Shown here piece after piece: positions 1 to 64,000 of a stretch of DNA of 64,000 bases. The notes beneath the pieces were generated by a model, which had not been told where the DNA came from, did not search any database, and saw nothing but the letters and a program-made list of their open reading frames with translations. Position 1 is the stretch's first letter. Every line of letters starts with the position of its first letter. This stretch comes from Diphasiastrum complanatum (taxonomy: Eukaryota; Streptophyta; Lycopodiopsida; Lycopodiales; Lycopodiaceae). A program made the position numbers and the translations under genes. The stretch covers positions 501,001-565,000 of the forward strand of contig CM055112.1 of the NCBI GenBank assembly GCA_029204225.1. Direction: 5' to 3'.

Positions 1-142
1 CGAAGAGGAGATTTTTACGTAGGGGTGGTCCACCAGCACATTGTGTTACGCCCGAGGAGGTGCGTAATCACCCATCATATAGGACTCCAAAGGCATAGTC
101 TAGATCAGTTAGAGCTAAACGACGGGCGCATTTCAGGCGAAG

Positions 143-2100
143 ATGAGAGCCCTAGATAGGGTTGGTAGGTTATTTGAGGTGGGCAGATCGTTCCTAACTC
201 CATCCCATCATGATTTGGGATGGATGGAGTTTGCATGTGATTGTTGTTCGACCTTGCGATGGAAAATAGAAAGGAATAGCCATTTTTGTTGCATGAAAGA
301 CAAGGTGCGTTTGCCTTTGATGCCATCACCGCCTTCTGAGCTATTTCATTTGTACACGTCCTCCGATGACTCGGGAGCTCATTTTAGAAAGAATATTTGA
401 GATTATGATAACTCATTGGCATTCACATCTCTTGGAGTGAATATGGATAGATCCATCTCCAACTTCGTAGGCAGCGCGCATACACGTTTCGAGTGTCTAG
501 GCGGTTGTACCATCACATCAGTGGTTTGTTGTCATCGGATAGGCCTTCCTTTTCACAAATTTACTTCATGGATGGTGATGATTTGCAAGCGGATCATAGT
601 TCATTTCTGAGCCCTGAGCTTAGGCGTGATGGTCTCTTTGTCTTGCAGAGCATGATGGTGGATGTAAGTCCATTTGCGCAATGTTTTAAGAATGTTGCGC
701 GGATCATGCGGGCAAATGCCACAAAGGATATTCGTCTCCGCATAGTATCAGGTTGTTTGCAGAGTAGATTGAGCAGGCAATTCAATGCTCCCGCGAGCAA
801 TAAGATTGTGGTGCTTATGCCTTTAGACGAGACCCCGAGTGACGGAATGCGTGACATCATATTGCATTCCATTCAGGATGGTTTGCAATTCATCACACAA
901 TATCATTGGTCATATGATGCATTGCATTTTGTACTATTATTTTCATTTGGTACCGATGGGTAGTATCCGAAAATCCCACATGTGCACGTCAGAGATGACA
1001 CACGTGCTGATGATGGTGTCGATAATGGTGCACTTTCTGATGCCTTTGAAGAGCATTTAGAGGGTAGTCACAAAGCTGTCACCGTTCGAGAGTTTTACTG
1101 CTATCATTTATAGGTTAGTACAGAGCATATTTCACCGATCCATTTGGGTGAAAGGCTGCTGCAAGAGTACGCATGTGACATGATGGCAAAGATGGTGCAA
1201 AATAACATGAACTACTACTACAATAATCAGCACAACTTTCGTAGAGAAACTTGTAGCGATATTGCTGATGTTGGGGGAGCTCATTCCTCTAGCGACATAG
1301 GAATGCGAGTAGTGCTTCCATCTTCATACATCGGTTCACCGCGTCATATGCATCATCAATACCAAGATGCTTTGGTCGTCGTTAGGGATTTGGGTTCTCC
1401 CAATCTGTTTATCATGATGACGATGAACCCAAATTGGTCGGAGTTGAGGAGAGAGTTGCAAAACCAGCAGATAGCTGTAGACAGGCCTGATTTGGTATCG
1501 AGGGTTTTTAGCATGAAGCTACAGCATTTGATTGACTTACTGAAGAACGATGGTATTTTTGGGCGCATTATAGGGAGGCTGCATGTCGTGGAATTCCTTA
1601 AGAAGGATTGTCTCACGGCCACCTTTTGATTATATTGGAGGAGCGGAGCAAACCCTTCACGGTTGGAGATTACGATCGTATTGTGTGTGCAGAGATTTCT
1701 GTGAATGAGGAAGATCCAAAATTGTATGAGATAGTGATGAGATCTATGATGCATGGTCCATGCAGAGCATCCTTTCTAAATGCCCAGTGCATGAAGGACA
1801 AAAAATGCTCGAAGAACTATCCAAAGAATTTTATTGATGAAACATCAATGGTGAAGGGATATGTTTTATATAGGCGGAGGGATAACGGAGTGACGGTGCA
1901 TTCACATGGAGTAGAGTTAGATAACATGTGGGTTGTACCGTACAACAGGTGATTGGCACTACATTTTCAGTGCCACTTGAACGTGGAGGTATGTGCACAT
2001 ATACGTAGTGTGAAGTATTTGTACAAGTACTTGTACAAAGGACTTGATATGATTACGGCGGGGGCTGTAGAGAGCGGTGGTCAGACATCATAATGGATAA
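143..2100 (+). pseudogene. Helitron Rep (HUH) region, decayed
   Basis: N-terminal and rolling-circle-replication part of a plant Helitron RepHel protein. It is read in several plus frames: 143-400 (cysteine-rich block with the CC..GKV-LP-like stretch), 416-963 (the AFTSLGVN block, then the Helitron_like_N region) and 1144-1629 (ILPSS/GSPRHM, LFIMMTMNPNW, DRPDLV.RVF). After a frameshift, 1608-1952 contains the HUH motif as His-Gly-His at 1614-1622. The next catalytic block, with its tyrosine pair in KYLYKYLYKG (2013-2042), is in the same frame but behind a TGA at 1950-1952 that stands where the family has Trp. An active protein would nick and rejoin one DNA strand during rolling-circle transposition. 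Several frameshifts and stops make this copy non-functional. The true N-terminus and the 5' TC end lie left of the window or are lost. The family assignment is firm. Confidence 0.85.
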
Positions 2101-2760
2101 ATGAGATAGAGCAATTTCTTAATGCTTGATACTTCTCAGCCAGTGAGTCATGTTGGCGATTGTTGGGGCTTTCTATGGTGCTCATAAGCCCGTGGTGACC
2201 CGGTTGTCAATTCATCTCCCTGAACAAGAATTGGTGTACTTCAGTGAGGGAGTGGATTTACAGGAGATCGTAGATGGGCGTTCAGGTACCACTTTGCATA
2301 TTCTTTGAGCTGAACATGGTGATTCGGAGGCTCGAGAGTTGTACCAGGACTAGCCGAGGCAGTATTGGTACAACAAGAGAACACGTAGGCGGAGTCGTCG
2401 AATCAACGTGCAGACAACCCCTACCATTGGTCGCATGTATTTTGTACACCCCTGCGAAGGGGAGAGGTTTTATATGCGAGTTCTTTTGGCTCATGTCAGG
2501 GGTGCAACCAACTTTGAAGACTTGTGCATGACTGATGGTGAGTTGTTTCAGTCGTTCAGAGGTGCTTGCAGACACAGACTTTTGATAAATGACGCAGATT
2601 AGTGGAGTAGTTGCCTGCGGGAGGCAGTGTTATGGGCACTCCATCGCAACTTTGTCTCATGTTCGCTATGCTTCTTTTGACATGTGTCCCTTCCAACCCA
2701 TTGGAGCTCTGGAGGAGCATAGAGCCGCATTTAGTTGAGGATATATTCAAATGAGTGGGA
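2100..2760 (+). pseudogene. Helitron linker between Rep and helicase, decayed
   Basis: This stretch joins the Rep and helicase parts and follows the order seen in plant Helitrons. A broken SASE-WRL-like block lies near 2135-2170. An open piece at 2408-2602 carries the family signature IGRMYFVHPCEGERFYMR, followed by LLAHVRGATNFEDL. Frames change at least twice, and stops interrupt the reading after 2602. No separate function can be assigned. Confidence 0.7.
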
Positions 2761-4345
2761 CAACCAATAACATGCGAAACCATTTATATGAGTCGGGTTT
2801 TAGTAGACAGAGTTGTTCTTGATGTGGAGTCGCACATGCAGGCAGCTAGAAAGTCGTTAGTGAATTTTGGGTTTAGAGTCCCCGATGTCGATTTTGGTTC
2901 AACTCCATTGTTTCAAGAGGAGATGTTTGTCAACGAGAACCCTTCAGAGGTTGAAGTTGACATCGAGAGATTGAACGTGGATCATCGTAAGATTTTCGAC
3001 CGTGTGGTACGTGAGCATGTTGTTCGGAGAGTGGGAGGAGTGTTTTTGTAGATGGTCCGGGTGGTACATGCAAGACGCACCTATATAGTGTCATGTTGTC
3101 AGCACAAGGGTGGATAGCATTGGCAGTTGCATCGTGTGGGATTGTTGCACTATTGATGAAAGGTGGTAGGACCGCACACTCTCGGTTTAAAATTCCTCCA
3201 ACGGAATTGAATGAGAGCTCGACATTCAACATTTCTAAGCAATCTACGTTAGGTACGCTTTTAATGGCATGTCGACTGATCATTTGGGATGAGGCTCCCA
3301 TGGTGCCTAAGTATGCTATAGAGTGTGTAGATTGATCTTTGCGAGACATATTGAGTATCCGTGCGCCATTTGGAGGAGTTATAGTTGTTTTCGGGGGTGA
3401 TTTTTGACAGATTCTACAAGTGGTACCACGTGGTAGTCGGGCGCAAATTGTCAACGCTTCACTGAAGTGTTCACGTTTGTGGAAACACATGGAGGTGCAC
3501 AAATTGACAAAGAACATGCACGTCATGGGCGTGGAAGGTGGCGATAAAGATGAGCAGTTGAGGTTTGTAGATTATTTGTTGAGTGTGGGAGATGGTCGTG
3601 AGCCCACATTCGTGCATCGCAATTCGGACCTGATTTCCCTGCCAGAGGGCATGTGCCTAAGGACGCGTGATGTGGGCGAATAGATTTCATTAACATTTCC
3701 TGATGTTGCACAACGTTTTAAGAATGTTGAGTTCTTGATGAGTCGTGCAATATTGACCCCATTGAACAAAGATGTGTATGAGATCAATGCGAGGGTTGTT
3801 GAGCAGCTTCCAGGTGACGTTTGCACTTTTTATAGTGTCGATAGTGTTGTTGAGTGTGAGGGCTCTACAACCGAGTGGGTGTCCTCCACATAAGTTGGTG
3901 CTGAAGATTGGGATGATTGTGATATTGTTACGATCGATAGCATCGCACAAGGGATTGTGCAATGGCACAAGATTGATCATCCTCAGATTGGGCAAACAGG
4001 TCATAGAGGCAGAGATAGTGACCGGGAAGAATATAGGGAGTAGAGTCCTTATTCCACGTATCCCTATAGTGTCGAGTGATTCGAACATACCATTTGAATT
4101 GCAGAGGGTCCAGTTTCCTAACGAGCAACATTTGCCATGACAATAAACAAAGCACAGGGGCAAACTATGGACACGATTGGATTGTATTTGCCCCAGCCTG
4201 TGTTTAGTCATGGACAGCTGCATGTTGCACTTTCGAGAGTGCGAAATGCAGCAAGTCTTCATGTGCTGATTATTGACAAAGACAATCGATTTATGGATGT
4301 GGATGGATGGCGAGCTACACTCAGAACATTGTGTATTCAGAAGTG
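2755..4345 (+). pseudogene. Helitron Pif1-type helicase domain, decayed
   Basis: Superfamily 1B (Pif1-like) helicase half of the Helitron protein, which unwinds DNA during transposition. The order of motifs is as expected: P-loop at 3054-3077, Walker B IIWDEAP at 3279-3299, an FGGVIVVFGGDF block near 3370-3410, KLTKNMHV near 3503-3525, MTINKAQGQT from 4137, and SHGQLHVALSRVRN at 4207-4250. The P-loop reads GPGGTCKT, with Cys replacing the last Gly, and sits right after a one-base loss that breaks the frame at about 3045. Stops occur at about 3049, 3333, 3405 and 3680. The coding match ends near 4345 at a degraded form of the family's usual C-terminus. This is a dead copy. Confidence 0.85.
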
Positions 4346-4404
4346 TTGTAGTAGTAAGTTTGAAGTGATGTCTATGGTTTATGGTTTCGAGATGCAAGGT
4401 ATAG

Positions 4405-4618
4405 TTAGATTTAGAATTGGAGGTAGACTTAGCATTTGGGATGTAGGGTGGAGTTGGAGTTAGACTTAGCATTTGAGATGTAGGGTAGAGTTAGAGTTAG
4501 AGTTAGCTTTGGAGGTAGACTTAGCATTTGGGATGTAGGGTAGAGTTGGAATTAGATTTGGAGTTAGACTTAGCATTTGGGATGTGGGGTAGAGTTAGAG
4601 TTAGAGTTAGATTTGGAG
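4405..4618. repeat. ~50-60 bp minisatellite after the Helitron
   Basis: Four imperfect tandem copies of a unit built on TTAGACTTAGCATTTGGGAT followed by GTAGGGTAGAGTTAGAGTTAG. The copies differ in the number of TTAGAG steps. Short tandem repeats near Helitron 3' ends are common, but no clear hairpin plus CTRR terminus could be identified here. Confidence 0.75.
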
Positions 4619-4789
4619 AGAAAAATTTGTCAAATTTTGTACACAAAGAAGGTTGTGTAGAAAGAGGTTCTTTGATATAGTTGTCGAAGGCCGTTGAGCA
4701 TCACTTGGTTGAGGGTTACATTCACCAATTCGAGGTTTTGGAGTGTAGTGGAAGCGGTGAAAATGTTAGTCAAGTTGTACTTTCGAGAT

Positions 4790-6780
4790 ATTTTTGGAGA
4801 CTTCAATTTTTGGAGTCACAAAATTTTTGAGACTCGAAACTCGAATTTTTGGAGACTTTAATGTTTTGAGTCTCGAAGTTTTTGAGACACGAAATTTTTG
4901 AGACTCGAAACTCGAATTTTTGGAATTTTCAAATTTTTGAAACACAATTTGTGGAAAGACGAATTTTTGGAGACTTCAGACGCGGATTTTTGGAGGCATT
5001 TTCGAAGACTTCAATTTTTTGAGACACAAAATTTTCAAGACTTGAAACTCGAATTTTTGGAGATTTCAACTTTTGGAGTCTCGAAATTTTTGAGACTCGA
5101 AACTCAAATTTTTGGAGTCTCCGAATTTTCGGAACTCAAATTTTGGAGACTCCATTTGTGGAGAGACGAATTTTTGGAGACTCAAGACACGAATTTTTGG
5201 AGATATTTTTGAGGTACATTTCGAGGTACATTTTGTGGAGACTTCAATTTTTGAGACACAAAATTTTCGAGACTCAATTTGTGAAGAGTCTAATTTTTGG
5301 ATACTTCAATTTTCGAGAACGAAATTTTCAAGACTTGAAACTCGAATTTTTGGAGATTTCTATTTTTGGAGTCTCGAAAATTTTAAGACTCGAAACTCGA
5401 AATTTTCTAGACTCGAATTTTTGAGGTATTTTTGGAGACTCGAAACTCAAATTTTTGGAGACACGAAATTTTAGAAAATCAAGACACGAATTTTTGAGGC
5501 ATTTTCGGAGACTTCAATTTTCGAGACACGAAATTTTTGAGACTCGAAACACAAATTTTTGGAGATTTCAATTTTTGGAATCTCGAAATTTTCGAGACTC
5601 GAAACTCAAATTTTCGGAGATTTCAATTTTTTGAGTTTCGAAATTTTTGAGACTCAAAACTCAAATTCGAATTTTTGAGGTATTTTTGGAGACTTCAACT
5701 TTTGGAGACACGAAATTTTTGAGACTCGAAACTCGAATTTTTGGAGACTTCAATGTTGAGTCTTGAAATTTTTGAAACACGTTTAGAGACTTGAAACTTG
5801 AATTTTTGGAGGCTCCAAACTTTCGAGACACAATTTGTGGAGAGACAAAATTTTAGAAAATCAAAACACGAATTTTTGGCATTTTCGGAGACTTCAATTT
5901 TTGAGACACGAAATTTTCAAGATTCGAAACTCAAATTGTTGGAGATTTCAATTTTTGGAGTCTCGAAATTTTTGAGACTTGAGACTCGAAACTCAAATTT
6001 TTCTAGACTCGAAACTCGAATTTATTCGAGACTCAATTTTTTACAACTCTAAATTGTCAAAACTCAATTTGTGGAGAGACGAATTTTTGGAGACTCAAGA
6101 CATGAATTTTTGAGACACGAAACTCGAATTTTTGGAGATTTCAATTTTTGGAGTCTCGAATTTTTGGAGACGCGAATAATCCGAGACTCGAAACTTGAAT
6201 TTTTGGAGATTTTGATTTTTGGAGACTCTAAATTTTCGAGACACAATTTGTGAAGAGACAAATTTTTGGAGACTCAAGACACGAATTTTTGGAGGTATTT
6301 CGAGGTATTTTTGGAGACTTAAATTTTCGAGACACGAAATTCGAATTTAACTAAACCTTCACGAAAATGTCACGAAATTTTTCTCAAGGCTTCACGAGAT
6401 TTTCGGATTTTGGAGACACAAAATTTTCGAGACACGAAATTTTCGATACTCGAAACTCGAATATTTGGAGACACGAAATTTTTGTCATTCAAGACTCGAA
6501 TTTTTGATGACATGAATCTTTTGAGACTCGGAACTCAAATTTTTTGAGACTTCAATTTTTGGAGACACAAAAATTTCGAGACATAAATTGTTGGAGATTT
6601 CAATTTTTGGAGTCTCACAATTTTGGAGACTCGAATTTTTGGAGATACAAAATTTTCGAGACTTAAAATTCGAATTTTGAGAGTCTCCAAATTTTCGGGA
6701 CTCAATTTTTGGAGACTCAATATTTTCGAAGTACATCTCGAGGGTCAGTGTCAATTTGTGTAAAGACGAATTTTTAGAGA
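4790..6780. repeat. Degenerate satellite of GAGACTCGAA / TTTTTGGAGA words
   Basis: Two kilobases are almost wholly made of shuffled short words: GAGACTCGAAACTCGAA, TTTTTGGAGACTTCAA, GGAGTCTCGAAATTTTTGAG and GAGACACGAAATTTT. The words recur every ~18-20 bp and combine into larger units of about 50-60 bp, with divergence between copies. GAGTCTC and its complement GAGACTC alternate, so many adjacent words can pair as hairpins (for example around 5070-5100). Long apparent reading frames across it simply translate the repeat and are not genes. Confidence 0.85.
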
Positions 6781-6789
6781 CTCAAGACA

Positions 6790-7080
6790 CGAATTTTTGG
6801 AGGTATTTTTGAGGTACATTTTGAGGTATTTTCAAGGTACGAGGTACTTTCAAGGTATTTTTTGAGGTGCATTTCGAGATTTTTTGAGGTATTTTGATGT
6901 ACTTTTCGAGGTATTTTTGAAGTACTTTTGAGGTATTTCAAGGTACTTTCGAGGTACTTTTGAGAGTTAGTGTCTCAATTTGTGGAGAGACAAATTTTTG
7001 GAGACTCAAGACACGAATTTTTGGAGGTATTTTTGAGATACATTTTGAGGTATTTTTTCGAGGGTCAGTGTCGCATTCTT
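6790..7080. repeat. GAGGTATTTTTGAGGTAC tandem repeat
   Basis: This continues the satellite with a different word: GAGGTATTTT, GAGGTACATTT and GAGGTACTTTTC recur every ~15-20 bp. A copy of the older word (the TTTTTGGAGACTCAAGACAC block) returns at about 6990-7030, so the two repeat types are interleaved. Confidence 0.75.
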
Positions 7081-7560
7081 CGAGGGCCTCCCCCTCCAAA
7101 AAATATTTTTGAGTTATTTCGCGAAGGCATCGGAATATCGTAAAATTTTTGAGAAGCCTTCAGTGATTTTTGCGAAACCTTTAGAGAAATTTCGCGAAAT
7201 TTTCGCGACACTGTTCCTCCTCCTCAAGTGTCGCATTTTTTTCGAGGGTCAATGTCACGAACATAACTAAAGCCTTCGCAAAAATTTCGTGAAAATCCCC
7301 TAAAGGCTTTGCGAGGATTTGCCAATTTTTTTTGAATTTTTTGCGAGATTTTCGAGGCCTTTTTGCGTTTCGAGATATTTCGCGAAAGCTTCAGTGATTT
7401 TTGCGAGATTTTCGTGAAACTTTCAGGAAAATTGCGCGATTTTTTTGCGACATTGGCCCTCCCCCTCCAGAAAAATGCGACACTCCCCCTCCCCCTCCCC
7501 CTCCCAAAAATTACCTTCTCCTCTCAAAAAATACCCCCCCCCCTCCCAAACAATGCGATA
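7080..7560. repeat. TTTCGCGAAA-rich block and CCCTCCCC pyrimidine tract
   Basis: Self-complementary words such as TTTCGCGAAATTTTCGCG and TTTTTGCGA recur between 7110 and 7450. From about 7455 to 7550 the plus strand is a C/T-rich tract (CCCTCCCCCTCC), which makes the minus strand G-rich. No gene is visible. Confidence 0.6.
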
Positions 7561-7597
7561 CGTCGGCTGGCACACTTCGGCCACGTACACACATATA

Positions 7598-7682
7598 TCT
7601 TTCACCCGTCAACAAAGACATACTAAATTTCCAAATCATCGGAAAATCATCGCCCGTCAACGAGATACTCAATTTCCAAATC
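7598..7682. repeat. Short direct repeat (CCCGTCAACRARATACT...)
   Basis: Two adjacent copies of a ~45 bp unit that starts CCCGTCAAC and ends AATTTCCAAATCATC. A third CCCGTCAACGA word follows in the foldback to the right. Confidence 0.6.
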
Positions 7683-7693
7683 ATCAGTCGTCG

Positions 7694-7734
7694 CCTAGAT
7701 CGGCCGCCATTGCCCGTCAACGACGTGCACTCAT

Positions 7735-7777
<43 letters not shown>

Positions 7778-7829
7778 CTAGTAAAGAGTGTCCGTCGTTG
7801 ATGGGCATTGGACGACCGACGATCTAGCC
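7694..7829. repeat. Foldback: ~45 bp inverted arms around (TA)n
   Basis: The left arm 7694-7737 (containing GCCCGTCAACGACGTGCACTC) is an imperfect reverse complement of the right arm 7781-7829 (containing GAGTGTCCGTCGTTGATGGGC). The centre is an AT dinucleotide run at 7738-7765. More partial copies of the right arm lie at about 7990-8035 and 8110-8140. It looks like a foldback or MITE core; no target duplication was recognised. Confidence 0.6.
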
Positions 7830-8087
7830 TGTGATCTAGTGGATATGCCCTCATTGACGGCGATTTGGGTGACGGGCGGTTCTAATGCGGTTTAAAATGG
7901 TGAGTAAGTCCGTCGATGACATATGGCTGACAATTTTGGTTACGGCCAATGGATTGGGTCGAAGGTCAATGGTTTGGGTTGAAAGTGGATATGCCCGTCG
8001 TTGATGGACAACCAACGATCTAGATGACGACCGATGATTTCGATGGTGGCTGATGGTTTAGGAGGAAAGCTGATGGTCGTTTACGGA

Positions 8088-8169
8088 TGGCCCACTATTC
8101 AAAGTAATATGTTAAGCTCGTCGTTGACGGACGACCTACTATTCAAAGTAATATGTTGTTCATGCATGT

Positions 8170-8209
<40 letters not shown>

Positions 8210-8360
8210 ATACATGCATGTGTACGAATATTTGCTTTTAGGTGTGTATGAGTGTGTGTGTGTGCATATTTTGTATGCATGTGTTTGCAAATGTCTGTTG
8301 AAGGGCGGCCCACAGTTCAAAGTGAATATGTTGTTCATGCATGTGGTATGTATGTGTGTT
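8088..8360. repeat. Repeated ATTCAAAGTAATATGTT blocks
   Basis: A unit containing ACTATTCAAAGTAATATGTT occurs at about 8094 and 8139. A diverged copy (CAGTTCAAAGTGAATATGTT) occurs at about 8311, and the last two continue into TGTTCATGCATGTG. This is a local duplication with no coding content. Confidence 0.6.
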
Positions 8361-8582
8361 TGTGTGCATGTGTGAGGATGTTTTCTTTTAGGTTTATATG
8401 TGACGTGTGTGTGTATGTGTGTAGGGTGGGGGGTTTTCATATTTGATGTGTGTATGTGTGTGTGCATATTTGATTTGTGTATATATGTATGCATATGTAT
8501 ATGTGTGCATATTCAGTGTGTTTACAATTGTATATTTATGTTTGTGTGCATGCAAGTGTGTTTGTGTATGTGTGTACATTTG
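8160..8582. repeat. (TG)n and TGTGCATG-rich microsatellite block
   Basis: An uninterrupted TG run lies at about 8175-8208. It is followed by 370 bp of TGTGTATG/TGTGCATG words. Cysteine/valine-rich reading frames across it are translations of the repeat. Confidence 0.85.
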
Positions 8583-8754
8583 TGCATTTTGTTTGTTAAA
8601 ATCTTGGACAAAGAAGATTTTACAAAATTTTGAAATACATCATACACAAAAATTTACTTGCTCTTATCGAACAGCCATTACCATCAAAAGAATCTCATAA
8701 CATTTTTAGCTAAGAGACATTTTAAATAGTCCAAATATATATTTGTAACCAAAT

Positions 8755-9085
8755 TCAAAACATCCTATAAATGTCATTGCTTAAATTTAATATCATTAAT
8801 TGGCTATACACTAGGATATCTAACATCGCCTCAAAGGCAAACGCACTAATAGTGCTGCCATTCCTATAAACATATCTTAAATTACTAAGTAGCAAATCTA
8901 CGTTTAAGAGCAAACGAAATTGTAAATATGTGCCAATAATACTCTCTTCACTATTCAAATAATGAATATACAGCTCTAACAACCAAATGGTTGTGCTGCA
9001 AAAGATATGCTCTCCATCACCAAGCAACTCCCTAAACTCCACGGAAAATCGACGATGATTTACCATCAAGTTCACTATCTGCACA
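8755..9085 (-). other. Possible unidentified exon, minus strand
   Basis: The minus strand has a 129-codon open frame. From about 9080 downward it reads IVNLMVNHRRFSVEFRELL and then a leucine-rich helical-looking stretch. It directly follows a plausible acceptor (TTTGTGCAG on the minus strand at about 9078-9086). No family is recognised, and neighbouring exons could not be joined to it. It may be a host exon, a captured exon or chance. Confidence 0.2.
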
Positions 9086-9270
9086 AACACACAGGTGGCC
9101 AACTGTGGGCAGAGTGCGAGTGTGCTTCCTAATGGTAAGAGCAAGTTGTTTGGGCAAGAGGCCGATTGTTTTAGTGCTCGAGGGAGATGGGTGAGTGGGT
9201 TTTGTCATGTGACAAAAAAAAGATGAGGGAGTGTTGAAAAAAGAAATGCTTCTGCCCTTAAAAATCTTAG

Positions 9271-9287
9271 TTTTTTTTTTTTTTGGA

Positions 9288-9325
<38 letters not shown>
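9271..9325. repeat. T14 then a 36-base G homopolymer
   Basis: Fourteen T (9271-9284) and GGAGA are followed by 36 uninterrupted G (9290-9325). A pure G run of this length can fold into a G-quadruplex and is prone to length error in sequencing. Confidence 0.9.
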
Positions 9326-9326
<1 letters not shown>

Positions 9327-9965
9327 GGTTCTTTCTTGATGGGGACTATTTTTTGTCTCATAATTTTTTGGTAAAAAACATAATGATATGAATCTAAAAG
9401 TAAAAATATATGAAAGAAAAGAAACAAAGCATTACCTTCAAACATGGCATTTTGGTCACAACAAAATGACTATAATATGCCCCAAGATTATGCCCAACTC
9501 TGAAGTAGTAGTCATTTTGATGTTATATTCCATAGCACAATCTATAGTGCTTAAATAATGTAGCTACTAAACAATCTAGTAGTATGAAGGAGATGCAACA
9601 AATTCTATCACTTGAATCAAATAGTTATACACCATCTGAAGCGATTATTAACTTGGTAGTGTATTGAATTAGCCAACCACTCACACAATATCTCATTTTT
9701 TATAAATGATTGGAGCTAGAGCAAAGGAGATAGATCCAAGGAATCAAAGCAAATTGAGCAATCACCTACTTCATATTTTGAAACATGATGGCATAAATTG
9801 TTAAGCAAGCATATTAGAAAACAAAATTAATGCCAATTTTAAACATTCCATTTTTTTCACAACAATATGACAACTAAATGGCACAAAAATCATGGTTTGC
9901 ATTGCTACTAATTTTCAGCAATATATATAGAAGTTAAAAAACCAATCTTTGTCTACTAGGCATTG
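9326..9965. other. No gene seen
   Basis: AT-rich unique-looking sequence. No coding match, RNA gene or element end was recognised on either strand. Confidence 0.5.
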
Positions 9966-9969
<4 letters not shown>

Positions 9970-10036
<67 letters not shown>

Positions 10037-10063
10037 TGTGTGTGTGCGCGCATGTGTGTGTGT
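9970..10063. repeat. Compound (TC)n(AC)n...(TG)n microsatellite
   Basis: TC repeats from 9970 to about 10002 pass into AC repeats to about 10032. TGTGTGTGTGCGCGCATGTGTG follows to about 10063. The AC and TG parts are complementary and can form a hairpin. Confidence 0.9.
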
Positions 10064-10561
10064 ATCCAACCTAACTTTGTCTAGTTCTATTTTGGCATAA
10101 TAATGTATTCTAGCTTGGGCTAGGGCATAAAAGAAATTGCCAGCAATAGAGTCAAATTGTATGGCTCTGTTGCTAGCAAAAAAATCCAGTAACAAATCTA
10201 GATTGTATGGCTCTATTATTAACAAAAATCAAGAATCAAAGATAGACCAACAATACAGCCGCACAATTTGATTTTGTTGTTGAATTTTTGTTTTGCTTGG
10301 CCAAGACAAATTTTGTTTGCCAACAAGAAAGTCAGATTTTAGTTTTGAAAGAACCTTTTTTTTTGTTCCAGCTTGGGACAGAGCATAGATCAGTATGGTC
10401 CCAATCACAACTCCTCACTATGCCATATGATTTATTAGTTTTTAGTATGGTTTCAATCCAACAGAGCTAGTCTTGTATAAATATTCAATAGCGTAAGTAC
10501 TATGGTTGGAACAATCGTTCATGTAGAATGATAAGAACATTGAGCAAGGTCATAAAGAGCC

Positions 10562-11250
10562 CGCTCTGATACCAATTGCTGGGAGAGAGTGGCAGGTAGT
10601 GAAAGGTTGACTCATGCTCAGATACCACTATTGAAATAATGAGATAAGATGATAGTCTAATAACACTGATGGAGCCTAAGTAATGGAATATTCTTCTCGA
10701 AAAGTTTTATTTTAGAGATCATTCATGAATGCAAATTGTCTACATTGAAATTAAGAGCCATGGCTCTATCACTGTCTATGCGCTAGAGTGCTTTGATTCA
10801 CTATGTGTCATAATATGTAGAGTGTTAGAGATAGTATACTTTATATAGTTGGATTTCTATCCCTCTTTTATCTCTCTCCCTAAATCCAATTTTTAATCAA
10901 GACCAATTCAGTTACTGAACAATTTGTAGGTCATTGAATAGTTGGACAAAGTCTTACGACCTCTTAGAGACTTTTACGAGGACGTCTTCTTCTTATGACC
11001 ATCGGCCTGCCACGGGCCACTTACGACTTCTCACGAAGTCTTCATATAAAGTCTTACAAGCACTTACGACTATCAACCAATTATGACTATGACATTTGAT
11101 CTCCTAGTACAAGTCCAACCACTTGGTGTTCAGACATGTTCAAACATGAAGGCTTGGTACAGTGTCAACCACCTCTTGATCTAACAAGGCACTTCAAGCA
11201 AGTGCATTGAACTTTCTCACGATCTACCGTGCACTATCATACAATGATTG
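10562..11250 (-). repeat. Minus-strand LTR with tRNA-Met-type PBS
   Basis: GCTCTGATACCA at about 10563-10574 is the complement of the usual plant copia/gypsy primer-binding site TGGTATCAGAGC. So a minus-strand 5' LTR should lie just to the right, starting at about 10577. Supporting it are a minus-strand TATA-like CTATATAAAG near 10835-10845 and a U3-like stretch with repeated CTTACGAC words (10950-11090). The right end is not defined, and no internal protein region is recognisable to the left, so this is a solo or truncated LTR. Confidence 0.45.
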
Positions 11251-13145
11251 ATCCAATGCCTTGTAAATTGATTCCAAATGCAACTCTTGTATATATATCT
11301 CATCAACAACAATCATTTGGAGTTAATTGTCAACCTTCATTATTCATCATTCAATCAAGAAGAGATTGATTCAAAGCGGCTTCCTTCCACCTTAGATTGT
11401 TCAAGAAAGAGAGTCAGTAACATGGACATATTTCGAACATGCAATTACAATTTTGCAGTTCTTTTGGGTGTTGAAATTCAATTTCAAGTAGGTAAATTCT
11501 CAGATACTTGGTGTACTTTCAGTCTAAATATCATAATTGTGGATTTGCTCCGTGAATTTTGATGGAAAGCATAGGATTTTTTATGAATTTAGTGAATTTT
11601 TCACCTAGAATTGATGGTTTTTGCAAGGAATTGATTATAGGATCTGGTGTAGTACGCTTTCCAGATTGTACTTACTGTTTTACAGTCATTAATTATAGAA
11701 TTTAATGATTGCATGATGTTTGAATAGTCAAAAAGTTGACTAGATAGTGATTTTGGGCCGTAAATGGGTTATAGAAACCATGTTTGACTTGAATCAAAAC
11801 TTTTAGTGCTTTCATGCAATGGATTTACATGGATTTGGATCTGATTGCACGAATTTGTGGATTTTCCCCACAAATTTTGGTCAAAATTAGTCCAAAAACA
11901 AGGTTTTTTTTTATGATTTTTGGACTAATTTTGGGGTAGATCTCAAAAGTCTCAGGCACGACTTGGTATGAGCATTTTTAGAGATGTAATGCAGTTGTCC
12001 CTAAGCTATCATGAAGTTTGGTAGGGATTAAACACCATTAGGCGGCTCAAAACACTCAAAAATAGTGTATTTTTTTATGATTTTTGAGCATGAATACCTC
12101 TCAATTGGAGGTCTGAACCTATTGGTTCTTGTTACAAGCTTAAATATATATTGGATTGCCTCTGATTTGAGTCATCATGCATCCAATTTGGATATATGTG
12201 CATTAGACACCAACATATTGAAGTTTTGCTTGTTGGAGGAGGCCAAAAATGTATTTTTTGCATGATCTGAGCCTGTGATTGCTTGCTGGACCTGTTAGAA
12301 GCTTCTATACCTCTCTAATGAACCTTAGTAGAGTGCTTGTAACCTCTGATCCAAGGCTTATTGGGCTGGGATGTGATTTCTGAGGATTCCTCTCTCCAAA
12401 AGTGCGCCCTCCTACATGTTTTTATGCATTTACTGCTCGCACGTGTGAAGCCAGGGTGGAAGGGTGATGTGGAAAGTGCCTTGTAGACCCACCCTCTATA
12501 TTGTGCTTTACAGTGACCAATTTGGTGTCTTGTAGAGAAAGTTATGGCCGTTTAAATTTTGGCAATTTTTGAACTAAAATTTGCAAAATTTCGGAATTGT
12601 TATGATGCATGCATGCTTGTAAATCAGTATAGTGCTTTCCTGTTGATGAAAATGTATGGATAGACCTGTATGCATGCTTAAATGCATGTTTCATGCATAA
12701 CCAGTGATTTTGATCAATAGAATTCTTGCATGTACCTATTTTTGGCAATTTTAGATCAAAAAGCAGATTTCCTAACAAATAGACCATTTACGAAATTTTT
12801 TTCATTTTCTTAAAAAAGTTCGTGCATGTCGAGTTAGTTCCATGCTTGATCTTTTGAAATGATTTCGATTTGAAATAGTGCTTGTGTTATTGCAAAATCG
12901 ATTTTCACAGTTGGTCCATTTCGAACGGATTTCGAAAATCCCAGTTTTTTCGCAAATTTTAGTGGTTGGTCATAAAAAGTTGTTGTTGTTTAATTTGATA
13001 TGATATTGATTTTGCAAAAGTTTGCACAAATGAGTGAAAGACCTTGCTGAATAATATCAGCCAGTTATGAAGGTTTTGAACGTTTCACTTATTAGTTGAT
13101 GATTGGATCTCGACTCATTTAAGAAAAGTTTGCATGTCAGGAAAT
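11250..13145. other. No gene seen; possible gypsy leader
   Basis: AT-rich sequence without recognisable coding content. Its last part may be the untranslated leader of the gypsy relic that starts at 13150, but no 5' LTR matching the 3' LTR at 15491 was found. Confidence 0.4.
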
Positions 13146-13149
13146 CAAT

Positions 13150-15490
13150 ATGGCAGACGATAATGCAAATGTAGCTCTCGATGGTCAGGTGCCAATGCCT
13201 ACCTATCTGCAGATTTGCTAGTCATTAAGTCGAGCGCTTAATGAGATAAACAATAGGAACATTTTATGTGATCAACAAATGGAAGTATTGTTGAATCAAG
13301 TGAGAGCTTTGTCTATTTCGAATTTGGACTTTCAACCTAAACCTTTTTCAGGGGAGAAGAAAGAGAAGAAACTTGAAATTGTGGATGACTGGTTAACCAA
13401 GTGGACCGATTATTTTAATCTTCACGAAGTTCCATAAGTTGTTGTACCTCGGTCATAAGATCACCCATAGTGGGTTGGAGATTGACGAGAGTAAGGTCAA
13501 GATAATGCTTGAATGGCCGATACCAAAGATAGTTAGAGAAGTTAAATCTTTTCTCAATTTTACAATTTTCTTTCGTAAGTCAATTGAGGATTATGCTAAA
13601 GTGACAGCACCTTTAAATAATTTGAATAAAGACATAGTTAACAAAAAGAAAAAGAGAGGTCAACCTAGCGAATCTATTGAGTGGAATGATGAATTGAACC
13701 AATGCTTTGAGAAACTCAAGCAAATGGTTGCTTCAGCTCTTGTTTTATAGATCCCGAATTCTGATTTACCTTACATCGTGCGAATTGACGCAAGTGATTT
13801 GGCGATAGGGGCAGTTCTTCTATATCTATAGGATGATAGGCTGATAGCGTTTGAAAGCAAGATACTCACGGGGCCTTAGTTGCATTATACAACTCAGGAG
13901 AAAGAGTTATTTGCTGTGATACATGCACTTAAAACCTGGAGGCATTACCTTTATAGTAGTCAGTTTGTAGTGTATACAGATCACCAATTTCTGAAGTACT
14001 TTTGTGATCGGAACGATCTAAGGGGTCGTAAAGCTCGCTGGGTTGAGCTTATGCAGGAATTTGATCATGAGATCCGATATGTCAAGGGCAGCTCTAACCA
14101 AGTTGCGGATGTGCTTAGTCGGATTGGTGAATTAAATGAACTTTCATTCACCCAGATTTTCACTTATCTATATCTTTCACTGAGAGAAAAATGTGAATCA
14201 GATTCTCATTAATAGAGATTTACTCACAGGGGTCTCAGGTTCTTAAGGAAGATAAGAAGATAGCAGAACAGTTCTCTTTTTGAGGTGGGTTACTATTTTG
14301 GAATGGAAAAATGTGTGTACCAGCAGATGGTGAGTTAAAGAAGAAGATTCTTTATGAGTGTCATGAAGTTCCATGTGCAGGTCATCCGGGTATACACAAG
14401 ACTTTGGGCTTGGTCAGAAGAGAGTTTTATTGGCCGAAACTCAAGCCATTTGTCATGTCTTATGTGGTTAAGTGTAGGCTTGCCAATTAGCCAAAGCAAA
14501 ACGCTTAAAGATTGGAGGGTTGTTACATCTCCGTTATATCCCTCAGAAGCGATGGATTTTGTGGTTGGACTTCCAAAGACCCAACGTCATAATGGACAAG
14601 TTGACAAAGTAAGCTACTTATATACCAGTCAAGTCAACTGATAAGGCTTCGGATTTAGCCCAGATCTTTGTGAAAATATTATTTAGGCTTTATGGAACTG
14701 CCAAGTGATATAGTTAGTGATAGAGATCCTAAATGTATAGGTCACTTTTGGTCGGCTGTATTCCATAAGCTTGAAACCTCGCTTAGTTTTGGTTCTTTTG
14801 ATCATCCTGAATCAAATGGCCAGACTGAGAGAACTAATCAGACTATGGAGGATATGTTGAGAACTTATGTGTCTCACAGGCAATCTCAATGGGAAGATTA
14901 CATTCCTTTGATTGAGTTAGCTTATAACAATAGGAAACATTTTGCTACTGGTTATAGTCCGTTTATGCTGATGTATGGTTTTCAACCTAGATGTCCGATA
15001 AATGTGGAGACAAAGTCTGTTAAGATCCAGAAAGTTGCAGATTTCTTGCATGATATGTGTGAAATGTTACAAGTGGCACATGATTGTATCCAAAGTGCTC
15101 AGGATAGAGCTAAGCACTATGCCGATCTTAAGAGGTCTCCCAGAGATTTTAAAGTTGATGACTGGGTATATCTTAGAATAGCTAAGGATTCTAAGACTAT
15201 GAGTACAGGGAAACATTATAAATTGTCTACGAGATATTGTGGACCATTTCAGATTATAAAGAAAATTGGTTCTTTAGCTTACGAACTAGATCTTCAGAAC
15301 AAGACTACAGCGCACCCTGTGTTTCATGTAAGCCGTTTAAAATTAAGTTTACATGAAGGTGACATAGTTGGTTCAGAGGAAAATCTTACCCATACTCATC
15401 GTTTAGTATTCCTTTGGAGAGTCGAAAGCATAAAGAAGAATTTCCCTAGTTTTCATTTCTAGAGATAGAAATGGTTTAAGAGGGGAAGAA
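13150..15490 (+). pseudogene. Gypsy (Ty3) element F, internally deleted
   Basis: A gag start (13150-13436; ends in DDWLTKWTDYFNLHEVP after an internal stop) is joined abruptly to the end of reverse transcriptase. YLGHKITHSGLEIDESKVK starts at 13442, followed by RNase H (IRIDASDLAIGAVLL; YTDHQFLKYF; KGSSNQVADVLSRI) to about 14130. The integrase zinc domain (HEVPCAGHPGIHKTL) is at 14360-14470. The integrase core and C-terminus run from 14692 to about 15350 (DRDPKCIG, SNGQTERTNQTMEDML, PVFHVSRLKL). The rest of gag, the protease and most of reverse transcriptase are missing. Scattered stops show it is dead. No chromodomain is visible. Confidence 0.85.
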
Positions 15491-15945
15491 TGTTATGTCC
15501 ATGTCCTGTACAAGGGAATCGGAATAATTTCTGACGTGGATAGCCGGTCACTCCAGTTGTATGTGGCTATTAGTTATGCTACATCATTCCGAACGTGGTC
15601 GTATTAAATAATTAATACTCATATGAGGGCCCAAACCTATAATTGGACATAGGAGCACATGCATGGTGAAGACTACTTTAATGCAAGAATACGAGGTCAA
15701 TAGCTCAATTTAGGTCGCATGGGGATCCTAAAGAGAAACTTGCCCATCCTCCTATTGTGAATTGTGATTCTTGAGCCAATTTCTCCTCTCCTCTCTTGTG
15801 TTCTTCACTGTGGCTTGGGGGTGGATTGGTTAGAGTATTGACTAGCCTCTCCATATTGGTTGGGTGGTTCATGCTTCACAGGGGTCCTTTTGGTTTGCAT
15901 GTGATTAGAATCCTGAAGATCTTCACTTGGTGTTTCTTATAATTA
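15491..15945 (+). repeat. 3' LTR of gypsy element F
   Basis: It starts at TGTTATGTCCATGTCCTGTA directly after the purine tract AAGAGGGGAAGAA (15478-15490). It is clearly related to the LTR at 34923-35415, which has the same start, the shared block TTGGTTGGGTGGTT and a similar end, so the two belong to related gypsy families. The exact 3' end is estimated from that comparison. Confidence 0.65.
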
Positions 15946-15959
15946 CCATGGTCATTCAA

Positions 15960-17045
15960 ATCATCATTCTAATTCCACTATAACAAATGCAATAATTTGT
16001 GTCGACTATAAATATCGAAGAACTCTAAGTAGAGCTTTCCAATGAATGAAACATGGATTGGACATGTATCAGCTTAGTGTACTAACTGAATAAGCAATGT
16101 CAGGTCTAGTACATATCATGGCATACATGAGAGAACCAATAATAGAATGATAAGAATATTGTTCATCTGTTCGACTTATTCGAATCACTGGGGACACTGG
16201 TCTTTTTGAATATTTCAAACTTGGATCCATTGGAGTTTTGGCTTGTTTATACTTGGCCATTTTATGTTTGAATAAGAAGTTATGAATGTACCTTTGTTGA
16301 CTGATATAAATCAATCGATGATCACGATCTTTGAAAATATGTATACCAAGGCCGAAATGGGCCTCCCCTAAATTTGTCATATCGAATTCATTCAATAACA
16401 TCTCTTTGACATTCTTCAGCATTCGAATGTCATTACTTAAAAGTAATGTGTCATCAACATATAATGTAATGATAACGAAGTTGAATTTAAAATTTGTAGT
16501 ATATGTTACAATTAGCTGAACTTGGTATAAAACCTTGATGAATAAAGAATTTGTTAATTCCACAAAACCATGCATGAGACGATTGTTTAAACTCATAGAG
16601 AGCTTTTCAAAGCTTGCATACCTGATGGGTTTTATCCTCCAACTCGTAGCCTTCGGGTTGAGACACATAAATGTCTTCCTCAATAACTCCATGTAAAAAT
16701 GCACTTTGCACATCCATCTAGTGAATCTCTAAAGCTGCCACTGTTGCAAATGAAAGTAAAAGTCTTCTCAATGAATGTTTGACCACATGACTAAATTACA
16801 AATAATCAACATTCGGGATTTGGGAGAATCGTCTAGAAACTAATCTTGTTTTCCATCGATCAACTGAACCATCAGCTTTGTACTTGATTTGATAAACCCA
16901 TTTGCAAGAAATGATATTTTTACCACGTGGCTCGCCGTCTGTAACAATCCATGTTTGGGTTTTTATAAGAGATTGATACTCTTTTTCCATCATTGATTTT
17001 CACTGATCTGTTTCTGGACTTGAAATTGCTTCCGAATAACTTGGA
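15960..17045 (-). pseudogene. Copia relic A: linker and reverse transcriptase
   Basis: Minus-strand copia pol fragment, read from right to left. The linker and RT start (KTQTWIVTDGEPRGKNIISC, WVYQIKYKADGSVDRW) are at 16993-16796. A frame change follows, then 16713-16069 with the catalytic LYVDDTLLLSND, the block SQQRYIHNFLFKHKMAKYK, and SYHSIIGSLMYAMICTRPDI. RNase H and integrase are absent. The right-hand ~140 bp (16903-17040) is homologous to 22048-22184, where the integrase half of the same family begins. Confidence 0.8.
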
Positions 17046-18418
17046 GATGCTTACACAACAAGAAAGATAAAAAACTACCTCTACTTACAAGCAAGGTTGC
17101 AAAGAACCACAAAACATAACCAAATAGCATTAACCTTCTCTCCTTCTCACTCTCACACACACTCTCTCTTTTCCCTCTTCCTCAGCTCACTCCTCTACAA
17201 GCATAGAAAAACACCAAATCAAACATACATGCTACAAAGGGGCTAAAGTAGTAAGAAACTTATGCAAATTTGCATAATACATAGTCATACTAACATTAGC
17301 CAAACACCACATTTAGTACATATGGATCCAAAATAGCACCACTTAGCTCTCTTGCATTAAGGATCGAAATTACCTAGATGTCAAAACTACAAGCCTGTAG
17401 AGTGGTGTAAGTGATTTTTGCTCTTTGGGACCCACAGGGCTGGGAATTAGGGTTCTGGGTTCGCTTGACTCAATTTAGACTCATCATGATGTGCTTTAAA
17501 CATGCGAACCTAGATAGCAAAAATCGAGAGAAATATTGAGGTTTCTCTCTCCTATAGTGCCTTTGTCGTTGTGCTTGGCTGAATAGTGGAGCTTGGAAGT
17601 GTGCCGATCATTAGCAATGAGAATTTCCTTTACCGGCACTATTTTCAAGGAATATCCAAGCGATTAGTCCTTCCAACCCAAATGGATTGGCTTATAAGCA
17701 AAATCATAAACAAGTCTTGAATTCAATCGATCTATTGATTAATATAGAACATGGACTAACTATTTGCTGACTACATGGTGGTGGAGTATAAACATTTACT
17801 CGAGCTTGTAGAACTTAATAGATAAAGAGATTGTTCTTTACTTTAACTAAGAAAAATCAACAATAAATGGGTATTGTTTGACATGATGGTGTACAATATA
17901 GGCATTCATGTAGGTTGTGGTCAATCAAGGAAAAATGATCCATCATATATAGTGACATGATGTTCTTGATGGTGTACAATACAAGCATGCATGTAGGTAG
18001 TGGTCAATCAAGGCAAAAGGATCCATCATATAAACTGGCATTATGCTGTTAATGTGTAGGTGTGGCAAAAGTTTGGGAACCTGTTTCTTGATTATCAACT
18101 AGCTTGATTTTAAACTTTCTTTACTTCAAAATTATCAAATTTGTAGGAAGAAGTTAAGCTAAAGCTACATGTGCATCTTATTCAAGATATACTTTCACCC
18201 GGTACTTCATCACACAACCACATCTATGAATTGAGATAACATTACTCACTAAAAGCACTTACTAAATTTGTTGCCTATCCTTCACAATAGCCGAGTTAAA
18301 TAAGAGTTGCTAATGTGTTGTGCTTGACGCAAACAAGATTTTTGGCTATCTATGGACAAGGATATCTTCAAACTTCATGCTGCAATGCAAAAAGAAGATT
18401 AAGAGCATATTTTGGATG

Positions 18419-18420
<2 letters not shown>
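17046..18420. other. No gene seen; upstream region of the E2 gene
   Basis: No coding or element match was recognised apart from the short duplication at 17885-18032. The end of this stretch may include promoter or 5' leader of the E2 gene starting at 18929, but no TATA box or transcription start could be fixed. Confidence 0.4.
17885..18032. repeat. Direct duplication, period 83 bp
   Basis: Two ~66 bp copies (17885-17950 and 17968-18032) both start GATGGTGTACAATA and contain GTGGTCAATCAAGG and GATCCATCATATA. They differ at a few positions. Confidence 0.8.

Positions 18421-18422
<2 letters not shown>

Positions 18423-18471
<49 letters not shown>
18423..18471. repeat. (GA)n about 455 bp upstream of the E2 start codon
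   Basis: Uninterrupted GA dinucleotides over 49 bp. GA tracts in plant 5' regions are bound by GAGA-binding (BPC) factors. A regulatory role here is an inference from position only. Confidence 0.85.
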
Positions 18472-18472
<1 letters not shown>

Positions 18473-18928
18473 ACAAAATAATGATGAGATGGAAGTAAAT
18501 TGTAATATTGCCATGTGGGTTGTTGCAAAAGTACTTCCATATAGACCTTTGCAGGCCTGTGCCTCCTCCTCCTCTTTCTATTTGTATGTCTACTAGGAAG
18601 GATCTGTCGCCATAGTGTCCTCATCATCTTGTGGGTTTGCGAGCTGTTGCTTCTACTAGACCTTCCTAAGCACATTCCTAATGTGGGTTCCTGCCCTTTT
18701 CTTCCCTAGGCTATCCGATGGCCTCTTTCTTATAAGCTGAGGGGCATGAGCTATGCTGGCTAGCCGAGTAAGGGCTGCATTTTCAATTGTACTACTAAAT
18801 CGAGGCAGAAATACACACAACGATCGGTTGGGTAGAGGCTTTCTTTGTTTGTATACTTTCAGAGTATTTGCTAGGGCAAGCTGAAGAGGAGAACGCTGAA
18901 TCTGCAAGGGATTGGCAGTAGGGTCATC

Positions 18929-18972
18929 ATGTCTTCACCAAGCAAAAGGAGGGAGATGGATGTCATGAAATT
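18929..18972 (+). CDS. UBC5: E2 coding exon 1
   Basis: Encodes [14 protein letters not shown] plus two bases of Leu15. The ATG sits in CATCATGTCT. The donor is gtgagc at 18973, and intron 1 is 108 bp. Confidence 0.9.
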
Positions 18973-21900
18973 GTGAGCCATGATCTCAGATTCTGATGCA
19001 TAATTGCTGGATATCTCTTTTCAAACTTGGGTTTTCATGACTGGCCATTTTGGAGCTAAGAGTGTTATGTTGGCTGGCAGGATGATGAGTGATTATAAAG
19101 TGGAGATGGCCAATGATGGAATGAGCGAATTCTATGTGGAGTTTCAGGGGCCGCATGATAGTATGCCTGTCTTCCTTTTTATATGATCCCACGATCTTTT
19201 TGTTCCATGTGGATCTCAGAAATATATCTTTTCACTACTCAGGAGGAAAATGGCTGGCAATCAATCTAATATTTGACTGGGGGCTCCAATATAGAAACGT
19301 GTATCTAATATACCATGATCAATCAGGAAATTGGCAGAGGATAGCATAGCCTGAATGGCATTACTTCAAATAGGAGAAAAAGAGGAGGAAGAAAGTTTAG
19401 CTAATGCATTTCCTATAGAGTATGGCTTTAAAATCCTGTATACAAACCTATTTTTTGGAGGGATTTGCACCTTCAAAAGCCACATGATCATGTCTAAGTT
19501 TTTTTGGATAAATTTTTTTGTCACTATAGCAAGAGCTTCTTATTGCAATATTTTGTAGCAGGAGTCAGATCCTTCTTGGGGAAGGTAAGAGATTTGTTTA
19601 ACCTACCTATTGCATATATCACACCTTTTGGGTCTACAAAGAGGAGGAAAAATGGACCATGATACCACATATCATGGATCAGTGTATGTATCCTCTAGGA
19701 TGGTTGAAAGCGACATTAGATCTTTATTGTCATCATTGTCACATCCTATTTGGCCTAGTGAAAAGTATGGTTTACCTCCATAATTATTGTTAGACTATTT
19801 TGTGTGCTGAGTCGTCAAACAAGCAAATTTTCTACAAATGACGTAGACTTTTGTTATTTAAGGGTATGAAATGACAAAGGTGAGGGGCTTCAGCCAAAAT
19901 TCAAGTTACTTGGGAGATCTAAACATTTAGGATAAACCCATGCATTTTGCAAATTGAGATGAGAAGTACACAATGAATCTAAACATTAGTTCCACAAACA
20001 ATGTCAAAAATATGATGCATCATGTAGTCGAATCCAAGCTACCACATATGTTTACACAATCTTTTAGACTTGATGTAAGAGAAAATTATAGACACTTATT
20101 CGGACCCTTAAGTCATGATTAGGCACGTGGCCCCATTCGTTGCTTTGGGCCTCATGGTTCACTTGTTATATGCTTTTAGAATGTCCTATTGACTCCTATA
20201 CCTTTTAGTTATTTGGTGGGCTATGGTCTTGCCAAAGTCTTACCTTTACCACCAAGATCTCGATCATCTGTGCTGCAAGTCTTTCTTTTTGGATAAAATT
20301 TAATCATATGTCCAGGCTTGTTGCAAATATAGCAAAGATTTGCCTTTTTAGCCTTGATTCGGGACGTAAACTTTTTCATCTTCTTCTTCGACGGCCCATT
20401 TGTTCCAATTTGTCAAAGTATTTTGGAGCTCGGTTTGGACCTCGCTTCTTCCACTTCTTGGTTTTAGCGGTAGTTGGAATTTGTTAAAATTGCCTCCTGG
20501 ACACCACAACCTTGGAGTTTGTTAGAGTTAATGTACACATTGTTATCCCTAATGTTGTCATCTAGGATTATTGGGCCATGCTTGTGTGCTAATTCTAGGG
20601 GCCTTTACCTTGATTTAGTAAAGCCAAGTTAGAATTCACTTAGACTCAAGTTCGAGATTCTAGTGCTTGATTTGGAGCACAAGTTTTGCTATAGATAGGT
20701 GTTGGGTGCTTTTACCTTATATAGAGACATCAATTAGGCAATTGCGTTAAGGTTGTGTTTAGATTGCTTTTGCCTTTGGCATAGACCAAAGTCTATAAGT
20801 ATGGAGTGCGTCCTAGCTCATTTGCAATGGGACACAATTGGAGTTTAGTTTAGCCTCTAGCAAATTGCAATGAGACAGTGGGCACCGGGACTGGTCTGTA
20901 ATCAATTATCATGGATCAGGATTCAGCACTGATTCCTGAGTGCTCAAGGCTCAAGCCTCAGTGGTTGCGCCCAACTGCAAATCTGCTAGTCACCATGGTC
21001 CGCTAGTGAGCAGTGCTGACCCCTGAATCTTAGGTAGATAGGTCTGCAAAGACTTGCTAGGAGTTAGTTTTGACTTTGAGTGTTTGGTGCAGAAACACTT
21101 GTGAGGTAGCATATAGCTGAATTTTGCAGCAACTACACAATAGAGAAAGAAATCTTAATTTATGGATTGAAGAATTAACATGGAGAGCAATTAAAACATA
21201 CCAAGAGACCCTTACCTCACTACTCTGCCATTCTCCACACAATAGTTCATTGGAGTTACTGACCAACTTCCTCACTTCACACTGCTGCCTCCCTATCCTT
21301 GCCATCTAAAACTCATTGACACATCCATATCACCCCATCCCATTCAGCCTCCTCAATTTGAGGATGAGTGTTATTCCTTACATCTCGGAGTTGTCCATGC
21401 ACACTTACACGAACCACACTTTCGTGTACAACCCATCAATCCCTTCGTCGTACGCTTTTCCATAAAAAGCGTACCTATGAAGAACAAGAAGGAAAACGCC
21501 TTGTTGACTTTCTTTCCAGTTCCTTCACTAATGGTTTTTGGCAGGAGTTCATCCCTTTGCTCCACCCCCTCTTCTTGAGGAGTTGCGTACCTAGACTACG
21601 TACGCTGCTTCATTATACATTAAACCACTAGCACATCCATCTTTGTCTCCCCCCGTCGATGTGAGTTCACATTCTTCACCTCTAACATGGTCCTAGTGGC
21701 CATCAAGAGAATGAAGAGTCAATGGTGACCCCATGACTCCAGGTACGTTGTAACCAGCATGCTATCATGATCAAGCATGTTATTGTGAAGTTATATGGTA
21801 CAATTCTTCAATCGGTAGTGAGTTCTGAGGCTGAGACTAGGAGACTACATACATTGACCCAGGCAGATTTCCAAGCTCACTATTCCACTATTGACCATAT

Positions 21901-24900
21901 TTTTACTCTTGGGTAGACATAGGAGAGAGAAGGTTTGCTACTGTATTTTTGAATTTGAAAAAGCCTTTGACCTTGGCCCGCTTTCCCCTCTCATTCAAAG
22001 GTTGTGTGAGCTTGGTTTATGGATATAATTCTAGCGGTGATGGCACTTTGCAAGAAATGATATTCTTACCAACTGGCAAGTTTGTAATAGCCCATGTTTG
22101 GTTTTTTATAAGAGATTGATACTCTTTGTCCATCACTGATTTCCACTGATCTGCATCTGGACTGGAAATTGCCTTTGAATAACTGATTAGCTCCTCGACA
22201 AGATAACAAGTGGATATGGCGTTGTCGATAAATTTGTCGGGAGGAAATCCGTTTCAATTCGATCTTTGAAGAATTGGCTTTTCTGGTTGCTGCTATTGTG
22301 GCTGTGTCGAGTCGTCTTCCAAATCATTGATTGAAGTAGAGTCGAAATTCGAACTTGATGCTATATCAAGTGTTGATTCTACATATGCACCTTTCTCCTT
22401 TCCCTTGAGATTGACAAATTAATCTTCGAGAAAGATAGCATCTCTACTAACTGTAATCTTATTAGTCATTGGATTGTAAATCCTATAAGCTTTAAGATTT
22501 GGAAAATGTCCAACAATGATAGACTCGAAACTAATAGTGTCTAGCTTCGTACAAAGTTCTGTTGGAGTCTGTGTGATAGTGATACAACTAAAAGTTTGAA
22601 TATGGCAATATGCCTTACCGAAGATTTTGAACCTGTCCACACCTCTTCGGGTGTTTTGTCGAATAAGACTTTGGTTGTAAGTCAATTCTGAAGATATGCA
22701 GCCGTCTGCCCATAAAGTCTTCGATAGTCCTACATGTAGAATAATACTTTTCGCACTTTCGATAAGTGTTCAATTTTTACGTTCAGCCACTCCATTAGAC
22801 TGTGGAGAATAGTTGGTGGTATACTGCATAAGAATGCCATGAGCCTTGCAGTAATCTTTGAATTTAGTCGAAATGAATTCGCCTCCACCATCAATCCGAA
22901 TTGCTTTGATTTTCTTGGAAGTTTGATTCTCAACTTCTTGCTTGAATTGCTGAAAATACTTGAAGGCTTCTGATTTCTTCTTCAAAAAATAAACTGTTGT
23001 CCTTCTTGAATAATAGTCGATAAAGGTCACAAAGTACCCCTATCGAGAGAGTTGTCATGGGTCCACATGTGTCGCTATGCACAATATCTAACACAACTTT
23101 GGATGTGTGTTGAGAATCAGACTTCAAGGGAGTTCTTGTAGGAAATAGAAGCCTAAGGATCCAGGATCTTAACTATTCAATCACACAAAGCATTCTCAAA
23201 AGAAAGAGAGAGATGGCTAGAAACTCTCTTGTAGAAACTCGTGGACAGCCAAGGAGAATAGTCAGTATTGCTTACAAAAGTGTCTCATACAAATGGGATG
23301 CACACATATATATAGTCCAAGATGACTATCTAACTTCATGACTATTGGCTATTCAACTACTTGACTAGTGACTATCCAACTTTCTATAAGTTACATAGAA
23401 AGAATAAGGTACCTCTAATATGTCAAGTTGGGGTACTTAATGTCACAATTAGGCCTAGTGGACCCATGAGTCCCTACCAAGTTAATTTCATACTAACTTA
23501 GCTAACTCTAAGTTTAGTAGGCCTAATATAGTAAATGACCATGGTTACACAACTCTCGACCTTTTTGGGTCAAAGTAACCTATGGTAATGTAATCGATTC
23601 CATTTACATTCCAACACCTTCCTTAAATGGAAATGCATAACATAACCTGAAGTAACTTCTCGAAAGAGAAATGCAACTTGCTGTCCGAACTTCATGTCGC
23701 CAAATAAACTTCGCACCGAAGTAGTCGAAATCTCATCCCCAATCATGTCCAACATATAAAAGGAAAAGAATGCGTGATAATGAAGCATCAATTCGAAGGG
23801 TGAGGATTTGCATGCTCCATCCGAAGTAGGGAACCAACATAAACTTGGCAATAAGTCAAAACATGGACTTGTAATCCATCATAGGCTCCCACATCATTCA
23901 AAAATACTTCTTACCATAAGGACAATAAAAATGAGTACCAAACTCTTTTGGCATCACATCCTCCCAAACCTTACCATTAATGACTTGCTCACATAGAATA
24001 GGCAATGTACCAACATCATGATGAAGAGTAAGTGTAGAACCAAAAAAATCAGCAAGAGGTACTGATTTTAAAGAGGCATGTGCCTTCCCTTCATAGTAAG
24101 ACATTTCTTTGCTGTCCTGCAAAGTCTCCAATAGCCGACAAGGAACTGTTATGGGCTGTTCAACACTTTGCTGCCCAAACAACATGAATGAATATTCAAA
24201 GTGTAGTAGGGCGTGGAAACCCCTCCAAAGTTTGGGCTACATATAGCATGTTATGTATAGAGGTGGTGTCTTGCTAATTCTAGCTCTAGAACCCACATGG
24301 GTCCTTAACCTACTTGATTTACTTGCCTAATTAGCACAAGTGGGGTGTACTATGTACATAAATGTTTAACCCCCATGTCTTATGCACAACTTACAAGTTA
24401 CAAGTATACAAGCCTTAAGGGGCAAAATAGGCATTTTTTTCAACACCCCCACTCAATAGCTATATCCCATAGCAGGTTGTCCCTTTGACATACCTCAAAA
24501 CCCTCTTGGCTGCTTTCCAATGTGCTTCAGTTGGAGAACTCATGAACTGGCTTGCTACACCAACCGCATAGGAAATGTCTGGTCTCGTAGTGGTGAGATA
24601 AATCAGGCTACCCACAAGCTGTCTATAAAGAGTCTCATCCACAAAAGGAGTGCCATCATCTCTGGATGGCTTACTGCTGGTATCAATGGGCGTGGAAACG
24701 GGTTTGCAATCCTGCATGTTGAACCTGTTCAAAACTTCACATGCATAGTTGGCTTGGGAAATAAACACACAGTTTTCCTTTTTCCAAACCTCCAAGCCAA
24801 GACAATAATGGATTAAGCCCAAATCCTTCATCTCGAACTCATTTGATAAATGAGCCTTCACCTTTTCAATAAGCTGCCCATTGTTACCCGTGATGACCAA

Positions 24901-27900
24901 GTCATCCACATAGAGAACTATCAAAACAATGTTCCCATCTTCCTCCTTCACGAACAGGTTGCAATCCGACTGACTCTTTATGAATTGCTCCTTGGCAAAA
25001 TAGTCGTCAATACGACTATACCAGGCCCTGGGTGCCTGCTTCAAACCATATAAGGCCTTCTTAAGCCTGCATACCATACTTTCTTTGCCCTTAGCCTCAA
25101 AACCTTGTGGCTGTTCCATGTAGACTTCTTCAGCCAACTGTCCATTAAGAAAAGCACTCTTCACGTCCATTTGATGGACCTCCCAACCAAAAAATGCAGC
25201 CAATGCTAAAACCAACATGATAGACGTCATCTTAGCTACCGGTGCAAACGTCTCATCATAGTCTAAGCCCTCCTTCTTTGCATAGCCTTTAGCAACCAGC
25301 CTTGCCTTATGCTTTTCGATGCTCCCATCAGATTTGTATTTGGTCCTGTAGACCCACTTACAGCCAATAAGACGCTTCCCTTTTGGTAACTTCACCAAAT
25401 CCCATGTATCATTCTTGAGAATGGAGTCGTACTCCTCTTGCATAGCATGTTGCCATACCTTCTCATCTGCTGCCTCAACGAATGTATGTGGATCTTGTGA
25501 ATCCAAAATAGTAGGCATAAGTGCATAGTTTGTCTCCTGGTGTTCATGCTGCTGGGCTTGCCTTTGAGACCTCCTAGCCCCTGGATTGCTGCTCTCTCCC
25601 TCATCCATTATCAAACCATCCTGCACAGTTTGCCAATACCACTTGGGAAACTTCTTCCTTGCAGTTGGTGATGAAGACGGTGAATAGGACTCAACAGATT
25701 TGCCCCTTTCCTCCCGCTTCCTAGCCTCCTCGGATTCTTCCTCTTGATCACTCATATGATCATCCTGAGGCTCCCCAATATATGGATGTGGGTCATCAAG
25801 TATTGGCACAAATTCACTTGTACCATCCTCCATCTCAAGTTCCTCTATAGGAGGCGTTTGATCTTCTTCAAAGATCACATCTCGACTTATGATCCTCTTC
25901 TTGCTAGTAAGATCGTAAAGTCTGTAAGCTTTGCTTTCTTCACTGTATCCCAAGAAAATACTCTTTGCTGATTTTGCATCCAGCTTCTTCCTGTTATCCT
26001 TGGGAATATGGGCATAGACCGTACAACCAAACACTCGCAAAGCGCCTACCTTGGGCTTAATGCCGCTAAATGCCTCTTCTGGAGTCTTGCCTTCCACAGC
26101 TTTTGTTGGACTTCTATTCAACAGAAACACTGCTGTGTGCATTGCCTCGCCCCAAAAAGAGTTGGGCAACCCCTTCGCCTTGAGCATGCACCTTGCACAC
26201 TCCACAATAGTTCGGTTCTTTCTCTCTGCTACGCCGTTTTGCTGAGGGGTATGAGGAGCTGTAAGCTGCCTTTTGATCCCATTGGCCTTGCAGAATTCCA
26301 CAAATTCTATCTTAATGAACTCTCCACCACCGTCTGACCTGAGCATCTTTATCTTCTTTCCTGAATGTTCTTCTACCAAAGCTTTGAAATGCAGGAAGTA
26401 CTTGAATGCTTCATATTTTAACTTCAAGAAATAAATCCAAATCTTGCGTGAGAAGTCATCAATAAAGGTCATAAAGTAATATGCCCCCCCTGCAGATTTT
26501 GTTTGGGTTGGCCCCCACAAATATGAATGTATCAAGTCAAGTATGCCTGCTGCCCTGGTGGTACTTTCCTTGGGAAACTTATGTCTTTGTTGTTTTCCCA
26601 TAGCGCAAGCCTCGCAAAGTGAAGAGCTTGGCTTAACAACTGGAAGCCCCTCCACCATATGATGCTGGTTCAACACCTGCATGCTTTGGTAGCCAAGATG
26701 TCCATACCTCTCATGCCACAACCTATCCACATCCCTTCCTTTTGTTGTATAAGCATGCTGACTAGGGATAGAAGTGTATAACCTGTATAGATTATCTTCC
26801 TGCAATCCTTTGGCCACAACCTTCATATTATCACTCAAGTCCAACACAAGACAAGAAGTAGCATCAAATTCTACTTTCATATTTTGTTGAGTGATAGCTC
26901 CTACTGAAAGAAGATTTTTAGCAAGTCCTGGTACATATAAGACATTCTTAATGACTTTGACTTCTCCTAATGGAAGCTTTACAGGTACTGTGCCCTTTCC
27001 CTTGACCTTGTGTGTTGAGTTGTCACCTAGGCACACCTCTTGTCCATCACTAATCCCCACAAAGGTATCAAACCAATCCCTATGAGGGGTCATGTGCTTT
27101 GAAGCACTTGAGTCAATGTACCAACCACCTGTTGTAGCTTGTGAAGCCAATGCAATAGAGAATAACTCAGCTTGACTTATGTCACTCTGCTCCTCTCTTG
27201 CAACACTCTCAACAACATTTCCTCCTTGCTTCTTTGTGCCTTTATTTTGGTCTGCAAGCTTCTTCCTGCACTCAAAAGCAAAGTGTCCATATTTACCACA
27301 GTAATTGCAATTCCCCTTCCTTTGAGGTGTGGAAGAAGTATTCGAGGAGGGTTGTGCTTCTGACATCTGCAAGTTCTCCATTCCTTGCTCAAGTGTTTGT
27401 GGTGTTCCTTTGTTCTTGCCTTTACCTTTCTTCTTATCCTTAGCTGGATTTTGCTTCTTCTTAGAAGCAAAGGCATGCTCCTGGAAATCTTCCCTCTTGG
27501 AGAGATTAACTCTCCTCATCTCCTCCTGTAACAAGAGACCATAGACTTCTTCATAGGTAGGGATCTTCTCTCTTACTGATATCATCATCACAAAGTTCTG
27601 ATAAGCATATGACAAGCTATTCAGAACTATTGGCACCAAGTCTTTGTCAGCAATAGACTCTCCAAGTATAGAAAGCTGATATCTAATATCCTGAATCTTA
27701 GTAAGATGATCAGTAACTGTCTCCCCTGTCTCCATTTTGAGAGTATACAACTTGTTCTTTAAGTAGAGAAACCTGGTTGTACTTGCTGTCTCATACAATG
27801 CACAAAGAATGTGCCATGCATCCACAGGCCCTTTGGCTGACCTGATTAGAGGAATCACATTATCCCTCACTGACATGTTGATGATTCTGTGTGCCTTTTC

Positions 27901-30900
27901 CCCTCTCTTGATATAGTCCTCAAGCTCAAGTTCAGATGTTGGAACAGGCTCCTCACCTGTCACAAGCTTCCAACATTCTTTGTCTTCAAGAATGTTCTTG
28001 ATCTTGAATTTCCATATGGTAAAGTTAGTGCCATCAAGCCGGCTGGCTTCACTCAGCATGCTCTCTGCAAGACTAGACATAGCTGGATAGAAATAAAACA
28101 CAAAAGGCAAACTGGGGTTTTCACCCAACTAGGGTATGCAGCCACTTGCTCAATAACCCTCGGCTTCTGGATTTGAAATTATCCCCCTGTATGGCTGTCC
28201 TAGCCCTTGTCCAAGATCCACTCAAAACTTTCACTGAAGTCCCCACTGTAGAAAGCGCCCTCCTATAGTCCTGGCTGTCCAAAAAGACTCAAAATTTTTT
28301 GTCTCAAATTAGAAACTTTTTGGCTCCCTGTACTCCCCTTGCCAACAGTACTCCAACCATGCAGATAGCACAGAGATCAGATGCCCCTACAAAAAGTGCT
28401 CCCTCCTCAAAGGTAAGCTCCTCTCCAGGAATGGCAGGAATCTGATCAAAAACAGGTCCAAGCTTTCACCACACCACAGGCAACATAACCTGCTCTGATG
28501 CCATGTCATATTCCAAGGCCTAGCTATGGAGTATCATAACAGCATAGTAAGCACACTATGAAAGCTTCAGAAAACCAGCTATGGAGTAGAACACAAAAGC
28601 AAGAGAGAGAGGACTTCAAAGCTCACACAACATGAATGAATATTCAAAGTGTAGTAGGGCGTGGAAACCCCTCCAAAGTTTGGGCTACATATAGCATGTT
28701 ATGTATAGAGGTGGTGTCTTGCTAATTCTAGCTCTAGAAACCCACATGGGTCCTTAACCTACTTGATTTACTTGCCTAATTAGCACAAGTGGGGTGTACT
28801 ATGTACATAAATGTTTTACCCCCATGTCTTATGCACAACTTACAAGTTACAAGTATACAAGCCTTAAGGGGCAAAATAGGCATTTATTTCAACACATAGG
28901 AGGTCTTTTCATCAAAATGAACATCACGACTCACTATGATTTTATTAGTATCCATATTAAACAACCTATAGCCCTTGCTTTCGCTACTATAGCCAACAAA
29001 TATGCATTTAACTCCTTTATCATCAAGCTTAGTTCTTAGCTTATCGGGAATGAAAGCATAAGCCGTGCAACCAAAGATGCATAAGTGAGAAGCAGTAGGC
29101 TTCTTACCATACCAAACTTCATGAGGAGTTAATACCTTCAAGGCTTTAGTAGGACACTGATTACTAATGTAAGCCGCAGTTATAACCGCTTCAGCCCAAA
29201 ACTTGTGAGGTAGGCCCTTTGCCTTGAGCATGCATCGAGCCATCTCCATGATAGTGCGATTCTTTCTTTCAGCAACACCATTTTGTTGAGATGTGTAAGG
29301 GGTTGTCATTTGATGATGGATACCTTTGCTTTGAAGATAAGTACCGAACGTATTCTTTATATATTCCTCTCCTTGGTCGGTACGTAAGATCTTCAAAGAG
29401 TGCCCAAACTGATTTTCTATCATTGCTAGAAATTCCTTAAAGCGTTGAAAAACTTCAGATTTTGCCTTCATAGCATAAATCCATGTAAATCATTAAAGGT
29501 CATCAATAAAAGTAACAAAGTACTTACACCTTCCAATGGATTCGGTCCTCATTGGACCACATACATCACTATGAACCAAATCAAATCGGCCATCAACTCT
29601 AATAGTTCCATCAATTGGAAAAGCTTGCCTTTGAAATTTTCCAAGTATGCATCCTTCGCATACATGTCCTGCGGGATGCTCAATATTAGGAATGTCTTCA
29701 ACCATATTGAATTTTTTCAACATCTTCAAGCTAGCAAAGTTGAGATGTCCAAACCTAGCATGCCATAATTCGGCCAACTCCAAAGAATGTGAACTTGATG
29801 CAACAAAACAAAAAGATGATGAAGCTCTTCGCTCATAGGTATCCATAAGGAACCCGAGCAATGATCATAAGAGATCTCTTTGGGTCTTTGATAAGACATT
29901 TGTTTTCTTTGAATTCCACAACCAATCCTTGGTTCATAATTGTAGACACCGAAATGAGATTCTTTTTTATTTTTGGAACATAAAGTACATTACGAATGTA
30001 CTTCTCCTCACCATTGGGTAAGATAATGGGGATCACTCCAATACCTTTGATAGGATAAGAGGTGTTATCAACACCTTGAACTTTGCTTACATCATGCACT
30101 TTTACAAGCTTTGTGAAGACTTCTTTGTCATAAGTCTATGGCGTGTGGCACTGCTATCCATCACCCAATCAATAGATAAAAAAATAGCAACTTGTAAAGC
30201 TGAAGATGAGTTTTCTGCTGAAAAACCAGCAAGATTTAAAGTGGCAAAAATCTCGTCTTGAGGAGAGATGAGATTATTAGTGACAAAAGCATAATCATTA
30301 TTGAAAAGATTATCCTCCTTTCCAAATTGTTGTTCCAAAGTAATGATTGCGGTACTTGTATCGTTACCTTTCTCTTTTTCCTTTGCAAGCCTCTTCCTAC
30401 ATTCTTTGATGTGATGCCCAAACTTCTTGCAATAGTGGCACTTACCCTTCTTCTTGGAGCCTTGATCTTGAGCTTCCTTAGATTTTTGATCATCTTTGGA
30501 AGTTTTGAAAGAAGGCTTCCCTTTCCACTTGCCTTTGCCTTTGCCTTTTGCAAAAAACGCTTGATCTTCTTGTTCACCAAAGTTGATCTTTGTTTGCTCT
30601 TCTTGAAGAAGTAAGCCAACAAGTTCGTTGAAGGAGATTTGTTGTCCCCTAAGAGAAATGCTCAATGATGACACCAATGGAAGGTAAGAATTAGGAAGAG
30701 AGTTGAGAGTAATAGATACAAATTGTGAGTTCTCAATCACCTCATCAATACTAAGAAGCTCCTCTCGAAGATCCTTGATCTTCGTCAAGGGGTTTGTAAG
30801 CAAATCACCTTCTTGCATCTTCAAGATAGAAAGTTGATTTCGAAGATATACCACTTTTGCCGCATTCTTTACTTGAAACATCTTGGCAAGAGTCTCCCAA

Positions 30901-33900
30901 GCACTTTTGGAAGTCTTGCATGATCTAATATGAGGAAGGATAGATCTCTTCACTGATAATGCAATGACGGAATGTGCTTGTGCATCTCGTCGATCCCACT
31001 TCTTTTGCTCATCGGAAGACACCTCCGTAGACGATGAAGTAGTTGTTCTAGATGGTGTAATAGGTGCCAAGGTAGGCGGCCTCTCTTTGTCACCATTAAC
31101 TACTTCCCACAAACCTTTAGCAATTAGAAGGTTCTTAAGCATGTAGCACCACAAGGAATAGTTTGTGCCATCCAGCTATCTTCATTAAATAAAGAACCAA
31201 TAGACTCCGATTCTTTAGCCATAACAGAAAAATCAGCTTGTAGTAGATAGGAAATAGACTTTCCAAGACAAAATCTACTCAAAGGGCAACAACCTCATAG
31301 CTGAAATTATAAGCACAATAGATTGCAATACTCCACATGCAATTTGCTCAACAAGTAATGAAATAGGTGGCTGATTTTTGCACAAAAAACAGAATGCTCA
31401 CAAATAGGTAGACTTCTAATGAAGCCTAAACCAAAACCAGAAATTTGTGGCTAAAAAGAGTGCACACTATGTGTATATAGAGCTGATGGTAGCGCCCTAC
31501 TCCAAGCTCACGAACAGGGAAATTTTAGCAAGAAATGTGTCCAAAACACATGTATCTTCATTTAAGAAGTAAATATGAAATTTTCAGCATGTAATTGAGT
31601 CAAATCACATGCAATTGGTTTGAGCATGGGCGCCCTACTGCTCGCTCTCAAATAGGTGAAGGTGCCCTTCAATTTCCTGCAAAAAAGTTATAAGAAGATG
31701 AACAGATTCTTCTCCTGCAAAAATCAGCATCTTGATGATTTTCTGTAACCAAAAAGGGAAGAAGATAGCTTCCTATTGGGTGCCCTCCTGCAAGCAATAT
31801 GATCACCTAAAGGCTTTGATACCATGTAGGAAATAGAAGCCTAAGGATCCAGGATCTTAACTATTCAATCACACAAAGCATTCTCAAAAGAAAGAGAGAG
31901 ATGGCTAGAAACCCTCTTGTAGAAACTCGTGGACAGCCAAGGAGAATAGTCAATATTGCTTACAAAAGTGTCTCATACAAATGGGATGCACACATATATA
32001 TAGTCCAAGATGACTATCTAACTTCATGACTATTGGCTATCCAACTACTTGACTATTGACTATCCAACTTTCTATAAGTTACATAAAAAGAATAAGGTAC
32101 CTCCAATATGTCAACTTGGGGTACTTAATGTCACAATTAGGCCTAGTGGACCCATGAGTTCCTACCAAGTTAATTTCATACTCCTAAGTTTAGTAGGCCT
32201 AATATAATAAATGACCATGGTTACACAACTCTCGACCTTTTGGGTCAAAGTAACCTATGATAATGTAATCAATTCCATTTACATTCCAACAGTTCTAGCA
32301 TGCTTGGCTAAAATACAACTTCGAGAAACTGTACGGCCTGAAATATTGCTGCAGTTGAGATCTCGAGAACAATCCCTTTTGCTGACATATTTTGAAGACA
32401 AGTAAAATTGACATGAACCATTCTGTAATGCCATAGTAAATCTCTATCTTTCAAAGTAGAAGTAGATAGAGCTTGAATAGTCGAAGCATTGCAGTGACTA
32501 AGCGTATAAAAATTGCCTTGCCTCTTTTCAAGTGCGAGTATCTTTCTACTTTTATCTAATATTAAGCAAGTATTAGAATCAAACTCGACTTATATTCTAC
32601 TAATAGAGAGTAAATTTTTGATAAGATTTGGAACATGAAGACATTTGGAATAAAAGTAGTACCATCAATACTGTGAGTATCGCTATCGCCCAATGAAACA
32701 TATTTTTGAGTCATAGCTTGATTGTACTCATGAAACCCAATTCGCTGGCTCGTCATGTGCTGAGTAGCCCCTGAATCATATCTTGTCGGTCTTCATTTGC
32801 CATAAATGCTGCCTCATCAAGTTTTTTGTCGAAGTCTTTTGAACTTTCTGCTGCATTAGCATACTGCTGCAACAATTACAATTTTGATTTCGATGAAGCT
32901 AAATTCGAATTTGCACCTTGTTCTGAAACTTTTGTGCTTTCTTCGACTTCTTCTTCTTATCCAATTTCTTCGAATAATGAGCTTCAGATTTTGGTGTCGA
33001 ATGAGAGAATGAAGATCCATTTCTCCGAATCTCTTCCTGTAGTAGCATAGACAAAACTCGTGCTAATGTAAGACCTTGTTGAGTAGAAATAATGATTACC
33101 CAATTTTTGTAGGTATCAGGAAGGCTCGACAGGAGAGTCATGACGACATCTGAATCGTTGATTTATGCGCAACTTGCAGAAATCTACTCAAGAAGATTCC
33201 TGAAGTTGTTCAAGTGATTTGATCAAGCTGATGTGAGGAGACTTGAAGCTGTCCCAATGTGAATCCAAGACCGTGGGATAATCCTGAATCCAAATAGCGT
33301 GGTAGAATAGGGAACCTAGTTCTATCTAACTTTAAAAAGTGAGTCCAATAGTAGTCGGGTTTGACCCTAACTAGCCCTGCCATACTCGATCAAGATATGC
33401 TTTATACAGGAAACATTTGATGTAATCGTGGGTGCTCGATGGAAGGTCTGTGATAGGAATGCCAAGTGTGTCAAGTAAATGGGAGCCGTGATAGTTGCTA
33501 CCCCTGGCTATAAAGGTGCTGAGATGATGTAAGTGTTGCCTGTGTGTATCTTTGCTCAAGTGTGGAAAACAACTGAACTCATTGAATATATGTATAAGCT
33601 GAAAGATGGCGCCAAGCTGTAAAGGTGGTGTTCGATTTCATTCCTTAAATCATTTTGTAATGTTGAACTACTTACTCGGCAGTTTTTCACATTGTCGAGA
33701 CAATGTCGATGGTTTCGAAGGCTGTCAGCAGAAATACAGGTATTGTCGACGCAGTGTCGAACGGACCTAAACTATTATTCGAGGGTTACCGAATAACGAC
33801 TTTAGTAGGTCTGGTTGTTGAGTCTTATCCATTACATGTTTTGGGTCCAATCTCATATTTCCACGTGGCACCTACTAGGTGGATGACGACTCATTCCGTT

Positions 33901-36900
33901 AAGGCTGTGCCATCAACAACTATAAATAGATTAGTAGATTAGTTCATTTCAAGATATAGAAGAGAGCAATTCATAAGTTGAATCAGTTCAAGTTTTTGGA
34001 GTAGTCACTCTTCTTCTTCTCCTCTCGCTGTTCCGCCATAGGCGTAGACTGATCGTTAATAAGCTATCGTGATTACAATTTATGTATGAGTGACATTCAT
34101 AGCAAAATTAGATGCGCTATTATTATAGTGTAATCAGAGTAGATTGCGGATGTATTTTCATCATTTAGTAATACATACTAAATTTGACACATGACTTGTC
34201 TTGTCTTACTTTTCTGTTATTCATGCTATTATGATTTGATTTTGATAATTGGCAATAATGCGATCTAGTTCTATCATTCATTTTCCGCACTTGTGATTGA
34301 TAATAAGTTGTGTTGATTATAGAGTCGAAACTATCGAAGTCGAATAATTATCTGATTATATGTGGCTTATTTTCCAACATGGTATCAGAGCTTTGTTCAA
34401 AGCTTGGTAACTAGTTCAAAGTTTTCATAATTACTGCCAGGTTTTCAATATTATATTTGTCTATGATGGATGCGTCATCCTCTAATTCTTTTGAAAAGCT
34501 AGATGGCGACAACTATCACTTATGGAAATTCAAAATGAGGGAGATCCTACAAGCAAAAGAGCTTTGGGAAGTTGTCGAAGGTACTGAGGTTAAGCCTATT
34601 GTAGATCCAGCGGCCCATTACCAAATGGAAGCAGAAGGATGGGAAGGCCTTCGCCCTTATGACTCTCAATATCAGAGATAATCATATCAGTCATATTCGA
34701 CGTGCTCGAACTTCGTTAGAAGCTTGGAATATTCTAAGCACTCTCTATGATATTAGAGATGTGACTGCCAAACTTCACTTGAGGAAAAAGTTTTTCTCAT
34801 TCAAAATGGCTGATTCAGATTTGTTGAGATTGGACATTTCCAAGGTACCCCAAGGGAGCAGAGGATTTGTCATGGATGTTCTTTATCAGAGGTGGAGCCT
34901 GAGGATCACTTTCTACTCATATTATTACGTCCATGTCCTGTATATGGGATTCGGTATAATCCTTAGACTTGGACACCCGCTACTCCAATACACGAGATTA
35001 TTAGTTATGCCTTGTTATTCCAGACTAGGCTAGAAATGTAATTAATAACCTTGTCAGGACCCAGTCACACATCTAATGACATGTGGAGCTATTGCATGGG
35101 TTAGGACGAATATTCGCATGGTGTAGAGTATCAATAGCAATGACTTGCATGTATGGGAATATTGTATGCTTGCATGGGCACATACACAGATAAAGCAGGG
35201 GCTATATAGTCATGAAGAAACTCGCCCTACTCCCATTCCTGTTGTGAGATTTCATTGCCAGTTCTCTATCTCTACACCTGCAACCTATCTTGTGGCTTGG
35301 GAGTGATGCTATTGGAAATTGATCAGTAGCTTCTTATTGGTTGGGTGGTTTTGCCCCACTATTATTCCTTTGTATGTGTTTTGTAAGCAGGATCTTGACG
35401 TGCTTTCCCTTATAGTGGTATTAGAGCAAGGCTTACGTAGATCGAAGGACTTAGAGTTGTTGAGCTTTTCATCGATTCTTTGGTAGAGAGCAATCTGTTT
35501 TCTCTTCCTGGTGGTGAACCAACCATAGTTACCAGGGAACATGGGAACGCAGGTTTTTGGGGACCTTAGCACCTGCACCATGCAATCCTATTCAATCAAA
35601 GCTTGCTTCCTCTTCTTTCGAAGCTATGAGTAAGGCCAAAACATTGTTTGTAGGAGCGAGCGAAGGTATATTTAGGTGCATGAACAATGGAGGAAAGGGA
35701 GATTGTGAGGTTGAGATAGAACCTTGGTGGAAAGAAAGAGAAGAATGATCAGAGTGGGTGGTGGGGAAGATCTGGAAGGCGGATCCCATGAGGTAGTCGA
35801 CAATGTTGTGTCTGCCGCTGCGAGGATAGCATGTGTAATTGCTCGAATCTAGCCAGTTGTTAAAAAGTAATGTATATTCTGTACTCCTAATGTTTCTGGG
35901 CCATGCCTATTTGTTGTTCTAGGGGCCTATACTATTTTACATGGTCAAGGTCAAAGTTCTTAGTCTATTCAACATTCTATGCATATAGTAGGGTTCATAA
36001 GGCCTATAATTGATCATTGGGCTCTGTTTTTGGTCTTAGTAATTGGTTAGGGCTTTATCTGATATAAACAGTCATAGTTTTTTGTGCCCTCCTTTGCTTC
36101 TGCTACCTATTCTTTTGCTATGGCATCCGCAAGCAACACCAGTCAAGATTCACGGGGATTAGATGCAGTATGTTCCAAGGTGGATGCTATCGAAGCTACT
36201 CTTAAGCTGATTTTGGAGAAGGGGCTAGTGTTCCTGAGAGAGTCAGTGGTACGGGTATGGAAACAAAAAGGACATTGTCAACGGGCCATGAAGCTGAGTT
36301 GGGGTTTCAAAAGAGGAAGCTACCTACTATCAAGGATCTAAAACGTCCGAAGTTCACCAGAGAAGTATATATGAGGACCACAGATGCCGTTGAGCACTGT
36401 TTGCAAAAATGGGAGAAAGCATTTCAGATGTGTGGCATAGACGATGAAACTGAGATGATTGCTGAAGCACATATCGTTGTCAAGAGTCAGCACAAAGGTG
36501 GTGGAGGAAGGTGGAAAAGGATGACCTAGTTCCAACCACATGGGAGGCATTCCCGCAAATGTTTACGCAAAATTGCCTATAGATGAAAATATTAGAGCCA
36601 TGCAACAATGAACTTATTTGAAGCAGGGTAACTTGAGCGTGTAGGATTATGCAGACAAGTACCGAGAGGCTTTGTTACGCATTCCTCAGGAAGTTCCTAC
36701 GTGCATGCAAGTATTTCACTTTGTGGAGGGACTTTGAGAGAGTATTCGCCCTTTCGTGCGGAAGGAGCAATCTCATGATTTGCGGGGAGCCATACAGATG
36801 ACTTTGTATTATGAAGATGGAAAAAGAGGCCCGGACCCTATTGCAGTAGCTAGTACAAGTGGTCAGCGACCTTGGGGACGCAAGGGCAAATGGAACAAAA

Positions 36901-39900
36901 AGAGAAAGTTTGAATGTCAAACCAGTCAGTGGCAAGCTCAGGGTGACCAAAAGGGAAAGGGTGCAGGGGCCCCCAAAGGCAAAGGGTTGTATGGGCAGCC
37001 CAATGCCCAAAAGGGTCAATGTCCTTCAATGCTGTCACCTCAGGACCAAGAATGTGCAAAGAGGGAGAATCTCTGTTTTGGATGTTTGGGGCAACATAGG
37101 TGGAAAGAATGTCTAGGGAACTTGATGCGGACCACATATAATCTTCACGTGGACCAGATGAACTAGGGTGATGATTCTATGATAGTCGAAGAGATTGAGC
37201 AGGAAGCCAATCCAGATATCCCATGCCTCATGAATGTTTCGGTGGTCAGGAGAGTGGACACGACTTCACTAGCACTTTTGTCAAAGTCGGCTAGCCAAGG
37301 ATATCAATTTCATAACACTTCTCTTATTGTTATGCGAGGACAGCTGTGCGGTAGAGATGTTCAGGTTCCCTGTCGATAGATGTCCTTACAGAATGAATCT
37401 TAAGGAGGAAGAGGAAGTGAGACAGATGGTCAATGATTATCTTGCCAAAGGGCAGATACGACCAAGTTATTCCCCTTTTGCCTCTTCGGTCATTCTTGTA
37501 AAAAAGGAAGATGGATCATGGCGTATGTGTGTGGAGTATCGAGGTTTAAACAAGATAACGGTTAAATATCGATATTCTATGCCACGTATAGATGATCTGC
37601 TTGATGCCTTGTCAGTTGCCACTGTGTTCAATAAAATAGACCTAAAGAGTGGATACCGTCAAGTTTGAGTTCGTGAAGAGGATGTACACATGTGAGAGAA
37701 CACAAATGATGAGAAACTCCAACTGTCCCATTGCAAATGAGATAGAGCACACTACATACTTATAAACTTTGGTCTATGCCGAAAAGCAAAAGCAGCCTAA
37801 AAGCAATTGCCTAATTGATGTCTCTATTTAAGGTAAAAGCACCAACACCTATTTATAGCAAAACTTGTGCTCCAAATCAAGCACTAGAATCTTGAACTTG
37901 TATAACTATAGTCTAACTTGACTTTTACTAAATATAGGTAAAGGCCCCTAGAATTAGCACGTAGGCATGGCCCGATAATCCTAATTAATCCTAAATGACA
38001 ACATTAGGGGTACTAATGTGAACATTAACTCTAACACTCCCCCTTAATGTTTACATTGTCAAGAACTATGCATAGCACGAGTTTGCATATGTCCCCAATG
38101 ACGCCCATATAACGAAGATTCTCAATTCTTGTAGAATCCACGATCGACTTTGATCTCAATCTCTTCAGTACTGGATGTAGAACTTCCTATGTATAATGAT
38201 GTAGAATTTCTTTGAATGTCGATCTTGCTTCATAATACATATGACTTTCCAATTTTATGCTTTAGTCTTCATATCCCTTTAGTGTATATGTGTGACCACC
38301 ATGAGTGCAACACATCACCCGATTCCTTGACTTCCTTTGAATCAAAGAACTTTGACTCCCCCTGAATCAAAGAATTTAGACATGATAACCTTTGCCTTGA
38401 CCCTGAGAACTTTGCTTGAAGATTGACTCTCTTGGTCTCTTCCCAAGCTACCACAAATATGTAAGGATCTCACCAACATCCATAAAGAAAAAGTAATCCT
38501 CTTTGATTATTATAGCACCACGATGACAATCATAAGTAGAACATAGATTCACAAATATCAACTTCAAATCTCATACATCAACACCCGCGTTAGAAAACTG
38601 TACTTCATAAGTAGTTGGCTCCACTTGTGTCGATTCCTTGAATTGAATCCACTTCAATTCTCCTACAGTTTCATAAGTTACCACCTGTGATGGAGTTGAT
38701 GAACTTAGCTGAACTACTGGTTGTACTCCTCATGTTAGAGCATCCCCAATAGAAAGATAAAATGTATACAATACTCCCTCACTCCAAAGTAAATGATACT
38801 CCCTCTCAAACATGTTCTCACACAAAGTACTTGACATTATCTACTCCTTGGAATCTCCTGCCTCTATCTCTTGCCCCAAACAACTTTCCAACCTAGAAAG
38901 CATCTCATCATGACATCTATTTATTCTGACACTTTGTCATATGCAACTTCCCAACTGGTGTACGTCCATCTTCCTTGAAGAAACTTGCTTCACTTAAGAA
39001 GACTTCATATTGATTTTCTAAGGCTGATCAGTAATTGTCAATTCATAGAAATGAACCTTGTTGTTTTTCTTGAGGCTAAACAACAACCTGTACTGTTGAT
39101 TTTCAACGGCTAATCAACAACCTTAGCTTCCAAATCTTATTGGAAACAACATAATCTACCACATGATAGAACACGAACTTGGATAGATTCAAGAACTTGA
39201 AGAAACAACTTTTCTCCAACTCAAAACAGATTTTCCTAGTAGAATTTATCTCACTTGGTACCACCACATGAACAATCAGCTATGACTTGGATGATATCCA
39301 AGAATTACTTGACAACCATAGCAAACAATCACTTTGATTGATCATAAATCTCAAGTGATACTAGTTCAGACATACAAGAAAGTTTCTACCACATAACCAA
39401 GCTACTATGACTTGGATAGAAACCAAACCGATGCAACGTAGAATGACAACCACATGGTCATAATGAGAGTGAGGGGGAGAGAGTGAGAGATGAGTCATTG
39501 CATACTAGTGAGGGAGTGAAAGATGAGTTAGTGTACCAGTGCGTCAGATTGACGGGCAGGCCCTTCTAGAAAATAGGTTCTTCTTAAAACTAAAGGAATG
39601 CCCATTTATTTTCTTTCATATTTGAAGGGTACACGATTTGAATGCCCTTCATTTGAAGGGAAAAAGGCCTATGATGGGCATTTTTCCCTTCAATCTGCAG
39701 CATTGACTTAGGTGGCCAATATGCATGAATGCATGGGGAGGAGGGCCATGCATCCTCCTCCTCCCCATACATGCATCCTCTTTTTTTAAATTTTTAGTTC
39801 AAAAAATGTGTATGCATGGGTGAGGGGAGGAGGATGCATGGGTCCCCTCACCCATGCATAAAAGTGGAACAAAGTTTAAATCATAGTTGCATTGCGTTTC

Positions 39901-42634
39901 TGAAACGTGTTTCAGAATCGCGTTTCGGAAATTTTTGAAAAAATTCCAGAAACGTTTTTTTAAATTTTTTTTTTTTTTTGGGTTTTTGTTTTGGGCAATA
40001 TGGGTATCAGATGAAAGCTCTAATTAAGAGCATAATTACTGTGTAATTTGCCGACTGTTTCGGGTGCAGGATGGTCCAGTTCAGGTGCATTAGTCCATGT
40101 TGGGTTCTGTCAAGGATAAAAATTCAAAACTAACCTCTAGCATTTATTTAATTCTCGGGGGGCTAATGCCCCCCGAACCCCCTTAGCATTTATTGAAAAC
40201 CAGAGCAAATAACAACCAAATAGCTATTGAAAATAAGATCTGTTTGTGCCCCATCTACTGCACTTCTGAGAGGCAAAACGCTCGTTTGACCATTGATCCC
40301 CTAAAAAAATTTCAGCCATAAGCTATTTTTCCAAATTTTTTTTTTTCTTTGCGATTCTGGGAGGAGAAACGCGTTTTTCAGAAACGCGGTTTCTGAAACG
40401 TCTCCTCCCAGAAACGCGATTCTGTGCAACTATGGTTTAAATATATATCTTAGAAGCCCGTTCTGACCAAAATGGGTCGGAACGTTCTGTTCCGACCGTT
40501 CCGTATGTTCCGGAACGTACTGGGTCGGAACGATTTTTTGTGAGTGCATTCTGCATTTGCATTTCATCGATGACTGACATATTTTCTAATTTTACCTGTT
40601 GCTTCAAAAAGCAATTGCTTTCATGAAGAGATTGACATTCTTGCTTGAGAATCGTCCTCTCCTGAATTCAGCAAGAAAAAGATGAAGTGAATACTGAAGA
40701 ACGGTCTATAATAATCTACAATGCAGCTCAGTCAAACTGACTATATAGCTGGAAACCGGGGAAATTGTGCATATCGAGAATATTCATCATATGAAGTGAA
40801 GGCTAATGCTCATCCATTTCGCATATCTATGTTCTTCCTAACCATAAGTCCTGGCATATGGAATGACCTTGTTCAGAACGTGTCCAGTACTGAAGGTGAA
40901 ATTTAATTCTTTATAAAAACTAAAGCGATACTAAAAAAACATACGGAATCTGTACAGAACAGAATACAAGGGAAAAAGGAACTCCAAAAACAGGCATCTA
41001 TGTCTTAAACCGAAATTCACTTCACACGACCTTGATGACAGGCATATATCAGAATGGAACGTGGAAAATTCGTGTGGAGCTGCCTGATGCATATCCGTAC
41101 AAATCCCCCTCCATTGGATTTGTCAACAAGATTTTTCATCCCAATGTTGACGAATTGTAAGTCCTTTGTGATGTCCTTCATTACTGCTATCTTGGTTGTG
41201 TCATATAATTCCACAGGGTTCACTTACACATAGCTGGGTCCCTTTTTGCAATCTGCAGGTCAGGTTCTGTATGCTTGGACGTCATTAATCAGAAATGGAG
41301 CCCGATGTTCGGTAAGCCACACGGGTTGTTATACAAAAAGCCATGTGGGTATTTTGGTCTTGCAAAAAGCCAATGGGGTTTGAACTTGTTGGCTTCAAAT
41401 TCTTGTGAGCACAAACATACGATCTTTCAAAAAAGTGCTTAGGTTGCCACTGAATAGAAAAACTGGGTGAATGAAACATGTTTTTGGCAGATCTTATCAA
41501 TATATTTGAGGTATTTCTTCCTCAGCTTTTGCTCTATCCTAACCCCACTGATCCGTTGAATGGGGAGGCAGCTGCACTGATGATGCGTGACAAAGAACAA
41601 TACGAACAAAAAGTGAAAGGTGTGTCTTTACTCCTATCTCATCCTATAATCCGAGCGATGACTTATTGAGCTATTTTGTGAATTGGGTGGTTGCGGCCAA
41701 GAGTTTTCAGCATTTTGGTTGAGGTAAAAGTCATTCCTTTTAGGTGTATGTTGTTTTGAACCCTGTTAGAATCTTCAAAGTCCAAAGTTACTAGAAATGA
41801 ATAGAATTTGACTAACCAGCTTGTTTCAGACGAAATTCGCCCTTATAAAGGTCACACTTCCTTTAATCTAGTCTGGAACATTGATTGGACCAGGTTGGAA
41901 ATGCTATGAACAAGGTTCAGGAATTAGGTCCAAAAGTTTAGTCTGATAGGAGCCACCGATGTCGTATGTAGTTGCAGAGCTTTGTTTTCGAAATCACTTC
42001 TTTCTTTCACTGAAGTAATCTAGTCCATATTTGTGATTTTCGAGATTTGATCGTGATCTTGAAGATTTGATCTTATGTTGCAGGCGAAAATTCTTCTTTT
42101 AGGTGACATTAAAGTGCTGGTGCATTTAGTTGCTACCCACTAGAATATGCTTGTAGTACCATCACTAAGTGGAGTTTTTGGCAAAACACCAAAACCCAAA
42201 GCCTTTTTGTATGAAATTGATGCTAGAAACTTCCAATTCATGAGTAATCTCTATTCCATTGGCAATGATGTGATTACTAGTTGCTGTTAGAGAGTTTATA
42301 AATGATACTTGGAGTGGTATGCTCTCATTGAATTCGCTGTGCATTAGTGTGGCAAATTTGATACTTGATGAGAGACTCTCAAATGCATGTTGTCCAAAAA
42401 TTGTAGCATTTCTGTACTAGCGCGGTTGAACTCCACCATTGAAGTGCTGGAGGTCAATATATATTTGAATCTGTCCTAACGAGTACCTTGTTTTTGGTTA
42501 TCTTAGAATATTGTGAAAGATATGCAAAAGCGGAGGACATCGGCAGCCGCCCTGAAGAAAGCAGTGAGAGTGATTTGAGTGATGATGAATATGCTTCCAG
42601 TGATGAAGAAATGGCTGGTCAAGCTGACCCGTGA
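18929..42634 (+). CDS. UBC5: Ubiquitin-conjugating enzyme E2 (UBC4/5/6, UBE2H/Ubc8 group), six exons
   Basis: E2 enzyme that takes activated ubiquitin from E1 as a thioester and passes it on with an E3 ligase. Coding exons are 18929-18972, 19081-19160, 41042-41156, 41259-41311, 41491-41619 and 42507-42634. They join in frame to 549 nt, giving 182 residues plus TGA. Every intron is GT-AG (donors gtgagc, gtatgc, gtaagt, gtaagc, gtgtgt). The protein starts [15 protein letters not shown] as in plant UBC4/5/6. The HPN motif is at residues 74-76, the catalytic Cys is Cys85 (SGSVCLDV), and [19 protein letters not shown] follows. It ends in an acidic Ser-rich tail (about 150-182) typical of UBE2H/Ubc8. 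Length and motifs match the family, with no stop or frameshift. Intron 2 is 21,881 bp and full of transposons. The numbering within UBC4/5/6 is not resolved. Confidence 0.93.
19081..19160 (+). CDS. UBC5: E2 coding exon 2
   Basis: The acceptor is GGCTGGCAG ending at 19080. The exon encodes [18 protein letters not shown], then YVEFQGPHD, and ends in phase 1 before the strong donor gtatgc (19161). Read-through into the intron would give only a few extra residues before a stop. Confidence 0.9.
20262..20475 (-). pseudogene. Copia gag zinc-knuckle relic
   Basis: The minus strand reads [20 protein letters not shown], a CCHC knuckle whose last Cys is replaced by Tyr, followed by basic residues. The fragment is too short to place in a family and is interrupted on both sides. 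Confidence 0.55.
20520..20850 (+). repeat. LTR K, truncated or solo
   Basis: It starts TGTTAGAGTTAATGTACACA. Over ~330 bp it matches, in opposite orientation, the LTR at 37691-38036 (shared blocks GCTAATTCTAGGGGCC, TGATTTGGAGCACAAGTTTT, GACATCAATTAGGCAATTGC). The match ends near 20850, before the expected LTR end, so the right side is truncated. Confidence 0.7.
21751..22040 (+). pseudogene. LINE (non-LTR) reverse transcriptase fragment
   Basis: The plus strand reads [19 protein letters not shown], then [19 protein letters not shown]. After stops it reads [19 protein letters not shown], the order of motifs seen in LINE RT (Q.GFR..hST.DHI..L, then F.KAFD). It is about 95 codons long with stops, and abuts copia A' at about 22046. 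Confidence 0.6.
22046..23136 (-). pseudogene. Copia A' integrase and linker (downstream part)
   Basis: Minus-strand copia integrase, read leftward from the B insertion. It shows [20 protein letters not shown] with DTCGPM (first catalytic Asp), [35 protein letters not shown] (second Asp) and [13 protein letters not shown] (Glu). An integrase C-terminal region lies at 22685-22419 and the linker extends to 22046. Stops and frame changes are present. Its upstream half resumes at 32297, so A' was a single element before B inserted. Confidence 0.8.
23137..23616 (-). repeat. 3' LTR of copia B
   Basis: 480 bp. The minus-strand start is TGTTGGAATGTAAATGG. It matches 31825-32291 along its length, with an extra ~12 bp near 23495. 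Confidence 0.9.
23617..24178 (-). other. Unidentified 562 bp between B 3' LTR and truncated C LTR
   Basis: This should be the 3' internal part of copia B, because it carries B's purine tract. Yet neither frame resembles reverse transcriptase or RNase H. The minus strand has open stretches reading [20 protein letters not shown] and [20 protein letters not shown] (24185-23898) and [19 protein letters not shown] (23851-23570). It may be an extra 3' reading frame of B or captured sequence. Confidence 0.35.
24179..24445 (-). repeat. 3' LTR of copia C, truncated
   Basis: On the minus strand it starts TGTTGAAAAAAATGCC next to the purine tract. It stops matching the 5' LTR at about 24179. Confidence 0.85.
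24460..28128 (-). CDS. Copia C gag-pol polyprotein, open but lacking RNase H
   Basis: One uninterrupted frame of 1222 codons; Gag may really start at the inner MSSLAESML. In order: Gag ([30 protein letters not shown]), zinc knuckle [14 protein letters not shown], protease [12 protein letters not shown] (Ser for Gly in the Asp-Ser-Gly site), integrase ([12 protein letters not shown], then [31 protein letters not shown]), and reverse transcriptase ([32 protein letters not shown]). The integrase has Tyr where the first catalytic Asp belongs. The frame stops at KGTTCYGI, just where RNase H should begin, and the purine tract follows within 20 bp. Despite the long frame, the product is unlikely to be active alone. 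Confidence 0.88.
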   Translation of the reverse strand: MGENPSLPFVFYFYPAMSSLAESMLSEASRLDGTNFTIWKFKIKNILEDKECWKLVTGEEPVPTSELELEDYIKRGEKAHRIINMSVRDNVIPLIRSAKGPVDAWHILCALYETASTTRFLYLKNKLYTLKMETGETVTDHLTKIQDIRYQLSILGESIADKDLVPIVLNSLSYAYQNFVMMISVREKIPTYEEVYGLLLQEEMRRVNLSKREDFQEHAFASKKKQNPAKDKKKGKGKNKGTPQTLEQGMENLQMSEAQPSSNTSSTPQRKGNCNYCGKYGHFAFECRKKLADQNKGTKKQGGNVVESVAREEQSDISQAELFSIALASQATTGGWYIDSSASKHMTPHRDWFDTFVGISDGQEVCLGDNSTHKVKGKGTVPVKLPLGEVKVIKNVLYVPGLAKNLLSVGAITQQNMKVEFDATSCLVLDLSDNMKVVAKGLQEDNLYRLYTSIPSQHAYTTKGRDVDRLWHERYGHLGYQSMQVLNQHHMVEGLPVVKPSSSLCEACAMGKQQRHKFPKESTTRAAGILDLIHSYLWGPTQTKSAGGAYYFMTFIDDFSRKIWIYFLKLKYEAFKYFLHFKALVEEHSGKKIKMLRSDGGGEFIKIEFVEFCKANGIKRQLTAPHTPQQNGVAERKNRTIVECARCMLKAKGLPNSFWGEAMHTAVFLLNRSPTKAVEGKTPEEAFSGIKPKVGALRVFGCTVYAHIPKDNRKKLDAKSAKSIFLGYSEESKAYRLYDLTSKKRIISRDVIFEEDQTPPIEELEMEDGTSEFVPILDDPHPYIGEPQDDHMSDQEEESEEARKREERGKSVESYSPSSSPTARKKFPKWYWQTVQDGLIMDEGESSNPGARRSQRQAQQHEHQETNYALMPTILDSQDPHTFVEAADEKVWQHAMQEEYDSILKNDTWDLVKLPKGKRLIGCKWVYRTKYKSDGSIEKHKARLVAKGYAKKEGLDYDETFAPVAKMTSIMLVLALAAFFGWEVHQMDVKSAFLNGQLAEEVYMEQPQGFEAKGKESMVCRLKKALYGLKQAPRAWYSRIDDYFAKEQFIKSQSDCNLFVKEEDGNIVLIVLYVDDLVITGNNGQLIEKVKAHLSNEFEMKDLGLIHYCLGLEVWKKENCVFISQANYACEVLNRFNMQDCKPVSTPIDTSSKPSRDDGTPFVDETLYRQLVGSLIYLTTTRPDISYAVGVASQFMSSPTEAHWKAAKRVLRYVKGTTCYGI
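28504..28894 (-). repeat. 5' LTR of copia C
   Basis: 391 bp, bounded on the left by the primer-binding site. 28631-28894 is nearly identical to 24183-24445. Confidence 0.85.
28895..30099 (-). pseudogene. Copia B protease end and integrase
   Basis: Three overlapping broken pieces. 30099-29833 holds [18 protein letters not shown]. 29861-29493 holds the GAG_preintegrase zinc part [14 protein letters not shown] and catalytic [11 protein letters not shown]. 29471-28895 holds [12 protein letters not shown] (second Asp; Glu replaces the second Gly), [13 protein letters not shown], then the C-terminal [14 protein letters not shown]. The reading is cut at 28895 by element C. Confidence 0.8.
30102..31220 (-). 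pseudogene. Copia B gag and protease start
   Basis: From a start near 31218 ([12 protein letters not shown]), an early frame break leads into [20 protein letters not shown], the Gag core. Gag then runs open for 350 codons to 30102. It contains [12 protein letters not shown], a zinc knuckle [14 protein letters not shown] (about 30440-30400) in a Lys-rich region, and the protease site as [10 protein letters not shown], with Ser in place of the usual Gly of Asp-Ser-Gly. A stop and frameshift follow. Confidence 0.8.
31825..32291 (-). repeat. 5' LTR of copia B
   Basis: 467 bp, next to the primer-binding site at 31812-31824 and to the target duplication at 32292-32296. Confidence 0.9.
32297..33300 (-). 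pseudogene. Copia A' gag, protease and pre-integrase (upstream part)
   Basis: Minus-strand half of the element interrupted by B. Gag shows [18 protein letters not shown] and [19 protein letters not shown] (33141-32899). Protease-region remnants follow (about 32760-32560), then the pre-integrase block [20 protein letters not shown] (about 32440-32370), which continues across the B target site into the integrase at 23131. Frames are broken throughout. Confidence 0.75.
33661..34379 (+). repeat. LTR D (copia 5' LTR)
   Basis: A 719 bp block that starts TGTTGAACTACTTACTCGGC and ends TTTTCCAACA. It is followed directly by a perfect primer-binding site, TGGTATCAGAGC (34380-34391). A TATA-like CTATAAATAGA lies near 33920. 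The start was chosen as the TG matching the CA end; no second LTR is in the window. Confidence 0.65.
34457..34860 (+). pseudogene. Copia D gag fragment
   Basis: Downstream of the LTR D primer site, the frame opens with [20 protein letters not shown] and [18 protein letters not shown], a Gag N-terminus. A frame change then leads to [19 protein letters not shown] and [17 protein letters not shown]. Recognisable coding ends by about 34830, before the gypsy LTR at 34923. Confidence 0.75.
34923..35415 (+). repeat. 5' LTR of gypsy E
   Basis: About 493 bp, related to LTR F (15491-15945). It is followed by the primer-binding-site variant TGGTATTAGAGC (35416-35427). The left end was set by alignment with LTR F. 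Confidence 0.7.
36118..37680 (+). pseudogene. Gypsy E gag and start of reverse transcriptase
   Basis: Broken gag starts at [20 protein letters not shown] (36118). It continues with [20 protein letters not shown] in another frame and a Lys/Gly-rich tail with a partial knuckle [14 protein letters not shown] (37075-37115). Reverse transcriptase begins with [19 protein letters not shown] (about 37385), [19 protein letters not shown], and [16 protein letters not shown]. It is cut after [13 protein letters not shown] (37665). Protease and everything downstream are missing; LTR J follows. The stretch 35428-36110 is untranslated leader with no gene seen. Confidence 0.8.
37691..38036 (-). repeat. LTR J (minus-strand 3' LTR)
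   Basis: 346 bp with TG...CA ends. On the minus strand it begins TGTTAGAGTTAATGTTCAC directly after the purine tract TTAAGGGGGAG (38037-38047). It is an inverted relative of LTR K at 20520. Confidence 0.75.
38048..39480 (-). other. Presumed 3' internal region of element J; no domain seen
   Basis: The purine tract and LTR J imply that this is minus-strand internal retroelement sequence. No reverse transcriptase, RNase H or integrase motif could be read on either strand. It may be 3' untranslated sequence or too decayed. Confidence 0.3.
39733..39768. repeat. Hairpin ATGGGGAGGAGG / CCTCCTCCCCAT
   Basis: Perfect 12 bp arms at 39733-39744 and 39757-39768, with a 12 bp loop. Confidence 0.8.
39811..39860. 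repeat. Perfect 17 bp hairpin
   Basis: The arms TATGCATGGGTGAGGGG (39811-39827) and CCCCTCACCCATGCATA (39844-39860) are exact reverse complements with a 16 bp loop. The structure lies just left of the hAT MITE. Confidence 0.85.
39882..40434. mobile_element. Non-autonomous hAT-type MITE, 553 bp
   Basis: Perfect terminal inverted repeats CATAGTTGCA (39882-39891) and TGCAACTATG (40425-40434) are flanked by a perfect 8 bp direct repeat GTTTAAAT (39874-39881 and 40435-40442). An 8 bp target duplication with short CA-starting inverted ends is the hAT pattern. Subterminal inverted words (GCGTTTCTGAAACG, GAAACGCGATTCTG) and an internal hairpin CGGGGGGC/GCCCCCCG (40156-40175) add structure. There is no coding capacity. 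It sits in the last kilobase of E2 intron 2. Confidence 0.85.
40468..40532. repeat. GGTCGGAAC palindrome cluster
   Basis: GGTCGGAAC and GTTCCGACC form a 9 bp hairpin with a 5 bp loop. GTTCCGGAAC is itself palindromic, and a third GGTCGGAAC follows. No target duplication was recognised. Confidence 0.6.
41042..41156 (+). CDS. UBC5: E2 coding exon 3
   Basis: It follows acceptor GATGACAG and encodes [20 protein letters not shown], then KSPSIGF and the HPN motif (KIFHPNVDE). The donor is gtaagt at 41157. Confidence 0.93.
41259..41311 (+). CDS. UBC5: E2 coding exon 4 (active-site cysteine)
   Basis: Encodes [18 protein letters not shown] with catalytic Cys85. The acceptor is TCTGCAG and the donor gtaagc. 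Confidence 0.93.
41491..41619 (+). CDS. UBC5: E2 coding exon 5
   Basis: Encodes [37 protein letters not shown] and YEQKVK. The acceptor is TTTTTGGCAG and the donor gtgtgt. Confidence 0.93.
42507..42634 (+). CDS. UBC5: E2 coding exon 6 and stop
   Basis: Encodes [18 protein letters not shown] and a Ser/Asp/Glu-rich tail ending AGQADP before TGA at 42632-42634. The acceptor is GTTATCTTAG. Confidence 0.93.
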
Positions 42635-43019
42635 TTATGGGTGGAACAGCGTTGGGCATGATTTTGGGAATGCCAAATAGAGTAGATTCTGGTCTATGAC
42701 ATATCTTGGAACTTTATTGTGGGGCTGTGGTAATGATTATATATGATTGAACACTTATCTAGTTTATCTTATGTAAAAAGTTGTGGCATTTGATTTACTC
42801 ATTCATACGTGTCAGAGTCTAGGTTGGGACACAGCATAGAGTGCAAATGCACCTGAAATCTGTACAGTTGTCAATTTCTTTGTCTTAATCTTTTATGGTT
42901 GTTATGTTTGTTTGTTTTTCATAGACAAATTGGGTGGGGTCTCAAATGCACAATACCCGGCTCTCTTTCTGAATAGAGGGACTTTTTAGTAACTTACTAC
43001 CAAGCTTTGTTTTTGTTGC
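42635..43019 (+). other. E2 3' untranslated and downstream sequence
   Basis: No coding content. The transcript end is not fixed; no clear polyadenylation signal was chosen. Confidence 0.4.
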
Positions 43020-43720
43020 AGGATGCTGATTTATTCAAAGAACATGCACAGCATACAGAAAGTTGCAATATTTGGGACACACTATTTTGAAACAATGCAT
43101 TCCAGTCGATACATCTAAAATTGAAGTTACTGATGATTGGCCTTCCTCACAAAACGTTAAAAGCTATTATCAAAATGTAAAAGGTTTTAGTTGCATCTTT
43201 AAGCGAGCTAATGAAGAAAGGGAAGAGGGATAAAATTTTTGTACCGGAATGCAGATCAATTTGTGGAGAAAGATTTCAAGAATTTACAAGCCTTATTGAT
43301 GCAAGAAGATCATGCTATTTTTAACAAGTCTAGAAAGTTACAATTATTTTAGCAAAATTCTTCTACTCATAAACTAGAATTTCCCGCTTGAGACATTGCC
43401 ATCTAAGGTGTCAAATTTGATATCGATAACATTAGTTTGAGATGTTTCTTTGCTGAAAATGAATTTCAATTTTAGACAACAAAGGTGGATTGAGCTCCTT
43501 GAGGAATATGATTTTGAAATTGAGCAAAGAATTGGAAAGATACGTAAAAGCTGATGCTCTTACACAATGCCATTTCAACCCTTAAGAACTGCTATTGTTG
43601 ATTCAAGAAGAGAGGATCTTTTAAGGTATAGACATTCTAGTGAATGCATGATCTTTAAAGAATAAACGGTATGAAAATATTCAAAATTGGTAATGTGCTA
43701 TTGTACTATGACATTAGATG
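43020..43720 (+). pseudogene. Gypsy reverse transcriptase/RNase H relic
   Basis: Plus-strand frames read SKIEVTDDWPSSQNVKSY (end of RT), FVYRNADQFVEKDFQEF, and then the RNase H tail FRQQRWIELLEEYDFEIEQR with IGKIRK (about 43470-43545). These match the usual order in Ty3/gypsy pol, but stops and frameshifts occur throughout. Confidence 0.6.
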
Positions 43721-43777
43721 ACTTTCCATTCCTGATGTGAAACTGTTAGAATTCAGCACCTTAGGATAGACATGACG

Positions 43778-43930
43778 TTTTCATTGTCATCTTCAAAATA
43801 AACGATTTCGTTGTATAAGCCTTTCCTTGGCCATGGTTGAAAGAGATGTTAAATTTTCATTGTCATCTTCAAAATAAACGATTTCGTTGTATAAGCCTTT
43901 CCTTGGCCATGGTTGAAGGAGATGTTATAA
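43778..43930. repeat. Tandem duplication, period 76 bp
   Basis: Two near-identical copies starting TTTTCATTGTCATCTTC and ending GGCCATGGTTGAARGAGATG. The only difference noticed is AAAG versus AAGG near the end. Confidence 0.88.
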
Positions 43931-44437
43931 ATTTATGCCTTTGCAACAAGTAACTCTCATTGTAGGGTTATAAGTTGATTTTTAATGGGTTTATTTTGTC
44001 TTGGGGCCTTTGAAATGATGTTGTGTCCCCTCCACTTTACACTTCAGCTCCTCCAAGCTATCTTCTATATGTATCACAAGTTCTTGTCACAACAAAATGA
44101 ACTTGACATTCATGGTAGAAGCTACCCATATTTCCAACCACTTCATGTCACAGCATTTGAGTGCAACCAATATCTCTCCACCAAATCCTAGTTGGGCAAT
44201 GGAGTTTCTAACCTTACCCTCTTGAGTTCTTTTACCATCGCAATTGGGTAATTTTCTCTCCAAGATCTCTCGGCCCATGAGGAACTCTCTTTCCAAGTCT
44301 TCAAGAATGTTGCTACCATCTATTTCATTAGTGAGATTAAGAGGGATATTTGTGTACTTCCAAATCTTTGTGATTTCATCTTGATTTCATTTGTTGAAGA
44401 TTAATTGAGTTCTAAGTGCATTGGAATAGGTTGAAGA

Positions 44438-44930
44438 AGTTTGATATCATGGCAAACCAAAGAGGGTTCTTGTTGGAGGCAATGATAGACTTACCTCAAT
44501 CAACTACTCAATATGGAAGGTAAGGATGGAATCCTTGCTAAATATGAATGGTATGATGGATATTGTGTTAGGTATTGAAGATGAACATGATATTATCCAA
44601 GATCAAATCATTTATTGAAGGAAGGTCAAGAGGTCTTTACACATCATCAAGATGAATATGTCAAATGAGCTTCTCAAGGAGGTAGGAGCTTGTACTTCAT
44701 CTTATAAGGCATGGAGGACTCTTCAAAGCATTTATGAGTCAAAGTACACATCTAGGGTGCTCACTCTAAGAAGGAAAATTCTTCAAAGTTATCAAAAGGA
44801 AGGTGAAAGTGCTAACTCTTTCTCTTAATGGTGATCTAGCATGTGTCGGTGATGCTATTGGTAACATTGAAATTGTTCAGGTGTTTATTAATGGCTTAGG
44901 AGAGGGTTATGCTAAAAAACCTTACTATTA
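44438..44930 (+). pseudogene. Copia gag relic related to element G
   Basis: Nucleotide-level relative of the 5' leader and gag of element G. The shared leader block CCAAATCTTTGTGATTTC is at about 44365, then ATGGCAAACCAAAGAGG at 44449, the GATAGACTTACCTCAATCAAC block, and ACTCTAAGAAGGAAAATTCT. Frames are broken in several places, and the match ends at about 44925. Confidence 0.7.
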
Positions 44931-44939
44931 TTGTGACTG

Positions 44940-45135
44940 GATTCAATGTCTCTACTACTCAAATTGAATCTACCAAAAACTCGTGTTCTACTTCCCACAC
45001 TTTCCAAAAGTGTTTATTCAAATCTTTTAGACTAATACAACTTTGAAAAGTCAAACTCTAAGTCTAATATGAAATTGGCCTCAACTATGTATAAACTATG
45101 ACCAATCTTGACTAAACTACTTGAAATTTTTCACA
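44940..45135 (-). repeat. Start of the 3' LTR of copia H (partial)
   Basis: On the minus strand TGTGAAAAATTTCAAG follows the element H stop directly, like the LTR start of element G (TGTGAAAAATTGTCAAC). Similarity fades within ~100 bp. Confidence 0.5.
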
Positions 45136-47272
45136 CTCCCTCTTCAACTAGTTTAAGTTTAACCATAGAACTTTGATCCAACTTTCGAATGATCTCCATC
45201 CTAAGTATAGGCCTCATTTCTAATGTTCTAAACTACTTTCCATATTTGATATAGATAATAGTGTCCACTTGGGATGCTTCACTATTTCTTACATCAATTT
45301 TACATGTCAAGATGTGAATAGAACATGAAGAATAAAATAGAATCTAATGAGATAATTCCTCCATGTTATTAACTTTGAACTCTCTGAAAAATTATAGCAA
45401 CCAAACAATAAATGTGAGTGATCACCATTTGCTTGCATGTCTTCTCCATCTTTGTCCTTCTCATAGCTTTGGCACTTTCACACAAAGTCCTATTCTTCCT
45501 CTCGGCCACTCCATTTTGTTGTGGGGTCCTTGGTGTTGTATACTCCCTCTTGATTCCATGCTCATTACAAAAGGCCTTAAACTTGGTAGATATGTATTCT
45601 CCACCATTGTCACTTCTTAAGCACTTGATCTTTGTGAAAAATTGGTTTTCCCTTGCATTCTTGAACTTAACAAAGCCATCATACACTTCATTTTTGCTCT
45701 TTAGTAGATAGATCCAACAAAATCTACTAAAATCATCAATGAAAGTTACATCTATCTTAGCTCCACTATTGCTAATTGTAGTAATTCCATGAACATCCAA
45801 ATGTACATTTTGAGAAGGCTTTGTAGATCTAGATGTAGATCTAGTATAAGGTAGTCCATGTGACTTTGACAAAGCACAAGACTCACAAACACGATTACCA
45901 ATCACAACTTGCTTCCTAGCCATTACCTCCAATGACTTGAAGTTGAGGTGTTCCATCCTTTTGTGCCAAACCTCTTGAATAGAAATTTCCTCCCTTGCAA
46001 CACATCCAACTTGGTTAGCAATAACACAAGCATCTAGTTTGAACAACTTCCATTGCCTTTAACCTTTTGCAATCAAGATATCTTTCCTTTTGATCATACA
46101 AACATTTCCATCAAACTCAACTTTGAGGCCTTTACTTAACAATTGACACACACTAAGTAAATTCTTGGTAATAGATGGAATGAACAAAACATTTTTCAAA
46201 TGAACATTCCTATTTGTAGAGAGAGAAATATGAATTGTGCCAATCCCTTTGATTGCACACTCACCATCATTGGCCGTGTAGATAACCCTCTTGTCATTTC
46301 CATATGCCAACAAAGAACTGAAGTACTCTTTGTGAAAAGTCATGTGCTCCACTATCAATCCACCATGGATCTAGATGTCCATCACTAGCAAGCTACATGA
46401 AGACATCACAAAGGCATCATCATTTGTATTTTGAACATCCAATCCATCCTCATCAAGAGTTAGATTACCTTGCTTGTCTCCTTTATTTCTCTTCTTCTTG
46501 TAGCACTCACTTGCAAAGTGTCCTTTGATGCCACAATAGAAGCACTTGAGCTTTGACCAATCTTTCTTTTTGCCATTTGAAGAAGCCTCCCCTTGATCTT
46601 GCCCTTTAGACCACTTGCTTTTGCTTTTGCCCTTGAATTTGCCTTTGATGAACATAGTCTCCTCTCCAACTTGAGATGTTGATGAAGATCCACCTCTTGC
46701 TTTAAGCCTATATTCTTCATTGATCAAGATCTCTTGAAGATCCATCATAATTGGGAAATTTATTTGAATAGAAAGAATTTGTACAATGTTAGCATGAGCA
46801 TCCAACAAACCATTAAGAATAACTTGAACAAGCTCTCCTTCCTTAATGCTCTCATCAATTCAAGCCAGCTCATCATTCAAAACTCTACTCTCAAAACAAA
46901 AGTATTTGGACTTTCTTCATTCTTTTGCAAACATTTAAAGATTTGTCTTCTTAGAGTCAACACTCTAGCAGTATATTTGGATTCATAAAGCTTCTTCAAA
47001 GCTTTCCAAACCTCACTTGATGAAGTACACTTACCAACTTCCTTGAGAAGTTCATTGGTAACATTCATCTTTATCATATGTAGAGCTCTTTTGGCCTTCT
47101 TGTTGTACCTCAATTGTTCTTGTTGTGTTGTTGTCCTCTCTTCCAAACCTACAACAATATCCAAAACATCATTCATCTCAAGCAGTGATTCCATCCTCAC
47201 TTTCCACAATGAGTAATTGCTTGAGGTAAGCCTATTATTGCCTTCCAACATGTATCCACTTGATGTAGCCAT
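45131..47272 (-). pseudogene. Copia element H, G family, reverse transcriptase deleted
   Basis: Minus-strand relative of element G. Gag starts at 47272 with MATSSGYMLEGNNRLTSSN and SLWKVRMESLLEMNDVLDIV. The frame shifts near 46870. The knuckle CFYCGIKGHFASEC lies in 46808-46371, and the protease region is 46358-46059 with a stop before it. Integrase is 46046-45369 with HKRMEHLNF, FIDDFSRFCWIYLL, CLRSDNGGEY and [13 protein letters not shown]. After ESAKAMR at about 45460 the homology breaks, and sequence resembling only the very end of pol (VKLKLVEEGV) follows at 45165-45131. Roughly 2 kb of reverse transcriptase/RNase H is gone. Confidence 0.82.
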
Positions 47273-47648
47273 GTTGCAATGATCTGATCCTTCTCTTCCA
47301 ACCTGTTCCAATGCACAAAGCACTCTTTTGAAATACAACAAATGTTTTTAAAAAGAAATCACAAAGATATGGAACCTCTCAATTCTCTTCTAGCACTTAG
47401 ATCAAGCAAATCAACACATAGAATACTGAAATCTTGATCCAACCTATGATCTATCCTCATTCTAGTGACTCTTGCCAGAAGGAGGAGACTCTACCATTTT
47501 GGAGAGCCAAAGCATCCTCATTTGCTAATCCCTCATGCTAATGCTATTGTTATGCTTTCTAGTTGCTTTCTATTTTTTTGTTCTTGTTTTGATTAGTTAT
47601 GGTTTTTTCCATTAGCATGCATATTGAGCATTTGAGCTAACCTCCCAC

Positions 47649-47759
<111 letters not shown>

Positions 47760-49080
47760 GTTGTATGCTTGTGATTAGAGTTAGTGGGAGTAGTGTAAAA
47801 AATGGTAGAATTAAGGAAAAAAATAAGAAACATCTAAAAGTAGCATCTTGGCATAGGTAGGCACCTATCTAGTGAACTAACCCTCTTTGACAGGAGGAAG
47901 GGCTGCTCACGACTATATCTACACGCCCTACACTCTCATGAGTGATAATGGCATCGTGGTATTGGGGAAAATCCTCTATACAAGGCCTGATTTTGTTCAT
48001 CAATATAAAATTATCGCATCGTCAAAATTATATTGCAAGGGGCAATGACTTGGAAACAATGGATGGGACACTATTTGCTACTCCCATCAACAACAGCTGC
48101 TTATGCAAGTATTGGTCGCCACCAGCCTTTCCAAACACTTCTTGAAGAGATCATGATAGGCTCATCATCCAACAAACCCTTAGGTTTTACGTAAGCGATA
48201 TCTATCTATGCATTTCATGACACATTCTATCACATTCTATCATCAACACTAAACGTGTCGACAACCTTCTACCAGAACAAATGCATATAGGTGTCATGGG
48301 ACCGTTACCTATTTAGGTGGGAGATACTATTGGACACTTGGTGGGTCTCGCCACTAAAGTACTGTTTGGTTAGATTACTAAGTGGGCCCCACCACCATAC
48401 ACTCTGTACATTTAGGAGTAATAAGTGTGAGGGCACTGACTTCATGTGTGTATAAGCCCACCCCAATGAGCATGTCAATAAGATTTGCAAAACTTGTAAA
48501 ACTAGGAATATGACGAGTATAAAATATTTAAAAATACCAAAGTCAAGCTCACATGGTTCTAAGTTGGAGGAACTCACATGATTCATGTGAGGACCCTCTC
48601 ACTCCAAATTGAACTCACATCATTCATGTGAGAGGCACAACCATTGGATTTCTCATGAAGGGCTTGGATTAAGATCCTTGTCAATTAGAATTAGCCAACT
48701 AGTAATCAAGGGTAGGGCCTTCCCCAAGAATAAAAAGGCACCGCTTGGACTCATTTTTCATGTTCATACAAGAGGAGGAGATAATGCCTATTTGACAATT
48801 TGAATATCCCTGCACCTCACTCTCTCTTCATTCTCTTTCATTGCTTTTGCTATTTACATATGTTCTCTATTTGGTTATTTTTGCTATCTACTTGTTTTTT
48901 CAGTGAAAAGAGAGAGGGAAAGGTGTAAGAGACTGCCCTTGCCAATTCACGCTTGTGGTTAGTTAGGTGGTTAACTAGGTGTGGTTAGCTAGGTGGGTTG
49001 TGCTTGTAAGCTAACTTCAAAAGGGAAACACTACTCCCTTGGGAATGATATTCTACGCGTGACAAGTGACCGAGGCCACT

Positions 49081-49085
<5 letters not shown>
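47760..49085. other. No gene seen
   Basis: No coding family, RNA gene or element end was recognised on either strand. Confidence 0.4.

Positions 49086-49167
<82 letters not shown>
49086..49167. repeat. (TC)n microsatellite, 82 bp
   Basis: Uninterrupted TC dinucleotides. The 12-base word CCTTGGGAATGA (about 49038) and its complement (about 49191) flank it. Arg-Glu repeats in the minus frame are translations of the repeat. Confidence 0.95.
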
Positions 49168-49170
<3 letters not shown>

Positions 49171-49664
49171 TGATGTGCTAAGCCACATATGGTGTCATTC
49201 CCAAGGCAACTCTTGGGCGTCTGAAGCCCCAAGGCAATTACAATCACCTTGATAATATTGTTTCTATCCATGTACATGTAGATTCTTATACAGAACCTTT
49301 TTGAATCCAAGTTGGCCATTATCCCAAGGTACCTCCTCCTCTAATTTATTGTAGGGATAACTATATGCTATATTGAAGTCGATGCTCATTAAAACTTGAG
49401 AAATTTGTGCTCTCGTCAACTCACTAAAGAATAAGCAAGAATACTTTGCTTTTGTTTTTTTGCATTCATATACTTTGACGTCTCATGTAAAAGGGAGGGG
49501 GGGGATGAAAGGAACAAGGAGAGAGGAAAGGTTGCAGCTCTAAGAAAAAGAAAATATTGTGATTGAGGCTCATGGCTAGGAGGTGGGCGAAAGGTAGTAG
49601 TAACGCCTTAGGTGACTTCCATTCATCAAGGCAAAAAACATGCTTCCATCTAGGTTTGCTAACT

Positions 49665-50560
49665 TCATTGCCCCATTACATAAATCTTGGTCACCTTGTA
49701 AGGTCCTAACCCAACAAACTTAAGCTTTTCTTTTGTGACCTTACTATTATACATGAGTGTGAGGTCACTAACATATAGATCCTTACTCTTCACTAGGCGA
49801 TCATGCCAAGCCTTTTGCCTCTTTTTCTCTATTTGTATTGCTTGGATGCCCACCATTCTAGTTTCACACATATTCATCAATAGCCGCAACCTCCTTTGGA
49901 TGGACCTGTTGGTACCTATGTGTTCTTGTATGGTTATGCGAAGGTTGGAAACGATGGATTCAGTTGGAATTAGCGGCATTTAGGTCATAACTAATTGAAG
50001 GGGGATATGTGTTGTGGCAAGTTTGAAGGTCGTACGAGATGCCCATAAGGCAGCTTGAAACTTGTGATCCCCATACAATTGGCTAGCTTCTATTATTTTG
50101 GTGATGATAGCGCACACAATTTTGTTGGATGATTCAACTTGTCCATTACAGTGTCGATAATATGGGGTGCTTTTACGATGCATAACTAGGTACTCAATTA
50201 GCAATACCTACATTGTCTCATTTAAGAAGTGGGTACCCTGATCACTAACCAGTTCTTATAGACAACCGAATCAAGTGATAATATTTTTGTAAAGGAACTT
50301 AGTTGTGCTTCTGGCACCACCTACTCTGATAGCTTTTGCTTCCAATAATGGATGTAGAGGCACCAATCTTGCTCATTTGCATTTAGTGGCCTATTGGCAA
50401 ACATCGTAACGTTTTACAAATAGTGAATATCTCTGTGCATTGTTGGCCACCAAAAGCCTTCTTGAAGAATTTTCTTGATTGTGGCTTCAAACTCAAAGCA
50501 TCCCCTGAGAGACACTAATGATGGATTGAATTTCATGAGCTATTAAATATCGTATAAGGA
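49665..50560 (-). pseudogene. Gypsy integrase relic, copy 1
   Basis: Minus strand, right to left. The zinc-domain end is EGFWWPTMHRDIHY (about 50460-50415). The core's second part shows STPYYRHCNGQVESSNKIV (50170-50115). DHKFQAALWASRTTFKLATT follows, then the C-terminal DRLVKSKDLYVSDLTLMYN and GLGPYKVTKI (to 49665). Stops and frame changes are present. Confidence 0.7.
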
Positions 50561-50789
50561 TATGGTCAATTCCAAGTCAATACCAAGTGTGTCTCACACA
50601 ACTTGTGTAGCGCTTTGTGATGAAGGTGGAGCGGTCTTGTATCATCCCGAACTGTTGCATTGTGGTGATCCAAAAGGATGGGACAAGAAATTCCATCGGC
50701 ATTATTGCATCTTGGCCATACACCGGTTGGAATGACGTTTGTTTCTATGCTACCTTTGTATGCAGTTATAAAAGCCCACATAAGTGTAG

Positions 50790-51095
50790 CTTGTCTCTCA
50801 ATCTAATCTGCTTGCCTCCATTTCAATGCCACATAGAATCTTATTCAAAGATTCAGCTTGGCCATTGCCTCTAGGATAATAAGGCATGTTGAAACGATGG
50901 ATCATGAAGAACTCTTCTAATAATACCTTGATGGTCTCGTTGACAAAGTGAGTCCCTCGATCATCGACTAGCTCAACTAGACATCTGAAGCGCATAATGA
51001 TATTTTCTTATAGGAATTTGGTGGTGGACCGAACATCTGCTACGCACGTTGTGTTGGCTTCAACCTATTTTGTGAGATATATAATCTGTAGCCAC
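50790..51095 (-). pseudogene. Gypsy integrase core relic, copy 2
   Basis: The minus strand reads ATDYISHKIG, then DVRSTTKFL after stops, and VELVDDRGTHFVNETIKVLL with MPYYPRGNGQAESLNK. This matches the core order D..F (catalytic Asp region), DRGTHF and NGQAE. It is a second partial copy, immediately upstream (in sense) of copy 1, and abuts copia relic I at about 51095. Confidence 0.7.
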
Positions 51096-51836
51096 GATAA
51101 TTTATCGGGCTTATTTTTGAAAGTGAAAAAATGTACAATACATTTTCAAGTCTTGATTTTCTCTTATTTGAGAGAGTAAGAGAAATCGAGCCAATACCTT
51201 CAATGACACACTCACCATCATTTTCCATGTAGATCACTTGCTTGACTCCATCATAAGTGACTAAGGAAGAAAAGAATTTCTTATGACTAGTCATATGAGA
51301 ACTAGCTCTATCAATCCACCATGACTCTTTGTCACTTTCTCTTGAGATAAGACTTGAAGACATCATAAGAGTACAAACAACTTCATTACTAACATCTTCA
51401 TCAATAGAAAGTTGCTTTGCTTGCTATCTTTTAATTGCTCTCTTTTCATTTTATAGCATTCATTAGAAAAATGACCCTTTTTGCCACAATAAAGGCACTT
51501 GAGTTTAGACTTATCCTTCTTACCACCATACAAAGATTTTGCCTCACCTTGCCCTCGATTCATGGTACTCTTCTTGTTCCACTTGCCTCCTCCTTTGCCA
51601 TTGCCTTTGGTGAAGAGTGCCTCTTCATCTCCAACATTGGTAGAAATCGGTTCACTTTTCGACTTAATATTGGCAACCCTATCCTCTTCAGCCATCAACA
51701 CCTCTTGCAATTCTTCAATAGATTTAAAAGTTCTTTGAATGTCATTTGGCCACTTGCCAAATATTGCCCTAATTGGTAGTTTCCAAGTACTTCCCAAAAA
51801 ACGTAGTTTTACTTGACTAGATTCAATGTATCTCAA
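51096..51836 (-). pseudogene. Copia relic I: gag end and protease
   Basis: Minus-strand relative of element G. The gag C-terminal half is 51836-51363, with IEELQEVLMAEEDRVANIK and the knuckle CLYCGKKGHFSNEC. The protease part is 51366-51100, with WWIDRASSHMTSHKKFFSSL; Arg-Ala replaces Ser-Gly of the active site. IEGIGSISLTLSNKRK follows. The copia match ends where gypsy integrase begins. Confidence 0.78.
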
Positions 51837-51989
51837 TCAACCAATAGAAATAGTCCAAATCCAACCTTATTACTTCGCCTACCTGTAAAAGATAGTAAGG
51901 ACACTATTTTTAGGCCTTATTGACATAAAGAAATAATTGTCTAAATTGAAATCTAAGTTCGGCCTCCAAATTGCCAAATAGAACCAACA

Positions 51990-52260
51990 AAACTAGCCTT
52001 CTTCAACTAGTTTTACCACCCATCTTAAGAATGATCTCCATCCTAAGAATAGATCTCCTCTCTATGGTTTTTTAATGCTAAAAATAGAAATATTCATAAT
52101 TGATATAGATAATAGTGACCATATTGGACACTTCACTATTTACTACATCAATTTTACATATCAAAATAAAAAACCAACATGAAAAGTAACATAGAATCAT
52201 TATGAATAGATTCCTCCATGCTTCCACCTTTTATAACTTTGGAACAGTTCACAGTATAAC
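51990..52260. repeat. Dispersed ~250 bp block shared with 45140-45370
   Basis: Both contain CTTCAACTAGTTT, AATGATCTCCATCCTAAG, TTGATATAGATAATAGTG, ACATCAATTTTACAT and GATTCCTCCATG (ATTCCTCCATG in the other copy) in the same order and orientation. In element H the block lies at the pol end. Here it stands upstream of relic I's gag, so it belongs to a different truncated copy. Confidence 0.7.
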
Positions 52261-52437
52261 TTGACTAAACTCAAAAATATTCCCTCCATTGGTTACGAAA
52301 AGGGCATTATTTTCACTGGATCTAGAATATGACCGCCATCCCTAAATTTGAATCAGAAAAAATAGCAAATGTTTACATATGCATTCCTTCCACAAGAATG
52401 AAAATATGGGTGCCATCTCCAATTATGTACGCCATCT

Positions 52438-53174
52438 TCACACTGGAATGCCTCTACTAGAGTATGCATCTAATAGATGTGCATTATCCTTATTTCCACT
52501 AAGTTCAACATAAGTAGAGTACAATGAATAATGGGAGCTCCTTAAAGGAACATTCCCATCAGTAAAACCTAGAATGTTCAAAACATAAGATCTTTTGACG
52601 AAAATGATTTTATTTGTCTTAACAAATTTATGTCCTCCTAGATAAAATGATAAAGCTTTAACTGCCATTATCAGACTCTCCCCAACTGGGCTCAGCTTCG
52701 AATGAGCAATACAGATCTCATTCTCCAGAAAATGCCTTAGATAGTGGCCAAGTCCCCTATCCCTCTGGAACGAGGATGCATGTTATCTGTTACCACCTCA
52801 TCTCACAGCAAAGTCATCAATTATGAGAGCATCCTGCAATAAGAAATATGTTAAGAAAAATACATTCAGCAGTTAAAACATTCTAATGCAAGGAAGTTTA
52901 AACACTTACACATTCTTCATCATCAGCAGCAACCAGATCAAGATGATCAATATTATGACCACCTACTGAAGTGGAATCATCTGTGAAATGCATTGATGAT
53001 GGACGAGGGAAGCCCATCTGGGATTGAAATGCTGTGAATTCTTCATCGGATGGTCTGCCTCATCCATCCTCAGCAATATTTGATAAAGTCTTAGTCAAGC
53101 ACTCTTCACCCGTCATAAGTCCCTCCTCATCATCATAATCAATTCCAGCAACAAGGTCATCTATTTCAAAATCT
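52438..53174 (-). pseudogene. Unidentified leftward gene, downstream exons
   Basis: Continuation of the gene that begins near 53912. Exon-like block 53174-52910 reads DFEIDDLVAGIDYDDEEG and QMGFPRPSSMHFTDDSTS, ending AADDEEC before donor GTAAGT. A 76 bp intron (52909-52834, acceptor TTGCAG) leads to the last exon 52833-52438. That exon shows DALIIDDFAVR, GLGHYLRHFLENEICIAHSK, MAVKALSFYLGGHKFVKTN and ends RGIPV, then TGA. In-frame stops are at 53060-53062 (TGA), 52798-52800 (TGA) and 52783-52785 (TAA); each is one C-to-T step from a sense codon. Acid-rich stretches suggest a nuclear protein, but no family is recognised. Confidence 0.5.
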
Positions 53175-53244
53175 ACAAAGTTGGAGAATTCAGAAACTGT
53201 GCCGGATAATAAACATAGCACCTCACTTCACGATAGTAAAAAAA

Positions 53245-53912
53245 CTAACATAAATCAGCTGTAGTAAAATATACATCATCATTTATATAATATAATGGCA
53301 AATTGAAAAGACATTTAGACTCCTCTATAGGGATCGATTCATCGACAAATGTATTCTGGCCAATAAAAGAATCCCAGAGCACATCAGTATTTACATCAAT
53401 AAAGTCACTATCCTTATTAGGGGTGTCGATTAGGAAGTGACTGATATCCTTAATAGATAACTGAACAGAGGATAATGCAAGATGAGAGTCAGCAGCAGAA
53501 ACTTCCTCATCATCCGGGATTTGAACTAGCACAAAAAGTACGAAACCACTCTGGTATTCAACCAATCGACATTTTTTGTTGCAATAAGGACACATTGAAT
53601 TGCTTTTAAAAAGATCAAACAATTTGGTGAACATTCTATCTAGTCTATGTCTGAAAGTTGGAAAGAAACGAACAAAATCAGTATAATGCATGTACGAGAG
53701 TGAACCTATGGGGATAACAAGCTTACTGAGTACATCCCTGAATCTAACATAATGTTCATAAAATACGTCAGAATTGGGTTGTGCAATCTTAAAAGCATGT
53801 AAATATGGCCTAAATAGGCTGAGGAAGTAGTCTAGATTTTCATTAATCCCAAATTTAGTGAAAAATGAACTTAGGCCCGAATCTCGTGTAGATTGAGGAA
53901 GAGGCCATGGCA
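53245..53912 (-). pseudogene. Unidentified leftward gene, first exon
   Basis: An ATG in good context at 53909 (MASSSIYTRFGPKF) is followed by a frame slip into a long open frame. The frame shows FFTKFGINENLDYFLSLFRP, FYEHYVRFRDVLSKLVIPIG and SYMHYTDFVRFFPTFRHRLD. A short zinc-type motif, CPYCNKKC (about 53590), is followed by EYQSGFVLFVLVQIPDDEE and an acidic Ser/Asp-rich end. The product would be mainly helical with a small zinc site. The layout faintly recalls an MCM N-terminal region, but no AAA+ domain follows, so no function is claimed. It lies head-to-head with the histone-like gene once element G is removed. Confidence 0.5.
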
Positions 53913-53919
53913 CTACGAC

Positions 53920-54251
53920 AGATATCGCACCTGTGCGTGAGGGAGACAAAACGAAACAAAAGTAACTGTAAAGATCGCGCACAAGAGGGATATGTACGAC
54001 AGCTAGCATCTGAGTATCGCACTTGTGCGCAGGTAGGGATCGAGGAATAAAATGTACAACAAAGCGCGTGCAAAAGAGCGATATGTTGTGAATTTCGAAA
54101 AAAAAGGCAAAAAATTTAATCGGGTTTCATGCCTTTGATAGTGAATTTTCACACGTGTGGCCAATGGTCAATAAACATGTGTTCATTTTCGATTGGTTTG
54201 CAGGCATTGGCACGTGTGAGGTGACACCTGAACACGTGTGAAATGACACAA
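53920..54251. promoter_or_regulatory. Left half of a divergent palindrome-array region
   Basis: Two motif arrays precede the leftward gene. The first, GATATCGCACTTGTGCGC-like, occurs at about 53921, 53974 (reverse), 54014 and 54064 (reverse). The second, ACACGTGT/ACATGTGT-like G-box cores, occurs at about 54150, 54176, 54210 and 54230. The same two arrays continue right of element G, so they formed one block before G inserted. A regulatory role is inferred from arrangement and position between divergent genes. Confidence 0.5.
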
Positions 54252-54256
54252 GGACA

Positions 54257-54909
54257 TGTGAAAAATTGTCAACTAGTAGTATTTTCCTAACTTGAGATTT
54301 TGTAGGCCTATGGCCAAATAAAAGTTAGAGATAGGTTCATACATGTATGTAGAGGCCCAAAGTATGTGTACACTACTTTTGAGGTCACATTAATTAGAGG
54401 AGGTCGAGTGTGGAGCTCTTCTATTGGCTCATAATTTGGTGCATTCCTATTTGACCAAATTTCTAGGTAGATGGGTGAATCCTATTGGACCCCAATTTTA
54501 GCCTATCATAAGACAAGTGGCCAAGAGGCACTATGGCTGCTATAAATAGCCATCTCCACGAGTATGTACACATCTCATTTTCATTCTATTGAATGAATGT
54601 TATGCTCTTTGAAGATCCATCTTCTTCTCTCTCACTTTTTTGTTCATATCTTGCATTCTAGCCACTAGAATTGTGATTTCTTTGTTGCTATGGCTTCACA
54701 CGTGTGAAATGCAGGTTGTAGGCTCTGAAGTACGGACAGGGACAGCAAGTTTCTGTTTGTGGAAGCTTATGATCAGATCTTGATGTTTAGTTGATGTTTA
54801 GTATGCTTAACATCACAATTTCTATCATTTTTTCAATCTAGATGTGCATAACTTCCATGGCCAAGATCTTTATGAAACTTTAGCATCTTTTGGATCTGAG
54901 TTTTTCACA
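54257..54909 (+). repeat. 5' LTR of element G
   Basis: TG...CA ends. TATA box TATAAATA at 54541-54548, so transcription probably starts ~30 bp downstream. It contains one ACACGTGTGAAATG word resembling the flanking host arrays. Confidence 0.95.
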
Positions 54910-55518
54910 TGGTATCAGAGCATTAGGCGGCCAAATGTGCAGGTTTTGCCAGATTTAGAAGAGATTTGTGGGCGAGTTTGCTTTTGTAGCATTCCAATCA
55001 AGTTTCTAGCTAAAAATCTTGTTGATTTATGTGTAGAAATTGGATCTTTGTGATCAAAACATCATTTGTATGCATTTCAATTGAAGTAGGGCGAATTCCC
55101 TCTGTACTTATCAGAATAAGGAGACAAAATTTGTTTTGGAAAGAGGGAGATGCAAGATCCAACAAGATCCTATTAGTTTTCCATTCTAGCATATAGTTTT
55201 TTGATTCAATTTCTTGCTTCTTCATGTCAAAAACTTCAAAATTGATGTAACCCTCTGATTTTCAGTTTGCTGAATGATTCAAGAGTGTATTTCAATCTTA
55301 GGAGTGAGGGAAAAGCAAGTATATTGAGGTTTGGTCTTGGTTTGATCAAGAAATCATAAAACTAGTGGCTAAAATTGAGGAAAAAGTGAGGAAAAGAGAG
55401 AAAAAGTAAGGTTTTAGGTTCCAAATCTTTGTGATTTCTTCTTGTGTTTCATTTGTTGATTCAAGAGAGTGCTTAGTGCATTGGAACAGGTCAAAGATCA
55501 GAGATCAATCATTGCAAC

Positions 55519-58500
55519 ATGGCTACAAATGGAGGCTACATGTTGGAAAGCAATGATAGGCTTACCTCCCTCAACTATTCTACTTGGAAAGTAAGGATGG
55601 AGTCTTTGCTTGAGATGAATGAGTTGATGGATATTGTTGTAGGTGTGGAGGAGAGACCTTTGGCACCTCAAGAACAATTGAGGTATGACAAGAGGGCAAA
55701 GAAAGCCCTTCACATGATCAAGATGAATGTGACAAATGAGCTTATCAAAGAGGTTGGTAAGTGCACATCATCTAGTGAAGCTTGGGAAGCCTTGAAGAAG
55801 GTTTATGAATCCAAGTCTACTTCTAGAGTGTTGACTTTAAGAAGGCAAATCTTTTCTTGTATGCAAAAGAAGAGTGAGAGTGGACATGCTTTTGTTTTGA
55901 GAGTTAAAGCATTGAATGATGAGTTAGCATGCATTAATGATGGCATAAATAATGAGGAGCTTGTTCAAGTGATTCTCAATGGCTTGTTGGATGATCATGC
56001 TAATCTTGTTCAAAGTTATGCTATCCAAAAATGTTTACCAAGTGTTGGAGACTTGCAAGAGGTCTTGTTGGCTGAAGAATTCAGGTTGCAAGCAAGAGTG
56101 GGAGCATCTTCTACATCTCAAGGAGGAGAAGAGGAGGCAATGTTCTCTAAAGGCAAGTTCAAGGGCAAAGGTAAAAGCAATTGGTCTAAAGGGCAAGACC
56201 AAGGTGAGCACTCTACTTTTGGCAAAAAGAAGGATAGATCTAAGCTAAAATGTTTCTATTGTGGAGTCAAAGGGCATTTTGCTAGTGATTGTTTCAAGAA
56301 AAAGAGGGATCAAGGGGAAAAGCAAACCAATCTAACTATTGATGAGGGTGGGGATGAGCTTCTTTCAAATGATGCTTTTGTTATGTCATCTTGCTTGTTG
56401 GCTAATCATGGAGACATTGATCCTTGGTGGATTGATAGTGGAGCCACTTCTCATATGACATATCATAAAGAGTATTTTTCATCTTTAATGGCATTTGATG
56501 GTGATAGGAAGGTAATCTATACCGCAAATGATGGTGAGTGTACAATCAAGGGGATTGGCACAATTCCTATTTCACTTTCTACAAATAGGAATATAGAATT
56601 GAAAGATGTTTTGCTCATTCCATCCATTACCAAGAACTTACTTAGTGTAAGCCAAATGCTTGACAAAGGATTCAAAGTTGAGTTTGATGGTGATGCTTGC
56701 TTGATCAAAAAGGGGTGTAGTATCATTGCAAAAGGGAAAAGGCAAGGGAAATTGTTCAAGCTTGATGCATGTGTTGTTGCTAACCAAGTTGGATGCATGG
56801 CAAATGAACAAATGTCAATTCAAGAGGTATGGCATAAAAGGATGGGACATCTCAACTACAAGGCCTTGGAGGTAATAGCCAAAAAGGAGGTAGTAAGGGG
56901 ACTTCCCAAGTCTCTTACTTGCTTGAATCATGTTTGTGAAGAATGTGCTTTGTCTAAATCACATAGATTGCCATATACTAGATCTATATCTAGATCTAAG
57001 ATGCCTTTTTCTCTCTTGCATTCGGATATTCATGGTGTTACTACAATTAGCAATGGAGGTGCTAAGATGTATGTAACTTTCATTGATGATTTTAGTAGAT
57101 TTTGTTGGGTTTATCTACTAAAGAGCAAGGATGAGGTGTTTGATGTGTTTGTCAAGTTCAAAGTTGCTATTGAGACTCAATTTACAACCAAAATCAAATG
57201 CTTGAGGAGCGACAATGGTGGTGAATACATTTCTAACAAATTCAAAGCCTTTTGCGATGAGCATGGGATCAAGAGGGAGTACACATGTCCAAGAACACCA
57301 CAACAAAATGGAGTGGCCGAGAGGAAGAATAGAACCTTGTGTGAGAGTGCAAAGGCAATGAGATTGAATGCTAATCTTCCTAAAACTTTTTGGAGTGATG
57401 CTTTGTTGTGTGCAAATTTCCTATGCAATAGATGGCCAAGTGTTGTATTGGAAGGAAAAACCCCTTTTGAAGCTTTGTTTGGTATGAAGCCTAATGTCAA
57501 GTTTCTAAGAACTTTTGGATGCATTTGCTACTTCAACATTACTCTTGATGATAGAACTAAGGAGGATCCATCTTCAAGAAAGGGCATTTTTGTTGGTTAT
57601 AGTGAAGTAAGCAAAGCATATAGGATTTATGTTCCTTCAATCAAGAAAGTGTTCACAAGTAGGGATGTCATTTTTGATGAAAGTAATATTCCAAAAGTTG
57701 TTTCAAGTGATGATGGTGTTGTTGCAACTAATGTGCTTGATGACAATGGAGTTGATGACACATTGGATGTGGATGTTGAAGAAGCCTCTTCAAGTCAAAT
57801 TCCAAGGAGAACTCCAAGGCATAAAGTGAAACCCTCAAGGCTCACTTATGATGGCAAAGGTAAGCAAGTGGTGGATGGATCCAACTATGCTTTCCTAACT
57901 TCTTTTGATGTACCTTCATGTGTAGATGAAGCAAGGCAAAAAGAGGAATGGATCCAAGCAATGGATCTTGAGTTTGAAGCACTTATGAAGAACAACACAT
58001 GGAGATTGGTGGAGCTTCCAAAGGGCAAAAGTGCAATTGGATGCAAATGGATCTTCAAGGTAAAGACAAATCAAGATGGATCTATCAACAAGTTGAAGGC
58101 AAGGTTGGTGGCTAAAGGTTATGCTCAAGAGCATGGCATTGACTATGAGGAAACCTTTGCACCCGTGGCAAAGATGGTGAGCATAAGAGTAATCATTTCC
58201 CTTGCAACTCTTTATGGATGGGATCTTTGGCAATTAGACATTTCTAATGCTTTCTTGAATGGTGATCTTGAAGAGGAAGTCTACATGGAGCAACCCGAGA
58301 GCTATGTTTCTCATAGCAAGCCTAATCATGTGTGTTTTCTACAAAAAAGTTTGTATGGTCTTAAGCAAGCACCAAGGAGTTGGTATGCTAGGCTTAACTC
58401 TTTTCTACTTTCTCAAAACTTCACTATGAGTGAGTATGATCATTCACTTTACTTTAGAATTAGTGCTAATGATGTTACAATCCTTCTAATTTATGTGGAT

Positions 58501-59469
58501 GACATTATTTTAAGTGGAGGGAACAAGGAAGATATAGAAGATATCAAGAAAGCACTAAAAAAGGAATTTGAAGTGCATGATCTTGGTCTTTTGAGCTATA
58601 TCTTAGGAATAGAAGTAATTAGAACTTCTCAAATCACTTTTATTTCACAAGAGAAGTATGCTATTTCTATTCTCAATAGATTTCATATGGTAGATGCAAA
58701 TCCTATTGATACACCTATGGAATCACATGTAAAGCTAACTATAAGAGGTAATGAAAGATCCTTCGAGGACATTACTCTCTATAGGAAGCTAATAGGTTCT
58801 CTTATATATCTAACCATCACAAGACCTGATTTATCTTATTGTGTTGGTAGATTAAGCCAATTCATGCAAGATCCTAGCATAGAACATTGGAAACTAGGAA
58901 AGAGGATCTTGAGATACATCTCGGGAACAAAAGATTTTGGCATTGTTTATAGAGGATCATCACCTAACTTATTTGGTTTTTCAGATTCAGATTTTGCAGG
59001 AGACCTTATGGATAGAAAATCCATAAATGCACATGCTATTTTCATAGGTGATGGAGCTATCTCATGGATGTCGAAGAAACAAGCAACTATATCACTTTCT
59101 TCTAGTGAGGCCGAGTACAAAGCTTTGACATCATGCACAAAGGAGATGGTGTGGATCAAGAGGATGATTATGGAGCTTCACTTGCTGGATTTTTCAGAGA
59201 GTCCAATCATCTTTTGTGACAACCTTTCAGCCCAAAGTCTAGCAAGCAATCCGGTTTTCCATGCAAGGAGCAAACATATCGAGGTGGCTTACCATTTTGT
59301 GAGAGAACAAGTGTTGGCAAAAGAGATCAAGCTTGAACATGTCCCATCAAAGGAATGTGTGGCTGATATCTTTACCAAAGCATTGGGAAAGGACTTATTT
59401 TTCAAGCATAGAACAAGTCTTGGTGTACTTTCTAAATCTATGCTAAAACTAGTTGAAGAGGGAGTGTGA
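55519..59469 (+). CDS. Element G gag-pol polyprotein (1316 aa)
   Basis: Single open frame from ATG in GCAACATGGCTAC. Gag core is residues ~1-240 (STWKVRMESLLEMNELMDIV; LTLRRQIFSCMQKK). The zinc knuckle CFYCGVKGHFASDC has Cys245, Cys248, His253 and Cys258. The protease site Asp306-Ser-Gly is in WWIDSGATSHMT. Integrase has its zinc part (HKRMGHLNY..C..C), HSDIHG, CLRSDNGGEY and [10 protein letters not shown], so all three catalytic acids are present. Reverse transcriptase shows LDISNAFLNGDLEEEVYMEQ and YVDD at 992-995. RNase H is last (FSDSDFAGDLMDRKS; SLSSSEAEYKAL), ending KLVEEGV. The domain order gag-PR-INT-RT-RH is that of Ty1/copia. No lesion was found, so it may be autonomous. Confidence 0.96.
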   Translation: MATNGGYMLESNDRLTSLNYSTWKVRMESLLEMNELMDIVVGVEERPLAPQEQLRYDKRAKKALHMIKMNVTNELIKEVGKCTSSSEAWEALKKVYESKSTSRVLTLRRQIFSCMQKKSESGHAFVLRVKALNDELACINDGINNEELVQVILNGLLDDHANLVQSYAIQKCLPSVGDLQEVLLAEEFRLQARVGASSTSQGGEEEAMFSKGKFKGKGKSNWSKGQDQGEHSTFGKKKDRSKLKCFYCGVKGHFASDCFKKKRDQGEKQTNLTIDEGGDELLSNDAFVMSSCLLANHGDIDPWWIDSGATSHMTYHKEYFSSLMAFDGDRKVIYTANDGECTIKGIGTIPISLSTNRNIELKDVLLIPSITKNLLSVSQMLDKGFKVEFDGDACLIKKGCSIIAKGKRQGKLFKLDACVVANQVGCMANEQMSIQEVWHKRMGHLNYKALEVIAKKEVVRGLPKSLTCLNHVCEECALSKSHRLPYTRSISRSKMPFSLLHSDIHGVTTISNGGAKMYVTFIDDFSRFCWVYLLKSKDEVFDVFVKFKVAIETQFTTKIKCLRSDNGGEYISNKFKAFCDEHGIKREYTCPRTPQQNGVAERKNRTLCESAKAMRLNANLPKTFWSDALLCANFLCNRWPSVVLEGKTPFEALFGMKPNVKFLRTFGCICYFNITLDDRTKEDPSSRKGIFVGYSEVSKAYRIYVPSIKKVFTSRDVIFDESNIPKVVSSDDGVVATNVLDDNGVDDTLDVDVEEASSSQIPRRTPRHKVKPSRLTYDGKGKQVVDGSNYAFLTSFDVPSCVDEARQKEEWIQAMDLEFEALMKNNTWRLVELPKGKSAIGCKWIFKVKTNQDGSINKLKARLVAKGYAQEHGIDYEETFAPVAKMVSIRVIISLATLYGWDLWQLDISNAFLNGDLEEEVYMEQPESYVSHSKPNHVCFLQKSLYGLKQAPRSWYARLNSFLLSQNFTMSEYDHSLYFRISANDVTILLIYVDDIILSGGNKEDIEDIKKALKKEFEVHDLGLLSYILGIEVIRTSQITFISQEKYAISILNRFHMVDANPIDTPMESHVKLTIRGNERSFEDITLYRKLIGSLIYLTITRPDLSYCVGRLSQFMQDPSIEHWKLGKRILRYISGTKDFGIVYRGSSPNLFGFSDSDFAGDLMDRKSINAHAIFIGDGAISWMSKKQATISLSSSEAEYKALTSCTKEMVWIKRMIMELHLLDFSESPIIFCDNLSAQSLASNPVFHARSKHIEVAYHFVREQVLAKEIKLEHVPSKECVADIFTKALGKDLFFKHRTSLGVLSKSMLKLVEEGV

Positions 59470-60117
59470 AAAATTGTCAACTAGTAGTATTTTCCTAACT
59501 TGAGATTTTGTAGGCCTATGGCCAAATAAAAGTTAGAGATAGGTTCATACATGTATGTAGAGGCCCAAAGTATGTGTACACTACTTTTGAGGTCACATTA
59601 ATTAGAGGAGGTCGAGTGTGGAGCTCTTCTATTGGCTCATAATTTGGTGCATTCCTATTTGACCAAATTTCTAGGTAGATGGGTGAATCCTATTGGACCC
59701 CAATTTTAGCCTATCATAAGACAAGTGGCCAAGAGGCACTATGGCTGCTATAAATAGCCATCTCCACGAGTATGTACACATCTCATTTTCATTCTATTGA
59801 ATGAATGTTATGCTCTTTGAAGATCCATCTTCTTCTCTCTCACTTTTTTGTTCATATCTTGCATTCTAGCCACTAGAATTGTGATTTCTTTGTTGCTATG
59901 GCTTCACACGTGTGAAATGCAGGTTGTAGGCTCTGAAGTACGGACAGGGACAACAAGTTTCTGTTTGTGGAAGCTTATGATCAGATCTTGATGTTTAGTT
60001 GATGTTTAGTATGCTTAACATCACAATTTCTATCATTTTTTCAATCTAGATGTGCATAACTTCCATGGCCAAGATCTTTATGAAACTTTAGCATCTTTTG
60101 GATCTGAGTTTTTCACA
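59465..60117 (+). repeat. 3' LTR of element G
   Basis: Same length as the 5' LTR, with one difference seen. It overlaps the last bases of the gag-pol stop codon (GTG TGA). Confidence 0.95.
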
Positions 60118-60625
60118 GGACACGTGTCTCGTGTTCATTAGTCGGATGGACAACACGTGTTGTTCTCGCATTAAGCCATATAATCCCACATGTGTGAAAT
60201 GACAACCTGACATGTGTCAAATGATCATTCGCTGACTTGTCACCACGTGTCACTTTTTGATGACTTGACAGTTCGCACGTGCGACAAGACGTTCTTTCGC
60301 ACGTGCGAACCGCAATATAAAATCACAAACTCCGATGAATTTTTTTCACTTTTTTTTTTCCCTCCGCATATCGCACTTGTGCACCACTTTCATAATCGAT
60401 ATTCTGCCTACTGCATTTCATGCGCACAGGTCCAATATTTCTGCTTACGTGTCTCCTCATATCGAACTTGTGCACCTCTCTTCTATATTCAACGATCTCT
60501 CTTGTATTGGGCTCGCACAAGTCCGATATATCGTACTTTCTTTTCGTACATATCGCTCCTCTACAAACACTTCAAAATCCTCCCCTTCTTATCCTGGTCG
60601 TCATGCACAAGTGCAATATCCCCCA
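60118..60625. promoter_or_regulatory. Right half of the divergent palindrome-array region
   Basis: G-box-like words occur at about 60121 (ACACGTGT), 60152 (ACACGTGT), 60189 (ACATGTGT), 60210 (ACATGTGT), 60242 (CACGTGTC), 60275 (GCACGTGC) and 60299 (GCACGTGC). The second array follows: CATATCGCACTTGTGCAC at 60367, reverse copies at about 60421, 60511 and 60603, and a forward CATATCGAACTTGTGCAC at 60458. The arrays run up to the start codon at 60648. AATATAAAATCAC near 60314 could be a TATA box. Confidence 0.5.
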
Positions 60626-60647
60626 GTATACTTCTACGGATAGGAGC

Positions 60648-61478
60648 ATGCAGACGAGGAGGGATTTCTTCTTTGCTGGCTCATCCTCAGCCCCTACGGT
60701 TGCCATTACACCTCCGGCTAGATCTAGAAGGCGCAACCATTGCAGGTGGCTCTCTGATATTCATAAGTATTAGACATCAACCGCTTTGTTGATTCCCAGA
60801 GCTCCATTCTACTGTGCCGTCCATCACATAACTAGAAATGATCTCGGTCAGCTTGTTAGATTCACACCCTCTGCTCTTCAGTGCCTTCAGGAAGCTGCTA
60901 AGGACTACATGAGCCTTTTTTTTGAAGATTCATTTTTGCTTGCTATTCATTCTAAGAGAGTCACCATTATGCCTAAGGACTTTCAGTTACTGATGAGAAT
61001 GAGGGAGAGATTTTGCAAGTTATACATGTCTTAGCCTGCTGCTCCTAGACCTGTTCATCTAGATAGGACTGATCTTCCTACCAAGCGTCCTAGGAAGCAG
61101 ACAGCCCCCAAGAGAGCCCCAAAGAAAGTAAGGAGGGTAGATTCTGCGAAGCCTAACCCAGATGCAAATGTAGATAATGCTGCCCTAGATAAGGTTGTAT
61201 ATATAGCTACATCGAATTTGGAAACTCCTGTAATTCCTATAGATACTACTCATCCACCTCCTTCAGATCTTTATACATATATAGATTCCGATGATTATCT
61301 TAAACTTGAGAAGGACATAGTCAATGCTGTAGATACAATTGGTATTCCATTTTGTTTTAGAATAGAGGAACTTGACTATAGTATAAATTATAGAGTTGTT
61401 GATTGTTTGGATCTCAAAAATAGACGGGCTTCTATCAATGATCTTGTGAGAGTCTGGGATTACACTCTTGCAATATGA
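60648..61478 (+). pseudogene. CENH3-like histone-fold protein with basic extension (N-terminal part of gene)
   Basis: One plus frame from ATG (MQTRRDFFFAGSSSAPTVAI). After a basic patch (ARSRRRNHCRW) comes a full histone H3-like core: LSDIHKY, then ALLIPRAPFYCAVHHI, VRFTPSALQCLQEAAKDYMS, FFEDSFLLAIHSKRVTIMPK and DFQLLMRMRERF (60747-61019). LLIP.APF, EAAKDY and KDFQL are closer to plant CENH3 than to canonical H3 (LLIRKLPF, EAAEAY, KDIQL), and loop 1 is one residue longer than in H3. A basic linker follows (PTKRPRKQTAPKRAPKKVRR), then ~120 acidic to mixed residues. TAG codons at 60771-60773 (where H3 has Gln) and 61032-61034 interrupt an otherwise open frame. It continues into the next entry. 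Confidence 0.65.
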
Positions 61479-62116
61479 CATTGCAAGAGATTCATCCAAT
61501 GAATTGCTGGTGCTCAGTAGCTTTTTGTTTCAGGCCTTCAAGGAGAATAACGACACATTGTCACAGTGTCTGACTAGTGGATTCACACCAGCAACAAAAT
61601 ACATGGTCGTGCCTTATCATACCAAGTAAGATATGCTAAGTGCTTCTTGTTGTTTAATGCTTTATCATTGGCATTATCAATGGAAATAGTTCTCAGAATT
61701 GCAGCTAATAGACTTTCTATCTTATTTTGCAGTGATCACTGGAGTTTAAACCTGATCTCTATTAAGAAATCTGTAGATAATATTGTTAAGAGATTTTGTG
61801 TCAAGATGAACCTGGCTAGCGATACACATCAGAATGTAGATATATACTTGCCATATTTAAGTAAATATTCTCCAACAGATGTTTCCCATTCAGTGGACTG
61901 GCAGATCGTTAGTTTGGAGGTAAATTTTGTCTTTCTTAACAACATTTTGAATTCTAATGTATTTGTTTCATTCTAATTCATTCTGTTTCTTAATCAAGCC
62001 AGGTGTACAAATTTAGACAAGAAATTAACCTAAGCATATTGGCTAGGGCAAGGCTTCAGCCTCCCGTTGTTGATGATGGTGCAAAGGATGATGTAACTAT
62101 ACTAAATAAAGATTAG
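61479..62116 (+). pseudogene. Downstream exons with ULP1-protease-like segment
   Basis: After a one-base frame slip near 61475 the reading resumes as YDIARDSSNELLVLSSFLFQ and PATKYMVVPYHT to a GTAAGA donor at 61628. The acceptor TTATTTTGCAG (61732) leads to exon 61733-61919: NDHWSLNLISIKKSVDNIVK, then SHSVDWQIVSLE. A second intron (61920-62002, gtaaat...cag) leads to 62003-62116: VYKFRQEINLSILARARL, ending NKD TAG. The VVPYHTNDHWSLNLI block resembles the catalytic-His strand of ULP1/C48 cysteine proteases, which remove SUMO-like modifiers. The Gln and catalytic Cys (Q..DCG) are not found, so any protease would be dead or misassembled. Exon phases agree across both introns. Confidence 0.45.
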
Positions 62117-62119
62117 AAC

Positions 62120-63320
62120 AATACAGATAGCATAGAACAAAAATAGATTGCACATGTATATTAGTTCAAAGTCTTGATCCAGTGGTAGCCATGTACCTTC
62201 AATTTTCTTGTATCTCTGATAGCTAAATATGAGACTGAGCATTTGCTTTTCGATATGATAGCGAAAGATCATTGAAGACTTTTTAATCCTGCATTCTATG
62301 TCATTATTTGTTTCACTATCCCAGCCTTGATCCATGAGATCTGACAAAGTCTCATATGATAAATCATTGCAAACAAATAAAGTTGGTGTCCTACGAACAC
62401 TAGCACTCAAGAAAAAATCAACAAATATATTTTATGAGATAAACCAACTTAGGTGAACAATTTTCGAGCCAGTGCTTATCTTCATAGCATTTTTAATATC
62501 AATTAGTAGCTTGCATCTCAAGGATTCAGAAACAATACTGTCAAGATTAGGCCACTCATCACTTTGAAAACTAGACAATGGAATTGCTTCGAGCTTGCCA
62601 AAACCTCCATCTGTTTGTGGTGTATATAAAGATTCATAAAAATAGATACCACAATCTGCAAGTTCCTTTGGACTTCTTCCTCTGTATTGCAACTTTCCAA
62701 CATTAGAGTGAATCACGTCCAATGATTGTGCTGACTCCCATTCACTTATGCACGACGGATATAAATTTGAAAGAAAAAAAAATGTTGAGGCATTTAAATC
62801 ATAATTTGAAGAGCATCAATAAAGAAAATCACCTATGATTGTTGTAGAGTGCATATGTTTTGATATACTTACAATTACATTTTCGATGATCATGAGGATT
62901 GATATCATGTACTTTGATTTCTGAATGCATATATACATGTTGTACTAAAACTTCTGATATCGATTGACCTCTCGAGGTAGTCTTAAACTCCAGAATTTTT
63001 GCTTTCCAATAAGATTTGTATGTCATTTTTGCTCTTTTCTTTTGTCGAAAATTGCCCTTTGATGATGGATACAGCAACACCCATGAATTCTTCATATATT
63101 TTGTTGGCTTCCAGTTATCAACTTCATCTTTCTCATTGTAAAGAATCACAGACTCGACTGTAGATCTGGGTCTCCTTGCCATTGCTATTTTCAAAGCTTG
63201 GGCGCCAAAAATCTCTTTGATATGATACTTAATTTCAATTTTTTGTATTACATTTAATCTAATGTGAATGCCACCATAGTCACAATTACTGTGTATACCA
63301 TATTTTAAATAAATGTACAT
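62120..63320 (-). pseudogene. Unidentified spliced gene, convergent with the histone-like gene
   Basis: Minus strand. The first exon is from ATG at about 63182 (MARRPRSTVESVILYNEKDE) with NWKPTKYMKNSWVLLYPSSK, MTYKSYWKAKILEF and VLVQHVYMHSEIKVHDINPH, ending HDHRKCN at a GTAAGT donor (about 62872). A second block, 62745-62432, reads VIHSNVGKLQYRGRSPKELA, then GIYFYESLYTPQTDGG. A third, 62410-62170, reads TPTLFVCNDLSYETLSDLMD and YQRYKKIEGTWLPLDQDFE. The YWKAKILEF...V.V.HVYMHSEI stretch loosely recalls a BAH or chromatin-reader strand pattern, but this is weak. No family is claimed. Confidence 0.4.
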
Positions 63321-63529
63321 ACTGTATTTCTATAATTGTAACTAGTATGGTTAGCAAATTTTATTATACTAACCAGCATAGTGAGTAAATTTAACTTGAG
63401 GTATTGACGTTGGGCAGATTAGCACGTGTCGAGCAGGAAGAAGAAACCAATGGGATAAGTCCATGCTGCTCGGACACAAATTTTAAAGTTTTCTATATTG
63501 TATTTTTATTTCTCAGTTAATTTGAACTA

Positions 63530-64000
63530 CGTTACGTAGATTTCAAATCCGTGCATTTTGATTGGGCATGGTGACGGTCGAAACTAGAGAAAAAAAATAA
63601 AAGTACATTTACAAAAGGTCTTTTTTTATTTTGGAACTCCTCTAATGCTTCTTCTTGTTGCTGATTTGAGTGACTGGTTGTAGCACTATGTGCTTGTTGT
63701 TGGAATTGCTTCTTCTTTTTGTTGTTGTATTTCAAAGTTCGACAGTCCTTGATTTTGTGCAGAAGAGTTTTTGCACTGGTTGGAATGATGAAGAGCTTGA
63801 ATTCGATCCTAAACCGAAATTTGGCCTAGACTGCATGTTGCTCTTCTTGTCAGTATAACCTGACTTTGTAGATCTCTTGGATCTAAACTTCTGATTTTTC
63901 AAATATAGAGCCCGAGGATCTGATCCTGAGCCTAAGGAGGATGCTGATCTTCTAATCTCCTCTTGTAGGAGCAATGAAATTACTCTTGACAGAGTGAGGT
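63530..64000 (-). pseudogene. Copia gag fragment related to A'
   Basis: Minus strand, entering from the right edge. [20 protein letters not shown] is similar to the A' gag block at 33000. SGSDPRALYLKNQKFRSKRS and a Ser/Phe-rich stretch follow. The C-terminal half of a zinc knuckle (HKIKDCRTLKYNNKKKKQF, about 63755-63700, in another frame) has lost its first two cysteines. A Gln-rich tail runs to about 63620. It continues beyond the window. Confidence 0.7.

Follow-up and report, generated by a model that had tools for sequence, protein, structure and literature searches.

A segment at positions 60648-62116 of the window, i.e., of the whole analysed stretch of 64,000 nucleotides of Diphasiastrum complanatum DNA, raises the question of why a histone H3 core should be followed by a ULP1-like protease segment, and whether a gene containing both belongs to the host or to a mobile element. 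Host histones wrap and silence transposons. The original prediction, made from the sequence letters alone, ascribed the segment to a chimeric, chromatin-targeting protein, perhaps derived from a selfish element or from a duplicated and rebuilt centromeric histone. Results of our analysis indicate that the window locus is very probably a copy, decayed and with internal deletions, of a terminal inverted repeat (TIR) DNA transposon of a family designated here as family A, the third gene of which would encode one protein that begins with what is left of an H3 tail and continues through an H3 fold and a basic linker into a Ulp1/C48 protease domain. The first of the two proposed origins is borne out by relatives in the same genome that have a common gene order and inverted termini.

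Anatomy and decay of the window copy

The features of the window copy, with the evidence for each of them, are as follows:

52243..63647, no strand assigned: family A transposon remnant, copia-interrupted and internally deleted (collinear blastn blocks against the complete copies X009, X019, and L030)
52243..52418, plus strand: left subterminal part, element positions ~176-351 (blastn against X009, X019, and L030)
52438..54126, minus strand: gene "left", several exons, CPYCNKKC motif (homologues at the same place in other family A copies)
54257..60117, plus strand: Ty1/copia LTR retrotransposon, a separate intergenic insertion (LTRs and Pfam RVT_2, rve, and gag)
60118..60635 (with 54127-54256), no strand assigned: region upstream of both left and H3-C48, which diverge from it (CACGTG and CGCAC/GTGCG palindromes abundant)
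60636..61625, plus strand: first exon of the H3-C48 fusion gene, disrupted (ACG in place of the start codon, two TAG, frame change)
~60717..61004, plus strand: H3 histone fold (Pfam PF00125)
61035..61475, plus strand: basic linker, followed by the first part of the protease domain (linker match in all scored copies, see below)
61733..61919, plus strand: exon 2, 187 nt, with the protease histidine strand DHWSLNLIS (C48 profile match in relatives)
61993..62116, plus strand: exon 4 remnant (comparison with relatives)
62102..63182, minus strand: gene "anti", BAH-like and ubiquitin-like by eye only (same place in other copies)
63613..63647, plus strand: right terminal inverted repeat, ending CTCCTCTAATG (2386 genome-wide occurrences of the terminus pattern, as against 0 for the control)

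The right end of the window copy is the same as the nine right ends printed for its relatives, and its left terminus was not found by blastn against the complete copies. Three internal losses could be mapped. The transposase-like gene is deleted beside the left subterminal part (2.3-3.0 kb lost as compared with X009, X019, and L030), exon 3 of the fusion gene, with the catalytic-cysteine motif, is deleted directly before position 61993 (~255 bp), and the anti gene lacks ~495 bp at its 3' side. Neither left nor anti of the window has a significant Pfam match.

The H3-C48 gene copy of the window is a dead pseudogene. The ATG start of the family is replaced by ACG at 60636-60638, in-frame TAG codons occur in exon 1 at 60771-60773 and 61032-61034, and the reading frame shifts near 61462-61475. 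The single reading frame drawn through the H3 core in the original prediction is therefore not present here. Base changes private to the window number 11, including five C>T or G>A. With so few of them, methylation-driven decay cannot be demonstrated, and a CAG-to-TAG origin of both stops is a guess.

The adjoining copia retrotransposon has its own LTRs (54257-54909 and 59465-60117, 99.85% identical over 653 bp) and a 5-bp target duplication (GGACA), and sits between two genes of the element; for these reasons we rejected the assignment of the H3-C48 segment to it. Pieces related to this retrotransposon (66-78% identity, both strands) are also present at 44358-47377 and 51130-52220. The stretch between the left and H3-C48 genes (53901-54256 and 60118-60640) contains CACGTG eight times in 879 bp, with 0.2 occurrences expected by length, and is rich in CGCAC/GTGCG palindromes; judging from this composition, it is perhaps a two-way promoter with putative sites for a factor of the element or of the host.

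Several other repeats were noted. A small contig (G000:C889, 64177-67619) holds a 99% copy of window positions 60118-63560, perhaps the other haplotype. Within the window, a degenerate tandem array, which matches itself with 66-87% identity when shifted by many different distances, spans 4770-7060, and two direct repeat pairs, 23137-23616/31825-32291 and 24173-24446/28621-28895 (95% and 98%), are possibly the ends of other mobile elements.

Organization and abundance of family A elements

The genome searched comprised 1,744,706,496 bases in 5176 contigs. A search with the Histone model yielded 6325 first-look candidates, 150 of which were scored. Thirteen loci reached 163.7-165 bits, and the three of them that were read are all canonical H3; below a step in the scores, a large set lies at 95-110 bits. 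The linker of the fusion gene matched in 150/150 scored copies (out of 3104 first-look candidates; 69-100% identity; the window and its duplicate on the small contig included), so that the architecture has many relatives in this genome; 16 of these 150 copies lie in frames of at least 300 aa without a stop inside the match. At up to three mismatches, a 39-mer of the family A H3 occurs 640 times genome-wide and a 38-mer of the protease exon 844 times, the control being 0 in each case; the latter count, like that of the terminus pattern obtained at the same stringency, is inflated by derivatives. Counts of histone and CENH3 genes made in genomes of this kind can thus be inflated by transposon copies.

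A complete element is 8.1-9.5 kb long and has four genes and 35-bp inverted termini (CATTAGAGGAGTTCTC...). The transposase-like gene, left, H3-C48, and anti follow in that order between the inverted termini in 5/5 complete copies. Among the 14 family A loci fetched (L006, L008, L009, L017-L024, and L028-L030), left, H3-linker, and anti keep one order in 12, the exceptions being L008, which lacks left and anti, and L020, which lacks left; in L018, the C48 part is cut. The right end, CTCTAATG, is followed by differing flanks in 9/9 right ends printed, L023 having lost that end, and the left end, CATTAGAGGAGTTCTCAATATCAAAAAGACCCTTT, repeats it in inverted orientation. The 35 bp are identical at both ends in five of six copies (L028, L029, L030, X009, and one further pair) and mismatched in X019. 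No target-site duplication of fixed length was found in six copies, which gave a single 3-nt agreement.

Among the 80 exact terminus matches listed for contig C1 of this genome (G000), in a listing of the first 100 places, 15 lie in 64.97-66.68 Mb and 27 in 95.04-100.64 Mb. Four pieces fetched from the first block have the protease end, and the two of them that reach far enough upstream, L054 and L055 (within 65.1-65.7 Mb), contain the protease part without H3, which indicates that a derivative was amplified in that block. Three scans of IMG/VR gave no real related locus, the similarity of the one hit, L053, being limited to 14 residues.

Predicted fusion protein and its protease domain

In two copies, L009 and L019, the predicted exons of 983, 187, 105, and 138 nt join into an uninterrupted frame of 470 aa, the introns being predicted from GT-AG borders and frame. 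L017 has a single terminal stop, and with its exon 3 no more than partly matched and wrongly delimited it was not counted as intact. The third gene of family A is thus predicted to encode a single protein in which an H3-tail remnant and an H3 fold are connected by a basic linker to a Ulp1/C48 domain, and which is intact in two copies if the predicted introns are right. The joining of an H3 fold to a ULP1-type protease, proposed for the window, is confirmed as one architecture by these relatives, and the run-on past the last helix through the basic linker into exons with an HW-containing strand is present in the window itself.

The protease nature of the C-terminal part is best seen in the relatives. 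In L009, it matches Pfam PF02902 (Peptidase_C48) at 44.1 bits (cut-off 20.7, E=2.9e-11), and the same profile matches in 4/4 aligned family A members scanned, one of them carrying an X. The ULP1-like exons of the window, taken apart or joined, have no Pfam C48 match, and the cysteine exon is absent from this copy. NCBIfam gave nothing for the C48 part, and its PDB matches, to SENP2 and Ulp1 chains, are weak (E 0.007-0.011). At the catalytic positions of the four aligned copies, His and Gln are kept in 4/4 and Cys in 3/4 (F in one), and the Asp site looks like Asn.

H3 fold and its relation to CENH3

The H3-type core of the window, contained in 60648-61031, is complete. It matches Pfam PF00125 with E=1.4e-20 (74.2 bits, cut-off 26.4), the fold of L009 does so with E=4.7e-28, and a PDB search of the window segment gave histone H3 at a best E of 6.9e-19, the name CENP-A being absent among the 60 of 175 PDB matches listed. 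The AlphaFold prediction for the window H3 part (pLDDT 37) is uninformative. Residues R83, F84, H113, R116, T118, R129, and R131 are invariant in 11/11 family A copies checked, the window included, and D123 is kept in 10/11; R63 is replaced by P, and C110 by L or F. Of these positions, R83, H113, R116, T118, D123, R129, and R131 are those at which loop 1, loop 2, and alpha 3 of a histone H3 contact DNA or H3. The N-terminus, MDRRKQTRRD, resembles by eye the H3 tail MARTKQTARK. Unlike H3, which stops soon after its last helix, the predicted proteins of L009 and L019 run past that helix into the linker and C48.

The CENH3-like diagnostic positions pointed out in the original prediction (LLIPRAPF, EAAKDY, KDFQL, and a loop 1 longer by one residue) are present in the window, but over the whole fold it is host H3.1 that scores highest against the window row: 183, as compared with 177 for rice CENH3, 164 for Arabidopsis CENH3, and 151 for human CENP-A, the centromeric rows of the comparison coming from these three species. 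In the five family A rows, the lead of H3.1 over rice CENH3 is 12 points in L009, 8 in L017, 1 in L022, 6 in the window, and 17 in L021, and the scores of the Arabidopsis and human proteins lie below that of rice CENH3. Over the fold, L009 and host H3.1 share 57% identity. A tree built from 16 chosen rows, in which long branches lead to CENP-A, Arabidopsis CENH3, and L035, sets the transposon histones apart at 87/87 support, a value not starred. The local CENH3-like traits are real and, as the sequence scores indicate, do not carry the whole fold; with the fold overall not nearer to CENH3 than to H3, an origin from CENH3, rebuilt or duplicated, is unsupported.

A sister family with an H3-like gene

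A second family, family B, accounts for 13 of the first 20 loci. Its left boundary starts with CATTAGGGC in six of seven loci printed, at four distinct sites, and its right terminus was not located. A 42-mer of the family B H3 occurs 202 times (control 0). The H3-like frame includes the motif MARTKQTARD in L001 and MARMKQTARD in L015, an upstream in-frame Met leaving the start ambiguous, and a long proline-rich stretch precedes the H3 fold. Family B carries a homologous transposase-like gene, a left gene (E=4.6e-10 for the last part), and an anti gene with 29-38% identity to that of the window, and we saw no fused C48 in this family. Of 20 further histone pieces, four belong to family A, eight to family B, and five to host H3; the three others (L043, L044, and L035) represent two further H3-like lineages apart from both families.

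Selective constraint on the H3 fold

By a simple counting method without a significance test, applied to 11 of the 15 copies in hand (the window included), comparisons between the four subfamilies give dN/dS values of 0.07-0.22 for the H3 fold, and comparisons inside a subfamily 0.23-0.51. The corresponding values for the N-tail are 0.25-0.62 and 1.42-2.10, and that for the transposase segment of five recent copies is 0.83. As far as can be judged from these values, the H3 fold looks constrained between subfamilies. The within-subfamily values for the N-tail and the value for the transposase segment mean that constraint on young copies is weak. Together with the invariant residues, the dN/dS values thus seem to describe a fold that is kept while a lineage spreads and decays after insertion.

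Possible role of the fusion protein

The fusion of H3 and a protease is probably a tool with which the transposon handles host chromatin. Its most likely role, which we propose tentatively, would be that of an anti-silencing chromatin factor, a chromatin-anchored deSUMOylase. The transposon would supply an H3 variant of its own that can pair with H4 or enter nucleosomes, and this variant would bring a SUMO-type protease onto chromatin, where the latter would strip SUMO off the host silencing factors; the chromatin of the element would then stay open for transcription and for the transposase. The BAH-like and ubiquitin-like appearance of the anti protein may make it a second chromatin-reading part. 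The sequences themselves show the folds, their joining in the DNA, the kept contact residues, the apparent constraint, and the anatomy of the element, whereas we infer splicing and expression, the transposase role of the first gene, nucleosome entry, the activity and the target of the protease, and anti-silencing. The broader proposition that the element DNA carries a transposon-encoded H3 variant with a built-in SUMO protease removing SUMO-dependent silencing, and that the sister family with its ARTKQTAR-tailed histone does likewise, is doubtful.

The same element anatomy, the kept contact residues, and the travelling of the fusion gene with the transposase-like gene in all five complete copies also fit a possible transposition factor, in which the H3 fold would tether transposase complexes to nucleosomes, affecting target choice, and the protease would act on the transposase or on SUMO targets of the host without relief of silencing. 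A target preference was, however, not seen in the few flanks read, and the clustered C1 places fetched are derivatives without H3. It is unlikely, in turn, that the protein is a nucleosome poison or a silencing decoy, replacing or titrating H3/H4 or mimicking the tail and drawing off its readers, with the protease as a relic: while the tail motifs of family A and of L001 of family B, the Asn at the C48 Asp site, and the seemingly protease-free state of family B would agree with this, many copies retain the C48 exon (844 matches, a count that includes derivatives), and all four aligned copies retain His and Gln. Still less probable is that a captured H3 and ULP1 are carried without use, like most captured gene pieces. 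The broken state of the window copy and of many others, and the higher dN/dS within subfamilies, would be expected of such a passenger, but the low values between subfamilies and the 16 of 150 scored copies with long frames are not in its favor. A host gene, i.e., a duplicated or rebuilt centromeric histone that merely lies amid repeats, is hardly conceivable in spite of its H3 fold and some local CENH3-like positions, given hundreds of copies with the same neighbours and the same termini and a fold overall not closer to CENH3, and it is refuted at the window locus by the common termini and gene order.

A constrained-looking H3 fold joined to a deSUMOylase-type domain in a high-copy transposon suggests an ability of mobile DNA to supply chromatin parts of its own. 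Silencing escape thereby becomes directly testable with a defined protein.

Comparison with known systems

Because no Pfam model matches the first gene in family A or in family B, its role as a transposase is one that we infer, from its position and the order of its residues. In family A, the order D, D, CxxC, HxxxxH, E can be followed by eye (LDESE, AGDLK, CLYC, HILRDH, and QGMEKSH); the H pair of family B could not be placed. This order is given for the EnSpm group in PMC12730594, which makes family A similar in this respect to CACTA/EnSpm (CMCT) elements. It differs from them in the absence of a Pfam match, in termini that are CATTAG and not CAC..GTG, and in the failure of the 3-bp duplication rule (3-nt match in 1/6).

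In the literature covered, most subscription papers being outside it, we found no report of an H3-C48 fusion or of H3 in a plant transposon, and a review of plant gene capture does not contain the word "histone" in its main text. Precedents do exist for the two halves taken singly.

For the protease half, PMC13317346 describes ULP1 (KAONASHI/KIU) genes in plant MULE/Vandal transposons, the relief of or escape from silencing by KIU-carrying Vandals, and ULP1-carrying VANC genes in anti-silencing Vandal elements. A C48 domain in a plant DNA transposon is common to these and to family A, but family A has no MULE transposase match by Pfam, has inverted termini, and places C48 behind an H3 fold.

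For the histone half, H3-like genes are carried by fungal hAT transposons, namely, H3L of Pyrenophora tritici-repentis (PMC3538342) and those of Pseudocercospora fijiensis (PMC6710886). What they share with family A is the location of an H3-like gene within a TIR DNA transposon and its multiplication to tens or hundreds of copies. In contrast to them, family A resides in a plant, in keeping with the H3.3 features, the copia element, and the intron style seen here, its H3 is fused to C48, it has four genes, and it is one of two related H3-carrying families; in addition, no hAT transposase domain was found in it by Pfam, and no 8-bp duplication was seen.

With the H3 and CENH3 of plants, the transposon histones have in common the H3 fold, the contact residues, and a tail-like N-terminus. 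The differences concern what surrounds the fold: the protein of family A runs on into a linker and a protease, while in family B a long proline-rich stretch stands before the fold.
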